Of a DNA stretch of 64,000 nucleotides, positions 1 to 64,000 are shown in pieces (the stretch's first letter is position 1; each line of letters begins with the position of its first letter). This DNA comes from Gemmatimonadetes bacterium 13_1_20CM_4_69_16 (GTDB lineage: Bacteria; Gemmatimonadota; Gemmatimonadetes; Gemmatimonadales; GWC2-71-9), in NCBI GenBank assembly GCA_001919865.1, contig MNIR01000056.1, positions 1-64,000 of the forward strand. The letters run 5' to 3'. The notes beneath the pieces are model-generated. The model did not search any database and was not told the DNA's origin. It saw nothing but the letters and a program-made list of their open reading frames with translations. Position numbers and translations under genes: made by a program.

Positions 1-2277
1 CTCGAGGCGGCGCTGGTAGCGCGCTGCGGGCTCGCACCCGGCGCTGCGGAGCGCTGGGTCCATCGGGGCGAGCCCCCCGAGCGCCCTCCCGACCTCACAC
101 GTCTCACCGTGTGCGACCCCGCCGTGGGCTCAGGGGCGTTTCTGCTGGGCGCCCTGGAGGAGCTCACGGCGCTCCGGTGCACGACCGGAGAAGGACCCGT
201 CGGCGCCGTGCGGCGGAACGTGCTGGCGCACTCGCTGTTCGGCGTAGACGTGAAGCTCACCGCCGTGCGGCTGGCGGAGCTCAGGCTCTGGCTGGCGCTC
301 GTGGCGGACGACGACGAGACGGACCTGACGCGCATCGCGCCGCTCCCCAACCTGGACGGCCACGTGCGCCAGGGCGACGCGCTGCTCGACCCGCTCGCGC
401 TGGCACGCGTGTTGGGGGGAGGAGGCCCCGCCCTGACGGGCGGAGCGAGGCGGCTGCAACACCTGGGCGGCGCGCGGCGCACGCTGTTCGGCATGGACGT
501 GAAGCTCACCGCCGTGCGGCTGGCGGAGCTCAGGCTCTGGCTGGCGCTCGTGGCGGACGACGACGAGACGGACCTGACGCGCATCGCGCCGCTCCCCAAC
601 CTGGACGGCCACGTGCGCCAGGGCGACGCGCTGCTCGACCCGCTCGCGCTGGCACGCGTGTTGGGGGGAGGAGGCCCCGCCCTGACGGGCGGAGCGAGGC
701 GGCTGCAACACCTGGGCGGCGCGCGGCGCACGCTGTTCGGCATGGCGGGGCCGGCCAAGAGCCGGGCGCTCGCCGAGCTCGCCCGCGCCGAAGCGGATGT
801 CGCACGCAGCCTGCTCGAGTGCTCCATCGGGACGCTCGACGTCCGAATTGCCGAGCTGCTCGCGGCGGCCCGCGACCGCGACCTGTTCGGGCGCCGTCGC
901 GGCCTCGACGCCGCGCAGCGGGCTCTGCTCCGGCGCCAGCGCGCGAGCCGGCGCGAGCTACGCGACGCGCTCCGCCGCCTGCACCGCGAAGGCGGCGCGC
1001 CGTTCTTCGCGTTCGAGTCCCACTTCGGCGACATCCTGGCGCGGGGCGGGTTTGACGTTATCGTCGGCAACCCTCCCTGGGTCCGGGGCGAGCGGCTACC
1101 GGCGCAGGTTCGGGAAGCACTCACCACGCGCTACAGCGCCTGGCGTCCCGCGAGCCGGCAGGGCTTTGCGCATCTGCCTGATCTCGCCGTCGCGTTCGTC
1201 GAGCGGGCGCTCGAACTGGCCGCCCCAGGGGGAGTCGCCGCGTTGCTCGTCCCCGCGAAGCTCGCCTCGAGCGGTTACGCGGAGCCGTTGCGGCAGCTGC
1301 TCGCGCACGGGACGCGGATCGAGCGCGCCGCGGCGGTCGAAGGTGCGGCGGGAGCGTTCGAAGCAGCCGTATATCCCATGGCGCTCGTAGCGGTCCGCGG
1401 CGAGCCCGCCCCGTCAGACCAGGTCGCAGCCGCTCTCGGGCCGAAGAGCGCGGCGCCTAGCGTACCGCAACGGCTGCTCCAGGCGAGCGGTCCGTGGGTG
1501 CTGAACCCCCACGCCACCCGGGTCGCGCGCCGCCTGCGCGATAGCTTCCCGACGCTGGGGGAGCGTTGGTCGCCCCAGCTCGGCGTGAAGACCGGGGCCG
1601 ATCAAGTTTTTCTAGTCCCGGCTGCGACGCGGTGGACGCGCCCGGCGCTGCGTGGGCGCGACCTCGCGCCGTGGCGCGCCACGCCGCGCGCCCACGTCCT
1701 CTGGACGCACTCAGCAGACGGGCGGCCGCTCGAGCGACTCCCCCCCGAGCTCGCCTACTTGCTCGAGCCCCAGCTCGAGCGCCTGCGCCGGCGCAGTGAT
1801 TACCGCGCGGGCGCGCCATGGCAGGTGTTTCGCACCGGGCTCGCCTACGCGCCGCACCGCGTGCTCTGGCCGGACGTGGCGCGCCGGCTCGCGGTCGCGG
1901 TGCCGGCCCCCGATCTCGTACCGCTCAACACGGTGTACGGCATCGCCACCCGGACGGCCGACGACGCGCTCGCCCTCGCGGCACTCCTCAACTCGCGCTG
2001 GCTCACGGCGCTGGCGCGCCTCGTGGCCGATCCGGCCCGCGGCGGGTTCCGTCGCTTCAACGCTCGCGTCGTGCGCGCGCTTCCGGTCCCGGCGGCCGAG
2101 TCACCCGCGTGGCGCGCGCTCGCCGCCGCTGGCGCGCGCGGCGTCACCGACGACGCTGCCGTCGCCGACCTCTACAACCTCGACGCCTCGGACCGACGTG
2201 CGCTGGCCCCCCTGGCCCCCCCGGCCCCCCCGGCCCCCCCGGCCCCCGTGGCCGCAGGCGCCGCGGATTCTCTCTGA
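1..2277 (+). CDS. N6-adenine DNA methyltransferase (Eco57I/DISARM/BREX-type class), 5'-truncated by window edge
   Basis: Frame 1 is open from base 1; motif I-like DPAVGSGAFLLGAL and catalytic NPPW (DVIVGNPPWVRGERLP); stop TGA 2275-2277. Confidence 0.88.
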   Translation, partial: LEAALVARCGLAPGAAERWVHRGEPPERPPDLTRLTVCDPAVGSGAFLLGALEELTALRCTTGEGPVGAVRRNVLAHSLFGVDVKLTAVRLAELRLWLALVADDDETDLTRIAPLPNLDGHVRQGDALLDPLALARVLGGGGPALTGGARRLQHLGGARRTLFGMDVKLTAVRLAELRLWLALVADDDETDLTRIAPLPNLDGHVRQGDALLDPLALARVLGGGGPALTGGARRLQHLGGARRTLFGMAGPAKSRALAELARAEADVARSLLECSIGTLDVRIAELLAAARDRDLFGRRRGLDAAQRALLRRQRASRRELRDALRRLHREGGAPFFAFESHFGDILARGGFDVIVGNPPWVRGERLPAQVREALTTRYSAWRPASRQGFAHLPDLAVAFVERALELAAPGGVAALLVPAKLASSGYAEPLRQLLAHGTRIERAAAVEGAAGAFEAAVYPMALVAVRGEPAPSDQVAAALGPKSAAPSVPQRLLQASGPWVLNPHATRVARRLRDSFPTLGERWSPQLGVKTGADQVFLVPAATRWTRPALRGRDLAPWRATPRAHVLWTHSADGRPLERLPPELAYLLEPQLERLRRRSDYRAGAPWQVFRTGLAYAPHRVLWPDVARRLAVAVPAPDLVPLNTVYGIATRTADDALALAALLNSRWLTALARLVADPARGGFRRFNARVVRALPVPAAESPAWRALAAAGARGVTDDAAVADLYNLDASDRRALAPLAPPAPPAPPAPVAAGAADSL
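233..741 (+). repeat. Perfect in-frame tandem duplication, 249-bp unit x2, bounded by three copies of cgctgttcggc (233, 482, 731)
   Basis: 247-495 and 496-744 read identically; protein VDVKLTAVRLAELRLWLAL...RRTLFGM is repeated. Confidence 0.95.
2207..2247 (+). repeat. Poly-C / 9-nt (GGCCCCCCC) microsatellite at methylase C-terminus: C6-TGG-C7-GG-C7-GG-C7-GG-C5
   Basis: Read directly; encodes LAPPAPPAPPAPV. Confidence 0.95.
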
Positions 2278-4561
2278 GCACCTCGTCCCGCTCCCGGAGC
2301 CCCTCGCCTGTCTGCTCCGGCCGGGGGCGGAAGCGCCCCCCGCGCTCGTCGCGGCGGCCAGCGCGCGGGCGTTGCTCGACCTGGCGCCGCTGGAGGAAAC
2401 AGCGCAAGCGTGGCCGTCGTGGCTCGCGCCGCATCAGGTCCCCGCCGCCGAGCGACTGCTCGCCATCCAGCGACGCTATGGTGGCGCCTTGCTGGCGGAT
2501 GCGGTCGGGCTCGGCAAGTCGTACGTCGCGCTCGCGGTCGCGCTGGCGAGGCAGGAGTCGTTCGCGCTCGTTGCACCGGCGGTGCTCGTGCCGCAATGGC
2601 GCGGCCTGCTGCGACAGTTGGCGGTCGAGGCGCCGATCCTCACCCACGAGTCGCTCAGCGCGACCCCCAGCCGCCCCTTAGCACGCGCGACCGCCCCTTA
2701 CCGCCTGTTCATCGTCGACGAAGCCCACCGCTTCCGAAACCCCGCTACCAACCGCTATAGGGCGCTCGCCCAGCTCGTCGTCGGCGCGCGCGTGCTGCTC
2801 GTGACGGCGACCCCCGTACACAACCGCATCGCCGACCTGTTCCACGTGTTCCGCCTCTTTCTGCGCGACCAAGAGCTCACAGGGCTGGGCGTGCCGTCGC
2901 TGCGGCGCGCCGCGCGTGGCGCGGTTGACACCCAGCTGCTGGCCGCAGTCGCCGCCCGCCTGATCGTGGCACGGTCCCGCACCCACGTGAGGGACGCGTA
3001 CCCGCACGGACCGGTCCCGCTGACCTTTCCGGACCGTGCGACGGGCGGGATCGTTCGCGCCGGGCCGCTGCCGGACGAAGCGCTGGACCGCGTCATCGCC
3101 CAGGTGCGCCGGCTCGAGCCGCCGGGCGAGGCAACGCCGTTGTTCCGACTCGTGCTCCTGACGCGCCTTGCGTCGAGCCTCCCGGCGTTCCGCGCGAGCC
3201 TGTCGCGCTACGAAGCGTTTCTCGATCTCGCGCGCGCCGCTGCCGCCGAGGGTCGCGCGCTCACGCAGCGGGAGTTCCGGCGTTGTTGGCCACACAGCGA
3301 CGGGGAAGACCTCCAGCTCGCGTTATTTCCGCTGTTGCTGGCGCCGGGACCGATGCCGGCGAGCTGCCGGGACCGAGACGTCGTGCGCCGCCTGCGCGAG
3401 CTCTCGAGTCCCTCCCGCGACCCCAAGGCCGAGGCGCTGGAGCGTCTGCTCGCCGGAAGCAGCGGCAAGACGATCGTGTTCACGCAGCCGCGCGCCACCG
3501 TCCGATACCTGCTGCGACGGCTGCGTGGGCGCCGCGTGGCCGCCGTGGTGGGAGACACCGGCCTGTTCGGAGATGAGCCCGCCACCCGGGCCGAGGTGCT
3601 CGCCGCGTTCGCGCCGCGCGCGCAGGGCGCGGCGCTTCCCGCTCCCGCGCTCGAGACGGACATCCTGATCGCGACCGACTTGTTGAGCGAGGGTCTCAAT
3701 CTCCAGGACGCCGTGCGGGTGGTGCATTACGACCTCCCTTGGAGCCCCGCCCGACTGGCGCAGCGGGTGGGACGGATCGACCGCTTGGGGTCGCCGCACG
3801 ACCGGATCGAGACCGCGGCGTTTGTTCCGCCCCCCGTGCTCGAAAGCGCGCTGGCCCTGGAGCAGCGCCTCGCGGCGAAGCTCGCCACGCAGGCCGCCGG
3901 TGGGGCGGCGCAGCTGGAATCGGTCGCGGGAGCGGGGGACGCGCCGGGCAGGCTGGACTGGTGCGACCGGTTGCAGCAACTGCAGTCGCGGGCGGCCGCA
4001 CCCATCGCTGGAGCGATCGCCGCTGTCACCGGGCGCGAAAACGCGGTCGTGCTGGTGGTGCGCATCGGCTCACTGGTCGAGGCATTCGTCGTGACCGACG
4101 GTGCCGTCCGGCCGGATCCCGCCGGGGCGACCAAGCTGCTCGAGCAGGCCGTTCGAGGCGAGCCGATCAGCGTCGATCGGACGCGGCTCGAGCGCGCGGT
4201 TCGCGGCGCCGCCCCACTGGTGCGCGCCCGGCTGGCGGCGCTGGAGGATGCCCGCTGGCGGGCGTCGGACCGCGATCGTCTCAGTCGGCGGCTGATTCCC
4301 TGGATACTCGGTGCCGCGCGCCGGGCCGCCCGGCGCGGGGCGGCGGCCGACCTGTCCCGGCTCGACGCACTGGTGTCGCGCCTGGCGCAGGGGATGACGG
4401 CGGGAGAGGAACTATTGCTCGATGAGCTGCTGGCGCGGCGGGCGCCCCTGACCGTGAGCGCGGTGCTCGCCTGGCATGAGCGGCTGTCGATGGCTGAAGG
4501 CGGCGCGCAACCGCCCACAGCGGAACTGGTGGCGGCGATCGTGGTTCAGGCGGCGCCTTGA
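2249..4561 (+). CDS. SNF2/RapA-type DEAD-box helicase partner of the methylase; start codon not identifiable
   Basis: LLADAVGLGKSYVAL (Walker A), FIVDEAHRFRN (motif II), LLVTATPVHN (III), ATDLLSEGLNLQDAVRVVHYDLPWSPARLAQRVGRIDRLG (V/VI). Confidence 0.88.
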   Translation, partial: WPQAPRILSEHLVPLPEPLACLLRPGAEAPPALVAAASARALLDLAPLEETAQAWPSWLAPHQVPAAERLLAIQRRYGGALLADAVGLGKSYVALAVALARQESFALVAPAVLVPQWRGLLRQLAVEAPILTHESLSATPSRPLARATAPYRLFIVDEAHRFRNPATNRYRALAQLVVGARVLLVTATPVHNRIADLFHVFRLFLRDQELTGLGVPSLRRAARGAVDTQLLAAVAARLIVARSRTHVRDAYPHGPVPLTFPDRATGGIVRAGPLPDEALDRVIAQVRRLEPPGEATPLFRLVLLTRLASSLPAFRASLSRYEAFLDLARAAAAEGRALTQREFRRCWPHSDGEDLQLALFPLLLAPGPMPASCRDRDVVRRLRELSSPSRDPKAEALERLLAGSSGKTIVFTQPRATVRYLLRRLRGRRVAAVVGDTGLFGDEPATRAEVLAAFAPRAQGAALPAPALETDILIATDLLSEGLNLQDAVRVVHYDLPWSPARLAQRVGRIDRLGSPHDRIETAAFVPPPVLESALALEQRLAAKLATQAAGGAAQLESVAGAGDAPGRLDWCDRLQQLQSRAAAPIAGAIAAVTGRENAVVLVVRIGSLVEAFVVTDGAVRPDPAGATKLLEQAVRGEPISVDRTRLERAVRGAAPLVRARLAALEDARWRASDRDRLSRRLIPWILGAARRAARRGAAADLSRLDALVSRLAQGMTAGEELLLDELLARRAPLTVSAVLAWHERLSMAEGGAQPPTAELVAAIVVQAAP

Positions 4562-4562
4562 G

Positions 4563-6146
4563 TCAGGGCTCGAGCAGCAGCTCCTCGAGGTCGAGGTCGC
4601 GCTGCACGCGCCGCATCACGGCATCGCTGATCGCTCCCTCGTCACGCAAGCGGATCAGCTCCCGCCGCTCCACGGTCAGGAGCTCCTGCACGAGCCGCCG
4701 ATCGGCGGCGGAGATGGTCTCCTCACCGCCGTCCGCTACGCCATCCGCCTGGCCGCGGTACCGCCGCGCGCGGTGATGGTAGCGGTCGCGCGTGTGGGCC
4801 AGCGTCTCCGGGTGCATCCACTGCGCCGTCGCCAGCTGCTCGAGGCGCACGAGCGCCGCCTTCGAAGCCTGGAGCCGGGCCGCGGTTTCCTCGCGTCGCT
4901 CCTCCTCACCCGTCTCGCGCACGCCCAGCCAGCGGAGCAACGGCCCGAGCGTAAAGCCCTGGCCCAGCAGCGTCACGACGATCACGGCGAACGTGATCGC
5001 GATGATCAAGTCGCGCCCGGGGAACGGCGTACCGGCGGCGGTCATGGTGGGAATGGCGGCAGCCAGGACGAGGGAGTCCGCGCCGCGCAGGCCGACCCAG
5101 GAAACGACTGCCGGGAACCGCCATGGCGGGGACGGATCCCGCCGCCGGACACGCCGGCTCAGCAAGCGCGGGAGGTAGGTCGCCGGGAACACCCATACGA
5201 CGCGCGCGACGATGACGGTCACGCTGACCAGTACCGCTCCCCACGCCACGTACCGCGCGAATGGACCGGTCAAGCTTCCGAGAATGGGCCGCAATGCCAG
5301 TCCGGTGATGATGAAGATGAGCCCCTCGAGCGCGAACACGACCACGTCCCACATGCCGCTGTTCTGTACGCGCGTGTCGGCCGCCACGATGCGGGGCCCC
5401 ACCCGCCCCAGGTATAGCCCGGTGGCCACGACCGCCAGAATGCCGGAGACGCCGAGGTGTTCGGCCGGCAGGTACGCGGCGTAACCGGTCAACAGCGAGA
5501 TCGTGTTCTCGACCTCCGGATCGTGGATATGGCGGCGCACTTGACCGATCAGCCACCCGACGGCCAGGCCGACCGCGACCCCGCCCGCGCCTACCAATAA
5601 GAACCGCGCGCCCGCGGTGGCGAGCGAAAACGTGCCCGTTACGGCGGCGGCGACGGCCATGCGGTAGGCGACGATCGCCGCCGCGTCGTTCACCATGCTC
5701 TCGCCCTCGAGGATCGTGACGAGGCGCCGGGGCAGCGGCAGGCGACGCACGAAGGCCGTCGCCGCAGCGACGTCGGGTGGAGAAACGACCGCCCCGAGCG
5801 CGAACGCGGAGGCCCACGGCAGCCCGGGCACCACACGGTGCGCGACCCAGGCGACCGCGAGCGTAGCGAACATGACGTGCCCGACGCCGAGCAGCAGGAT
5901 GGGCCGCAGGTTCGCGCGCACGTCGCGGTACGACGCCAACAAGGACGTGCGAAACAGGAGGGGCGGGATAAAAACAAGGAACACGAGTTGCGGGTCGAAC
6001 TGGACCGCCGGAAGCCCGGGGAGCAGGGCGACGAGCACCCCGCCTGCAAGGAGGACCGCGGGCGTGGGAATAGCGAGCCGTCGCGCCACCAGTGCCAGGA
6101 AGGTGACGCCGACCAACAGCGCGAGGACGGTCTCGAAATTGTGCAT
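4563..6146 (-). CDS. Na+/H+ antiporter, CPA1/NhaP-like
   Basis: Multi-TM protein, conserved LLFRTSLLASYRDVRANLRPILLLG and SPPDVAAATAFVRRLPLPRRLVTILEGESMVNDAAAIVAYR. Confidence 0.88.
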   Translation of the reverse strand: MHNFETVLALLVGVTFLALVARRLAIPTPAVLLAGGVLVALLPGLPAVQFDPQLVFLVFIPPLLFRTSLLASYRDVRANLRPILLLGVGHVMFATLAVAWVAHRVVPGLPWASAFALGAVVSPPDVAAATAFVRRLPLPRRLVTILEGESMVNDAAAIVAYRMAVAAAVTGTFSLATAGARFLLVGAGGVAVGLAVGWLIGQVRRHIHDPEVENTISLLTGYAAYLPAEHLGVSGILAVVATGLYLGRVGPRIVAADTRVQNSGMWDVVVFALEGLIFIITGLALRPILGSLTGPFARYVAWGAVLVSVTVIVARVVWVFPATYLPRLLSRRVRRRDPSPPWRFPAVVSWVGLRGADSLVLAAAIPTMTAAGTPFPGRDLIIAITFAVIVVTLLGQGFTLGPLLRWLGVRETGEEERREETAARLQASKAALVRLEQLATAQWMHPETLAHTRDRYHHRARRYRGQADGVADGGEETISAADRRLVQELLTVERRELIRLRDEGAISDAVMRRVQRDLDLEELLLEP

Positions 6147-6178
6147 GGCGCTTGTGCCTCCCAAAGTTACCTTCCGGC

Positions 6179-6826
6179 GTGGCGCTCTCCACCTTCCTGT
6201 TCGACTTGGACGGCACGCTGATCGACTCGATCGAGCTGATCCTGCGCTCCTACCGCCACACGCTGCGCACCCACCGCGGCCTCGAGCCGCCGGACGACGT
6301 CTGGATGAAGGGCCTCGGCACCCCGCTGTGGGTGCAGTTCCGCGACTGGACGGACGATCCCGCCGAGATCGAGGCGATGGTCGCGACCTACCGCGCCTAC
6401 AACCTCGCGCATCACGACGCCCTCGTTCGGCCGTACGACGGCGTCGTCAGCGCCGTGCGCGAGCTGCGGCACAAGGGGAAGACGCTCGGTCTCGTGACCA
6501 GTAAGATGCGGAGCGGCGCCGTGCGAGGGCTGCAAGTGGCGGGTCTCGAGGACGCGTTCGCCGTGATCGTGGGCGCGGACGAAGTGACGCACCCCAAGCC
6601 CCACCCGGAGCCGGTGCTGCAGGCGCTCGAGCGGCTGCGCGCTCCGGCCACGGACACGGTGTTCATCGGCGACTCGCGCCACGACATCGAATGCGGCCGC
6701 GCGGCAGGCGTCAAGACCGCAGCGGTGCTGTGGGGGCCCTTCGACCGCGCGTACCTGGCGGATGCGCAGCCCGATTACTGGCTGGAACGTCCGGAAGACC
6801 TCAGTATACTGACGGCTGATAGCTGA
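6179..6826 (+). CDS. HAD-superfamily phosphatase (PpaX/Gph-like)
   Basis: FLFDLDGTLIDS, LVTSKMRSG, VFIGDSRHDIECGRAAG; GTG start at 6179 or ATG at 6152. Confidence 0.85.
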   Translation: MALSTFLFDLDGTLIDSIELILRSYRHTLRTHRGLEPPDDVWMKGLGTPLWVQFRDWTDDPAEIEAMVATYRAYNLAHHDALVRPYDGVVSAVRELRHKGKTLGLVTSKMRSGAVRGLQVAGLEDAFAVIVGADEVTHPKPHPEPVLQALERLRAPATDTVFIGDSRHDIECGRAAGVKTAAVLWGPFDRAYLADAQPDYWLERPEDLSILTADS

Positions 6827-6855
6827 CGGCCGACCGCGCCCTACTGGAGGATCTC

Positions 6856-7980
6856 TTGCGCTTCGTTCCGTTCGAGCTGGAGCGGTGGCAGAGCACCTGG
6901 GAAAACCGGGTGCGCTTCAACCTCTCCGAGTCGGGCGTACATCCGCTCTCGATCCAGGAGCTCCTGGGTCTCGCCGGCGCCTCGGCGCTGCCGCTGCTCG
7001 AGGTGCGGCTCGGCTACAGCCAGTCGAACGGCACCGACCTGCTCCGCAGCCGCATCGCCGCCCTGTACCCCGGCGCCTCGGCCGACCAGATCCTCGTCAC
7101 GACCGGCAGCGCCGAGGCGAACTTCTGCGTCTGCTGGCGCCTGATCGAGCCGGGCGACAAGGTCGCGATCATGCTGCCGAGCTACCTGCAGACCTGGGGG
7201 CTGGCGCAGAACTTCGGCGCCGAAGTGCGCGGCTTGCCGCTGCACCCCGAGCGGCAGTGGGAGCCGACGCCGGAGGAGATCCGCGCGGCGATCTTGCCGG
7301 GAACGAAGCTCGTGGTCGTCACAAATCCGCACAATCCGACGGGCCATGTGCTTTCGGACGAGATGCGCCGCCTGATCGTGGCGCGCAGCGCCGAGGTCGG
7401 GGCCTGGCTGCTGGCGGACGAAGTCTACCAGGGCGCCGAGCGGAACGGCCCCCCCACGCCGTCGTTCTGGGGCGGCCACGAGCGCGTCATCGTGGTCAAC
7501 GGGCTGTCCAAGGCGTACGGACTGCCCGGCCTGCGGATCGGCTGGATCGTGGCACCACCCGCGCTCTCGGCGGACGCGTGGGCGCGGCACGACTACACCA
7601 CCATCGGCCCGTCCGGCGCCAGCGACCACCTCGCCGCCGCGGCGCTCGAGCCGCGGGTGCGCGAGAAGCTGCTCGAGCGCACCCGCCGCATCCTCAACTC
7701 GAACTATCCCGTGCTCGAGCAATGGCTGAAGCGCTTCGGAGACAGCTTCAGCTGGCACCCGCCGCTGGCCGGAGCCATCTGTCTCGTGAAGTACCGCCAG
7801 GCGGTGAGCGCGCTCGAGCTGGTCGAGCGAGTGCGCGCCGAGCACGGCGTGCTGCTCGTGCCGGGCGATCATTTCGGACTGCCCAATCACATCCGGTTCG
7901 GTTACGGCGAGGAGCTGCACCATTTTCAGGAGGCGCTGGCGGAGACGGAGCGCGGCCTGAAGCGCGTGCTCGCCGACTGA
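6856..7980 (+). CDS. PLP-dependent aminotransferase class I/II
   Basis: NPHNPTGHVLS and NGLSKAYGLPGLRIGW motifs. Confidence 0.9.
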   Translation: MRFVPFELERWQSTWENRVRFNLSESGVHPLSIQELLGLAGASALPLLEVRLGYSQSNGTDLLRSRIAALYPGASADQILVTTGSAEANFCVCWRLIEPGDKVAIMLPSYLQTWGLAQNFGAEVRGLPLHPERQWEPTPEEIRAAILPGTKLVVVTNPHNPTGHVLSDEMRRLIVARSAEVGAWLLADEVYQGAERNGPPTPSFWGGHERVIVVNGLSKAYGLPGLRIGWIVAPPALSADAWARHDYTTIGPSGASDHLAAAALEPRVREKLLERTRRILNSNYPVLEQWLKRFGDSFSWHPPLAGAICLVKYRQAVSALELVERVRAEHGVLLVPGDHFGLPNHIRFGYGEELHHFQEALAETERGLKRVLAD

Positions 7981-7981
7981 G

Positions 7982-8929
7982 ATGCGGGTCGTCCCGCTCG
8001 AGGCGTTTCGGAACAAGCTCTCGTTCGCCGTCGCCGTGCACGCGGTGGAGCGCGGCTTTCGAGCGCTCGCGCTGGGCGAGGCGACGCTACCCGACCCGAT
8101 GGTGGTCGAGCTCGCCGCGCAGCAGGCCGAAGTGCACGTGAAGGCCGCCTATCTGCGGGGCGCGCGTCACATCGTGCTCAAGCTGGCGACGGGCTTCTAC
8201 AAGAACCGCGCGCGCGGCCTGCCGTCCGGCGACGGTTTGTTCCTCCTGCTCGACGCCGAGACCGGCGCGCCCGACCTGCTGCTCGAGGAGCACGGCTACC
8301 TCACCGATTTCCGCACGGCGGCGGCCGTAGCGCTGACGCTCAAGTACCTCGCCCCCAAGGATGCGCGCGACGCGTTGCTGGTGGGCGCGGGCGCGCTCGC
8401 CCGCCTCACGGCCCGCGCGCTGATCGCCGAGATGCCGCTCGAGCGACTCACCCTGTGGAACCGCACCCCCGAACGGGCCGCCGCGCTGGCGCAGGAGCTC
8501 GCACCCCTCGTCGCCACGCACGTCGCGCCCACGCTGGAGCACGCGGTGCGCGACCACCGCGTGATCGTGACCGCTACCGCCAGCACTACGCCCCTCGTGC
8601 GAGCCGCCTGGGTGACGGCCGGCATGCACATCACGTCCGTCGGCACCGGCAGTCCGGAGAAGGTGGAGCTCGAGCCGGAGGTCCTGTCGAAGGCCGACAA
8701 GCTGATCGCCGATCGCGTCTCGCAGACCGAGCGGTACGGCAACCTGCACCACGCGCTCGCGGCCGGCGCCATCACGCAGCGGCAGGTCTACGGCGAGCTG
8801 GGGGATCTCGCCGCCGGGCGGCTCGCAGGGCGCGAAACGGCGAGCGAGATTACCGTCGCGGATCTGACCGGGGTGGGCGTGCAGGACGCGGCCATCGCAC
8901 AGGTCGTCGTGGAGGTGCTGGGACTGTAA
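7982..8929 (+). CDS. Ornithine cyclodeaminase / mu-crystallin family protein
   Basis: VHVKAAYLRGARHIVLKLATGFYKN, ADRVSQTERYGNLHHAL. Confidence 0.85.
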   Translation: MRVVPLEAFRNKLSFAVAVHAVERGFRALALGEATLPDPMVVELAAQQAEVHVKAAYLRGARHIVLKLATGFYKNRARGLPSGDGLFLLLDAETGAPDLLLEEHGYLTDFRTAAAVALTLKYLAPKDARDALLVGAGALARLTARALIAEMPLERLTLWNRTPERAAALAQELAPLVATHVAPTLEHAVRDHRVIVTATASTTPLVRAAWVTAGMHITSVGTGSPEKVELEPEVLSKADKLIADRVSQTERYGNLHHALAAGAITQRQVYGELGDLAAGRLAGRETASEITVADLTGVGVQDAAIAQVVVEVLGL

Positions 8930-9612
8930 TGCGGTACCGCCTCATCGACTTTCTCGGCTTCACACCGCTGTCGCACCGGCCGCCGCTGCCGAAGCGTTGG
9001 TGGGCATACTGCGCCGCGGCCTATCTCGCGCCCAGCCTCATCCTCCAGCTCGTCCCGGCGGGCGACGTGCCGTACCGCGACCTCGTCTGGCTGGTCACCC
9101 TCGTCCCCGCCTACCTCCTCTCGCTGCACTACGGATTGCGCGGTGCCGTGGCGGGTCTCGTGATGGGCACGACGCTCTTCACGACGATCCAATACCTCGT
9201 CGCCCTGAGCTTCGAGCCCGAGGATTGGCGTATCACGGTGCCGATCTACACGGCGTACGGAGCGATCGCGATTTCCGTGGGATGGCTGTCGGAGCAGTTG
9301 CACCTCTACTACGGGCGCGCAATCCAAGGAGAGCGGGTCGCGGTCATCAGTCAGGTGGCCGTCGCGATGCGCCACGAGGTGAACAACGCGCTGGCGACCA
9401 TCCTCGCCGAAGGGCAGCTGCTCGAGCACGACGCGGTGCTGACCCATCCGGAGGACCAGGAGTCGCTGCAGAACATCCTCAAGATGACGCGCCGCATCCG
9501 CGACAGCATCGGCAAGCTGGTGGACCTCACCCACGCACCGGTGACGGAGTACGCGGAAGGGGTGCCGATGATCGATCTCGCGCAGCTCAAGAGCCGCCGC
9601 GGTCAGCCGTAG
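8929..9612 (+). CDS. Membrane protein with HisKA/DHp-like segment but no ATPase domain
   Basis: Several TM helices then AVAMRHEVNNALATILAEGQLLEHD (H-box-like); stops at 9612 with no HATPase motifs; taATG overlap with upstream gene. Confidence 0.65.
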   Translation: MRYRLIDFLGFTPLSHRPPLPKRWWAYCAAAYLAPSLILQLVPAGDVPYRDLVWLVTLVPAYLLSLHYGLRGAVAGLVMGTTLFTTIQYLVALSFEPEDWRITVPIYTAYGAIAISVGWLSEQLHLYYGRAIQGERVAVISQVAVAMRHEVNNALATILAEGQLLEHDAVLTHPEDQESLQNILKMTRRIRDSIGKLVDLTHAPVTEYAEGVPMIDLAQLKSRRGQP

Positions 9613-9668
9613 GCGGTCAACCTCGAGCGCAACTCCGCCGACGGGCTGAGCGCCCTCCCCCGCCCCCC

Positions 9669-10703
9669 TCACCGCGGCACGGCGTGCAGCAGCACGTAGC
9701 ACAGCCCAGCGATCCCCGCAGCCGCCGGGATCGTGAGGATCCACGCCCAGACGATCTGCGCCGCCACCCCCCAGCGGACGGCGGAGAGGCGGTGCGCCGC
9801 GCCCACGCCTGAGATCGCGCCCGTGATGGTGTGCGTGGTGCTGACCGGTATGCCGAAATGCGAGGCGACGAACAGGGTGATCGCCCCGCTCGTCTCGGCG
9901 CAGAAACCTCCGAACGGCGTGAGCTTAGTGATCCGCTGACCCATGGTCCGCACGATCCGCCAGCCACCCGCCATCGTGCCGAGGGCGATGGCGGCGTGCG
10001 CGCTGAGAATGACCCAGAGCGGGATGACGTCGGCGGTCGTGAGGTGGAGGCCGCGGATCGGGAAGTTGACGAACGCCGCCTGCGCCGAGAACAGCAGCCC
10101 GACGACGATACCCATCGTCTTCTGGGCGTCGTTGGTGCCGTGGCCGAGGGAATAGAGCGCGGCCGACCCGAGCTGCAGCACGCGGAACGTCCGGTCCACC
10201 TTGCGCGGCAGCGAGCGCCGGAGCGCCCATGACAGTGCCACCGTGAGCGTCAGCGCGAGCACTAAGCCCATCAGCGGCGCCACCACGATGAACACCAGGG
10301 TCTTGATCCAACCGCTGGTGAGGATCGCGGCCAATCCCGCCTTGGCTACGGCGGCCCCGGCGTACCCGCCGATCAGCGCGTGGGACGAGGACGTAGGCAA
10401 GCCTCCCCACCACGTAATCAAGTCCCACACGATCGCCCCGATCAAGCCGCCCAGGATGACAGTGGGGTCGACGATCGAGAGGTCGATCAAACCCTTGCCG
10501 AGCGTCTTCGCCACCGCCGTCCCGAGGCCGAACGCGGCGACGAAGTTGAAGAACGCCGCCCACACGACGGCGGTCGCGGGGCTCAAGACCCGCGTCGACA
10601 CGATCGTCGCGATCGAGTTCGCGCTGTCGTGGAACCCGTTGATGAAGTCGAAGATGAACGCGACCAGGACGATCGCGAGGACGAACCAGACCGTCGCCGA
10701 CAT
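9669..10703 (-). CDS. pit: Inorganic phosphate transporter, PiT family
   Basis: DFINGFHDSANSIATIVSTRVLSP, GHGTNDAQKTMGI, VSTTHTITGAISGVG. Confidence 0.93.
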   Translation of the reverse strand: MSATVWFVLAIVLVAFIFDFINGFHDSANSIATIVSTRVLSPATAVVWAAFFNFVAAFGLGTAVAKTLGKGLIDLSIVDPTVILGGLIGAIVWDLITWWGGLPTSSSHALIGGYAGAAVAKAGLAAILTSGWIKTLVFIVVAPLMGLVLALTLTVALSWALRRSLPRKVDRTFRVLQLGSAALYSLGHGTNDAQKTMGIVVGLLFSAQAAFVNFPIRGLHLTTADVIPLWVILSAHAAIALGTMAGGWRIVRTMGQRITKLTPFGGFCAETSGAITLFVASHFGIPVSTTHTITGAISGVGAAHRLSAVRWGVAAQIVWAWILTIPAAAGIAGLCYVLLHAVPR

Positions 10704-11383
10704 CAGGCGTGCTTGAGCGTGATGGACTCGAGCACGTTGGCGACGTCCTCGGACTGGTCGAGGGTTCGCTCGAGGGTGTCGTAGATCTCCTTCCACTTGA
10801 TGATCTCGAGGGGGTCGCGCTCCCGCTCGAACAGCTGGCCGAGCGATTCGTGGTAGATCGCGTCGCCTTCCTCCTCGAGCTGCTTCGCCTCGACGCAGTA
10901 GCGCATGACGTCGTCGCCCTTCTTCAGGCGTGCGACCCCTTCGCCGAGCACGGCCACCATGCGCTCGATGACCTCGGTCAGCAGCTTCACGCCCTGGGGG
11001 GCTGGTCCCAACCGGAAGATCTGCGAGCGGCGCGCCGTGCCGTCCATCGCGTCCATCACGTCGTCCAGATCCGAGGCGAGCTGGTGGATGTCTTCCCGGT
11101 CGAGCGGCGTGATGAAGGTGCGGTCGAGCCGGTTCACGACCTCGTGCGTGATCTGGTCGGCCTCGTGCTCGAGTCGCTTGAGCGCCTCGACGTGGGGCGT
11201 GCGACGCTCGGGCTCCGCCGCGAACAGCTCGCGCAGGTGGTGCGCCGCCTCCTTGTTGCGGTTGGCGACTTCGACGAACAGGTCGAAGAATTCCTCGTCA
11301 CGCGGTAGCAGACGCACAGGGGTCCTCGCGGCAGGGGAGACCTTGAATTCGCCGAAAACATAGCGGCGTCCGGCAGGAGTCAC
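10703..11383 (-). CDS. DUF47 / PhoU-like phosphate transport regulator
   Basis: EHEADQITHEVVNRLDRTFITPLDREDIHQLASDLDDVMD; adjacent to pit. Confidence 0.9.
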   Translation of the reverse strand: MTPAGRRYVFGEFKVSPAARTPVRLLPRDEEFFDLFVEVANRNKEAAHHLRELFAAEPERRTPHVEALKRLEHEADQITHEVVNRLDRTFITPLDREDIHQLASDLDDVMDAMDGTARRSQIFRLGPAPQGVKLLTEVIERMVAVLGEGVARLKKGDDVMRYCVEAKQLEEEGDAIYHESLGQLFERERDPLEIIKWKEIYDTLERTLDQSEDVANVLESITLKHA

Positions 11384-11430
11384 TAGGTTACCACGGCCCT
11401 GCAGCCCCCCAGCCCCTGAGGAGCGAAGGC

Positions 11431-12852
11431 ATGGCGACCGCGCAGCAGCCGCAGACCGAATTCGTCAAGGCGCTCTCCCGGCTCGACGCCACCGCCCTGG
11501 TCGTGGGGTCGATGATCGGCTCCGGGATCTTCATCGTCTCGGCCGACATCCTGCGGCAGGTGCACGCTCCGGCCGTCCTGCTGATCGTGTGGGCTCTCTC
11601 CGGTGTCGTGACGCTGATGGGCGCCCTCGCCTACGGTGAGCTCGCCGCCATGTTCCCCCGCGCCGGCGGCCAGTACGTCTACCTGCGCGAGGGCATCTCG
11701 CCGCTGTTCGGCTACCTGTACGGCTGGACCCTGTTCCTGGTGATCCAGACGGGGACGATCGCCGCAGTGGCCGTGGCGTTCGCGCGCTTCACCGCGGTGT
11801 TCTTCCCGAGCCTCTCCCCCGACGTCTTCCTCGGGACGACCGTCAACTTGGGCAGCGGCCCGATCCAGGTCGGCCTATCCCCGCAGCGGATCCTCGCGAT
11901 CCTCTCCGTAATCCTGTTGACGTGGATCAACGTACGCGGCGTGCGGACCGCCGCGGTCATCCAGACCTCGCTCACGGCGATCAAGACCACGGCGCTCGCC
12001 GCCCTCATCGTGCTGGGCGTGACCGTGGGCCGCAACGCGGCGGCGATCGCGGCCAACTTCGGGCCCGCATTCTGGCCCGCCACTGGCTTGGGCGCGACGC
12101 TGTGGCCCGTCATCGGGGCGGCGATGGTGGGATCGCTCTTCTCGATGGACGCCTGGAACAACGTCGGCTTCGCCGGCTCGGAGCTCAAGGAGGCGAAGCG
12201 GGACCTGCCGATCGCCATGGCGGCCGGCACGCTCATCGTCACGGTGCTGTACCTGCTCGCCAACGTCGCCTACCTGAACGTCCTGCCGGCGGACGCGATC
12301 GCGCACGCCCCCCAGGACCGGGTCGGCACCGCGGCATTGCAGGCGATGTTCGGGGACGCCGGCCTCTACCTGATGGCCGGCGCGATCATGATCTCCACGT
12401 TCGGCTGCAACAACGGGCTGATCCTGTCGGGCGCTCGGGTCTACTACGCCATGGCCCGGGACAATCTGTTCTTCCGCTCGATCGGCGTGCTCCACCCCGA
12501 GCACAAGACGCCCGCCGTCGCGCTCGTCGTCCAGGCGGTGTGGACGAGCCTGCTGTGCCTCTCGGGCACCTACAGCGAGCTCTTGAACTACGTCATCTTC
12601 GCAGCCCTCCTCTTCTACATGCTCACGGCGGTTGGCCTGTTCATGCTACGGGCCAGGCGGCCGGACGCCGAGCGACCGGTGCGTGCCGTCGGATACCCCT
12701 GGCTCCCAGCGCTCTACGTGCTCGGGACGGGCGTGTTGTGCGTGAACCTGTTGTTCCAGCAGACGCGTTACGCCGGGTTGGGACTCATCATCGTGGCATT
12801 GGGCATCCCGGTGTACTTCGCGTGGCGGCGCTTCACCGCGCAGACGGCGTAA
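11431..12852 (+). CDS. APC-family amino acid permease
   Basis: VVGSMIGSGIFIVSADI, FPRAGGQYVYLREGISPLFGYLYGW. Confidence 0.92.
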   Translation: MATAQQPQTEFVKALSRLDATALVVGSMIGSGIFIVSADILRQVHAPAVLLIVWALSGVVTLMGALAYGELAAMFPRAGGQYVYLREGISPLFGYLYGWTLFLVIQTGTIAAVAVAFARFTAVFFPSLSPDVFLGTTVNLGSGPIQVGLSPQRILAILSVILLTWINVRGVRTAAVIQTSLTAIKTTALAALIVLGVTVGRNAAAIAANFGPAFWPATGLGATLWPVIGAAMVGSLFSMDAWNNVGFAGSELKEAKRDLPIAMAAGTLIVTVLYLLANVAYLNVLPADAIAHAPQDRVGTAALQAMFGDAGLYLMAGAIMISTFGCNNGLILSGARVYYAMARDNLFFRSIGVLHPEHKTPAVALVVQAVWTSLLCLSGTYSELLNYVIFAALLFYMLTAVGLFMLRARRPDAERPVRAVGYPWLPALYVLGTGVLCVNLLFQQTRYAGLGLIIVALGIPVYFAWRRFTAQTA

Positions 12853-12865
12853 CGCCCGCCCCCCC

Positions 12866-13699
12866 TCACGACCGCTCCCATCTGGAGTAGTCGCCGAGCA
12901 GCGTGATCACCGCGCCCTGCGCCGCCAGCGCCGCCAGTGCGGCGCGCATCGCCGGGTCTTCGGTCCGCGCCTCCACGTCGAGATAGAAGAGATACTCCCA
13001 CGGCGTGGAGCGGTCGGGGCGGCTCTCCAGCTTGGTGAGGTTGAGCCCCGCATCGGCGAATGGGGCGAGCGCCCGCGCCAGCGTTCCGGCGCGGTGTGGT
13101 AGCTTGAGCCGCAGGGTCGTCTTTGCCGGCACGCCCACGGGGGGCGACGCAGGCTCCCGAGCTACCACCAGGAAGCGCGTTTGGTTGTGCGGCTCGTCTT
13201 CGATCCGCTGCGCGAGGACGTCGAGCCCGTAACGGCGCGCCGCGAGCGCGCCGGCCAGGGCGCCGAGCGACGCATCGTTGCGCCGGGCGACCTCTGCCGC
13301 CGCACCCGCCGTGTCGTAGAACGCGACCACCTCGACACCCGCCAGCTCGCCCAGAAATCGCTCGCACTGCGCCAGCGCGACGGGGTGAGAGAGCACGCGA
13401 CGCAGCGACCCGCGTTGCGCACCGGGGATGCCGAGCAGACAGTGATGTACCGCGCTCACCACTTCGCCTACGATCGCTAACCCTGAGTCGGCGATCAGGT
13501 CGAAGTTGGTCGCGATCGAGCCCACGACCGAGTTCTCGATCGGGAGCACGCCGAGCTCTACGCGCCGTGCGAGCACAGCCTGGGCGACGTCACGGAACTC
13601 GCGATAAGGCTGCGCCTCGGCATCCGGATGTATCAGGAGCAGCGCCTCCTCGCTGTACGCCCCCGGCTCGCCTTGAAATGCTATCCTCTTGTTTGGCAT
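12866..13699 (-). CDS. pheA: Prephenate dehydratase
   Basis: IAFQGEPGAYSEEA, LGVLPIENSVVGSI, NQTRFLVV and ACT-like C-terminus (TTLRLKLPHRAGTLARALAPFADAGLNLTKLESRP). Confidence 0.93.
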   Translation of the reverse strand: MPNKRIAFQGEPGAYSEEALLLIHPDAEAQPYREFRDVAQAVLARRVELGVLPIENSVVGSIATNFDLIADSGLAIVGEVVSAVHHCLLGIPGAQRGSLRRVLSHPVALAQCERFLGELAGVEVVAFYDTAGAAAEVARRNDASLGALAGALAARRYGLDVLAQRIEDEPHNQTRFLVVAREPASPPVGVPAKTTLRLKLPHRAGTLARALAPFADAGLNLTKLESRPDRSTPWEYLFYLDVEARTEDPAMRAALAALAAQGAVITLLGDYSRWERS

Positions 13700-13799
13700 T
13701 CGCTTACGCTAATGGATCGGTGGCCTTGCCGATAGTCGATAGGAGGATATTATTCGGCTCGAGTACCCGAACAAATACCGAAGCAGTCTGGAGCCACGC

Positions 13800-13946
13800 A
13801 TGCCCGGGCCACTCGAGTCAGGCACGTCCACTCCCGCACCGCAGCCAAGCTCCCAGACGTCACCCTGTCCGGACTGCGGTGCCGGGCTGGTCCGCCAGTC
13901 GGCCTGCCTCGTATGCGTGCAGTGCGGGTGGGCGCGATGCGGCTAA
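13800..13946 (+). CDS. 48-aa zinc-ribbon microprotein resembling the C-terminal tail of B12-dependent ribonucleotide reductase
   Basis: MPGPLESGTSTPAPQPSSQTSPCPDCGAGLVRQSACLVCVQCGWARCG; CxxC..C..CxxC spacing; below ORF-track length cutoff. Confidence 0.55.
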   Translation: MPGPLESGTSTPAPQPSSQTSPCPDCGAGLVRQSACLVCVQCGWARCG

Positions 13947-13973
13947 CGGCTAGACGGACAGACGGGTAGACGG

Positions 13974-15053
13974 ATGGCAATGACCGGCAGCAGGGATCAG
14001 CTCGGGCTCACCCTATCGGACCACCCGCGTATCCGCCGGTCTCTGCCGGTTCTCGACGAGCGCCTGCGCGGCACGAAGTTCGTGTCGCTCACCCCCAAGT
14101 CCATCCTCAACTCACCGCAGCAGACCGGGGTGGATTTCTGGTCGCTGAACCCCTACGTGGGATGCGAGTTCGGGTGCAGCTACTGCTACGCGCGCTACGC
14201 GCATCGCTACGTGGTGGAGCGCGCGCACGACACTGGAACGCTCTCCGACGGCGAGTTCCAGGAATTTCGCGGACCACACGGGTGGGAGGCGTTCGAGCGC
14301 AGGATCTTCGTCAAGGACCAACTACTGGGCGCGTTGGAGGCCGACCTGCGCCGCTATTATCGGTCCATCGGTCCGTCTGCCCGTCAGTCCGTCCCGATTG
14401 TCATCGGCACCGCGACCGATCCCTACCAACCGGCCGAGCGGCGCTTCCGCCTCACGCGGCTCATCCTCGAGCGCCTGGCGCGCTGCGAGGGGCTGAACAT
14501 CGGCATCATCACGAAGAGCCCGCTGGTGGCTCGCGACCGCGACGTGCTGCGCCGCCTCCAGGACTCGAACGACCTCGAGGTGTACGTCTCATTGATCTCG
14601 GTCGATGGCGCGCTCATTCGGAAGATCGAGGCGCGCTCGCCGTTGCCGGCGGTCCGGCTGCGGGCGCTACAGCGCCTCACGGCTGCGGGTATCAACGCCG
14701 GACTGATCGTGGCGCCCGTCCTCCCGGGCATCACGGACGACCTGTCACACCTGGAGGCGCTGTTCGGCGCGGCCCGAGGGGCTGGCGCGCGGTTCGTGCA
14801 CGCGGGACCGCTGCGGCTCTATGGCGCCGTGCGCGAGCGTTTCCTGCCGGTGCTCGGGCAGCACTTTCCGGAGCTGGAGGAGCGCTATGCCCGCGCCTAC
14901 GCACGCCGCAGCAACGCGCCCCGGGGCTACGCCACCGCGCTCACCCGGCGCATCAAGCGACTGCAGCGGAGGTACGGCTTTCCGGTGAACGACGGTATGC
15001 AGGATCGTTACGAGCGGCGGCTCTCGCCGACGCAAGGCGAGCTCGCCCTCTGA
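13974..15053 (+). CDS. Radical SAM protein (SplB-like / Rv2578c-like)
   Basis: WSLNPYVGCEFGCSYCYARYAHR (CxxxCxxC), ATDPYQPAERRFRLTR. Confidence 0.88.
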   Translation: MAMTGSRDQLGLTLSDHPRIRRSLPVLDERLRGTKFVSLTPKSILNSPQQTGVDFWSLNPYVGCEFGCSYCYARYAHRYVVERAHDTGTLSDGEFQEFRGPHGWEAFERRIFVKDQLLGALEADLRRYYRSIGPSARQSVPIVIGTATDPYQPAERRFRLTRLILERLARCEGLNIGIITKSPLVARDRDVLRRLQDSNDLEVYVSLISVDGALIRKIEARSPLPAVRLRALQRLTAAGINAGLIVAPVLPGITDDLSHLEALFGAARGAGARFVHAGPLRLYGAVRERFLPVLGQHFPELEERYARAYARRSNAPRGYATALTRRIKRLQRRYGFPVNDGMQDRYERRLSPTQGELAL

Positions 15054-15066
15054 GGGGTTCCCCGAG

Positions 15067-15393
15067 CTACAGCCGTCGTCCGTGGTCGAAGTAGGCGTGG
15101 AGATCGTTGACCCAGCCGGGCACCGGGCGGCGCTCCGTCTGATAAGCCCGCACCAGCGACTGCGTCATGCGGCGACCGAGCGACACACGATCCCGGACGC
15201 CGAGGCCGGTCGTCAAGGCTTCCACGAGGCGCACGATCCTCGCCGCCTTGGCGGACCGCGGCATCTTGCGCTTGGCTCGAGGGGCTGCGCGCACGGTAGC
15301 AACCACTGGTCCCGCGAGAAACTGCACAAACTGAACGCGTACGTCGAGATAGTACAGACTACGCGCCGGGACGGCAAGCCCCGACGAAACCAC
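15067..15393 (-). CDS. Hypothetical protein; shares a C-terminal region with the upstream in-frame ORF
   Basis: AKAARIVRLVEALTTGLGVRDRVSLGRRMTQSLVRAYQTERRPVPGWVNDLHAYF resembles the 15394-15867 product. Confidence 0.45.
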   Translation of the reverse strand: MVSSGLAVPARSLYYLDVRVQFVQFLAGPVVATVRAAPRAKRKMPRSAKAARIVRLVEALTTGLGVRDRVSLGRRMTQSLVRAYQTERRPVPGWVNDLHAYFDHGRRL

Positions 15394-15867
15394 TCAAGCG
15401 ACTTCTGTCTCGGACTTGCCGGGGCGGGCGCGATAGTGCCGCAGCAGCTCCTGCGCCCAGCGCGGCGGCGACAGGCTGCGCGATTCGTATGCCTTGGAGA
15501 GGAGCGCGGCGATGTCGCGCCCGAGCTGCGTTGTCTGGTGGGGGGAGAGATCGCCCGTCAGCTCGTTCAACAGGCGGACCAGCTGACCGACGTTGGGGGG
15601 GCGCGTGACTCGATCCCGATCGGCCAGCCAGCGCTCCAGTTTCGCGCGCGTAGCGCTGCGCGGCGCCGACCCGTTGATGAAGTTGCGCAACCCGTTCGGG
15701 CTGACCGTGACTTCTCTCGCGGCGCGTCGCAACGACAGCCGCGCGGCCTCACGCGCAATGGCATCGCGCAGTAGAGGCACAGGCAGTGTCGGGACGCCGC
15801 GACGGCTACTGCTCATTCGGCGTTTTTCACGACGTGCAATCCCCGTCTCGTTTGCCGAAGGTCCCAA
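15394..15867 (-). CDS. Hypothetical protein with HTH-like N-terminal region
   Basis: LSLRRAAREVTVSPNGLRNFINGSAPRSATRAKLERWL. Confidence 0.5.
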   Translation of the reverse strand: MGPSANETGIARREKRRMSSSRRGVPTLPVPLLRDAIAREAARLSLRRAAREVTVSPNGLRNFINGSAPRSATRAKLERWLADRDRVTRPPNVGQLVRLLNELTGDLSPHQTTQLGRDIAALLSKAYESRSLSPPRWAQELLRHYRARPGKSETEVA

Positions 15868-15976
15868 CCAGATACCTTAGCACGACTCCCCCGACGGGGC
15901 AACCGGCGGTCCCGGCTCGCTCCCGTGCCCGCGGCACGTGCTGTTGCGCCGACGCAACGTGCGGGCGGCAGAGGGC

Positions 15977-16921
15977 TTAGCCGTCCTCCCCGCCGAGCGC
16001 GGCCGCGAGCGCGCGAATCGTCCCGGGCGCGTTCCCCTCGAGCCGATTGTTGGCGAGTATCAGCGCCTCAATGCGTCGCCGCATCGCCTCCGCGATTAGG
16101 CGCAGCAGGTCTTGGCGCAGCTCGGGCTGCGGTTCGCGGATGCGATCGTAGGGCTCGAACAGCTTCACGGCATCCGCGTAGCGCCGCCCCGGCCGCAACA
16201 GCGCACGCGCCACGGTGAAATCCGCCGGGAACGACCACGGCAGCTCAAGCTGCTCCCCAATCGTCGGCATTTCGGTCCAGGAATTGAAGACGTGCGCCAC
16301 GCCGTGGCGCGCGAGCACGGCCCCGTGCGCGGCGGTGAGCAGCTCGCGGTTCCGCAACTCGACCGCGTAGCGGAAGTCGCGGGGCAGCTGGTGCAAGAAA
16401 GCGTCGAGGTCTTCCGTCCACCGTCCTTGCACCGGAAGATCCTTCCCGCGCATCGCCTGGAACTCGAACACGAAACACGCCGCATGATCGCGGAACGCGC
16501 GCTCGTACGGGCCGAGCACCGCGTCCTTGAAGAGGTCCGCGTTCAGGAAATCAGGGTTGCGCGCGCCCTCGAGCCGCGTCGCGGTGATCCGGTCCCAGAC
16601 CTTGCTCACGCAGGGAAAGCCGGGAGGTAGCGCCCGCGCATACGCCGCGAGCACCTCCTCGTCCGGCGGCTCGTAGTACGCGCTGTCGATCCCCACCGTC
16701 CGGAACAGCGGGTAGCGGGCGTACTCCTCGAGCCGGCGCGCCGGCTGCGCCCCGCGATAGCCGCGGTGGTAGACGTCGCCCGCCCAACCGTCGTAGGTCC
16801 AGGTCGAAGTGCCGAACTTGATGCTGGGTGGGACGCGCCGGCCGAGCTCGCTGAGCTGCGCCGGAAGCGGTGGCAGCGCGGCGACGTCGTCGAATAACTC
16901 TGGCTGCTGTCGTTGAGCCAT
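15977..16921 (-). CDS. DUF72 domain-containing protein
   Basis: IKFGTSTWTYDGWAGDVY, FPCVSKVWDRIT, YAVELRNRELLT. Confidence 0.88.
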   Translation of the reverse strand: MAQRQQPELFDDVAALPPLPAQLSELGRRVPPSIKFGTSTWTYDGWAGDVYHRGYRGAQPARRLEEYARYPLFRTVGIDSAYYEPPDEEVLAAYARALPPGFPCVSKVWDRITATRLEGARNPDFLNADLFKDAVLGPYERAFRDHAACFVFEFQAMRGKDLPVQGRWTEDLDAFLHQLPRDFRYAVELRNRELLTAAHGAVLARHGVAHVFNSWTEMPTIGEQLELPWSFPADFTVARALLRPGRRYADAVKLFEPYDRIREPQPELRQDLLRLIAEAMRRRIEALILANNRLEGNAPGTIRALAAALGGEDG

Positions 16922-17014
16922 AGAAGTCGCAATATACCAATAGGTTATCTATCAAGTAACCAGTCTTGCGGCGTTGGCTAGCTTCGGGATATATTCGGGT
17001 CCCTTGATACCACG

Positions 17015-18292
17015 ATGCCGCGCCATCCCCTGACGAGCTCGACCGCAGCCTGCTGCTGGATTCCCCTCTTCGCACTGCGCTGTGAGGAGGGGCGGCGTCC
17101 CGAGCTCGCGTCCCAGCCCGCTGCCCTGCTCGCGCCGGACATCGCCCGCCGGCTGTGGCAGGTCTCACCGCTCGGCCGCCACGCGGGGGTGAAGCCCGGG
17201 ATGACGGTGAGCCAGGCGATTGGACTGTGTCCTTCGCTCAGGCTGTGCGAGCCCGACCCGGTCTATTACGACGAGCAGTTTGCGCGCCTGCTAGCCGCGC
17301 TGAGCGCGGTGAGTCCGGTGGTGGAGCCGGCGGAGCTGGGGCGGGCGTACGTCGGTACCGACGGATTGGAAGGACTGTACGGTGCGCCGGAGGGGATCGT
17401 CGAAGAGATGCAATTGCGGATTGTGGATTGTGGATTGCGGATTGGAAATACCGGCGTCGAATCCGCAATCCGAAATCCGCAATCCGCAATCCGGGTCGGG
17501 TGGGGCCGCGGCAAATTCGTCTCCTGGGTCGCCGCGACTCGTGCCAAGCCGGGCGGCGCGATCATCGTCCACCCGGGGGAGGAGGGGAAGTTTCTTTCTG
17601 CCCAGCCGCTCGCCGTGCTGCCGCTCGATCCCGACACGCATCGCCGGCTCCGCCAGCTCGGTCTCAAGACCCTCGGCCGGCTCGCGGCGTTGCCGGAGGA
17701 AGCGCTCGTCTCGCAGTTCGGCACCGCCGGCCGGCGCCTGTGGCGGCTCGCGGCGGGGGCGACGGTCGAGCGCGTCGTAGGCCGGGCGGCACCCGAGCCG
17801 ATCACCGCCGCGATCACGTTCTTCTCTCCGGTCGCCGAGCGCGAGCTGCTCGCGCATGCGCTGAACCAGCTGCTCGAGCGCGCACTCAAGCATCCACGTC
17901 GCATCGGCTGGCGGGTGCAGGTAGTGCGCGTCCGAGCCGAGCTCGAGCACGGCGCGTCGTGGTTGGTCGAATCGACGCTCAAGGACCCGACCGCCGACCG
18001 GGATCGCATCGCCGCGCCGCTCCGGACCCGGCTCGAGCAGGCGCCGCCCGTCGGGGCAGTGGAGCGGCTCGCGGTCGAGTTCACCGCCTTCGCGCCTGGC
18101 ACCGCCGAACTGCAGCTCTTCGCCCGCGACGCGAGCGCCGCCGCGCGGGCGGGACGGCGGCGCGCGCTCCGCATTGCCCTGCAGGAGATCAAACTCAGGC
18201 TCAAGCGCACGCTGCTCTACCACGTCATCGAGGTGCAGCCATGGTCGCGGCTTCCGGAGCGGCGGTATGCGTTGATCGATTATGAGCCGTGA
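17015..18292 (+). CDS. imuB: ImuB-like Y-family DNA polymerase homolog
   Basis: Upstream of DnaE2; GVKPGMTVSQAIGLCPSLRL, VGWGRGKFVSWVAA, KTLGRLAALPEEALVSQFGTAGRRLWRLAAG. Confidence 0.85.
   Translation: MPRHPLTSSTAACCWIPLFALRCEEGRRPELASQPAALLAPDIARRLWQVSPLGRHAGVKPGMTVSQAIGLCPSLRLCEPDPVYYDEQFARLLAALSAVSPVVEPAELGRAYVGTDGLEGLYGAPEGIVEEMQLRIVDCGLRIGNTGVESAIRNPQSAIRVGWGRGKFVSWVAATRAKPGGAIIVHPGEEGKFLSAQPLAVLPLDPDTHRRLRQLGLKTLGRLAALPEEALVSQFGTAGRRLWRLAAGATVERVVGRAAPEPITAAITFFSPVAERELLAHALNQLLERALKHPRRIGWRVQVVRVRAELEHGASWLVESTLKDPTADRDRIAAPLRTRLEQAPPVGAVERLAVEFTAFAPGTAELQLFARDASAAARAGRRRALRIALQEIKLRLKRTLLYHVIEVQPWSRLPERRYALIDYEP
17412..17494. repeat. Heptameric ATTGCGG/CCGCAAT repeat in inverted arrangement (hairpin), in frame inside imuB
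   Basis: attgcggattgtggattgtggattgcggattgg ... ccgcaatccgaaatccgcaatccgcaatccg. Confidence 0.92.
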
Positions 18293-18593
18293 CCAAACTC
18301 GGAACGCGGAAGGCGGAACGCGGAACAGAGCGGACCGGCTTCGGGCACTGAATGCGCCGGAGCCGGTGACAGTCGAGCTGGACGCCAACGGTCAACCTGC
18401 GGCGGTCAGGCGGTCAAAGGACACAGGCGGCGGTCAGTCGGTCGAAGCAATTCTTGAGGATTGGCGAATCGACGATGAGTGGTGGAGACAGCCGATCGCT
18501 CGTCGCTACCGTGAAATCGTGCTCGACGGCGGGAAGCGAGCCGTGCTGTTCGAGGACCTGCATACCGGAGAGTGGTTTATTCAGCAGCCTTAG
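18282..18593 (+). CDS. Small mutasome-linked protein (DUF6504-like)
   Basis: VTVELDANGQPAAV...VEAILEDWRIDDEWWRQPIARRYREIVLDGGKRAVLFEDLHTGEWFIQQ between imuB and dnaE2. Confidence 0.7.
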   Translation: MSRDQTRNAEGGTRNRADRLRALNAPEPVTVELDANGQPAAVRRSKDTGGGQSVEAILEDWRIDDEWWRQPIARRYREIVLDGGKRAVLFEDLHTGEWFIQQP

Positions 18594-18630
18594 TGACCGC
18601 CGCCTTTCTCTTTGACCGCCCTGACCGCCG

Positions 18631-21600
18631 ATGTATATCGAACTGCACTGCCACTCGGCGTTTTCTTTCCTCGACGGTGCATCTCTCCCCGAGCAGCTCG
18701 CGCTCACGGCATCGCAGCTCGGCTACTCAGCCGTAGCGCTCACCGACCACAACGGCCTCTACGGATCGCTGGCGTTCGCGCATGAGGCGAAGCAACTCGG
18801 CATCCAGGCAATCACGGGTGCGGAGCTGACACTACTCGATGGTTCCCACGTGACCCTGCTCGCTGAGACGCCGGAAGGGTACGCGAACCTGTGCCGGCTG
18901 ATCACCGAGACCCACTTGGGCCGTGCCGACCGCCGCGATCCGCGGCTCGACTTCGCGTCGCTCGAAGCACGGCACGAAGGGCTGATCATTCTCTCCGGCT
19001 GCCGCACCGGCCTGTTGCCGCAGCGCTTGCAGCAAGCAGGCGTGACCGCCGCACGGCGCTTCGCCGAGCGCTGCCGCGCGGTGTTCGGGGCCGATCGGTT
19101 CTTCGTCGAGCTGCAGCGCAACTACGTCCGGGGTGATCTCGCCCTGACCCGGGCGCTGAAGGCCATCGCGGATGACGCGCACCTCGGCGTCGTGGCATCT
19201 GGCAACGTGCATTATCACGCCCGCGCCCGGCACCGGCTGCACGACGTGCTGGTCGCGATCCGGCACCGCACGACGCTGGACGGCTCGCACAGCGTGCGGC
19301 GGCCGAACAGCGAGTTCTACCTTCGGCGACCGGAAGATGTCACTGCGCTGTTTGGTGACTGTCCAGATGCTGTCGCCAACACGCGGACGTTGGGGGAGCG
19401 CTGCCGGGCGTTCGACATCACCCGGGACCTGGGCTACGGGTTCCCGGACTTCCGCGGGGCGGATCGGAGCCCCGCCCCTCAGGCGCTCGCCGAGCTGTGT
19501 CGGGCGATGCTCGAAGCGCGCTATCCGGAGGGTTCCGAGCAGCGTGACGAGGCGGTGCGAAGGCTCGCGGAGGAACTGACACTCATCGAGCACCATCGAC
19601 TCAGCGGTTTTTTTCTGGTGTATCACGACCTGTTCGACCTGGCGCGTGAGGTGGCTGCCGACGTGCGCCGCGGATCGCTCCGTGCAGGGGCCAACCTCCT
19701 CCCCGGCCGCGGGCGCGGCTCGTCGGTGTCGTCCATCGTGTGCTACCTGCTCGGCCTGTCGCACATCGATCCGATCGCGAACCGGCTGTTCCTGGGCCGG
19801 TTTCTGAACGAGAGCCTCGCGTCGGTTCCCGACATCGACCTCGATTTCCCGCGCGAGATCCGCGAGGAGCTGATCCGGCGTGTCTACAAGCGCTACGGGG
19901 ACGAGCACGTGGGGCTCGTCTGCGCGTTCCCCACCTATCGCCTCCGCTCCGCGGTCCGGGAGATCGGCAAGGCGCTCGACCTCCCCCCCGGCGAGCTCGA
20001 GCAGGTGGCGAAGCTGGCGGACCGGCGGTCGGGCGGACTGGCGGACGAGCTGGAGCAGTTGCCCGGTTTCCACGGCCGGACCAAAGCGCCGCTCTGGAAG
20101 GAGCTGTGCGAGCTGGCCGAGGAGATCGCCGGGCTACCACGCCACGTGTCGCAGCACGTCGGCGGGATGATCATCTCGAGCCGGCCGCTCGTCGAGGTCG
20201 TGCCGCTCGAGCGCGCGGCGATGGAAGACCGCGTCGTGTGCCAGTGGGACAAGGATTCCTGCGACGACGCGCGCTTCATCAAGATCGACTTCCTGGCGCT
20301 CGGCATGCTGTCGCTCGTGGAGGAGTGCGTCGAACGGATCGCAATGCGCGCGGGGGGAGGGCCGCCCGACCTGTCGCGCATCGACTTCGCCGACCAGGCG
20401 GTGTACGACCGTATTTGCCGCGGCGACACCGTGGGGCTGTTCCAGATCGAGAGCCGGGCGCAGATCCAGATGATCCGTCGCACCCGCCCGAAGAACCTCG
20501 AGGACCTGGCCGTCGAGGTGGCGATCGTGCGCCCCGGGCCGATCGTGGGTGGCGCGGTGAACCCCTACGTGCGGCGGCGCGAGGACGAGCGCCGCGCCCG
20601 GGCCCGCGGCCGTCGCTACGAGCCGCCGGTGGATCATCCCCTGTTGAGAGACGTGCTCGCGGAGACGCTGGGGGTGATCCTCTACCAGGATCAGGTGCTG
20701 CAAGTGTGCCAGGCGCTCGCCGGGTTCACGCCGGGGCAGGCGGAAGCGTTGCGACGTGCCATGAGCCGCCGGCGCAGCCGGGAGCTCATGGCCGGCTTCT
20801 GGGAGGAATTCCGCGACGGCGCGGCGGCGCGCGGCGTTCCCGAGCAGGTCGCCGAGCGGGTGTTCACGCAGGTGATCGCGTTCTCCGAGTTCGGCTTTCC
20901 CAAGTCGCACGCGGCGGCGTTCGGGTTGCTCGCCTACCAGTCGGCGTGGCTGCGGCACTACTACGCCGCCGAGTATTACTGCGCGCTCTTCAACAACCAG
21001 CCGATGGGGTTCTACTCGCTCGACGCGCTGGGGCGGGACGCCCAACGGCACGGGATCGAGATCCGGCTCCCGGACGTGAACAAGAGCGAAGTGTGGTGCG
21101 ACGTCGAAGGCGCCGCGGTGCGGGTCGGGCTCGGGTTCATCTGCGATTGGAGCGAGGAGACTGCGAGTGCCGTCGTGACAGAGCGGGCGCGCGGCGGCCC
21201 GTTCCGGGGCATCGGCGACTTCATGCGGCGCGCGCCGCCCCGGCTCAAGCGCAACGCGATCGAGCACCTGGTGTGGGTGGGCGGATGCGACGCGTTCGGC
21301 CTGACGCGGCGCGAGCTGTTGTGGCAGGTAGGGTTGTGGCTCCCGCCCGAAGCGGAGCAGGGCGGCGAAGCGCGCGGCCGGCGCCAGCTCGAGCTGGCGC
21401 TGGACCATCCGTTCGAGCACCTGCCGTTCGGCGGCCTCGCGGCGGACGAGCGGCTGCTCGCCGAGTACGCGGTGCTGGGGTTCGCGGCGAGCGGTCACCC
21501 GCTCGAGCTGTTGCGCGGCGCGCTGCCGCCCACCGTGGTGCAGAGCGACGCGCTGCCGCTGCACGAGCACGGCACGCGGGTAGAGGTCGCGGGATTGGTG

Positions 21601-21966
21601 GTGGCGCGCCAGCGCCCCGAGACCGCGAAAGGATTCATCTTCGTGCTACTGGAAGACGAAGCGGGCATGGTGAACGTGATCGTGCGGCCCGACGTATACC
21701 TGAAGCACCGCACGGCGATCCGCGGCGAGCCGCTGCTGTGGGTACGCGGCAAGCTCGCGAAGGACGACGGGACGGTGAACGTGCTGGCGGAAGCAGTACA
21801 AAGCCTGCGCCTGAAGCGCGGCTCAAGCCGCGACTCGGCATCTGCCGCTGAAGCGGCCGGTTTACCGGCAGACGCCGAGCCGCGAGTTCACTCGCGCACC
21901 CAGTCGCCGTACGCCTTCATCAAGTTCATGCGGCAGGTCGCGCCGGAGTCGAAGGACTGGGGCTAG
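18631..21966 (+). CDS. dnaE2: Error-prone DNA polymerase III alpha subunit
   Basis: PHP start YIELHCHSAFSFLDGAS; PGRGRGSSVSSIVCYLLGLSHIDPI; PDIDLDFPREIREELI; EFGFPKSHAAAFGLLAYQSAWLRHYY. Confidence 0.95.
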   Translation: MYIELHCHSAFSFLDGASLPEQLALTASQLGYSAVALTDHNGLYGSLAFAHEAKQLGIQAITGAELTLLDGSHVTLLAETPEGYANLCRLITETHLGRADRRDPRLDFASLEARHEGLIILSGCRTGLLPQRLQQAGVTAARRFAERCRAVFGADRFFVELQRNYVRGDLALTRALKAIADDAHLGVVASGNVHYHARARHRLHDVLVAIRHRTTLDGSHSVRRPNSEFYLRRPEDVTALFGDCPDAVANTRTLGERCRAFDITRDLGYGFPDFRGADRSPAPQALAELCRAMLEARYPEGSEQRDEAVRRLAEELTLIEHHRLSGFFLVYHDLFDLAREVAADVRRGSLRAGANLLPGRGRGSSVSSIVCYLLGLSHIDPIANRLFLGRFLNESLASVPDIDLDFPREIREELIRRVYKRYGDEHVGLVCAFPTYRLRSAVREIGKALDLPPGELEQVAKLADRRSGGLADELEQLPGFHGRTKAPLWKELCELAEEIAGLPRHVSQHVGGMIISSRPLVEVVPLERAAMEDRVVCQWDKDSCDDARFIKIDFLALGMLSLVEECVERIAMRAGGGPPDLSRIDFADQAVYDRICRGDTVGLFQIESRAQIQMIRRTRPKNLEDLAVEVAIVRPGPIVGGAVNPYVRRREDERRARARGRRYEPPVDHPLLRDVLAETLGVILYQDQVLQVCQALAGFTPGQAEALRRAMSRRRSRELMAGFWEEFRDGAAARGVPEQVAERVFTQVIAFSEFGFPKSHAAAFGLLAYQSAWLRHYYAAEYYCALFNNQPMGFYSLDALGRDAQRHGIEIRLPDVNKSEVWCDVEGAAVRVGLGFICDWSEETASAVVTERARGGPFRGIGDFMRRAPPRLKRNAIEHLVWVGGCDAFGLTRRELLWQVGLWLPPEAEQGGEARGRRQLELALDHPFEHLPFGGLAADERLLAEYAVLGFAASGHPLELLRGALPPTVVQSDALPLHEHGTRVEVAGLVVARQRPETAKGFIFVLLEDEAGMVNVIVRPDVYLKHRTAIRGEPLLWVRGKLAKDDGTVNVLAEAVQSLRLKRGSSRDSASAAEAAGLPADAEPRVHSRTQSPYAFIKFMRQVAPESKDWG
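21808..21894. repeat. REP-like palindromic element in the 3' end of dnaE2
   Basis: gcgcggctcaagccgcg and cggcatctgccgctgaagcggccggtttaccggcagacgccg inverted repeats. Confidence 0.7.
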
Positions 21967-21974
21967 ATTAAGAC

Positions 21975-22523
21975 ATGCCTCAACACGAAATCGCAACCTT
22001 GGCCGGCGGCTGCTTCTGGTGCCTCGAGGCAGCGTTCCAAGATCTCAAGGGCGTCGAGCAGGTTCAGTCAGGATACTCGGGGGGCCGCGTCGCCAACCCG
22101 TCGTACGAGGCTGTCTGCACAGGGTCCACCGGGCACGCCGAAGTCGTGCAGTTGACCTTCGACCCCGCGGTCGTCTCGTTTCGCGACCTGCTGCATGTCT
22201 TCTTCACGATCCACGACCCGACCACCCTGAACCGTCAGGGCGGGGACGTCGGCACGCAGTATCGCTCGGCGGTCTTCTACCACACTCCGGAGCAGAAGGC
22301 CGTGGTCGAGCAGGTGATCCGGGAGCTCGCAGACGAGCGGGTGTGGGATGACCCGATCGTCACCCAGGTGGTCCCCTTCGAGGTGTTCTACCCGGCCGAG
22401 GAGTACCACCGCGACTACTACCGCCGCAATCCGAACCAAGGCTACTGTCGCGCGGTGATCGCGCCCAAGGTCGCCAAGGTGCGCAAGCTCTACCTCGACA
22501 AGTTGAAGCAACCGGTGGGCTGA
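21975..22523 (+). CDS. msrA: Peptide-methionine (S)-S-oxide reductase
   Basis: [31 protein letters not shown]. Confidence 0.95.
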
Positions 22524-22532
22524 GCGCCCGAC

Positions 22533-23270
22533 GTGACGGGTCTCCTCAAGGCCGCGATCAACGGCGGTCGCACGCTTGCCGAGCACCCCGGCATTCCCGT
22601 CACGCCGGAGCAACAAGCCCTCGTGGCGGCCGAGTCGGTCTCGGCGGGGGCCGCCGCGATCCACCTGCATGTGCGCGGCCCGGACGGCAGCGAAAGCCTA
22701 ACCGCGACCGACGTGGCCGCGGCGCTCACGGCGATCCGCGCCGCCGTGCCTGGGATCCCGATCGGCGTCAGCACGGGAGCCTGGATCATTCGGGACACCG
22801 AATCCCGCCTGAAAGCAATCGCGGGATGGACGCTCCTGCCGGACTTTGCGTCGGTGAATTTCCACGAAGAGGGCTCGAAACAGCTGGCCGAGCTGCTGCG
22901 CACGCGCGGCGTGGGCGTGGAGGCCGGTCTGGCAAACACCCGCGGCGCCGAGGTGCTCGTGGACTCGGGTCTGGCCGCGCGTTGCCTGCGAGTCATGTTC
23001 GAGCCTCAGGAGGGCGACGTCGACACGGCCCTGGGAATGCTGGCCCAGCTGGAGGCGAGGCTCGATGGCGCTGGGATCAGGCTGCCGCGCCTGCTCCATG
23101 GAGTCGGCCCGACGGCGTGGCCGCTGATCGACGCGGCGATCGCCCGGGGCTACGACACGCGCGTCGGGTTCGAGGACACGCTCACTCTGCCGGACGGCAC
23201 GACGGCCCCCGGCAACGCCGCGCTCGTGGCCGCGGCGCGCGGGCGCATCGAGGCGCGTGGCGCCAGCTGA
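22533..23270 (+). CDS. BKACE (DUF849)-like 3-keto-5-aminohexanoate cleavage family protein
   Basis: LKAAINGGRTLAEHPGIPVTPEQ, GAAAIHLHVRGPDGSESL, VRVGFEDTL-like TRVGFEDTLTLPDG. Confidence 0.8.
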   Translation: MTGLLKAAINGGRTLAEHPGIPVTPEQQALVAAESVSAGAAAIHLHVRGPDGSESLTATDVAAALTAIRAAVPGIPIGVSTGAWIIRDTESRLKAIAGWTLLPDFASVNFHEEGSKQLAELLRTRGVGVEAGLANTRGAEVLVDSGLAARCLRVMFEPQEGDVDTALGMLAQLEARLDGAGIRLPRLLHGVGPTAWPLIDAAIARGYDTRVGFEDTLTLPDGTTAPGNAALVAAARGRIEARGAS

Positions 23271-24603
23271 CCTCGTCATCGCCGGTCAGCGCGTCGCCAC
23301 CCCGGGGGGGGGGCTGCGGCCGGGCGCGATTATGATCGTGGACGGGGTGATCACGGCCGTACAGGACTATGGCGAGCCGCGCGACGCCACTCGACAGCTG
23401 GACGTGGGAACAGCGGTCGTGCTCCCCGGAGCCGTGGACACACACGTCCACGTGAACGAGCCGGGGCGCACCGACTGGGAGGGCTTCGAGACCGCGACGC
23501 GGGCCGCCGCGGCGGGAGGCGTCACCACGATCGTGGACATGCCGCTGAACAGCATCCCGGTGACGACCACGGTCGAAAGCCTGGAGCAGAAGGTTCGGGC
23601 GGCGGCCGGCCACGCGACCGTGGACTACGCGTTCTGGGGCGGCGTCGTGCCCGGTAACACCGCACAGCTTGCGCCGCTCGCCGAGGCCGGCGTGGCGGGC
23701 TTCAAGTGTTTCCTGGTCGCTTCGGGGATCGACGAGTTCCCATCCGTGTCGGCAGCAGACCTCTACCCGGCCATGACCCGCCTCGCCGAGCTCGGGCTTC
23801 CCCTGCTGGTGCACGCCGAGCTGCCTGGCCCGATCGCCCGAGCCGCCCGCTCCACCGCCGACTCACGGCGCTACGCCAGTTGGCTCGCTGCACGTCCCCC
23901 GGAAGCTGAGCTGGAAGCGATCGACTTGGCCCTCGGGCTGTGCCGCAAGACGGGATGTCACGTCCACATCGTGCATCTCGCGGCCGCCGCCGCATTGGAC
24001 CGGCTGCGGGACGCGCGGCGGGAAGGTCTTCCGATCACCGTGGAGACCTGCCCGCATTATCTCACATTCGCCGCCGAGGACATCCCGGACGGCGCCACCG
24101 CGTGGAAGTGCGCACCGCCGATCCGCGAGCGGGAAAACCGCGAGCGCCTGTGGGGCGGGCTCGCCGACGGAACCATCGATCTCGTGGCGAGCGACCACTC
24201 GCCGGCACCGCCTGCCCTGAAATGTCTCGAAGCGGGCGACTTCGCTCGGGCGTGGGGCGGCGTCGCGTCGGTCGAGCTGGCCCTCGCCGCGACCTGGACC
24301 GGAGCGCGCGCCCGCGGTCGCAGCCTGCAGGACCTCGTGCGTTGGCACGCCGAGCGGCCGGCCCGGCTCGCGCGCTTCTCCCGGAAGGGCGCGATCGCTC
24401 CCGGCTGGGACGCGGACCTCGTGGTGTTCGATCCCGACGCACAGTTTACCGTCGAGCCGTCACGTTTGCGGCAGCGACACCCGATCACGCCGTACGCGGG
24501 GAGGACGCTGCACGGCGTGGTGCGGCAGACCTTCGTGCGCGGAAGCTGCGTGTTCGATCAAGGAGCGTTTCCGGCGGGAGCGGTGGGCAAATGGGTGCGC
24601 TGA
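23257..24603 (+). CDS. allB: Allantoinase
   Basis: PGAVDTHVHVNEPGRTDWEGFETATRAAAAGGVTTIVDMPLNSIP, VETCPHYLTF, SDHSP. Confidence 0.92.
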   Translation: MAPADLVIAGQRVATPGGGLRPGAIMIVDGVITAVQDYGEPRDATRQLDVGTAVVLPGAVDTHVHVNEPGRTDWEGFETATRAAAAGGVTTIVDMPLNSIPVTTTVESLEQKVRAAAGHATVDYAFWGGVVPGNTAQLAPLAEAGVAGFKCFLVASGIDEFPSVSAADLYPAMTRLAELGLPLLVHAELPGPIARAARSTADSRRYASWLAARPPEAELEAIDLALGLCRKTGCHVHIVHLAAAAALDRLRDARREGLPITVETCPHYLTFAAEDIPDGATAWKCAPPIRERENRERLWGGLADGTIDLVASDHSPAPPALKCLEAGDFARAWGGVASVELALAATWTGARARGRSLQDLVRWHAERPARLARFSRKGAIAPGWDADLVVFDPDAQFTVEPSRLRQRHPITPYAGRTLHGVVRQTFVRGSCVFDQGAFPAGAVGKWVR

Positions 24604-25598
24604 GAGAGGGGCTTATCGATCTCGCGGCCGCCCGACTAGGAGGCAACGCGCTGCTTGCGAGCGACGAATTCTTCGCCCCCAAAAGCAACCTGCTGGAGCC
24701 GGGGCGCGGCGTGTTCATCGAAGGCCGGTACACGAAGCGCGGCAAGTGGATGGACGGTTGGGAAACCCGGCGCCGCCGCGGGCCGGGATACGACTGGTGC
24801 ATCATCCGGCTCGGTGCCCCGGGCGTGATTCGCGCCCTCACTGTGGACACCAATCATTTCCGCGGCAACCATCCAGCGGAGTGCTCGCTCGACGCGGTGG
24901 ACCTCGCCGGCGCGCCCACCGCGCGCCGCCTGCGCGCCCTCGGCGGCGCCTGGTTGGAGCGACTGCCCCGTGCGCCGCTCGCGGGGCATACCGAAAACGA
25001 CTTCTCGATCCGGGGTGACGCCCGTGCTACGCACGTCCGCCTCAACATCTACCCGGACGGCGGGGTGGCCCGGCTGCGTGTCTGGGGCGAGGCCCGGCCC
25101 GACTGGCGGCGGATCACGGCGGCGCGGCGGGGTGCCGGTCCGATCGACCTGGTCGCGGTGGAGCATGGCGGCCTGCCGCTCGCGACCAGCGATCAGTTTT
25201 TCAGCGAGCCGCTGAACCTCATAATGCCGGGGCGTCCGCGCGACATGGGTGACGGCTGGGAGACGCGCCGCCGCCGCGGTCCGGGACACGACTGGGTGGT
25301 GCTACGGCTGGGGCGGCGCGGCGTGATCGAGCGCTGCGAGCTGGACACGACCCACTTCAAAGGCAACTTCCCGGAGAGCGCGAGCCTCGAGGGATGCGAG
25401 GCGCCCGGGCTCGCCGGCTCCGCCCTGCCGCCGGACACCGCCGTGTGGCGCGAGCTCCTGGCGCGCACCGAGCTGCGGTCCAACGCCGTGCACCGCTTCG
25501 CGCTCGCGCGGGCGCGAGCGTCCGTCACGCACGTGCGACTCAACATCTTCCCCGACGGCGGGGTGGCACGGCTGCGGCTGTGGGGTCGGGTGACTTGA
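24591..25598 (+). CDS. alc: Allantoicase
   Basis: Two homologous halves: ...SDEFFAPKSNLL...DGWETRRRRGPGYDWCIIRLG...DTNHFRGNHP and SDQFFSEPLNLI...DGWETRRRRGPGHDWVVLRLG...DTTHFKGNFP. Confidence 0.93.
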   Translation: MGALREGLIDLAAARLGGNALLASDEFFAPKSNLLEPGRGVFIEGRYTKRGKWMDGWETRRRRGPGYDWCIIRLGAPGVIRALTVDTNHFRGNHPAECSLDAVDLAGAPTARRLRALGGAWLERLPRAPLAGHTENDFSIRGDARATHVRLNIYPDGGVARLRVWGEARPDWRRITAARRGAGPIDLVAVEHGGLPLATSDQFFSEPLNLIMPGRPRDMGDGWETRRRRGPGHDWVVLRLGRRGVIERCELDTTHFKGNFPESASLEGCEAPGLAGSALPPDTAVWRELLARTELRSNAVHRFALARARASVTHVRLNIFPDGGVARLRLWGRVT

Positions 25599-25685
25599 CG
25601 GTGCCGCCCTGTGCCCGAGCTGAAGCCTGGGCTCGGCAGTGCACTGCCCTTGAGGGCAATGATCGCCAAGCACACGGTTCAGTGT

Positions 25686-26174
25686 GTGAATAAGGTGGCG
25701 GCGTACCTGAACAGCCTGGCGGAAGACAAGGCGCGATCGGCGCTCGCCAAGTGTTGCGGCGCACAGCGCTGGGTGGACGAGCTACTCGCCGCCCGCCCGT
25801 TCACGAGCGACGCCGCGCTGCTGGCCCACGCCGAGCGCGCCTGGTGGGCGCTGGGGCGGGAGGACTGGCTGGAGGCGTTTCAGGACCACCCGCGCATCGG
25901 CGAACGCACGGCCGAGGAGTGGTCCCGCCGCGAACAGGCTGGCGTGGACACGGCCGCAGCCGCGACGCGCGCGGCCCTCGCCCGTGAGAACGTCGCCTAC
26001 ATCGAGCGCTTTGGGTACCTGTTCTTGACGTGCGCCACGGGAAAGACCGCTGGCGAGCTGCTCGGCGAGCTGCGCCGCCGTCTCGGGAACGATCCGGCCA
26101 CGGAGCTGCGGATCGCGGCGGGAGAGCAGGCGAAGATCACCCGGCTCCGACTCGAGAAACTGGTGGCCCCATGA
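25686..26174 (+). CDS. uraD: OHCU decarboxylase
   Basis: ALAKCCGAQRWVDEL, FQDHPRIGE, FGYLFLTCATGKTAGELL; start uncertain (GTG 25686 or upstream). Confidence 0.9.
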   Translation: MNKVAAYLNSLAEDKARSALAKCCGAQRWVDELLAARPFTSDAALLAHAERAWWALGREDWLEAFQDHPRIGERTAEEWSRREQAGVDTAAAATRAALARENVAYIERFGYLFLTCATGKTAGELLGELRRRLGNDPATELRIAAGEQAKITRLRLEKLVAP

Positions 26175-26509
26175 GCGGAATCACGACCCACGTCCTGGAC
26201 ACCGCGCGCGGCCGGCCCGCCGCCGGCGTCGCCGTCTCGTTGGCACTGCAGACGGGCGACGGCTGGACCGAGCTCGCAGCCGCCCCGACCGACGCCGGCG
26301 GCCGCCTCGCGAACCTGCTGCCCGCGCAGGTCAAGAACCCGGCCGGCACTTACCGTCTGAGGTTCGACGTGGAGCCGTACTTCGCAGCCCAGGGGGCCAC
26401 GCCGTTCTACCCGTACGTAGAGGTCGTCTTTCAGGTCCGAGACGCAGGGGACTACCACGTGCCGCTCCTCGTGAGCCCCTTCGGCTACACCACTTACCGC
26501 GGCAGCTGA
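26171..26509 (+). CDS. uraH: 5-hydroxyisourate hydrolase (transthyretin-like)
   Basis: ITTHVLDTARGRPAAGVAV ... FYPYVEVVFQV...HVPLLVSPFGYTTYRGS. Confidence 0.95.
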   Translation: MSGITTHVLDTARGRPAAGVAVSLALQTGDGWTELAAAPTDAGGRLANLLPAQVKNPAGTYRLRFDVEPYFAAQGATPFYPYVEVVFQVRDAGDYHVPLLVSPFGYTTYRGS

Positions 26510-26520
26510 GCGCTGCCCCG

Positions 26521-27723
26521 GTGGACGCCCACCTCAGCCAGTGGCTCAATCTGGCGCTTCGCTGGAGCCACGTGATCACGGGCGTCGCGTGGATCGGGAC
26601 ATCGTTCTACTTCAACTGGCTGAACGGCCGGCTCGCGCCGCCCCCAGCCGAGCGCGCCGAGCCGGGCGTCGCCGGAGAGCTCTGGTCGGTCCACGGCGGT
26701 GGGTTCTACCGCGTGGTCAAGTACACGGTCGCTCCCGCGGCGCTTCCTTCCACGCTTCACTGGTTCAAGTGGGAGGCGTACGCGACGTGGCTGAGTGGCT
26801 TCGTCCTGCTCGTCCTGATCTACTATCTCGACGCGGCCGCCTACCTCGTCGACACCCAGGTCTCGACGCTCAGCCCGCGAGCCGCGATCGCCGTGGGCGT
26901 GGGAGCACTCGTCGGCAGTTGGCTCGTCTACGACGCGCTGTGCCGGTCGCGTCTCGGCCAGGCACCGCTCGCGCTCGCGGGCGTGCTGTTCGTCCTCGGC
27001 GTGGCACTCGCCTGGGGCCTCACGCAGCTGTTCGCTCCCCGCGCCGCCTATCTCCACGTCGGCGCTGCGATCGGGACGATCATGGCGGCGAACGTGCTCA
27101 TGGTGATCATCCCGGCCCAGCAGGAGATGGTCGCGGCACTGGCACAGGGACGCCTGCCGGACGCGACCCGCGGCCGGCAGGCGGCGCTCCGCTCGCTTCA
27201 CAACAACTACTTCACGCTCCCCGTGTTGTTCATCATGGTGAGCAGCCACTATCCGGCGACTTACGGTCACCGGCTGAACTGGCTGATCCTCGCGGGATTG
27301 GCGGTGGTGGGCGTGGCGACGCGACACTGGTTCAATCTGCGGAACCAGGGTCGCCACAACATGTGGCTCCTGCCGGGCGCGGCTGTCGCGCTGGTCGCGC
27401 TGGCGCTGATCACCGCGCCCCACGGCGATGGGGCCCCGAGTGGTCCTGCCGGGAAGCCCGCCGTCTCGTTCGCCGACGTGCGGGTGATCGTGGCGCGACG
27501 CTGCGCGCCATGCCACTCGGCCGCGCCCACCGTCGCCGGACTCGCGGCCGCGCCGCTCGGAATCGCGCTCGACACACCGGAAGAGATTCGCGCCCGGGCC
27601 GAGCGGATCCTCGCGGTCGCGGTTGTGACCCACACCATGCCGCTCGGAAACGTGACGGCGATGACGGACCAGGAGCGGGCGCTGCTGGGGAATTGGATCC
27701 GCAGCGGGGCAACGCTCCGGTAG
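26521..27723 (+). CDS. puuD: Urate hydroxylase PuuD (membrane protein with C-terminal cytochrome c domain)
   Basis: WSHVITGVAWIGTSFYFNWLN, EVW-like SVHGGGFYRVVKY, CxxCH (CAPCH) near C-terminus; next to uraH/uraD. Confidence 0.92.
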   Translation: MDAHLSQWLNLALRWSHVITGVAWIGTSFYFNWLNGRLAPPPAERAEPGVAGELWSVHGGGFYRVVKYTVAPAALPSTLHWFKWEAYATWLSGFVLLVLIYYLDAAAYLVDTQVSTLSPRAAIAVGVGALVGSWLVYDALCRSRLGQAPLALAGVLFVLGVALAWGLTQLFAPRAAYLHVGAAIGTIMAANVLMVIIPAQQEMVAALAQGRLPDATRGRQAALRSLHNNYFTLPVLFIMVSSHYPATYGHRLNWLILAGLAVVGVATRHWFNLRNQGRHNMWLLPGAAVALVALALITAPHGDGAPSGPAGKPAVSFADVRVIVARRCAPCHSAAPTVAGLAAAPLGIALDTPEEIRARAERILAVAVVTHTMPLGNVTAMTDQERALLGNWIRSGATLR

Positions 27724-27792
27724 GGCCCGAGGCGAGGGTGACGGGTGACGGGCATCACAGAGGAAGAGCGGGATTCCGACCACACCTTCGCC

Positions 27793-29109
27793 ATGGACGT
27801 TCCCGTCTCAGAACGACCCCGCGTCCCCGCAGTGCTCGCCGTCGCGCTCGCCGGCGTCCTCGCGTCGCTCGGCTGCGAGAGCACTGCCACCGGCGCGAGC
27901 GGGGGAAGCGGTGCCGTGGCGGACCCGACCCTGCTGCCGGTCGCGAGCGGCCAAGCCCCGAATGTCGCCGCGTACGACGCGCTCAACCTCGTCAACCAGC
28001 CGGCGGGCTTCACGTACAATGACCCCGTGACCCACGTGAAGATCTGGAAGGTCACGAGCGGCACCATCCCCGCGGTGAACACCAGCGCCGGGCACGACTA
28101 CGCGGACGGAGGAAACCGAGCGAGCCTCGGCTGGGGCCCCGACAACAACTCGCACACCATTCTGATCCGCGGTGACGGGATGGCTTACCACCTGGTGGAT
28201 TTCACCCGTGGCGTGGGCTTCAGCAACTATCGCGTCCTCCCGGCTGGCGCTCAGCCGGACCGGGACCTGTGCTTCTCGTTCTCGAACCTCGCGAGCCAGC
28301 CGCGCATCGCGTACGTCCTCCACAACGGCGTGCTGCTGCGGTTCAACACGCAGACGATGCAGCTGGAGAACACCGGAAACTTCCCGCACAGCTTGAACGC
28401 GTTCGCCTGGCTCCAGCACGACAGGAACGACGTGTGGTTCGTCGGGTTGGTGAACGCCACCACGGCATTCGCGTGGAACGGCCAGACGAATCAGTACTTC
28501 ACGCATTCCGAGAGCTGGTTGGACGAGGGACGTCTGGAGCGCGACGGGCGCTACGTAGTCCTCACCAACGGGGGAGGCCAGGTTCGTCTCTGGGACCTGT
28601 CCGACAATTCGTTCGGCCCCACCCAGAACGAGGGCATCAACTTCTGGTTCGCGCACAACGCGAGCCTCCGTAGTCGGTGGGTGACCGCCGACGTGAACGT
28701 GAGCGCCCCTTTCGCCGAAGACCGTTATGCGGTGAGCGGGGGTAGCGTGGTCAAAACGCAGATTCTGAACCAAAGCGCTGGCACGCTCGTCCACCACGCC
28801 GGCAATTGGGTGCAATCCGATGCCGAGCTGGGCGGAGATCTGAACCGACAGTGGTCGTTCCTGAGCGGGTATGACGATGACCCTCGGTGGGCCAATTCGG
28901 TCCTTTGGCAGCATGCGATCGGGGTGCAACGCAGCGACGGAAGCGATCAGCGTCTGTTATTGCACCACTACTCCCTCAATCCGGGGCCCAGCTACTGGGC
29001 CATCCCTTGGGGCACGCCCAGCCCGGATGGCAAGGTGGTGATCTTCAACTCCAACATGAACGGCGCTGCGCGCTACGATCTGTTCGTGGCCGAAGTGCCG
29101 CTTCGCTGA
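27793..29109 (+). CDS. Secreted lipoprotein, hypothetical, probable beta-propeller
   Basis: Signal sequence VLAVALAGVLASLGCES (lipobox); repetitive W-rich sequence; ATG 27793. Confidence 0.65.
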   Translation: MDVPVSERPRVPAVLAVALAGVLASLGCESTATGASGGSGAVADPTLLPVASGQAPNVAAYDALNLVNQPAGFTYNDPVTHVKIWKVTSGTIPAVNTSAGHDYADGGNRASLGWGPDNNSHTILIRGDGMAYHLVDFTRGVGFSNYRVLPAGAQPDRDLCFSFSNLASQPRIAYVLHNGVLLRFNTQTMQLENTGNFPHSLNAFAWLQHDRNDVWFVGLVNATTAFAWNGQTNQYFTHSESWLDEGRLERDGRYVVLTNGGGQVRLWDLSDNSFGPTQNEGINFWFAHNASLRSRWVTADVNVSAPFAEDRYAVSGGSVVKTQILNQSAGTLVHHAGNWVQSDAELGGDLNRQWSFLSGYDDDPRWANSVLWQHAIGVQRSDGSDQRLLLHHYSLNPGPSYWAIPWGTPSPDGKVVIFNSNMNGAARYDLFVAEVPLR

Positions 29110-29115
29110 CTGACC

Positions 29116-29946
29116 TCACCGCCAGCCGCACGTCTCCCGCAGTTCGTCGTACAGCACCCGCGCCATCACGCGGCGCCGGTACTCCGCCGTGGAGCGTACG
29201 TCGTCTATGGGCGAAACGTCCCGCGCGATCGCGGGGAGCAGGTCGTCCGAGTCGCGCAGCACCGCCCCCTGCTGGAGCAGCCGCTCGATGGCGGGACAGC
29301 GGCGGATCGTAGGCGCCATGCTCGCCGCCACGACGCGCCAGCCGTCGTCCGATTGCGTGACGGCGAGCCCCACCTTGGCGATGGACTGTGCCCGGCGCGA
29401 GCCGACCTTCGCGAACGTCTGGTATGAGTACCGGCGCCGCGGGATCCGGACCGCCACGATGAGCTGGTCAGGCCGGCGCCGCATATCCTTGTACCCCGTA
29501 TAGAAACCGTCCAGCGGGACTTCCTCTGTCCCGCGCTGTGATTCGAGGACGACGACGGCACCATACGCCATGAGGGCGGGCACGCCATCCGCTGCGGGCG
29601 AGGCGTTCACGATATTCCCGGCCCACGTACCGCGCGCCTGGATCTGGATCGCCCCGACCTGCCGAGCGGCCGCGACCAACAAAGGGAACTCGTCACCGGC
29701 ACGCCGGTCCCGGATCACGTCCCAATAGGTGGTGAGCCCGCCCAGGATCAGCGCGTCCGCCGTCCAGCGGAGCGGCTTCAGCTCCTGGAGCTGCCAGAGA
29801 TCGACGTATGTCCGATCGCGCTCGCCCAGCCGCACCGGCCAGTGAACCAGGAGATCGGTGCCCCCGGCGATGGGAGTCGTCACGCCGTCGCGCCCAGCCA
29901 TGTGCGCGAGTGCGTCGCGCACTGTCTCGGGAAGGAGCAGCTTCAC
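29116..29946 (-). CDS. xdhB: Xanthine dehydrogenase FAD-binding subunit
   Basis: TPIAGGTDLLVHWPVRLGER, ARGTWAGNIVNASPAADGVPALMAYGA; GTG start overlapping previous stop. Confidence 0.9.
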   Translation of the reverse strand: MKLLLPETVRDALAHMAGRDGVTTPIAGGTDLLVHWPVRLGERDRTYVDLWQLQELKPLRWTADALILGGLTTYWDVIRDRRAGDEFPLLVAAARQVGAIQIQARGTWAGNIVNASPAADGVPALMAYGAVVVLESQRGTEEVPLDGFYTGYKDMRRRPDQLIVAVRIPRRRYSYQTFAKVGSRRAQSIAKVGLAVTQSDDGWRVVAASMAPTIRRCPAIERLLQQGAVLRDSDDLLPAIARDVSPIDDVRSTAEYRRRVMARVLYDELRETCGWR

Positions 29947-30407
29947 ACAGGTGGCTCGCCGTGGCCGAGGGCGGTGCTGACGGCGTCGACGATCCCGTCG
30001 TAGCCGGTGCAGCGGCACAGGTTGCCGGCCATGAGCTCGCGAATCGTGTGCGTCTCGAGGAGCTCGGGATGCGCGCCGATCCACAGCGCCGTCATGACCA
30101 CGCCGGGGGTACAGGCGCCGCACTGCGTCGCGCCCTGCGCGAGGAATGGACCGAGCCGCTCGGCGGCAATGGCTTCGACGCTCTCCACCCGCGCGCCGCG
30201 CACTTGGTAGGTCGGGACGAGACAGGAATTCACGGGCAGTCCGTCCAGGTATACCGTGCAGGCGCCGCACTCGCCTTCACCGCATCCTTCCTTCGTGCCG
30301 GTGAGCCCGAGGCGGTAGCGCAGCGTGTCGAGCAGACGCTCCGCGGGGTCGAGGTCGAGCGAGACGGCGGCACCGTTGAGGGTGAAGACGACCTGGACAG
30401 TCGACAT
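29943..30407 (-). CDS. xdhC: Xanthine dehydrogenase 2Fe-2S subunit
   Basis: GTKEGCGEGECGACTVYLDG, GATQCGACTPGVVM, NLCRCTGYDGI. Confidence 0.95.
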   Translation of the reverse strand: MSTVQVVFTLNGAAVSLDLDPAERLLDTLRYRLGLTGTKEGCGEGECGACTVYLDGLPVNSCLVPTYQVRGARVESVEAIAAERLGPFLAQGATQCGACTPGVVMTALWIGAHPELLETHTIRELMAGNLCRCTGYDGIVDAVSTALGHGEPPV

Positions 30408-32668
30408 CAACGCGTCAAGTCCATGAGCCGTTCCGGCGTCAGCGGGATCGCGCGCGGCTCCGTCCCCGTGGCCGCCGCCACCGCGTTCAGGATCGCGGGC
30501 GCGGGGCCGTCGATGGGCAGCTCACCCAGTCCTTTCGCCCCCTGCGCCCCGTGCGGGTAGGGATTCTCGACGAACGCCACGCGGATCGGCGGGACGTCGT
30601 CGCTCGTGGGGATCAAGTAATTCGTGAGCTGGTTGTTGACCATCGCCCCGTCCTTGAATTTGCACTCCTCCATCAACGCCCAGCCCACACCCTGCACCAC
30701 ACCACCCTGCACCTGACCCCGCGCCAACGTCGGGTTGATCACCTTGCCCACCTCCTGCACGGCCACGAAGTCGATCACCCGCGTCGCACAGGTTCGGAGA
30801 TCCACCTCGACCTCGGCGACGTAGGCGGCCCAGGCAAACGCCCCGTAGGCGTCGCCCTGGTAGCGCTGCTCGTCCCAGGAAATGCCCGGCGGAGGCTCGT
30901 ACACCGCCTCCCCCACCAGTCGACCGCCGGGATGGGCCGCGTACCAGTGCGCGATAGCGTCCTTCACCACCGAGCCCCGCGCCCGGTCGTCGAGCCCGAC
31001 CCGGGTTCGCAGGTCGTCGACGGCGCGCTCGATCAGGTGCCCGACCACCATGGTGGTGCGCGATGCGACGGTGGGCCCGCTGTTCGGGACGCGCGCGGTA
31101 TCCGGCTCGCCGATGACGACGTCGTCCGGTGTCACCCCGAGCCGCTCCGCCGCGATTTGTGTGAACACGGTCAGCGTGCCCTGTCCCATCTCGATGTTCG
31201 CGCTCAACACCTCGATCCGGCCGTCCGGCAGCCCCGCGACGCGGAGTCGGGAATTCAGGTGTACTTCACCCCCGCCCGTGAACCCGGCGCCGTGGTAGAA
31301 CGTGGCGAGGCCGATGCCGCGCCGTTTGCTCCGCTGCGCCGCATTGAAGGCGGTGTGCGCCCGCCGCTTTTCCTCGAATGTGGAGAGCGCGAGGGCCCGC
31401 TCGAGCACAGCCACACGGTCGGTCCCATCCTGGATCACCTGGCCGGTGGCAGTGCGTTGGCCGTCACGGATCAGGTTCTTCCGTCGCAGCTCCACCGGAT
31501 CCATGCGGAGCGTCCGCGCGATCACGTCCATGTGGCGCTCGCACGCGAACAGCGTTTGCGGAGCGCCGAACCCGCGGAACGCCCCGAAGGGCACCGCGTT
31601 GCTAAACATGGCGCGCCCGGCGATGCGGACATGGTCGCAGGCGTACGGCCCCGCCGCGTGGATGATCCCGCGGGACAGGACCACGGGGGACAGCGTCACG
31701 TAGGCACCGCCGTCGAGGATGACCTCGATATCCTGGGCGAGGAGCCGCCCGTCCTCGGTGAGTCCCGTGCGGTGGCGCACCAACGCCGGATGGCGTTTGG
31801 TCGTCGCCGCCATGTCCTCCGAGCGGTCGTACACCAGCTTGACCGGGCGGCGGGCTTTGAGCGCGAGTAGCGCCGCGTGCAGCGCGATGGTGGAGGGGTA
31901 CTCCTCCTTGCCCCCGAAGCCGCCGCCGGTGGGCGCCTGAATCACGCGCACCCGCCGCTCGTCGCGTCCGAGAGCGTGTTGCAGGGCGTTGAGTACGTAG
32001 TACGGGCACTGCATCGAGCCTTTGACCACCAGCACGTCTTCCTCGAGCCAGGCGATCATCCCCTGGGTCTCGAGGTAGACGTGCTCCTGCGCGCCGGTCT
32101 CGTACGCGCCCTCGACCACGACGGGGGCGTGGGCGAGCGCCCGTTCCACGTCGCCCTTCTCGATCTTGAGCTGCTTGAGCACGTTGTCCGCCGCGTACTG
32201 GATCTGCTCGGGGCGCGGGGCGACGCGAAAGTCCAGCGCCGCGGGCTCCGGCACGACCACGATCTCGACCGCCTGAGCCGCGCGCCGCGCCATCTCGCGT
32301 GAGGGATGTGCCACCAGCAGCACCGCTTCGTGCACGTGCCGCACGTGGCTCGCCGCGAGCACCGGCTGGTCGCGCTCGATGAGCAAGATCTCGTTCGGGC
32401 CCGGGATATCCCGGTGATCGACGATCACGAACTCGGACCAGTCGACGTCGTTCCCGAAGCGCACCGCGGTGATGCGACCCCGGGGGGCCGGACTCCGGAC
32501 CGTCATGCCCCACAGGAAGTTCTCAAGCGGTAGGTCGTCGACGTAGCGCTCGCGGCCGGTGAGCTTGGCGAGGCCTTCGCGACGTTGCACGGGGGACTCC
32601 GTGGCGGGGGAATGAGCGGACGGGTTGAGGAATTCTGAGCGGCGCGACCGGAAAGGGCAACCATGCAC
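30407..32668 (-). CDS. xdhA: Xanthine dehydrogenase molybdopterin-binding subunit
   Basis: APTGGGFGGKEEYPSTIALHAALLALK, AFRGFGAPQ, GAQGAKGLGELP; ATGA overlap with xdhC; exact start uncertain. Confidence 0.93.
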   Translation of the reverse strand: MHGCPFRSRRSEFLNPSAHSPATESPVQRREGLAKLTGRERYVDDLPLENFLWGMTVRSPAPRGRITAVRFGNDVDWSEFVIVDHRDIPGPNEILLIERDQPVLAASHVRHVHEAVLLVAHPSREMARRAAQAVEIVVVPEPAALDFRVAPRPEQIQYAADNVLKQLKIEKGDVERALAHAPVVVEGAYETGAQEHVYLETQGMIAWLEEDVLVVKGSMQCPYYVLNALQHALGRDERRVRVIQAPTGGGFGGKEEYPSTIALHAALLALKARRPVKLVYDRSEDMAATTKRHPALVRHRTGLTEDGRLLAQDIEVILDGGAYVTLSPVVLSRGIIHAAGPYACDHVRIAGRAMFSNAVPFGAFRGFGAPQTLFACERHMDVIARTLRMDPVELRRKNLIRDGQRTATGQVIQDGTDRVAVLERALALSTFEEKRRAHTAFNAAQRSKRRGIGLATFYHGAGFTGGGEVHLNSRLRVAGLPDGRIEVLSANIEMGQGTLTVFTQIAAERLGVTPDDVVIGEPDTARVPNSGPTVASRTTMVVGHLIERAVDDLRTRVGLDDRARGSVVKDAIAHWYAAHPGGRLVGEAVYEPPPGISWDEQRYQGDAYGAFAWAAYVAEVEVDLRTCATRVIDFVAVQEVGKVINPTLARGQVQGGVVQGVGWALMEECKFKDGAMVNNQLTNYLIPTSDDVPPIRVAFVENPYPHGAQGAKGLGELPIDGPAPAILNAVAAATGTEPRAIPLTPERLMDLTR

Positions 32669-32759
32669 GACTCACGGCCGTCGGAGGTGAGGGGGCGGCT
32701 GTCGCCTGAACGAACGCCGGGCATTGCACCCACGCCTTCCGGCGGGTAGCGTTGCGCCC

Positions 32760-33824
32760 ATGCCGATTCCCACCGAACCCATCGGAAGCATTCCGCGGCC
32801 GCCTGAGCTCCTGGCGGCAGTAACGGAGTTCGCCGCCGGTAAGATTTCCCGCGAGCAGCTGCGCGCGCGCTCCGAGCAGGCGATTCGCGAAACGGTTCGA
32901 CGCTTCGAGGCGACCGGCTCGCCGGTCATCACCGACGGGGAACAGGCCAAGCCGTCGTTTGCCACCTACCCGATCGATGGGCTCGAGAACCTGGCTCCCG
33001 ACGGGATCACGATCCCCTTCGCCGACGGCCACGTCCGGCAGTTGCCCCGGCTCACCGCGGGCCCGTTTCGGTACCGGACCTACGCGTCGTCCTATCTCGA
33101 GGAGGCGAAGCGGCACACCCGCGTTCCCCTCAAGCAGGCCGTGATCTCGGCCTCGGCCCTCAGCCTTCTCTATCCCCCAGAAGGCATTGACGGCTATCCG
33201 AGAGCCGCGTTCCTCGAGGACCTCGTTCGCGAGGCCGAGACCGATATTCGGCGTTGCTTGCAGCTGGGCGCGCACGACGTTCAGATCGACTTCACCGAGG
33301 GACGGCTGTGCGTTAAGCTCGACCCGTCACAGCAGCTCCTCGAGAGCTTCATCGAGCTCAACAACCGCGTCCTGAGCCGGTTCTCAGCGGAGGAGCGGAG
33401 ACGCATCGGCGTTCATACCTGCCCCGGCGGCGACCGGGACTCCACCCACAGCGCCGACGTGGACTACGGTGAGCTGCTGCCGGGCCTCTTCCAGCTGAAG
33501 GTCGGCAACTTCTACATCCAGCTGGCCAGCGAGCGCGACCGCGGGAAGGTGCTACGAATCCTGAGGGACCACGTCAAGCCCGACCAGAGCGTCTTCGTCG
33601 GCGTGATCAATCCGATCGATGCGAGAGTCGAGACACCGGAAGCAGTGCGGGACCGCGTCCTGGAAGCCGCCGAATACATCCCCTTGAACCAACTGGGGAC
33701 GACCGACGACTGCGGCTTTGCTCCGTTCGGCGACGACACCTCGACCTCGCGCGAAACGGCCTTCGAGAAGATTCGCGCTCGCGTCGCCGGTACCGCGCTC
33801 GCCGCCAAGCAACTGCGGGTGTGA
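32760..33824 (+). CDS. Cobalamin-independent methionine synthase-like (MetE C-terminal/UROD-type) protein
   Basis: PIGSIPRPPELL, ITDGEQAKPSF, HTCPGGD, VGVINPIDARVETPEAVRDRVLEAAEYIPLNQLGTTDDCGFAPF. Confidence 0.8.
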   Translation: MPIPTEPIGSIPRPPELLAAVTEFAAGKISREQLRARSEQAIRETVRRFEATGSPVITDGEQAKPSFATYPIDGLENLAPDGITIPFADGHVRQLPRLTAGPFRYRTYASSYLEEAKRHTRVPLKQAVISASALSLLYPPEGIDGYPRAAFLEDLVREAETDIRRCLQLGAHDVQIDFTEGRLCVKLDPSQQLLESFIELNNRVLSRFSAEERRRIGVHTCPGGDRDSTHSADVDYGELLPGLFQLKVGNFYIQLASERDRGKVLRILRDHVKPDQSVFVGVINPIDARVETPEAVRDRVLEAAEYIPLNQLGTTDDCGFAPFGDDTSTSRETAFEKIRARVAGTALAAKQLRV

Positions 33825-33839
33825 CCGGCAGCTGCCGGC

Positions 33840-36800
33840 CTACCGGCCCGCTCGCGTCTTGCCGAGGTACGTTCTCACCAGCGGCGCCGCACGGCCCCGC
33901 ACTAGGGCAGTCCGGAGCAACGCTGTTTCATCGGGCCCGACTTCGGCCAGGAACTTCTCCCCCCTCCCCTCTCCCTCTTTAACCGCCACTGGGATGCCGT
34001 CGCGGTAGAGCACGCGGTTCGTCGCGAGCGCGGGCAGCGCGTCTCCCGGCGTGATGATCCCGACCAGGTTCAGCGGGTCCGCGCCGCTCACCGTGACCAG
34101 CGCGCCGCTCGTCTCCTGGCGGCGCACCGCGCGCAGCAGGCCCACCGCCTCGGGCAGGGCGTACTGCTCCCCTGAGAACCCCCCGACGAAGCGGCCGCCG
34201 CGCACCTCGCCCCGTGCCTCCAGGCGGCGGTACACCCGCAGCAGATCGCGCCACGGAACGAGCAGCGTCTCGCGGGTCACGACCCGGCGGAACACGACGC
34301 CGTAGCGTCGCAGCAGCTGCCAGGCGACCGCCTCGGCGAGCTGGTCTTCGGGCAGGAGCGACGCCTGCCGCACCCGCGACCAGCGGCCTGCCGTCTCGAC
34401 CCCGAAGGGCGCCACCCGACCGCGCCGCGGGAAGCCCCCGATGGGGCGTCGGCGGTCGGACGGAATCAGCAGCGCGCGCAGCCCCGCGAAGCTGTCCGAC
34501 GTGACCAAGCCCCACGCCACCAGCTCGCCCAGCCCTTTCTCGACCTCACTGCGCAACAGGCCGGTCGCATTGACGAGATCGCCAAAGAACGATGCTCCGC
34601 GCCCGTCGAGCGTTTCCAGCAGCGCCCGCCCGGAGTGCGAGAGTGGCAGCTCCGAGGGATCGGACTGGGCGTTGAGGGACCGCCAGACCGCTCCCCGCTC
34701 CCGCCGGAACAGCGCCACCGGCGTCGTGCGAATCGGACCGGACCTTCTGTTCCGCGTTCCGACGTCCGCATTCCGCGTTGCGCTGAGCCTGCCCCAGGCG
34801 ATCTCGCCCGACAAGCACAGACCATCCAGCCAGAGGGGATCGTACTGCGTGACTCGGGCGGGCAGGACATCCGTCTCCCACGCGCCCGCCGGCAGCTCGA
34901 AGCCGTCGAGCAGCTCGAGCACCGCAGCGAGCCCCTCAGGCCCCTCGGCTCGCGTGTCTTCTGCCAGGCGCTGCCAGCGGAACAGGAAGCGCATGAAGTC
35001 GGCCGCGGTGACCGGCTCGATCTCTTTGCGCAGGCGGTCGAGGGTGTAGCGGTGGATGCGGGCGAGCAGCCGTCGCTCGCACCACTCCACCACGGCCACG
35101 CCGGGGGTAAAGCGGCCGCGCAGCACGAACCCTTCGTGCTCGAGCGCGCCGAGCGCGAACTCGACGTCCGGCACGGGGACGCCGAGGGCACACGCCAGCT
35201 CGGAGGTCGTGGTGGGGCCCACTGTTTCGAGCCGCCCGCGCACCAGCTCGCGCAGCGCGTCTTCACGGGTCCAGCTCTTCGCCCGTTCCCGCTCGGGCGG
35301 CGCGAGCGGCGGCTCGCACGCAACCCCGGAGAACACGGCCTCCAGCATCGGTACGCGCTCGGCCGCGATCCACAGGGGGCGCTCCGTCAGGAGCCGGCCC
35401 GCCCGACGTTGCCCTGCCAGCTCCTCGAAATGCCCCTGCCAATCCGCATTCCGCAATCCGCAATCGCCAATCGGTACGGCCCCCATCACCAGCAACGCGT
35501 CATGCAGCTCGTCCGCGCTCGTGACCTCCGGCCACGCTTCTTCCCGCACGCGATCGATCGCATCTTGGTCGAGTTTGCCGAGGTCGTCGGCCGTCTTGAC
35601 GTCGAGGCCGCGGCGCGTGATCACCGCCTGAGTGCGGCGCTCTTCCAGCGGGGCGTCGTCCAGGAACGCGTAGGGCTTGGCGTTGAGCACCTCGTGGGAC
35701 AAAGGTGACGGCTCGGGCGTGTCCCGCGCGATCAGGGTGCAGCGGCCTGCCTCCATCGCTTCGAGCACCCGCTTCAATCCCGGGAAGTCCATCGCCTCGA
35801 GTAGACAGTCCGCGATCGTCTGCTTCACCAGCGGATGGTCGGGGATCTCACGATCTCCGACTAGGTTCTCGGGGCACGCCAGCTGATCCGGGAACACCGC
35901 CGCCACCAGGTCCTCGGCCTCCATCCGCTGCAGCGGCGTCGGGACCTTCTTGCCGCCGCGCGAGCGCAGCACCGCGAGCGCGCGCGTCGCGTTCCAGCGC
36001 CACCGCGAGCCGAACATTGGCGCGTCCAGCATCGCCTGCACCAGTAGGTGCTCGGCGGTCTCGGGCTTCAGGTAGTGGAACACATCTTCGAGCGGGAAGC
36101 TGTGTTGCGGACCGAGCGACAAGACGATCGCGTCTTCGGTGGCCGCGGCCTGGAGCTCGAAGTTGAAGCTGCGGCAGAACCGTTTGCGGAGGGCGAGGCC
36201 CCACGCCCGGTTGATGCGGCTACCGAACGGCGCGTGCAGCACCAGCTGCATCCCGCCCGCTTCGTCGAAGAAGCGCTCCAGCACGAGCGTGTGTTGCGTG
36301 GGGATGACGCCAAGGCTCTTCTTCCCGGCATCCAGATACTCCACCATCTGGCGGGCGGCCGGCTCGGGAAGGCCGGGCACCGCGCCGACCAGCCAGGCGA
36401 TGGTGCCGGGCAGATCCCCCAGGCGGTCTGCGACGTCCTGGCGCAGCCGGGACACCTCCTCCGACAGCTCCGGCGTCCGCGCCGGCGCTTCCCCCAGCCA
36501 AAACGGAATGCTGGGCGGCTGGCCCTGTGCGTCCACCACCCGCACCTGGCCCGACTCGACCTTGCTGATCAGGTAGGAGGTGTTGCCGAGCTGGAAGATG
36601 TCGCCCGGCATGCTCTCGATGGCGAAGTCCTCGTTCACCGTGCCGACGAACGTCTCGGTCGGGTCGAGGATGACGCGGTAGTCGCCGATGTCGGGGATCG
36701 CGCCTCCCGACGTGAGCGCTGCGAGCCGGGCCCCGCGGCGCGCGCGCAGCCGGCGGTTCACCCCGTCGTAATGGAGGTATGCTCCACGACGCCCGCGGCG

Positions 36801-38192
36801 CGTCGTGAACCCTTCGGCCAGCATTTGCACCACGGCGTCGAAGTCCTGGCGCGTCAGCTCGCGATAGGGGTAGGCGCCGTGGAGCAGCTCGTACAGCGCC
36901 TCCTCGTCCCATTCGTCGCCCGCCGCGGCCGCGACGATTTGCTGGGCCAGGATGTCGAGCGGGTGGTCGGGGATGATCAGCCGGTCGAGCTGGCGCGCGG
37001 CGGTCGCCCGCACGAGCGCGGCGCACTCGACCAGCTCGTCGCGCGACAGCGGGAACAGTCGCCCCTTGGGGATCGCCTGGAGGTGATGCCCGGCGCGACC
37101 CACTCGTTGGAGCAACGTCGCGATCGACCGCGTCGACCCGATCTGGCACACCAGGTCCACCGTCCCGATGTCGATCCCGAGCTCGAGCGACGCCGTCGCG
37201 ACGAGCGCCTTGAGCTGGCCCTGTTTGAGGCGGGTCTCGGCAGCGAGCCGCTTCTCCTTGGAGAGGCTCCCGTGGTGCGATGTCACGTGCTCCGCCCCGA
37301 GACGCTCGGAGAGATGCAGCGTGACCCGCTCCGCGAGACGGCGGGTGTTCACGAACACGAGCGTGGTGCGGTGCTCGCCGATCAGCTGCGCCAGCCGGTC
37401 GTACAGCTCGTCCCACACCTCCCCCGCCATCACCGCCTCGAGCGGTGAGGAGGGAATCTCGATAGCGAGATCGAGCGCGCGGGCGTGCCCCGAGTCGATG
37501 ATGGTGGGGGCTCGGGACTCGGGTGCCGGGGCTCGGTGGGCGCCGACCAGGAACTGAGCGATGTCTTCGATGGGCTTTTGTGTCGCCGAAAGCCCGATGC
37601 GCTGCAGCCGCCGGCCCGCGAGGTGCTCGAGCCGCTCGAGCGACAGCGCGAGGTGGCTGCCGCGCTTGTCACGCGCCACCGCGTGGATCTCGTCCACGAT
37701 CACCGTTCGCACGCTGCGGAGCATGTCGCGCGCGTGCTCGGACGTGAGGACCAGGTACAGTGACTCGGGAGTCGTCACGAGGATGTGGGGCGGCCGCCGC
37801 ACCATCCGCTGGCGGTCCGCCGCAGGCGTGTCGCCCGTGCGCACGAGCGGGCGGATCTCCACGTCCGGGAGGCACATGGCTTCGAGCGTGCGGCGGATCT
37901 CGGCGAGCGGCTCGGAGAGGTTCTTCTGGACGTCGTTGGAGAGCGCCTTCAGGGGCGACACGTATACCACCTGCGTCTCGTCGCGCAGCGTACCGTCGAG
38001 CCCCTGTCGCAGCAGCGAGTCGATGGCCGCCAGGAAGGCGGCGAACGTCTTACCCGAGCCGGTAGGCGCGGCGATCAGCGCGTTCCGGCCCGCCTGAATG
38101 ACCGGCCAGGCGCGGCGCTGTGGCTCCGTAGGCTCGCGGAACCGCGCCTCGAACCAGCGGGCGACGGCCGGGTGGAAGCCGGAGAGTGGCAT
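33840..38192 (-). CDS. lhr: Lhr-like large DEAD/DEAH helicase
   Basis: [52 protein letters not shown]-like [34 protein letters not shown]; 1450 aa. Confidence 0.92.
34747..34785. repeat. Heptameric repeat (TTCCGCG/TTCCGCA) in frame inside lhr
   Basis: ctgttccgcgttccgacgtccgcattccgcgttgcgctg; encodes [16 protein letters not shown]. Confidence 0.8.
35441..35474. repeat. Heptameric repeat (CCGCATT/CCGCAAT) in frame inside lhr
   Basis: aatccgcattccgcaatccgcaatcgccaatcgg; encodes [13 protein letters not shown]. Confidence 0.88.
37505..37539. repeat. GGGCTCGGGACTCGGG-type short repeat in frame inside lhr
   Basis: gggggctcgggactcgggtgccggggctcggtggg; encodes [12 protein letters not shown]. Confidence 0.75.
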
Positions 38193-38210
38193 AACGGAAA
38201 TATGCCGAGG

Positions 38211-38239
38211 CTAACCCCGGGGCGGCGCCCCGGGGTCAA
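38211..38239 (-). terminator. GC-rich palindromic hairpin overlapping the ispH stop codon
   Basis: aaccccggggcggcgccccggggt near-perfect inverted repeat; no obvious U tract. Confidence 0.5.
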
Positions 38240-39453
38240 CCACTCAGGACTCCGTCCAGCGTCAGGCCGCGCGCCGCGGCGATCCGCTCGATCGTTTCCC
38301 CGATCTTGTTGTTGGGCGTGGAGGCGCCAGCCGTGATCCCGATGGTCCGGGGCCCCGGCGGGAGCCACCCGCTGCGGCGCTGCTCCTGCTGCGCGTCCAC
38401 GGGGCGGAACCGGATCGTGCCGCCTTCGGCGTCGATGCACGCCGCGTCCTCGACGTGGTAGGTCGGGACCTTCTGTTGGCAGATCGCGGCGAGGTGGGTC
38501 GTGTTGCTCGAGTTGTAGCCGCCGATCACGACCATGAGATCGAGCGGCTCCGCGATCAGCTTGAGCACCGCATCCTGCCGGTCCTGCGTCGCCGAGCAGA
38601 TCGTGTCGAAGGTGCGGAAGTGCTCGGCGAGCGCGGCTGTTCCGTATCGCTGCGCCATGCTCTTCCCGACCTCGGCGGCAATCGCGAGCGATTCGCCCGA
38701 CAGCATCGTTGTCTGGTTCGCCACGCCGACACGCACGAGGTCCCGGTCCGGGTCGAATCCGGGCGACATCTCGTGCGCAAACCGCGGCAAGAACTGCTCC
38801 CGACTCCCTCGTCCCTCGATGTACGTGCAGACCTCGCGCGCCTCGCTCATGTCGCGCACCACGAGGTAGTGCCCGCCGGCGTACTTGGTCACCTGGCTCG
38901 AGGTCGCCTTGGTCTCCTCGTGGTAGTGCTTGCCGTGAATAATCGCGGTGAAACCATCGCGCGCGTACGAATCGACTCGCTTCCACACGTTGAGCACCGA
39001 GCCGCAGGTTGTGTCCACCAGCACGCAGCCGAGTGCCCGGAGCCGCTCGAAGTCCCGCACCGTCACGCCGAAGGCGGGGAGGATGACGACGTCGTTGGGG
39101 GTGACGGCGCCCACGTCGAAATCGCCACCCTCGAGCCGGGCGAGGAACTCCACGCCCATCGCGCGCAGCTTCGTGTTGACGTGCGGGTTATGGATGATCT
39201 CGCCCACGAGGAAGATGCGTTTGCCGGGAAACTTGCTGCGGGTTTCGTAGGCGTACTCCACCGCGCGGTCCACGCCGTAGCAGAACCCGAATTCACCCGC
39301 CAGCTTGAAGGTGAGATCACCGAGCGCGAGCACGAACCCCTGCTGGCGGATTCGGTCCACGACGTGGCTGTGGTAGTCCGCCGTGAGGGCTGCCTCGATG
39401 CGCCCCTTGAGACCGAAGCCTTTGCGGAAGTAGGTCTGCTCCACGCGTTGCAA
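38236..39453 (-). CDS. ispH: 4-hydroxy-3-methylbut-2-enyl diphosphate reductase
   Basis: GEFGFCYGVDRAVEYAYE, LVGEIIHNPHVNTKL, VDTTCGSVLNVW, GGYNSSNTTHLAAIC. Confidence 0.95.
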   Translation of the reverse strand: MQRVEQTYFRKGFGLKGRIEAALTADYHSHVVDRIRQQGFVLALGDLTFKLAGEFGFCYGVDRAVEYAYETRSKFPGKRIFLVGEIIHNPHVNTKLRAMGVEFLARLEGGDFDVGAVTPNDVVILPAFGVTVRDFERLRALGCVLVDTTCGSVLNVWKRVDSYARDGFTAIIHGKHYHEETKATSSQVTKYAGGHYLVVRDMSEAREVCTYIEGRGSREQFLPRFAHEMSPGFDPDRDLVRVGVANQTTMLSGESLAIAAEVGKSMAQRYGTAALAEHFRTFDTICSATQDRQDAVLKLIAEPLDLMVVIGGYNSSNTTHLAAICQQKVPTYHVEDAACIDAEGGTIRFRPVDAQQEQRRSGWLPPGPRTIGITAGASTPNNKIGETIERIAAARGLTLDGVLSG

Positions 39454-39495
39454 TCTAACGGCGCGCCGCCGTCCGCGTACCCTAGTCCCGGTCGG

Positions 39496-40005
39496 TCACG
39501 GCGTCGCCTCGCACGGCACGGTATCCGATCCCACCCGCACCGACTCGAACGACGCCTCCAGCACGACGCGCCCCGCCCCGGCGACCTCGGCGCCCGCTCC
39601 CCGGGCGCTCGCCGTGAGCACATCCCCGGCCTTGCTCACCGAAACCGTCCCGCTGTCGAGCATCACGCCGTGCGCCGACTCGCCGACCATGTAGCGCGCC
39701 ACGACGATGGCGCCGCGCTCTGAGGTGCTGTCGGCGCGTGCGAGCAGTGGCAACTCGCCGCTCGCGAGCGAGTCGCCCGGGCGGAGCAGGACGAGCACGC
39801 CGTTGCCGCGCTCCGTGCCGGTGAGGAGCAGGCCGGGGAACCGAGCGCGGCCGCAGCGGCGTGAACTGGCCGCCGCCTCGAAAGACACGGTGTCGTGCGG
39901 TGGCCGCGCGATCCGGGCGCGCAGCCGCCCCGCTGGCGCTTCCCGGCTCGCGCACGCTGCCCCCATGACGCCGAGCGCGAGCAGCGCCAGCGACTGCGCG
40001 TTCAG
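39496..40005 (-). CDS. Hypothetical lipoprotein; probable CTG start overlapping the upstream stop
   Basis: LNAQSLALLALGVMGAACASREA signal/lipobox; start uncertain. Confidence 0.5.
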   Translation of the reverse strand: MNAQSLALLALGVMGAACASREAPAGRLRARIARPPHDTVSFEAAASSRRCGRARFPGLLLTGTERGNGVLVLLRPGDSLASGELPLLARADSTSERGAIVVARYMVGESAHGVMLDSGTVSVSKAGDVLTASARGAGAEVAGAGRVVLEASFESVRVGSDTVPCEATP

Positions 40006-40463
40006 GGAGAGGGGGCGCCGAGCAGCGCGCGCGCCGACTCGGGCGACAACGTGTGAGGCGCGAGTGCCTCGATCACCCCGGCCGGGAGCGGCCGGGGCTT
40101 CAACCGCTTCCGGTCCACGCACACGAGCACCATCCAGCCCGCCGCCACGAACGACGGAGCGGCGCCCCGGAACACATCGAAGTTGAGGGTCATCGAGGTC
40201 GTGCCGACCCGCCCGACGTAGGTGGCGACGCGCAGCCGGTCGTCCAGCCGGGCGGGCGAGTAGAACTCGCTGTGTACCGCCTTGCGCGGGAGGAACACGT
40301 CGTACCGATCGAACATCTTGGCGTAGGCGAGGCCGCAGGCGCGGAACAGCTCGGTCTCCGCGATCTCGAAAAATCGGACGTAGGAGCCGTAGAAGATGAT
40401 GCCTGCGAAATCCACGTCGGACCAGCGGACGTATTCTTCGATGATGTACGGCGTGGGGGGCAT
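40002..40463 (-). CDS. Acyl-CoA thioesterase (4HBT hot-dog fold)
   Basis: YVRWSDVDFAGIIFYGSYVRFFEIAETELFRA, DVFLPRKAVHSEFYSPARLDDRL. Confidence 0.88.
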   Translation of the reverse strand: MPPTPYIIEEYVRWSDVDFAGIIFYGSYVRFFEIAETELFRACGLAYAKMFDRYDVFLPRKAVHSEFYSPARLDDRLRVATYVGRVGTTSMTLNFDVFRGAAPSFVAAGWMVLVCVDRKRLKPRPLPAGVIEALAPHTLSPESARALLGAPSP

Positions 40464-40549
40464 GGCTTCCCGGGCGGTGGCCTGAGCGGGAAGCTAGACG
40501 GCCCGAAACGACGACGCCAGCAGTCTGGTGAAGGGGCTGGTAGAAGCGG

Positions 40550-41023
40550 TTACGTGCGCGCCGTCGGTCGGTGCGCGCTGCGCCCGTCCGTCCGAAGGCC
40601 GTAAGCCCGCAGCCTCCGCCACAGGGTGGTGCGGCTGATACCGAGCCTCCGCGCCGTCTCGGCCAGCTTGCCGTGGGTGGCCTCGAGGGTGTCGAGGATC
40701 GCCCGCCGCTCGCGCTCCGCGAGCGTTTTCGCGTCGTCGCCGTCGGGCAGGAACACCGCCTCGCCCAGCTCCAGCGAACCCTGCTTCAACGCGCGGGCGC
40801 GGCCCCCCAACCCGACCAACCGCTCTCGCAGCGCGCCGCCGCGTAGGAACGCCGGGTCGCCCAAGCCGTCCAGCACCTTCCGCGCACGCTGGTTGGCGTA
40901 GATCACTCTGCCGTAGGGGTCGAACACCACGATCCCTTCGGCGAACGACTCCATAACTGCCTGGCCGAGCGGTGCGAAGCCGGACGGAGGCGGGGCGGTT
41001 TGCATCTTCTCTCGCTGAGGCAT
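40550..41023 (-). CDS. PAS domain + Fis-type HTH regulator (no AAA+ domain)
   Basis: PAS-like MESFAEGIVVFDPYGRVIYANQRARKVL; C-terminal RRAILDTLEATHGKLAETARRLGISRTTLWRRLRAYGL. Confidence 0.82.
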   Translation of the reverse strand: MPQREKMQTAPPPSGFAPLGQAVMESFAEGIVVFDPYGRVIYANQRARKVLDGLGDPAFLRGGALRERLVGLGGRARALKQGSLELGEAVFLPDGDDAKTLAERERRAILDTLEATHGKLAETARRLGISRTTLWRRLRAYGLRTDGRSAHRPTART

Positions 41024-41124
41024 ACGAATTGGATACTCGGATACAGGGTAAGAGTTTCAAGCCGCACAGGACATCATAGAGAGGACCCCCGGATCATGAC
41101 GACGTCACAATTCGAAGCGGGTCC

Positions 41125-43677
41125 CTAGCGGCGCCGCCGGCGTCCTCCACGAACCAGGCGGGCGCGCTCCTCGCGCGAGAGGCCGCTGAGCTGCCGGTGG
41201 AGCTCCTCCACACTCGCGGCGCGCACCGCCTCCCGCTTGCCGCGCAGCACCGTAAAGCGCACGGGACGGTCCAGCGCCGGCACGTCTCGGGGCTGGAGGC
41301 GGCGCGCCTGCCCCTCCCTCAGGCGAAGCCTGATGACGCCCCCGCCCTGCTCCACTTCGTAGTCCAGCGGGACGCGGTCACCGTACAAATGGATCGAAGC
41401 GGGCAGCGCGTCGAGCTGGTGGCGCACCTCCGCGGGGATCACTTCTTCTACGTCGAGCGTGAGACGGGTGTTGATGAAGTCGTCCCACGAGGCCACTGCT
41501 GCAAGCTGTTGCGCGAGCCGGGCGGTCAGCGGCTCCGTCCCAGCCTCCGTGAGCTGCCCGCCCGAGCGCCGCCAGTAGAAGCCGAACCGCTCGAGGGCCC
41601 GCCGGACGCGCCCCTGGTCGGGGTGTGGCGTCTCCCCCGCGAGCACGGCCTGGACGAGTGCCGCCCGGGCCGCGGCGGCGAGGTCGGGTGGGAACGGGCT
41701 TCCCAGCGGCTCGCTGTCCCGCTCGAGCACGAACCCGAAATACTCGACGGTCCGTACCGCCATGAGGCCTTCGCGCCGGCGGTGCCGCTCGAACGTCACG
41801 GTCGGCGCCCCACGCCGGGCGTAGCGCCGCAGCGCCCGTTCCGGGAGCTGTGTCCCCTCGATACTTGCCCGGGGCACTCCAAAACGGTCGGCGAAGTAGC
41901 GGAGCGTACCTGCGATCGCCCCCCAGCTCCCGCACACCGAGCCGCGGCTCACCCGCGCCTCCCGTCCGTCAGCGGTCTCCTCGTCGATCACCAAGTCGAA
42001 CGGCATGATCCTGGCCACCAGCTCGGCGAACGCTGCGAGCGTCTTCTCGCCGGCGTAGGGCAGCTTGTCCGGCAGCGCGAGCTCCAGCTGGCGGTACACC
42101 GACGCGGTACCGAGGGCCACGTCCTCGATGGCCTTGACCAGCACCCCGCGCCCCTCCGCCCACTGATCGACCCTTTCGCGGAACAGGTGGCGCGGCAGGC
42201 CGTACACCTCGCCCAGATAGCCGTGCTTGTTGACCGCCTCGGCGTACACGTTGTAGGCGGTGAGGTGATCGCTGCCCGACACGATGAGCCCCTTCAGCTC
42301 CCGCTCCTCACGGGTCATGCGGTGCAGCGATTCGATGTTGGCCGCGACCGCGACTATCGGGATTAACTCGGCATCGGCGTGATACAACAGCTCGCCCCAC
42401 GGCCGCTCGACCGGCATCGCCTCGACCTCGCGTCCGTAGCGCGTGAGTCGGCCGTGCTCGATGAGACCCCGCTCCGTGAGGAGCTGCATGGCATCGCGAT
42501 AGGCTCGGCGATCGAGCGGGACGGGCAGGTCGAGGTCGCGTGCATCGACGCCCAACGCGGCGCAAGTGATTGCCACGCGCTCCGCGTCGCCCGCGAGCTG
42601 GAACTCCGGGGGCGTCGGCTCGAGCCCCGCGAAATCCAGATCCCGGTCGCTGAGGATGTACACCTCGCCTGCTTCGACCCGGCCGTGCACTCGGCCGGCC
42701 ATCTGGAGGATCTCGTTTGCGCCGAGGTAGAGCCGTGTCAGCACGTTCCGGCCGCGCTCCACCACGTTGGTGTAGCGCGCGTCGTAGATCACCACGGTGT
42801 CGAGCCCGCGGATGTTCAGGGCGGACTGGCCGGCGGCGGTCATGGCGAGCAGGAACGGGCGTCGCACCTCTCCGTCGAGGAAGGGCCGGATCACGCGAAT
42901 CGGCTCGCCCCCGTGATAGAAGGCGGTGGGCAAGGCCTGCCAGCGATCTCCCAGCTCCCGGGCGATCTGTTCGACCTCCGCCCGCGTCGGCACGAACACC
43001 GCGACGCCGCGGCGCTGCGCCATCACTCGTTTGATGAAGCGCTCATTCAGGAACTCGAGCGGTTTCTGGGGCAGCACGCGCACCGCCGCCGCCCTCGCCG
43101 GATCGAAGGCGCGGGTCTCGAGCACCTCGACCGAGCCGAGGTAGTGGGCGTAGAACGTGGGATCCACCGTCGCCGACAGCCAGATGAAGCGGCAGCGCGC
43201 CCGCTTGCCCAGCGCGAGGCAGAGCTCGAGCTCAGCCGACGTCTGGTGGATCTCGTCCACCACGAGCGTGTCGCGTTCGGTGATCAAGCCATCCTCGAAC
43301 CAGCGGCGCGCGATCCCGGTCGTGACGATCACGACGTTCCAAGTGGGCGTTTCGGGCGTCGCTTCGCGCTCGCGGTTCACGACGCCGACCTTGAGCGGCG
43401 CCCGCAGGATGGTCTCCGCGATCGAGCGGATGGCGAGGGTCTTTCCCGTGCCGGTGCCCGCCACGACGCCGAAGCCACGTCCCGAGGCCGCCAGACGGCG
43501 GATGTCGCTGCCGTGCTCGCGCTCGAGCACCGTGTCGATGTTCAGCCCCAGCGCCAGCTCGATCGTCTCGCAGGCCGCGCGGGTCGGGGCGATGACGACC
43601 ACCCGCCCCGTGGAGGGCTCGGCGGCGAGGAAGGCCTGGGGATCGGGAGGAAGAAAGTGGTCGCGCGAAACTCGCAC
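41125..43677 (-). CDS. DEAH-box (HrpA/HrpB-like) helicase
   Basis: GVVAGTGTGKTLAIRSIAE, LVVDEIHQTSAELELCLALGK, WLSATVDPTFYAHYLG, LGANEILQMAGRVHGRVEAGEVYIL; GTG start 43677 preferred because a terminator lies at 43708-43740. Confidence 0.82.
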   Translation of the reverse strand: MRVSRDHFLPPDPQAFLAAEPSTGRVVVIAPTRAACETIELALGLNIDTVLEREHGSDIRRLAASGRGFGVVAGTGTGKTLAIRSIAETILRAPLKVGVVNREREATPETPTWNVVIVTTGIARRWFEDGLITERDTLVVDEIHQTSAELELCLALGKRARCRFIWLSATVDPTFYAHYLGSVEVLETRAFDPARAAAVRVLPQKPLEFLNERFIKRVMAQRRGVAVFVPTRAEVEQIARELGDRWQALPTAFYHGGEPIRVIRPFLDGEVRRPFLLAMTAAGQSALNIRGLDTVVIYDARYTNVVERGRNVLTRLYLGANEILQMAGRVHGRVEAGEVYILSDRDLDFAGLEPTPPEFQLAGDAERVAITCAALGVDARDLDLPVPLDRRAYRDAMQLLTERGLIEHGRLTRYGREVEAMPVERPWGELLYHADAELIPIVAVAANIESLHRMTREERELKGLIVSGSDHLTAYNVYAEAVNKHGYLGEVYGLPRHLFRERVDQWAEGRGVLVKAIEDVALGTASVYRQLELALPDKLPYAGEKTLAAFAELVARIMPFDLVIDEETADGREARVSRGSVCGSWGAIAGTLRYFADRFGVPRASIEGTQLPERALRRYARRGAPTVTFERHRRREGLMAVRTVEYFGFVLERDSEPLGSPFPPDLAAAARAALVQAVLAGETPHPDQGRVRRALERFGFYWRRSGGQLTEAGTEPLTARLAQQLAAVASWDDFINTRLTLDVEEVIPAEVRHQLDALPASIHLYGDRVPLDYEVEQGGGVIRLRLREGQARRLQPRDVPALDRPVRFTVLRGKREAVRAASVEELHRQLSGLSREERARLVRGGRRRRR

Positions 43678-43707
43678 GCCCGCAATATAGAGGGGCCGGA
43701 ATGAAGA

Positions 43708-43740
43708 AAGCGGGAGGCGTGCGTGCGACGCCTCCCGCTT
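43708..43740 (-). terminator. Perfect 13-bp inverted repeat, loop 7: aagcgggaggcgt-gcgtgcg-acgcctcccgctt
   Basis: Read directly; downstream of the His-rich protein gene on minus strand. Confidence 0.8.
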
Positions 43741-43842
43741 GACCACCGTACCGTGCGACCCGCCTAGGGCAGCGGGTTCCGCATCGGCCACATCCGCACG
43801 CTCCCGCTCCGAGTGGTACGGCTCGCGAACCATGCGCGACGA

Positions 43843-44154
43843 TCACTCATCGTCGTCATCAGAATGGAAGTGATGGTGGTGATGATGATGGCGGCGGCCC
43901 CACGTCCGGACCACGACCGCACGATCCACGAACAGCGGGTGAGCCGGATTGGGCGGGGGTACGACGATGACCACCGGCCGCCGATAGAAGTACGGGCGAT
44001 AGAAGTACGGCCGTCCCACGACGACGACTCCCGACACGTAAGGCCGCGGAACACCGAACCCGACCGCCACGCTGACTCGCGTCTGTGCGGGGGTGGGGGC
44101 GGCGACCGCCGTGAGCACGAGCAACAGTCCGAATGCCACAACCCACTGTTTCAT
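43843..44154 (-). CDS. Small secreted protein with natural His7 and Asp4 C-terminal tail
   Basis: MKQWVVAFGLLLVLTAVAAPTPAQ signal peptide; C-terminus GRRHHHHHHHFHSDDDDE. Confidence 0.75.
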   Translation of the reverse strand: MKQWVVAFGLLLVLTAVAAPTPAQTRVSVAVGFGVPRPYVSGVVVVGRPYFYRPYFYRRPVVIVVPPPNPAHPLFVDRAVVVRTWGRRHHHHHHHFHSDDDDE

Positions 44155-44309
44155 AGGTCACCTCCGTCGCGGCGAGCCTGGTGGAAGCGCCGTGCCACAG
44201 CCGAGGCTCATCCGATAAGAGCCGCCGTCGAAGGCACTTAGGGCCCTCGGCGCCGCGCGCCCTCGGGGCACTCGGTGTCACCCCGAGCGGTCACCTGCTC
44301 GGACCGTAC

Positions 44310-45380
44310 TCAGTCTCCCAAGCTGATGCCGATGTCGCGGGCAGTCGCGATCGTGTCGGAGTCGAGCGGTACGAGCTTGGGCGCGGCGAGGGCTTCGTCG
44401 ATCGGGATCGGGGCGATCGTGGGGGGACGCAGCGCCACCATCGTTCCGAACTTTCCGTCGGCGATGACGCGCACCGCCGCGGCGCCGAACCGCAGACCCA
44501 GCAAGCGATCGAACGTCGTGGGGCTGCCGCCGCGTTGCAAGTGGCCGAGCACCAGCGTGCGCGTCTCCTTGCCGGTCATCTCCTGGATCGAGTGCGCGAC
44601 CTTATCGCCGATCCCGCCGAGGCGCTCGTGCTCGGGGTCGATGAGCGAGACGCTGCCGCCCCGGGGAGCCGCCCCCTCCGCCACAACGACGATGCTGAAA
44701 TGGCGCCCCTCCGCCTCGCGATGACGGATCTTCTCGCACACCTTTTCCATGTCGAACGGGATCTCGGGAATCAGGATCACGTCGGCGGAGCCGGAGATGC
44801 CGGAGTGCAGCGCGATCCATCCGGCGTGGCGGCCCATCACCTCCACGACCATGACGCGCTCGTGGCTCTCGGCGGTGGAGTGAACCTTGTCGATCGCCTC
44901 GGTCGCTGTCTGGACGGCCGTATCGAACCCGAACGTGAGCTGGGTCCCGCCGACGTCGTTGTCGATGGTCTTCGGGACGCCCACGACCGGAATCCCCTTC
45001 TCGCGGAACAGCCGCTGCGCGATGCGGAGCGAGCCGTCGCCCCCGATCGCGATGAGGGCGTCGATGCCCTTTCTTCGAAAGGCCGCGACGAGCTCGTCGG
45101 CCCGGTCATGTTCGATCACGCTGCCGTCGGGGCGCGTCTCGCGCCACCGGAATGGATCGCCGCGGTTGGTCGTGCCGAGGATGGTGCCGCCGAGGTGGGT
45201 GATGCCGCGGACGGCGCCGGCGTCGAGCGCCACGACGCGGTCCTCGTCCAGCAGGCCGTCGTAGCCGCGCCGGATGCCGACACACTCCCAGCCGCGGTGG
45301 ATCGCGGCGAGCACGGCGCCCCGGATCACCGCGTTCAACCCCGGGGCGTCGCCGCCGCCGGTGGAGATGGCGATTCTCAA
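44310..45380 (-). CDS. pfkA: 6-phosphofructokinase
   Basis: IAISTGGGDAPGLNAVIRG, AIGGDGSLRIAQRL, VPKTIDNDVGGT; TTG start overlapping the selenoprotein stop (TTGA). Confidence 0.93.
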   Translation of the reverse strand: MRIAISTGGGDAPGLNAVIRGAVLAAIHRGWECVGIRRGYDGLLDEDRVVALDAGAVRGITHLGGTILGTTNRGDPFRWRETRPDGSVIEHDRADELVAAFRRKGIDALIAIGGDGSLRIAQRLFREKGIPVVGVPKTIDNDVGGTQLTFGFDTAVQTATEAIDKVHSTAESHERVMVVEVMGRHAGWIALHSGISGSADVILIPEIPFDMEKVCEKIRHREAEGRHFSIVVVAEGAAPRGGSVSLIDPEHERLGGIGDKVAHSIQEMTGKETRTLVLGHLQRGGSPTTFDRLLGLRFGAAAVRVIADGKFGTMVALRPPTIAPIPIDEALAAPKLVPLDSDTIATARDIGISLGD

Positions 45381-45616
45381 CGCGCCGGCGGAGCCATCTG
45401 CTGAATCAGGCGCAGCACTTCCCCCGGCTGGGCGTGGCGGCCGAGCGTCTTCTTGGAGAACACGCGCCGGCCGTCGACTTCGACCTCGAACACGCCGCCC
45501 GAGGACTGGATCAGCTTCACGTCCGCGTGCGCGTAGGCCTTGCGGATCTCGGCCGCCAGACCGGCGGCCCGAGGCTCATAGTTTCAGACGACACAGTATT
45601 CGATGGTGACGCGCAT
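45377..45616 (-). CDS. SelW/Rdx-family selenoprotein, 79 aa, with in-frame UGA at codon 11 (Sec)
   Basis: ATG 45616; MRVTIEYCVVUNYEPRAAGLAAEIRKAYAHADVKLIQSSGGVFEVEVDGRRVFSKKTLGRHAQPGEVLRLIQQMAPPAR*; CxxU redox motif; SECIS-like hairpin follows the UGA. Confidence 0.87.
45548..45573 (-). promoter_or_regulatory. Putative bacterial SECIS (bSECIS) element
   Basis: mRNA CUCGG(G)CCGCC-GGUCU-GGCGGCCGAG: 10 bp, one bulged G on the 5' side, GGUCU loop, stem starts 10 nt after the UGA. Confidence 0.8.
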
Positions 45617-45729
45617 AGCGGGTGTGAGTGGCATGGAGTGGTTGCGTAAGGATAGTCGCGCTTGACACGCCACGCTACAGTCCCGAGCTTGCGCGGCATC
45701 TACCCCCCCGAGGACCAGGACCGGCCGGC

Positions 45730-47850
45730 ATGAGTCTCCCTCCTCGCTCCAAGACGCCGCCGGGCGTGCTCGTGCGGGCGCTCGTCTCCCTCGGCGCCAT
45801 CGTTGCCATCGTCGCGGCGGTCGTCGCGTACGTGCGCGACCCGGCCGCCCTCGGCCCGGGCCTCGGACCCGAGTTCGTGGCGCTCGTCGTGGTAGGCGCG
45901 CTGACGCGCCGCTACGGGATCGCGCTCCCGGGGAACGGCTTCGCCTCCTACATCCTCGGCGTCATGGTTTTCGCCGTGCTCGACCGCGGGTGGCCGTGCG
46001 CGGCCCTGGTGGCCCCCGTGGCGATGGGAGCCGGCGACCTGGTGTTGCGGCGATTGCCGGCGCGAGCGGCGCTGGGCAACGCCGCCCATCTCACGGCCGG
46101 TACGGCGGTCGTCGGCGCCGCGTACGAGCGGTTGGGCGGCGCCGGCGGCGGCGACGCGCTCACAGCGGCGAACCTTCCGGCACTCGCCGTCTTGCTCGTG
46201 CTCCTGCCCGTCGTCGTCAACTCCACCTTCTATCTCGAGCTCTCGCTCGGCCGCACGCTCGCCTGGGTGGACGCGTGGCTCACGGCGCGGTGGGAGACGA
46301 TCGTGTACGGCTGCTCCGCCGCGCTGGCGCTCGCCTGGCTGCGCCTCGTCCACGCGGGGCTCGGCCCGGTCGAAATGCTCGCAGTGGGTGCGGTCCTCGC
46401 CGCGGCGACGGCGACGAGCGCCCACGTCATCCGGCTGGGCGTGCGCGCCGACGAGCTCGCGCTGGTCCAAGGACTGTCCCAGGTCATCGCGGCGGACATC
46501 TCGCTGGCGCGCAGCTTCACCCGTATCCAGGAGCTCACCCGGCGCCTCGTGCCGTGGGAGCAGATGGGCTTCGCGCGGTACGATTCCCGCACCAACGAGA
46601 TGGAGCTGGTCGCCGACACCGCCGCGGGCGGGCAGACGCAGTTCCGCTTCGACGCCAACGCGGGACTGACCGGCGAGGCGGTGCGGTTGCGTCGCCCCGT
46701 CGTGGCACACGCCCTGCGGCCCGACCAGGTCGTCGTCCCGGGAGAGGAGCGACCCGGCGCGGAGGTGCTGGTGCCGCTGTATCACGCCGGCCAGCTCGTC
46801 GGGCTCTGGAGCGTGCGTCACTCGGATCCCCTCATGTACCGCGAGACGGACGGCGAGATGCTCGCGCTGCTCGCGCCGCAGCTCGCCCTGCTGCTTGCAA
46901 TCGAGGCGTCGGTACAGCCCGTCGTCGGCGCATCCGAGCGAACGACCACGTACATCGAGACGCTTACCGCCACGACCGAGGAGATCCACGCCTCGAGCCA
47001 GGAGGTGGCGGCGGCGGCGCAGCGCGCCAGCCACGGCGCGAAGCAGGCCGCGAGCCTCGTGAGCGCGGTGGCGCGCGAGGCAGACCAACTCAAGCAACAC
47101 GCCAGCGAGGTCGCCGCCGCCGGCGACCAGACCCGCGAGGCAGGCGCGCAGATGGAACAGACCACCGATAAGGTGCGCGTCGCGACCGAGACCGCCGTCC
47201 GCCGCCTCAAGGACCTGGGCGTCACCACCGAGGAGAGCGCGTCTGAGGTGCGCCGGCTGCGCGACGTGGCCGAGCAGGTGGAGAAGTTCTCGGAGACCAT
47301 CGGGTTCATCGCGAATCAGACCAACCTCCTCGCTCTCAACGCCACCATCGAGGCCGCGCGGGCGGGCGTGCACGGGCGCGGCTTCGCCGTCGTGGCCGAC
47401 GAGGTGCATAAGCTCGCCGAAGCGAGCGGCCGCGAAGCCCGAGCCGTCGGCAAGTCGGCGCAGGAAACCCGCCGGGCCCTCGATCGCGCGGCGCAGTTGC
47501 TCGAGCGGATCCGGACGGACTTGACCGAGGTCGCGCAGGGGTCGGCCGAGTGGGTGGCGGATTTGAGCCGCATCGCGGAGGCGGCCTCCGGCACGGCCCG
47601 CGCCGGCAAGCGCGTCGCGGAACTGGCGCGCGGCATCGCGGCGCTGTCTGGGCGGATCGGCACGTCCCTCGAGCAGGCGAAGGGGGGCGCTCAGTCCTCG
47701 ACCGCCGAGGCCGATGCCGTGGCCGCCGCCGCGGCGGAGCAGCTCAAGGCCATCGAAGACCTCGCCCACGGCGCCACCGAGCTGGCGCAGCTCGCCGAAA
47801 ACCTCGCCAAGGCCGTGCGCTTCGTCCGAGGGGAAAACGGTCGGCGCTAG
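45730..47850 (+). CDS. Methyl-accepting chemotaxis protein with N-terminal multi-TM domain and GAF-like domain
   Basis: Hairpin signature [41 protein letters not shown]; polytopic N-terminus; GAF-like [26 protein letters not shown]. Confidence 0.87.
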
Positions 47851-49297
47851 GCCCGCCCCGGTCCTGGTGGCCCTGCTCGCCGCTTGCGGCGGGACGAGCG
47901 GACCGCCCGCGCCGGCATCACCTCGCATCGACTACGTCGATGGCGCGGTCGAGCCGATTGTGGCGCGCGGCCGGGCCGCTGTGATCGAGGGCTTCGGGTT
48001 CGGTGCGACACAAGGCGCGGGGGGCGTCACGCTCGCCGCTGCGGGCGGCGGTACCGTGGCCGCGCCTGTGGCCGGCGCCAGCGGGTGGAGCGATTTGGCC
48101 ATCCGCGTCACGCTGCCCGACAACGCCGTGTCGGGAACGCTTACCGTGATGACGGCGACCGGGCTGCGGCTCACGGCCACCGTGCACGTGATCCCTCGCG
48201 TCCCGTTCAGTCGGGACACGCTGCGCTGGACCCCGCGGTCCCCGTTCCCGAGCGCGCCGGTCGGCGTCGGGGTCGCCGCGGCCGAGGTCCCCGCCGGGGA
48301 CCTGGTCGCCACCACGCTGTACGCCGCTGGGGGCTCGGAGCTCGTCGGATCGCGTCTCGTCCCGGACAGCGGCGTGTTCGTGGCGCGGCCGCAAGCGGGC
48401 GGCGCCGTCGCTGCTTGGGCCCGCCAGCCCGACAGCCCTGACCCGCTCAAGAGCCGGGCCCTGCCGGCGCCGCGGGCGTTCGCCGCCGTCGCCGTGGCCA
48501 CTCGGTACAACTCTCACTTCACCGGCAGCGCGCTCTACGTGATCGGCGGCATCGACCCGTCGGGCCGGGCGCAGGCGTCGGTGCTGGCCGCCGACGTCAC
48601 CCCGGACGGCGTCGCCGGGCCTTTCGCGCCGATCGAGCCGCTTCCCGCGCCGGTGGCGGGCGCGGCGGCGGTGGTGCGGCGCGGGCGAATCTACGTGCTG
48701 GGCGGCGCGGACTCCGTGGGGCACCCGCAGCGCTCCGTGTTCGTCGGACGTGTCGGCCTCGACGGCCACATCGACGGCTGGTACCGACAGCCGCTGCTCA
48801 CCTCCGCTCGGGCGTACGGCGGCGGCGTGGTGCTCGACGATCGCGCGATCGCGTTCGGCGGCGTGGCCGACAGCGTGCCGCCAGGCGGCGGACTCGACGC
48901 CGCGACCACGCGGCTCGCCTCGAGCGATACGGCCCCGGTGAGTCTCGTCTCGGGCTTCTTCGCCGGCCCGTGGGCCCCGGGGATCGCGCTGCTGCCGGCC
49001 CCCCGATCGCAGTTCGCCACACTCGACCTGGGCGACGTCGTCCTGGTGGTCGGCGGCATGTACGGCGGCGCCGCGACGAACAGCGCGGAAACGCTCGCGG
49101 CGGGGGTGATCGGAGACTCGCTCGGCCTCTTTTCCGGGCCGGTCGGCGCCAACACGATCGCCGGGCAGAACGGCGGCACCCTCGTGGGCCCGGCGAGCGT
49201 CACCTGGCGCGAGTCGGATGGATCACGGCGCGGCCTGGTGATCGGGGGTATTGATTTGAGCACGGGCCTGCGGAAATCGGGCGTCTGGGGTTTCTAA
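47714..49297 (+). CDS. Secreted/lipoprotein kelch-like beta-propeller with IPT/TIG-like N-terminal domain; true start near 47837-47867
   Basis: [14 protein letters not shown] lipobox; kelch-like [34 protein letters not shown]; track start lies inside the MCP gene. Confidence 0.65.
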
Positions 49298-49371
49298 CGA
49301 GGCTCGGAGTTATTACCGTAGGGCCGACCGCGAGAGACGCCTCCAGACGCGCAACCAGCGTAGGAGCTGAC

Positions 49372-50961
49372 ATGACGAAGCTCAGGTGGCTGCTGGCCGT
49401 CGTGGTGCTGCCGACAGGAAGGCTCGCAGCCCAACACGCCAGCCAGTTCGAGGCCGGCGCATTCGGCTCCTATACGCGGTACGACGCCGCCTTCGGCCTT
49501 GCCAACAAGCTCGGTGGCGGCGGCCGGCTCGGCTACTTCCTGGGCGACCTGGTCGGGCTCGAGGCGGACGTAGTGTTCCAGCCCGAGTACACCGTCTCGA
49601 GCGCAGGGACGCCCACCACCCTGCAACCGCTCATCGGCAGCGCCAGCGTAGTCGTCAACCCCGTCCATGGCAGCCGCCTGATGCTCTTCCTGCTCGGCGG
49701 CTACTCGCTGCTCGACTTCGGTTCGCGGGCGCCGTACCACTTCACCGACAACGGCATGCACGGCGGCGCCGGCGTGCGGATCTTTCTCACCGAGCGCGTC
49801 GCCCTGCGCGTCGAAGGCCGCGGCATCTACGTGCCCAGCACGAAGTCCGCCTTCGGAACCAAGACGACCGCGACACATGCCGTCGCAACTGTCGGCCTCT
49901 CGGTGTTCCACCTCGGGGGGCCCGCCAAGGACTCCGACAAGGACGGGGTGCCCGACAAGCTGGACGCCTGCCCCAACACGCCCCTGGGCGCGACCGTCGA
50001 CGCGCACGGCTGCCCCACCGACTCCGACCACGACGGCGTGTACGACGGACTCGACAAGTGTCCCAATACACCGGCCGGGGCCACGGTGGACGCTAACGGC
50101 TGTCCCAGCGACGCCGACTCGGACGGCGTGCCGGACGGCATGGATCAATGCCCCAACACCCCCGCCGGCGTGCACGTGGACGCAAAGGGCTGTCCCGTCG
50201 ACTCGGATGGTGACGGTGTGCCGGACGGCATCGATCAGTGCCCCAACACGCCGCCCGGCGCGACGGTGGACGCCATGGGTTGCCCCGCGGACTCCGACAA
50301 GGACGGCGTACCCGATGGCATCGACCAATGCCCCAACACGCCGGCCGGCGCCCTGGTGGACGCCAAGGGTTGCCCGATGGACTCGGACCTGGACGGCGTC
50401 CCGGACGGCATTGACAAGTGTCCCAACACCCCGGCCGGCACACCGGTCGACGCCACCGGCTGCCCGCTGCCCAAGCAGGTGATCCGCGACTCGGACGGCG
50501 ACGGCGTGCCGGACGACCGCGACAAGTGTCCCAACACGCCGCCGGGCTCGAAAGTGGACGCGAACGGCTGCATCATCCTGTTCCAGCCGGAGGCCGGGCC
50601 CGCCGCACCGGGTGCCCCGCGGCCCACGCTGATTCTGCGCGGGGTCAACTTCGAGTGGGGGCGGTCTGCCCTGACGGGAAGCTCCTACGCGGTGCTCGAC
50701 CAGGTGGCCGGATCGCTGGTCGCCAACCCGGAGATCCGCATCGAGATCGCGGGTTACACCGACAATACGGGGGCGGCGGCGCTCAACGTCCGCCTGTCCC
50801 AGGCTCGGGCAGCCTCGGTCCGCGCTTACCTGGCGCGCAAGGGCGTGGCGCCGGGACGGATGGTGGCGAAGGGGTATGGGGCGAGCGGCTTCATCGCGCC
50901 CAACACCACAACGGCGGGCCGGGCGCAAAACCGGCGTGTGGAGCTCCATAAGCTGCCGTAA
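49372..50961 (+). CDS. OmpA-family outer membrane protein with thrombospondin type-3 repeats
   Basis: DSDxDGVPDGxDxCPNTPxGxxVDAxGCP repeats, C-terminal NPEIRIEIAGYTDNTGAAALNVRLSQARAASVRAYL. Confidence 0.92.
   Translation: MTKLRWLLAVVVLPTGRLAAQHASQFEAGAFGSYTRYDAAFGLANKLGGGGRLGYFLGDLVGLEADVVFQPEYTVSSAGTPTTLQPLIGSASVVVNPVHGSRLMLFLLGGYSLLDFGSRAPYHFTDNGMHGGAGVRIFLTERVALRVEGRGIYVPSTKSAFGTKTTATHAVATVGLSVFHLGGPAKDSDKDGVPDKLDACPNTPLGATVDAHGCPTDSDHDGVYDGLDKCPNTPAGATVDANGCPSDADSDGVPDGMDQCPNTPAGVHVDAKGCPVDSDGDGVPDGIDQCPNTPPGATVDAMGCPADSDKDGVPDGIDQCPNTPAGALVDAKGCPMDSDLDGVPDGIDKCPNTPAGTPVDATGCPLPKQVIRDSDGDGVPDDRDKCPNTPPGSKVDANGCIILFQPEAGPAAPGAPRPTLILRGVNFEWGRSALTGSSYAVLDQVAGSLVANPEIRIEIAGYTDNTGAAALNVRLSQARAASVRAYLARKGVAPGRMVAKGYGASGFIAPNTTTAGRAQNRRVELHKLP
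49929..50577 (+). repeat. Tandem TSP3 calcium-binding repeats (about 7 units)
   Basis: Recurrent gactccgac..gacggcgt..ccggacggcatcgaccaatgccccaacac. Confidence 0.9.
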
Positions 50962-50985
50962 CGGCGGTGCCCCGGTGAACTGGCG

Positions 50986-51016
50986 GACGGGCGGTCGGCA
51001 ACGCTGACCGCCCGTC
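50986..51016 (+). terminator. Perfect 11-bp inverted repeat after ompA-like gene: gacgggcggtc-ggcaacgct-gaccgcccgtc
   Basis: Read directly. Confidence 0.7.
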
Positions 51017-51072
51017 GCGTCACTGGGTCCGAGCGCGTAGTTTTCTCCGTCCCGAAACCGCCTGAGCACCAC

Positions 51073-53181
51073 ATGAGCGCCCGCTGGCTGCCTCTGGTCG
51101 CGATCGGTCTCCTGGCCGGTCTGTCTGTCCGCCTCTCCGCCCAGACGTCAACACATCCCTTCCAGGCAACCGACTATTACAAGCTCACGAGCGTCGGCGA
51201 GCCGCGCGTCGCCCCGGACGGGCGGCGCATCGCGTTCGTGGTGACGACGGTGGTCGAGGACAAGGACCGGCGCCACTCCGAGATCTGGATGGTGCCGACC
51301 GATGGCTCGACGCCCGCGTTCCGCTACACGAGCCCCGCCAGCGAAGCCGCGAGCCCAACGTGGTCCCCAGACGGGTCGCTGCTCGCCTTTACGAGCAAGC
51401 GCGAGGGCTTCGACGACGACGTCTGGTTCCTGCGGACCACGCCGCCGGGGGGCGAAGCGTTCCAGATCTCCGGCGTGCACGCCGCGCCGCTCTTCTCGGA
51501 CGACGGCAAATGGTTGCTGTACGGCTGGCGCGGTCCCGAGCCGGATAGCCTCAAGAAGGACGCCTGGCGCACGCGGCTCTCGCCGAGCGCGATCACGCGG
51601 GGGCCGGACCCGAAGCGGTTCGACGGCCGGGTGTACACGTCGCTGCCGTTCGTGGAGGACGAGCGCGGGCTCGTGCCGCCGCGCGAAACCCGGCGGCCCA
51701 GTCATCTGTATCGCGTGCCCGTCGGCGGCGGCGAGCCGAAGCAGCTCACCAGCGGCGCCCTGAGCCAACGTGCGCCGGACTGGTCTCCCGATGGCAGGGC
51801 GATCGTTTTCGTGCAGGACTCGACTGATACGAGCGAGGTGCGAGATCAGGTCCGGCCGCAGCTCTACGTCCTCACCGTGGCGGACGGCGCGGTGCGCCGG
51901 CTGGCGACGCCCTACCTCGAGAACTTCGAGCCCGCCTGGTCGCCGGACGGCGGCACCATTGCGTTCATCTGCTCCAAAGGTCGCGGCCAGGAGAACGACG
52001 TCTGCGTGATGCCCGCGGCGGGCGGGACCGTTCGGAATCTCACGAGCACGTGGGACTTGGACCCGGCCAGCCCGTCCTGGTCCCCGGACTCGAAGACCGT
52101 CTACTTCAGCGCCGAGACGCGCGGCAACATCCATCTGTTTGCCGCGCCCGTGGCGGGGGGAGCGGGGGGGGACGTCCGCCAGATTACGACGGGCGAGCGT
52201 CAGCTCGGCGGCCCCACCGTCACGCACGACGGTAAGTGGGTGACGTACACCGCAAGCGACGCGACCCATCCGGCAGAGCTGTTCGTGGCGCCGCTCGGGC
52301 GCGCCGGCGCCGCACCCGACAAGCGGCTGACGTCATTCAACGACTCGCTGCTGGCGCAGGTCGTGACGATCCCGGCGGATACGTTGTGGTTCACGAGCGT
52401 CGGGGGTCTGCGCATCGAGGCGTTCCTGATGCGGCCCTACGGCTACCGCGCAGGGAAGAGTCACCCCTTGATCCTGTACATTCACGGCGGCCCCCACTGG
52501 AACTACGGGAACGTCTTCTTCCCGGAGATGCAGCTGCTCGCCGGGCAGGGGTACTGGGTGCTGCTCGTGAATCCGCGTGGCTCGACCGGCTACGGGCACG
52601 GCTTCACGTTCGCGACGCGCGGGCGGTGGGGCATGGAGGACTACCAGGACTTGATGAAAGCGGTGGACGTCGCGATCGCCCGGGGCGGCGTGGACACGAC
52701 CCGTCTGGGCGTCGCCGGCGGTTCCTATGGCGGCTTCATGACCAACTGGGTGGTAGGGCACACACACCGCTTCGCGGCCGCCGAGACTGACCGGTCCATC
52801 TACGACTGGTACTCCTGGTACGGCTCCTCGGACGCCCAGGGCCTCACCGACTACGAGTTTTACGGGCCGCCCTGGGACTCGGACTCGCTGTACCGCGTGT
52901 TGTCGCCCATGGCGTACGCTCGGAGCATCCGCACGCCCTTGCTCATCGTGCACAGCGAGGACGACCGGCGCACCCCGATCACGGATGGCGAGCAGCTGTT
53001 CGTGATGCTGCGCAAGCGCGGCGTGCCCGCGGAATTCGTGCGCTATCCGCGATCCTACCACGGCCTCTCCCGCACGGGCCCGCCGTGGCTCCTCGTTGAC
53101 CGACTGGAGCGCGTCCGCACCTGGTTCGCGCACTGGCTTGGCGCGGGCGAGGCCCCGCCGGCCGCCAGCACGCTGCACTAA
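51073..53181 (+). CDS. S9-family (prolyl oligopeptidase/DPP-like) secreted peptidase
   Basis: TolB-like repeats; LILYIHGGPHWNYGNVF, GVAGGSYGGFMTNWVVGHTHRF (GxSxGG). Confidence 0.92.
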   Translation: MSARWLPLVAIGLLAGLSVRLSAQTSTHPFQATDYYKLTSVGEPRVAPDGRRIAFVVTTVVEDKDRRHSEIWMVPTDGSTPAFRYTSPASEAASPTWSPDGSLLAFTSKREGFDDDVWFLRTTPPGGEAFQISGVHAAPLFSDDGKWLLYGWRGPEPDSLKKDAWRTRLSPSAITRGPDPKRFDGRVYTSLPFVEDERGLVPPRETRRPSHLYRVPVGGGEPKQLTSGALSQRAPDWSPDGRAIVFVQDSTDTSEVRDQVRPQLYVLTVADGAVRRLATPYLENFEPAWSPDGGTIAFICSKGRGQENDVCVMPAAGGTVRNLTSTWDLDPASPSWSPDSKTVYFSAETRGNIHLFAAPVAGGAGGDVRQITTGERQLGGPTVTHDGKWVTYTASDATHPAELFVAPLGRAGAAPDKRLTSFNDSLLAQVVTIPADTLWFTSVGGLRIEAFLMRPYGYRAGKSHPLILYIHGGPHWNYGNVFFPEMQLLAGQGYWVLLVNPRGSTGYGHGFTFATRGRWGMEDYQDLMKAVDVAIARGGVDTTRLGVAGGSYGGFMTNWVVGHTHRFAAAETDRSIYDWYSWYGSSDAQGLTDYEFYGPPWDSDSLYRVLSPMAYARSIRTPLLIVHSEDDRRTPITDGEQLFVMLRKRGVPAEFVRYPRSYHGLSRTGPPWLLVDRLERVRTWFAHWLGAGEAPPAASTLH

Positions 53182-53184
53182 CCC

Positions 53185-55554
53185 GTGACGCTGCGCGCCC
53201 TCGTCGCTCTCGTCGCGGGGGGGGGGCTGCTCGCCGCACCGCCGACCCTCGGCGCCCAGCAGCGCCGCCGCCCGGCGCCGCGGCCGCCGCGCGCGACGAC
53301 AGCCCTCGCCCGCATCCCGACCCCCAAGTCCGTGCTCGGCTTCGAGCCGGGGGAAGACCGTCGCCTCCCGGAGTGGCCGGCGCTGCTGCGCTACTATCAA
53401 GTCCTCGCCAGGGCCAGCGACCGCGTGCGCTACCACGCGCTCGGCAAGACCACGCTCGGCGCGCCGCTCGTGGCGCTCGTGCTGTCAAGCCCGCAGAACC
53501 TGAAGCGCCTGGACTACTACCGGCGGCTCAACGCCAGGCTCGCCGATCCCCGCACCGCTCGCACCACCCGCGAGACGCAGGAGGCGCTGCAGCGCGGCCG
53601 CACGATCGTCCTCATCACGTCGGGCATCCACTCGAACGAAGTCGGTGGTCACCTCACGCCCGCGATCCTCGCGTACCGCCTCGCCAGCGATACGGGCGCC
53701 GCCACGCGCGCGATTCTCGACAGCGTGATCCTGCTGCTCGTCCCGTCGCTCAACCCCGACGGCGTCTCGATCGTCACGCGCTGGTACAACCGCACCCTCG
53801 GCACGCCCGCCGAGGGCTCCGACCCCCCTGAGCTGTACCACCACTACACCGGGCACGACAACAACCGCGACTGGTACGCGTTCACCCAGGTCGAGACACA
53901 GCTCGTGGTGGATTCGCTGTACAACGTGTGGCATCCCGAGATCGTGCACGATATCCACCAGCAGGACTCGGACGGCTCGCGGCTCTTCCTGCCGCCCTAC
54001 CTCGACCCGGTCGAGCCGAACGTGGACCCGCTGCTGGTGGACGGCGTGAACGCGCTGGGCAGCGCGATGGCATGGACGCTCGCCGGCCAAGGGAAGACGG
54101 GCATCGCCATCAACGCCATCTACGACGCGTGGACCCCGGCGCGCGCCTACCAGCACTATCACGGTGGCGTGCGCATCCTCTCCGAGGCGGCGAGCGCCAA
54201 CCTCGCCTCGCCGATCGATGTCCCGTTCGATCACCTTGCGACCCGCGGGCGTGGCTTCAACCCGCGCGAGCGCTCCTGGAACTTCACCAACCCGTGGCCC
54301 GGCGGCCGCTGGACGCTGCGCGACATCGTGTCTTACCAGACCGACGCCGCCTACGCCCTGCTCGAGCACGCGGCCCGCTACCGCGACATCTGGCTTGCCA
54401 ACTTCCTCACAGTCGAAGGCCGCGCGGTGCGGGGCTGGCACAGTTGGCCGTACGCGTACGTCCTGCCCCGCCAGCAACGGGACACCGTGGGGCTCGCGAC
54501 ACTGCTCGGCATCTTGCACCGCGGACAGGTCGAGATCCGCACGGCCTTGCACCCCATCGCGCTGGGCGGGCAGCGGTACGCCGCGGGGAGCTACGTCGTG
54601 GTCCTGCGGCAGCCGTACGCGGCCTTCGCCAAGGCGCTGCTCGAGCCGCAGCGCTACCCCGACCTGCGGCTCTACCCAGGGGGGCCACCGTTGCCGCCCT
54701 ACGACGTGACGGCGCACACGCTGCCCCTGCTCATGGGCGTCACGGCGGTGGCCGCGCGCGACTCGCTGCGGATCGGCCTCTCGGCCCCGGTCGAGCCGCC
54801 CGTCGCGACCCCCGCCTACGGAGGAGCCGTCGGGCCGGATGCCCGGCGTGTCGGGCTGTACCGGTCGTACGACGCTCCGCTCGACGAGGGTTGGACCCGC
54901 TGGGTATTCGACACGTGGCACGTGCCGTACGTGTCGGTCGTCGACTCCGTGGTGCGCGCCGGCAAGCTCAACGAGCGGTTCGACGTGCTCGTGCTCCCCG
55001 ATCAATCGCCCAATGAACTGCTCAGTGGCCTGCCGCGCGACTATCCGGCGCCGTACCCGGGAGGACTGGGGGATCAGGGCGTCAGGGCGCTGCGGGCGTT
55101 TGTGCAGGAGGGCGGCACGCTCGTCGCGCTCAACGACGCCTCGCGGTTCGCTGCCGAGCAGTTGCTGCTCCCCGTGCGCAATGTCCTGGAAGGCGTGGCC
55201 GACGACGAGTTCTACGCGCCTGGCTCGATCTTCCGGCTCGAGCTCGACACTGCAGATCCGGTCGCGCGCGGCATGCCGGCGCAGAGCGTCGCCTGGTACG
55301 AAAGCGGCCCGGCGTTCGAGGTGCTCGACTCGAGCGCCGTGCGAGTGATTGGCCGCTACCCCGCCGATGCCGACAAGGTGCTCCTCTCCGGTTGGGTGCT
55401 CCACCCCGAGCGCGTGGCGGGGAGGGCTGCCCTGGTCGAAGTGAAACAGGGGGCCGGCCGAGTGGTGCTGTTCGGGTTCCGGCCGCAGTACCGCGGTCAG
55501 AGCATCGCCACTTACCCCTTGCTGTTCAACAGCTTACAACTGGCCAAACCATAG
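53185..55554 (+). CDS. M14-family zinc carboxypeptidase
   Basis: TSGIHSNEVGGHLTPAIL, LVPSLNPDGVSIV, HDNNRDWYAFTQVETQ, HDIHQQDSDGSRLF. Confidence 0.9.
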   Translation: MTLRALVALVAGGGLLAAPPTLGAQQRRRPAPRPPRATTALARIPTPKSVLGFEPGEDRRLPEWPALLRYYQVLARASDRVRYHALGKTTLGAPLVALVLSSPQNLKRLDYYRRLNARLADPRTARTTRETQEALQRGRTIVLITSGIHSNEVGGHLTPAILAYRLASDTGAATRAILDSVILLLVPSLNPDGVSIVTRWYNRTLGTPAEGSDPPELYHHYTGHDNNRDWYAFTQVETQLVVDSLYNVWHPEIVHDIHQQDSDGSRLFLPPYLDPVEPNVDPLLVDGVNALGSAMAWTLAGQGKTGIAINAIYDAWTPARAYQHYHGGVRILSEAASANLASPIDVPFDHLATRGRGFNPRERSWNFTNPWPGGRWTLRDIVSYQTDAAYALLEHAARYRDIWLANFLTVEGRAVRGWHSWPYAYVLPRQQRDTVGLATLLGILHRGQVEIRTALHPIALGGQRYAAGSYVVVLRQPYAAFAKALLEPQRYPDLRLYPGGPPLPPYDVTAHTLPLLMGVTAVAARDSLRIGLSAPVEPPVATPAYGGAVGPDARRVGLYRSYDAPLDEGWTRWVFDTWHVPYVSVVDSVVRAGKLNERFDVLVLPDQSPNELLSGLPRDYPAPYPGGLGDQGVRALRAFVQEGGTLVALNDASRFAAEQLLLPVRNVLEGVADDEFYAPGSIFRLELDTADPVARGMPAQSVAWYESGPAFEVLDSSAVRVIGRYPADADKVLLSGWVLHPERVAGRAALVEVKQGAGRVVLFGFRPQYRGQSIATYPLLFNSLQLAKP

Positions 55555-55608
55555 GGTGATGCTTGGCCTTGTCCGATTCTCGCCTCGCTCCTATCGTGTA
55601 GCCCCCCA

Positions 55609-56883
55609 ATGGTTCCGGTCCGGCAGGTAGGTGCCCTCTTGCTGGCCGCGCTCTTCACGAGTCGCGGCCTTTTTGCACAGGATAGCGTGCCTCCCCCACC
55701 CGCTCCGCCTGCTCCCACCGAGTCCGCCACACCGGACGCGCAGCACGTGCTTCCGACCGCGCCTGCCGATCAGGCGCACGTGACGCTGCGGCCGACCGAG
55801 CTCCGCTACGTGCAGCAGGAGACGCTGCTCGTGCCGCAGACCTCGGCGGTGAAGGGGTTGTACGTGAACGCGTGGGCGTTCGGCTCGCACAAACTGTGGC
55901 AGCTGGTGCGACTCGCCGACGAGACCGAGATCAACGCCTTCGTCGTCGACGTGAAGGACGACACCGGCTGTCTCCTGTATCCCTCGGCGGTGCCTACCGC
56001 GGAGCAGATCGGCGCGAATGCGTGCGTCCGCGCGAAGGACGCCAAGGCGCGGCTCGACACGCTGGCGGCGCACCGGATCTACACGATCGCGCGCATCGTG
56101 GTCGCGAAGGACCCGTTGCTCGCCGAGCACAAGCACACCTGGTCGGTCAAGGACCGCAACACCGGCGGCCTGTGGCGCGACCGGATCAACAGCGCCTGGG
56201 TAGACGCCTACAACGACTCGGTGTGGATCTACTCGGCGCAGCTGGCCGCCGAGGCGGTACGCTTGGGGTTCAACGAGGTGCAGTTCGACTACGTGCGCTT
56301 CCCGGACGAGCCGCGCGAGCGCATGGCGACCGCGATTTTCCCGGCCCACCACGGGGAAACGCAGCGCGAGGCGGTGCGCGCCCACATCACCCTGCTGCGG
56401 AACCGCCTGAGACCGCTCGGCGTCCCGGTCACCTTCGACATCTTCGGCCTCACCGCCTCGGCCACGACGGGGGACCTCGGCATCGGGCAGGTGTGGGAGG
56501 ACTTCATCAACATCGCGGACGTCGTGCTGCCGATGGTGTATCCCAGCCACTACTACCGCGGCGCCTTCGGGCTGGCATGGCCGAATGGCGAGCCCTATCG
56601 CGTGGTTCGCTTCGCCCTGCGGGACGCCCTCGAGCGCTCGCGCCTGCACCCCGCCGCCGCCGAGATCCGCCCGTTCCTGCAGGCGTTCACGCTCGGCCGG
56701 CGGCGCCCCCGCTACACCGCGTCCGAGATCCGCGACCAAATCCGCGCGGCAGAAGACCTCGGCATCACCTCATGGGTCTTGTGGAACCCGCGCAGCGTGT
56801 ACCAGCGGGACGCGCTCCGGCCGAAGAAGGACGCGACCCCGCACGCAGAGCGAGAACTCTCCAACACTACCGGCGGCCGCTAG
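55609..56883 (+). CDS. Putative glycoside hydrolase (DUF4015-type)
   Basis: VKGLYVNAWAFGSHKLWQLVRLADETEINAFVVDVKDDTG, GFNEVQFDYVRFPDEPR, VVLPMVYPSHYYRG. Confidence 0.85.
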   Translation: MVPVRQVGALLLAALFTSRGLFAQDSVPPPPAPPAPTESATPDAQHVLPTAPADQAHVTLRPTELRYVQQETLLVPQTSAVKGLYVNAWAFGSHKLWQLVRLADETEINAFVVDVKDDTGCLLYPSAVPTAEQIGANACVRAKDAKARLDTLAAHRIYTIARIVVAKDPLLAEHKHTWSVKDRNTGGLWRDRINSAWVDAYNDSVWIYSAQLAAEAVRLGFNEVQFDYVRFPDEPRERMATAIFPAHHGETQREAVRAHITLLRNRLRPLGVPVTFDIFGLTASATTGDLGIGQVWEDFINIADVVLPMVYPSHYYRGAFGLAWPNGEPYRVVRFALRDALERSRLHPAAAEIRPFLQAFTLGRRRPRYTASEIRDQIRAAEDLGITSWVLWNPRSVYQRDALRPKKDATPHAERELSNTTGGR

Positions 56884-56893
56884 GGCCGCCGTT

Positions 56894-58918
56894 TCATTCA
56901 GCAGGAGCCAGCGCCATCCCCGCTTGCCATTCGGTGATGTAGCCCGTGATGGCCGACGCGGCGACGGTGTAGGGGTTGGCGAGATACAGCTGCCCCGGTC
57001 CCGACCGGCCCGGGAAGTTGCGATTGATCGCGCTTATCGTCACTTCGTCGCGCGTCTTCGATACCCCGGGGCCCGCGTTGATGCAGGCCCCGCACGATGG
57101 CTCGAGGAAGGTCGCGCCGACCTTCTGGAACAGCTCGAGGTAGCCCCGCTCTTCACAATAGCGCTTCACGTCCTGGGAGCCGCACTGGATGTAGAACCGC
57201 ACCCACGGCGCGACCCGCGCCCCCCGCTCCGCCGCCTCCGCGAGCACCCGTGCGTACATGTCCATGTCTTCCTTCTTCCCCGCCGTGCAGGAGCCCGCGT
57301 ACGCGATATCCACGCGGATCCGCTGCGCCGCCGTACCGATATCCTGGCCGTTGCCCGGATCGCCCGGCAGCGCCATCATCGGCCGGATCGCGCCCGCGTC
57401 GAGCTCGATCACTTCGCAGTACTCGGCGTCGCGGTCGCTGGCGAGCCCGGCGCAGCGCCGCGCCGCCTCGGCGCGCGACATCCCACGGTATTCCACCAGA
57501 TACTCGACCGTTTTCGCATCCGGGGCCACGTAGCCGGTGAACCCGCCCACCTCGGCGGTCATGTTGGTCATCGTGGCGCGCTCATCCACCGAGAGAGACT
57601 CGACGGCGTCCCCGCAGTATTCCACCAGCTTGCCGATCGCCTGGCCGCTCTTCACATACGGGTGGCGCAGCACCTCGAGCATGAAGTCCTTTGCTGTCAC
57701 GTTGTCCGGCTTGCTCCCACGCACTACCACCTTGACGGTCTCGGGCACGGTGAGCCGGACGTCCTTCGTGATCCAGGAGTTGAAGATCGCCGTCGTGCCC
57801 ACGCCGAATGCCACGCACCCGACCGCGCCGGCGTGCGGAGTGTGGGAATCCGAGCCGATGATCACCATCCCCGGCTCGGCGTGGCCTTCGAGGATCTTCG
57901 AGTGACAAATCGCCTCCGAGCCGTGGTGGCCCAGCCGCAGCTCGCCATACAGCTTGATCCCCTGCTTGGCGGCGAACGCGCGCTGCTTCTTCTCGAGCTG
58001 GAGTGCGACGTCGAGCAACCCCTCCTTCACGCGCTCGGGCGTCATCGCCTCGGGGAGGAAGGTGAGGTGATCGCGGAACATGAGGATCGAGGCCGGATCG
58101 GACACCTGCTCGTCCTTCCCCACGAGCTGCTCGAAAAAAATCGCCGCCATGGGAGTGACGTACTCGTGGCTGAACCGGATGTCGGTGACGACGAACCCCT
58201 CGTCCCCCGGCTTGACGGCGGGCACGCCCACCTTTCCCTGAGCCGGGTCCACCACCCAGTGGCGGGCGAGGATCTTCTCGCCCAGCGTCATCGGCCGAGG
58301 CGCAGTATCCGGCCGCGCGAGGATGACTTTGCCCTGGAGACGAGCGACGTTGAAGTTGAACAGGCCCCCGTACTCGATGATGCCGCGCGTGATCTCCCCT
58401 TCGCCCTGGGTGAAGGCCGCGAGTGGGATCGCCTCGCCGCGCTGCACCCGCTCGATGATGGAGAAGTCGGTGGTCGTGAGGACTCCCAGATTCTGACAGT
58501 TCTCGCGGTAGATGCGCTCGATGTTCTCGGCGATGACCAGCTTGATCCCCGCGCACATCTCCGCATAGGGGGACTGCTCGCGCGACGAGCCCTTGCCGCG
58601 TCGCTTGCCGCTTACCGAGGCGACGAAGCCGCCGCGCTTCACCGACGCGCGCGTGATCGGAAACTCTTCACCGCACTTCAAGCCCAAGTACGGGAAGTCG
58701 CCCAGCGTTTCGTCGTAGTAGTAGCAGATGTAGGCAGGCGTGATCTCGTCGGTCGAAATGTTGTCGCGCAACCCGATGGCGGGGGTCCAGGCCAGGTCCT
58801 GCCCCTCGAGCTGGCTGCGCACCAGCGCGGCGTCTGCGGCGAGGAACAGGATGCGCCCCTGCAACCGCACCAGCTCGGGAAGTCTTTCGACACGGCGGGA
58901 CTGTAACGTCCGCGGCAT
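56894..58918 (-). CDS. Aconitase/homoaconitase-family hydratase
   Basis: VIIGSDSHTPHAGAVGCVAFGVGTT, FLEPSCGACINAGPG, NRNFPGRSGPGQLYLANPYTVAASAITG. Confidence 0.88.
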   Translation of the reverse strand: MPRTLQSRRVERLPELVRLQGRILFLAADAALVRSQLEGQDLAWTPAIGLRDNISTDEITPAYICYYYDETLGDFPYLGLKCGEEFPITRASVKRGGFVASVSGKRRGKGSSREQSPYAEMCAGIKLVIAENIERIYRENCQNLGVLTTTDFSIIERVQRGEAIPLAAFTQGEGEITRGIIEYGGLFNFNVARLQGKVILARPDTAPRPMTLGEKILARHWVVDPAQGKVGVPAVKPGDEGFVVTDIRFSHEYVTPMAAIFFEQLVGKDEQVSDPASILMFRDHLTFLPEAMTPERVKEGLLDVALQLEKKQRAFAAKQGIKLYGELRLGHHGSEAICHSKILEGHAEPGMVIIGSDSHTPHAGAVGCVAFGVGTTAIFNSWITKDVRLTVPETVKVVVRGSKPDNVTAKDFMLEVLRHPYVKSGQAIGKLVEYCGDAVESLSVDERATMTNMTAEVGGFTGYVAPDAKTVEYLVEYRGMSRAEAARRCAGLASDRDAEYCEVIELDAGAIRPMMALPGDPGNGQDIGTAAQRIRVDIAYAGSCTAGKKEDMDMYARVLAEAAERGARVAPWVRFYIQCGSQDVKRYCEERGYLELFQKVGATFLEPSCGACINAGPGVSKTRDEVTISAINRNFPGRSGPGQLYLANPYTVAASAITGYITEWQAGMALAPAE

Positions 58919-59167
58919 GTGCGAAAATTGAACCCCCTGCGCGGGCCGAGCAAGACGATTTGCCCGCTCACGCCGTCAGTGCAGTTCGTTGCAGTGTGAC
59001 TATCGTGCTGCCAGAGAACCAGTTAGGGCCTGGTCTCGGTGCAGCGCGAAGTCCCTCTGGCCGATTGTGACGCGGCCGAATAAGTTTGCGCCGCTTTTTG
59101 ACACTCGCGGCATCTCCCGCACTCCTCACTGCGGAGCAAGCACCTGGAACTCCCGACATCCCATCGG

Positions 59168-60283
59168 TTGCCACTGTCCTGGCTGCTCGAGGCGGCGAGT
59201 GCTCCGCTCCAGTATCGGGCGTATGCCGAGGTCGTCCGTGAGAGCGACCGCGATCCTGAACGCTTGGCCGCCCTGCGCCAGGCGGTGCTCGAGTATAAGG
59301 TCGCTCAGGCGATCGCTCGCAAGCAGAAAGCCACAGGCCTCTGGGGGGGGAACCTGCTCGCGCCGGTCGCCTCGAAGGCCTATGGCTGGAGCGAGCCGGG
59401 GACCGTTTATCAGTACCGGCGCCTGCTCGAGCTGGGTTGGCCGCCGACCGAGCGGCCGTTCCGGCTCGCCGACCGGGTGCTGTTTCAGCTGCTGTCGCGC
59501 ATCGAGCCCGATGACCCTGACCGGGTGGTCGCCCAGCGAGCCCAGGAGCTGCTCGTCGAGTTCCATCGAGCGGCCAAGAACGATCCCGGGCTCGGTCGCT
59601 ACGCACGGCGTCTGGGACGCGAGGCGGCTGCGTGCGCCCTCGCGCGGGGCGGCCACATCGATGATCCCCGGGTGCGGGGAACCGCACACACCATCGCGAG
59701 CAACATCTCCCAGTACCTGCGCAGCGAGCTCGCCGCGAAACCGTTCAAGAAGGCGCACGGCAAGACGGTGCTCGAACCCGCGGCCTACCCGCCGACGGTC
59801 TTCGCGATCGAGATGCTCGCCTTCCTGCCTCCGGTGCAGCGTGAGCGTGCCGGGTTCATCGAACGGCTGGGGAACTATTTTTCCGCGCCGGCGCCGCGCC
59901 GCGCGTTCTCCATCCTGGCCGGCCAGAAGCTGCTCAAGCCGGTCTTCGAGCTGTTGGGGGACCCCCTGCGCTCGGACGCGCAGGGTCACGTAAGCGACAT
60001 ACCGTTCGCCGTGTACTGGCTCGAGCTCCTGGCCCGGCTCGGCCTGGCACGCCACATTCCCAGCGCTAGCAGGGTGCTCGCGCGCCTCTACAGCGAGTGC
60101 GACGAGTCGGGGATCTGGAGCCCGCGGAGCCTACGGGCCATGCCCAAAGCGACGAATCCTGTCACGGCCCACTACTTCCCGCTCGAGGGACCCGGGAAGA
60201 GCCCGGCGCAGCGGCAGACGGACGTGACGTTCCGGCTGGCGTTGATTGCGCGACTGATGGGAATCCCGATCGAGGTGGTGTGA
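59168..60283 (+). CDS. Conserved hypothetical protein (possibly helical-repeat/toroid)
   Basis: LPLSWLLEAASAPLQYRAYAEV; TTG start; unrelated to known motifs I can name with certainty. Confidence 0.6.
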   Translation: MPLSWLLEAASAPLQYRAYAEVVRESDRDPERLAALRQAVLEYKVAQAIARKQKATGLWGGNLLAPVASKAYGWSEPGTVYQYRRLLELGWPPTERPFRLADRVLFQLLSRIEPDDPDRVVAQRAQELLVEFHRAAKNDPGLGRYARRLGREAAACALARGGHIDDPRVRGTAHTIASNISQYLRSELAAKPFKKAHGKTVLEPAAYPPTVFAIEMLAFLPPVQRERAGFIERLGNYFSAPAPRRAFSILAGQKLLKPVFELLGDPLRSDAQGHVSDIPFAVYWLELLARLGLARHIPSASRVLARLYSECDESGIWSPRSLRAMPKATNPVTAHYFPLEGPGKSPAQRQTDVTFRLALIARLMGIPIEVV

Positions 60284-60290
60284 CCGGAGC

Positions 60291-60316
60291 TCCGTAGTAG
60301 TATATACTACTACGGA
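60291..60316. promoter_or_regulatory. Perfect 26-bp palindrome tccgtagtagtatatactactacgga abutting the start codon of the HTH regulator
   Basis: Read directly; AT-rich TATATACT core. Confidence 0.85.
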
Positions 60317-60978
60317 TGACTGAAATTGACCTTACGCCCTTCCGCTTCACGCCTACTGAGTCGGTAGTGTACTCGGCGCTGTTGCGGCTGGGCCCGTCCA
60401 CCGGCTACGGCATCGGCCGCGCCACCCGGCTGGCGCGAGCCAACGCGTATGCCGCGCTCGAGGGGCTCGTCACGCGCGGGGCGGCGCAGCGGACGAGCGG
60501 CCGCCCGATTCAATACCGTCCCGCTGACCCCCAGGCGCTGCTCGCTCGCCTCGCCGCCGAGCAGGGGGAGGCACTCGACCGCTTGAGCCACGCGCTCAGC
60601 GATGCGAGCCACCCCGCGGAACCCGAGACCCGGGTGATCGCGGGGGCCCGCGCCGTGGCCAACCTGATCCAGCAACTCGTCGCTCGAGCCGACCACACGG
60701 TGCAGGGCATCCTAGCCGCCGACCTGTGGCGCCCTACCCTGCCGGCGTGGCGGCGAGCCATGACCCGGGCCGCGGTCGATGTCCGTCTTGCGGGGGAAGC
60801 CACGGACACCGAGGGCATCGCGAAGGGAGCGGTCGACCCGGGCACCCCTACTCTCCTCCTGATCGACGACGCGCAGGTGCTGACCGCGACCGGCGGGGGC
60901 GATCAAGTGACGGCCCTGTGGAGCTCCCATCCGCTGATCGCCACCCTCGCGCGCTCCGCCCTGCGGAACCTCACCTGA
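60316..60978 (+). CDS. TrmB-family-like HTH transcriptional regulator
   Basis: FTPTESVVYSALLRLGPSTGYGIGRATRLARANAYAALEGLVTRGAAQRTSGRPIQYRPADPQALL. Confidence 0.82.
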   Translation: MTEIDLTPFRFTPTESVVYSALLRLGPSTGYGIGRATRLARANAYAALEGLVTRGAAQRTSGRPIQYRPADPQALLARLAAEQGEALDRLSHALSDASHPAEPETRVIAGARAVANLIQQLVARADHTVQGILAADLWRPTLPAWRRAMTRAAVDVRLAGEATDTEGIAKGAVDPGTPTLLLIDDAQVLTATGGGDQVTALWSSHPLIATLARSALRNLT

Positions 60979-61946
60979 TGCGCCGGCTGTCGATCGGGTT
61001 GCTCGTGACGCTTGCCGCCGCGTGCCGCGCGGCGCCGATTCCAGACAGTCAGCGGTTTCCCGCAGGCACCCAATTCACGGCGCGGCTGCTCCGGATCGAG
61101 GGCACGAGAATCCGTTACATCGATGCCGGGCAAGGACTGGCCGTGGTCTTCATCCACGGCCTCGGGGCGTCGATGTACACCTGGCGGAACAATCTCGCTC
61201 CCGTGCTGGCGGCGGGGTTTCGGGTCGTGGCGTTCGACAATCGCGGATTCGGCTCGTCCGACAAACCCGCGCACGGCTACACGAACGCGGACTATGCCCG
61301 CCTCGCCGTCGCGTTGCTCGACTCACTGCATCTCCCCGACGCCGTTGTGGTGGGGCACTCGATGGGCGGTGAGATCGCGGCGGAGGTAGCCATCGCTGCC
61401 CCGAAGCGCGTGCGCGCGCTCGTCCTACTCGGGGCGGCGGGGTTCGGCACGCGCGAGCCGGCCCTCTTCCGGGTGGCCCGATGGCCGATAGTCGGCCCGG
61501 TCATGCTCGCGTTTCGCAACCGGAGCCTCGTGGAGCGGCTGCTCAAGTCCACCTACGCCGACCCTCGGAAAGTGCGCGAGGCGGACGTGGATCAGTACTA
61601 CGCCCCGGTCGCCGAGCCCGATTACGGTCGGGCGCTACGGGGCGTGCTGCGCGAGTTCCGGTTCGACGGACTGCGCGGGCGCACGGGCGCGATTCAGGCC
61701 CCGACGCTGGTGCTGTGGGGAGAAGAGGATCGCTGGGTGCCGCCGGCCGTGGGCCGCGCGCTCGCCGCCGAGCTCGCGCGCTCCGCCTTCCTGACCGTGG
61801 CGCACGCCGGGCATTCGGTGCAGGAAGAGGTGCCCGATGAAGTGAACCGCCTGTTGCTCAAGTTCCTCAACAACGGCCTGCCCCGCGTCCCCGAGAACCT
61901 CGCTGGGCAGGGCTGGCGCACTGGCGCAGCCACGGCAGCGCACTAG
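60978..61946 (+). CDS. Alpha/beta-fold hydrolase, secreted
   Basis: Signal LLVTLAAACRA; VVFIHGLGASMYTWRNNL, VVGHSMGGEIAAEVAI; TGATG overlap with regulator. Confidence 0.88.
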   Translation: MRRLSIGLLVTLAAACRAAPIPDSQRFPAGTQFTARLLRIEGTRIRYIDAGQGLAVVFIHGLGASMYTWRNNLAPVLAAGFRVVAFDNRGFGSSDKPAHGYTNADYARLAVALLDSLHLPDAVVVGHSMGGEIAAEVAIAAPKRVRALVLLGAAGFGTREPALFRVARWPIVGPVMLAFRNRSLVERLLKSTYADPRKVREADVDQYYAPVAEPDYGRALRGVLREFRFDGLRGRTGAIQAPTLVLWGEEDRWVPPAVGRALAAELARSAFLTVAHAGHSVQEEVPDEVNRLLLKFLNNGLPRVPENLAGQGWRTGAATAAH

Positions 61947-61951
61947 ATTTC

Positions 61952-61969
61952 CTCAACCGTCTAGTTGAG
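61952..61969. promoter_or_regulatory. Inverted repeat CTCAAC-N6-GTTGAG upstream of TetR-type gene, candidate operator
   Basis: ctcaaccgtctagttgag. Confidence 0.6.
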
Positions 61970-61979
61970 ATAGTACTCT

Positions 61980-62573
61980 CTGAAGCCCAAACTAGGTAAC
62001 ACCAGAGCGTTACGAATCATCGCCGCCGCCCAGGACGAGTTCGCGCGGCGTGGGTTCGAGGGTGCTCGCGTGGACCAGATCGCGCGGCGGGCCGGCGTCA
62101 ACAAGCAACTGTTGTTCTACTACTTCCACTCCAAGCGCGGGTTGTTCAACGCCGTGCTGACCCGCGGCGCCGCAGAGCTGGAACAGGCACTTGCTTCCCT
62201 CGCCCACGGGGGGGGCGGACCGCTCGCCCGCATCCAGCAGACCCTCGTCGGACAGTTCGATTTCCTCGCGGACCATCCGGACCTCGTGACGCTGCTTACG
62301 CAAGCCGGTCGCTCGGACGCGCGGCCGTTCGCGCCCGCGATCAAGCGGTTAGTCATCCTGCTCGCCGAGGGCCAGGGCCTCGGGCAGGTCCGCGACGACC
62401 TGGACCCACACGTCGCCGCGGCGCAAGCGCTCGTCCTGATGGTGGCGTATCTCGATCTCGAGTCCCTCATCGCCGCCAGCGCGCCGCCGCTCGGCGCGGA
62501 CGAGCCGGCGCTGCGGGAGCGGTGGAAGGATTCAGCGGTGAAGCTGGTGCTCGAGGGCGTCGCGGCACGCTAG
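61980..62573 (+). CDS. TetR-family regulator, probable CTG start
   Basis: NTRALRIIAAAQDEFARRGFEGARVDQIARRAGVNKQLLFYYFHSKRGLFNAVL; no ATG/GTG/TTG upstream of the HTH. Confidence 0.85.
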   Translation: MKPKLGNTRALRIIAAAQDEFARRGFEGARVDQIARRAGVNKQLLFYYFHSKRGLFNAVLTRGAAELEQALASLAHGGGGPLARIQQTLVGQFDFLADHPDLVTLLTQAGRSDARPFAPAIKRLVILLAEGQGLGQVRDDLDPHVAAAQALVLMVAYLDLESLIAASAPPLGADEPALRERWKDSAVKLVLEGVAAR

Positions 62574-62580
62574 CCGCGGG

Positions 62581-64000
62581 TCACCAGTTCAGCCAGTACG
62601 ACGCTTTGACGAGGAACGTGTTGTTCGGGTGCAGGCTGAACATGTCGCGGAAGTCACCGGCGAAGGACCGCGTTCCCGTCGCCCCAAGGAAGTCGTTCCG
62701 CCCCTGCGTCCACACGACGAACAGGGTCGACCCGGGGCGGTACTCCCAGCGCAACACCAGGTTGGAGTTGAACTGCTTGAAGTTGAAGCCGCCGAACGTG
62801 GTACCGGTGTACGGCTGGAAGCGGTCCGGGTACGCGGTCGCGCGGGGGTTGGCGAGCTCGCGAGGGTTTGAATAGCCGCCCTTGCTGACGAACGGCTGGG
62901 CGTAGACCTGGAGCGTGAGCTCCGGAGTGATCGTGTAGTCCACTCGGCCCGTCAGCGACAGCGTCTTCTGGTCCAGGTGCGCCAGGGGGTAGTGCGTGAC
63001 GCCGGTCGAGTCCGTGACGGGGGAGAACGGCTGCGCGTCGTCGATGTTGTGGGTGACGCTGATGCTGATCGTGGTATTCACCTGCGATGCGACCCGGACC
63101 GACAGCTGCGAGCCCAGGTTGACCGACTCCGACCGGCCGCCGTCCCCACGCCAATAGTTCGTCCACACCGCCGGCACCACGGCCGGCCGGCTGTCGCCAT
63201 CCCATTCCGCCCAGGAGGAGAGAATGGGATCGACCCGCACGGCCGGGCCACCGCGCGCGCGGCGGTCGTCGAACGTCGTGCCGAGGTGGCCCAGCGTCGT
63301 ACCGGCGTGGAGCCACCAGCGGTTGTTGAGCTGCACGTGCACGTTGGTGTTGGCGGCGCGCTCGACCGGCAGTCCTCCGACCGTCCAATACTGCCACCAG
63401 TTGAAGTTCCAGAACGCGGTTTGATACACCCGAGACGGGTGCAGTGACTGCACCCCGAACCAGTTGTTCCAGCTCTGCTGGTCGGCGCGTAGCAGGAAGC
63501 CGAGATCGTTCACCTCGAAGCCCGGCGAGCGGCGCTGGTAGCTCGTCTCGAACCGCGTGATCCCTCCGCCCACCTTGCCGAACAGCAGCTCTTCCGCGTC
63601 GCCCGAGAGCGATGTTCGCGTCGGGTCCAACGGAAGCCCCGCGTCGGGCCGCTGGTAGTAGTGCACGGGATCCCGCTGGGTGGCCGCGATGGCCGCCGCC
63701 GTGCCAGCCACCCGGCTCACGTCGAGCGAGCCGGAGAGCTGATAGCGGCTCCCCAGGAACCGGTGCCGAAAATCGAGCGCGCCTACGTAGGCGCTCTGGC
63801 GCAGCGCGGCGTCGGTCAACGGGTCGAGGCTCCGGTTCACCGCGGTGAACATCACGCCGATGCCGCTCTCACCCTTGCGGAAGTCTTGCTGCCCGCGCAG
63901 CGCCGCATAGTTGGTGGCGGGCTCGGTCGTGCGGTCCGCGCTGCCTGTGGCGCGCTGCGTAATGGCGTCGAGCAGACCAACGGTCTGACCGCCCGGGAGC
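62581..64000 (-). CDS. DUF5916-like outer-membrane beta-barrel protein, N-terminus beyond window
   Basis: GESGIGVMFTAVNRSLDPLTDAALRQSAYVGALDFRHRFLGSRYQLSGSL; C-terminal barrel strands ending in W; frame open to the window end. Confidence 0.75.
   Translation of the reverse strand, partial: LPGGQTVGLLDAITQRATGSADRTTEPATNYAALRGQQDFRKGESGIGVMFTAVNRSLDPLTDAALRQSAYVGALDFRHRFLGSRYQLSGSLDVSRVAGTAAAIAATQRDPVHYYQRPDAGLPLDPTRTSLSGDAEELLFGKVGGGITRFETSYQRRSPGFEVNDLGFLLRADQQSWNNWFGVQSLHPSRVYQTAFWNFNWWQYWTVGGLPVERAANTNVHVQLNNRWWLHAGTTLGHLGTTFDDRRARGGPAVRVDPILSSWAEWDGDSRPAVVPAVWTNYWRGDGGRSESVNLGSQLSVRVASQVNTTISISVTHNIDDAQPFSPVTDSTGVTHYPLAHLDQKTLSLTGRVDYTITPELTLQVYAQPFVSKGGYSNPRELANPRATAYPDRFQPYTGTTFGGFNFKQFNSNLVLRWEYRPGSTLFVVWTQGRNDFLGATGTRSFAGDFRDMFSLHPNNTFLVKASYWLNW

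Follow-up and report, generated by a model that had tools for sequence, protein, structure and literature searches.

A predicted SelW-like selenoprotein gene with a conserved in-frame UGA and SECIS hairpin next to pfkA in a Gemmatimonadota bacterium

Results

A selW-like gene with an in-frame UGA adjoins pfkA

The window analysed here, a 64,000-nucleotide stretch from a metagenome-assembled genome (MAG) of 2.8 Mb that is 85% complete, carries on its minus strand a 79-codon coding sequence (45377–45616) recognized from its ORF, its profile matches and its homologues as a selW-like gene of the Rdx family. This gene starts with ATG (45616), ends with TGA (45379–45377) and contains a single internal TGA, at codon 11 (45584–45586), so that its product would carry the motif Cys8-Val-Val-Sec11 if the UGA is read as selenocysteine (Sec). 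It is followed on the same strand by a pfkA-type 6-phosphofructokinase gene (44310–45380; Pfam PFK, E = 3e-110), whose TTG start codon overlaps the selW stop codon (TTGA). Upon re-reading, the coordinates and sequence of the ORF, its single UGA at codon 11 and the TTG/TTGA overlap all proved to be exactly as given in the initial annotation of this DNA. Standard gene calling skips selW because of the in-frame UGA. Another in-frame ATG lies six codons further upstream (45634); since it is not conserved in relatives, we consider the ATG at 45616 to be the better start.

For the family searches, U was entered as Cys in the query protein. The Rdx domain (Pfam PF10262) spans most of the protein (residues 2–72, E = 1.6e-20, 73.5 bits compared to a cut-off of 22.6), with the CxxU redox motif near the N-terminus (C8-V-V-U11). 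The NCBIfam models TIGR02174 (CXXU_selWTH; E = 1.2e-16, above the curated cut-off) and NF041051 (SelTWH_Campy; E = 5.2e-30, 103.5 bits compared to a cut-off of 88) were also matched, the latter over its whole length, although its name points to Campylobacterota and the host belongs to a different phylum. The proposed membership of the SelW/Rdx family is thus borne out by matches far above chance and by the CVVU motif. By sequence, the nearest proteins of solved structure are Rdx proteins of the CxxC type, e.g. Atu0228 (PDB 2FA8, E = 1.2e-10); Atu0228 and SAV_2001 (3DEX, E = 3e-8) have the same domain and align over nearly their whole length, but they need no SECIS since CxxC replaces the CxxU of the window's protein.

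Upstream of selW, a conserved block (TGTCAAGCGCGACTATCCTT; 45648–45667, minus strand) contains a –10-like hexamer, TATCCT (45654–45649). The block is kept in close relatives: just 5' of selW in the window's clade (loci L009–L026) it reads GTGTCAAGCGCGACTATCGTT and ends in a –10-like TATCGT or TATCCT. This region is probably a promoter, and the closeness of the hexamer to the ATG suggests that the selW mRNA has a short leader or none at all. The divergent gene upstream of selW encodes a GAF-MCP signalling protein; TGTCAA, also found in the block, is the reverse complement of the –35 element TTGACA and could serve this gene.

The selW–pfkA pair is conserved within the order

Of the 29 relatives' loci examined (L095–L123), which come from three families of the order, 27 have pfkA as the gene immediately following selW. 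When the distance between the two genes was measured in 28 pairs, the window's included, 14 were found to overlap, in the forms TTGA, ATGA, TAATG and ATGCGCATAG, and another 7 to be at most 10 nt apart, the remaining 7 showing wider gaps. In more distant relatives, a Shine-Dalgarno sequence is mostly present before selW and weak or missing before an overlapping pfkA, as one would expect if the two genes were translationally coupled; within the clade of the window, neither gene is preceded by one. It is a reasonable reading of the conserved overlap that selW and pfkA are translationally coupled, and this conserved, often overlapping pair may constitute a new feature. A second, more distant phosphofructokinase homologue is present elsewhere in the host genome (G000:C19:20062–21018, L141; 164 bits).

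The arrangement lends itself to a bolder interpretation, which is compatible with selW encoding a selenoprotein and goes beyond it: whenever Sec is lacking, ribosomes would stop at codon 11 and miss the pfkA start, so that in this Gemmatimonadota order the selW UGA would act as a selenium-sensing valve on glycolysis, with pfkA mainly reached after Sec insertion. The adjacency in three families and the short or negative distances between the genes speak for it, as does the scarcity of strong Shine-Dalgarno sequences before those pfkA starts that overlap selW, the window's start being moreover a TTG. Against it stand the wider gaps, some with a Shine-Dalgarno sequence of their own before pfkA, the second phosphofructokinase homologue of the host and the possibility of an independent pfkA promoter. 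Furthermore, bacterial genes often remain neighbours over evolution without being regulated in this way. We therefore regard the valve as unlikely.

The host genome encodes a Sec-decoding system

The initial annotation had proposed a search of the host genome for the Sec machinery, and had named the absence of selB, selC or selD as evidence against a selenoprotein. All three genes were found: a tRNA-Sec with a UCA anticodon (78.7 bits) on a contig other than the window's, selB (the match covers the C-terminal part of the model), and selD, which has its own in-frame UGA at the catalytic position (HGAG-U-ACK; G000:C25, L127 around 3321, minus strand) followed by a strong hairpin, SelD itself being a selenoprotein. 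Within the 64-kb window, neither an Rfam scan at gathering thresholds nor ARAGORN gave a match, the latter for tRNAs.

The fourth gene sought, selA, had no match in the 85%-complete host assembly. A genome of the same genus (G001) carries selA within a stretch of 20 kb (L124). The left flank of L124 aligns with host contig C40 up to the contig's last base (14762 of 14762), and its right flank with host contig C82, again up to the last base (28890 of 28890). The two contigs are thus separated by about 4.2 kb of unassembled DNA, exactly at the expected selA locus, and we infer that the host selA falls in this gap. Of the 41 genomes searched, 29 gave a selA match above the cut-off, including three of the four from the same genus. 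Close to the end of C40 there is a sequence of about 46 bp, possibly a dispersed repeat, that is found again in many of the MAG's contigs.

Three relatives (G031, G033 and G035, 98–99% complete) have neither selA nor a selW-like gene, and their tRNA-Sec scores are below the cut-off, at about 46 bits, which is the level of tRNA-Ser in the host genome. The fact that the selW-like gene is missing where tRNA-Sec and selA are missing fits a dependence on Sec decoding, and it argues against the UGA being decoded in another way, i.e. by genome-wide reassignment to Trp or Cys or by near-cognate readthrough. So do the presence in the host of tRNA-Sec (UCA), selB and selD, and the alignment of position 11 with Cys in the Cys forms of the protein. 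Besides, TGA terminates translation in the host, since selW ends with TGA at the point where the gene of some relatives has TAG or TAA. Genome-wide reassignment was rejected on account of this termination and of the Sec machinery, and decoding of the codon by any of these other routes is extremely improbable.

The UGA codon and a SECIS hairpin are conserved across phyla

A scan of a genome collection of 84,980 species yielded 61 homologous loci, spread over Gemmatimonadota, Acidobacteria, Krumholzibacteriia, Chloroflexi, Actinomycetota, Proteobacteria, Planctomycetota, Sulfurospirillum and others. Codon 11 is TGA in 59 of them and TGC in the other 2, both of the Nitrospira group; position 11 is accordingly U or C in all 61, and Cys8 is invariant (61/61). 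In a separate search of relatives, the Rdx gene was present in 33 of 41 genomes, each time with an in-frame TGA (33/33). Instead of the degraded downstream sequence that would have spoken for a genuine stop, we observed purifying selection past the UGA: pN/pS is 0.15 for these codons among 22 close sequences, which indicates that this part of the gene is translated and constrained.

The initial annotation had also pointed to a SECIS-like hairpin, and one is present at 45551–45569 (minus strand). It consists of a 7-bp stem, in which nucleotides 18–24 after the UGA are paired with nucleotides 30–36, and of a 5-nt apical loop, GGUCU (45562–45558), at a distance of 21 nt from the UGA. The bSECIS model specifies a loop of 3–9 nt with a G in the first two positions, an upper stem of 4–16 bp, a UGA-to-loop distance of 16–37 nt and a minimum free energy of –7.5 kcal/mol or lower (PMC13188914); the hairpin agrees with all of these, with –20 kcal/mol over the 50 nt. 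The fold energy of the single sequence is no better than that of shuffled sequences (z = –1.2) in this GC-rich DNA. It is therefore the comparative evidence that establishes the hairpin.

The TGA forms align without gaps over about 40 nt past the UGA. At least six of the seven stem pairs can form in 64 out of 81 distinct sequences, and the second loop position is G in 80 of the 81; the outermost pairs are missing in several distant homologues, and the hairpin is not formed in the two TGC loci. The closing pair (18–36) joins two third codon positions and occurs in all four Watson-Crick combinations. Where both codons are fourfold degenerate, it is Watson-Crick in 48 of 53 cases compared to 23.2 expected by shuffling (P = 1e-5). 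When changes were mapped by parsimony on the protein tree, both sides of this pair changed on 11 branches, 10 of them from pair to pair; pair-preserving double changes were also counted at three inner pairs (6, 3 and 2), compared to at most 2 for control column pairs. In addition, synonymous change is reduced in the SECIS codons (pS of 0.25 versus 0.50 in the rest of the gene). A chance hairpin is ruled out by this compensatory change.

That the TGA is a real stop, reflecting a pseudogene or a sequencing or assembly error in a Cys codon, is what an internal stop within an otherwise intact ORF of a MAG might suggest for this gene viewed singly, but the idea is effectively refuted by the recurrence of TGA at the same codon in nearly all loci, over many phyla, and in every relative with the gene, with the downstream purifying selection and the covarying SECIS also against it, and retains almost no probability.

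We conclude that the locus is, with a probability of about 97%, a SelW/Rdx-type selenoprotein gene with Sec decoded at the UGA, Sec insertion itself being deduced from sequence. The product would be a protein of about 79 residues with a thioredoxin-like fold and a C-x-x-Sec redox centre, and may act as a thiol-selenol oxidoreductase. In the proposed mechanism, SelA would make Sec on the tRNA with selenophosphate supplied by SelD, and SelB, docked on the hairpin (45569–45551) just 3' of the UGA in the mRNA, would bring tRNA-Sec(UCA) to codon 11; selW would presumably be translated together with the downstream phosphofructokinase gene.

Discussion

In the Sargasso Sea survey of 2005, the SelW-like Sec proteins, with their CXXU motif and bacterial SECIS, outnumbered every other family (48 genes; PMC1088965), and a 2006 survey of bacteria counted 10 SelW-like proteins, Cys forms being very few in Sec-using organisms (PMC1794560). 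Since the Sec-containing family has thus long been known and is abundant in bacteria, the window's gene is a further member of it. It has in common with the proteins of the Sargasso Sea, Geobacter sulfurreducens, Desulfotalea, Symbiobacterium and others (PMC1088965, PMC1794560) the CXXU motif, the Rdx/SelW domain, a bacterial SECIS that comes directly after the UGA and has a small loop containing G, and the prevalence of Sec over Cys. By contrast with them, it belongs to a Gemmatimonadota host and adjoins pfkA, which it often overlaps in relatives.

Our literature search, which covered open-access papers, returned no paper on selenoproteins of Gemmatimonadota, nor any on a selW–pfkA link or on the coupling of a selenoprotein gene to pfkA. 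The present analysis documents a Sec system, together with a gene skipped by gene calling, among soil bacteria of a large uncultivated group, and the selW–pfkA pair would provide a first testable physiological context for a bacterial SelW.

Two other genes of the window deserve mention. The first (43843–44154, minus strand) encodes a small, probably secreted protein with no Pfam match, whose tail consists of seven His and then a series of acidic residues (HHHHHHHFHSDDDDE). The second (49372–50961, plus strand) encodes an OmpA-like protein with many calcium-binding-type repeats of the form DxDxDGVPDxxDxCPNTP.
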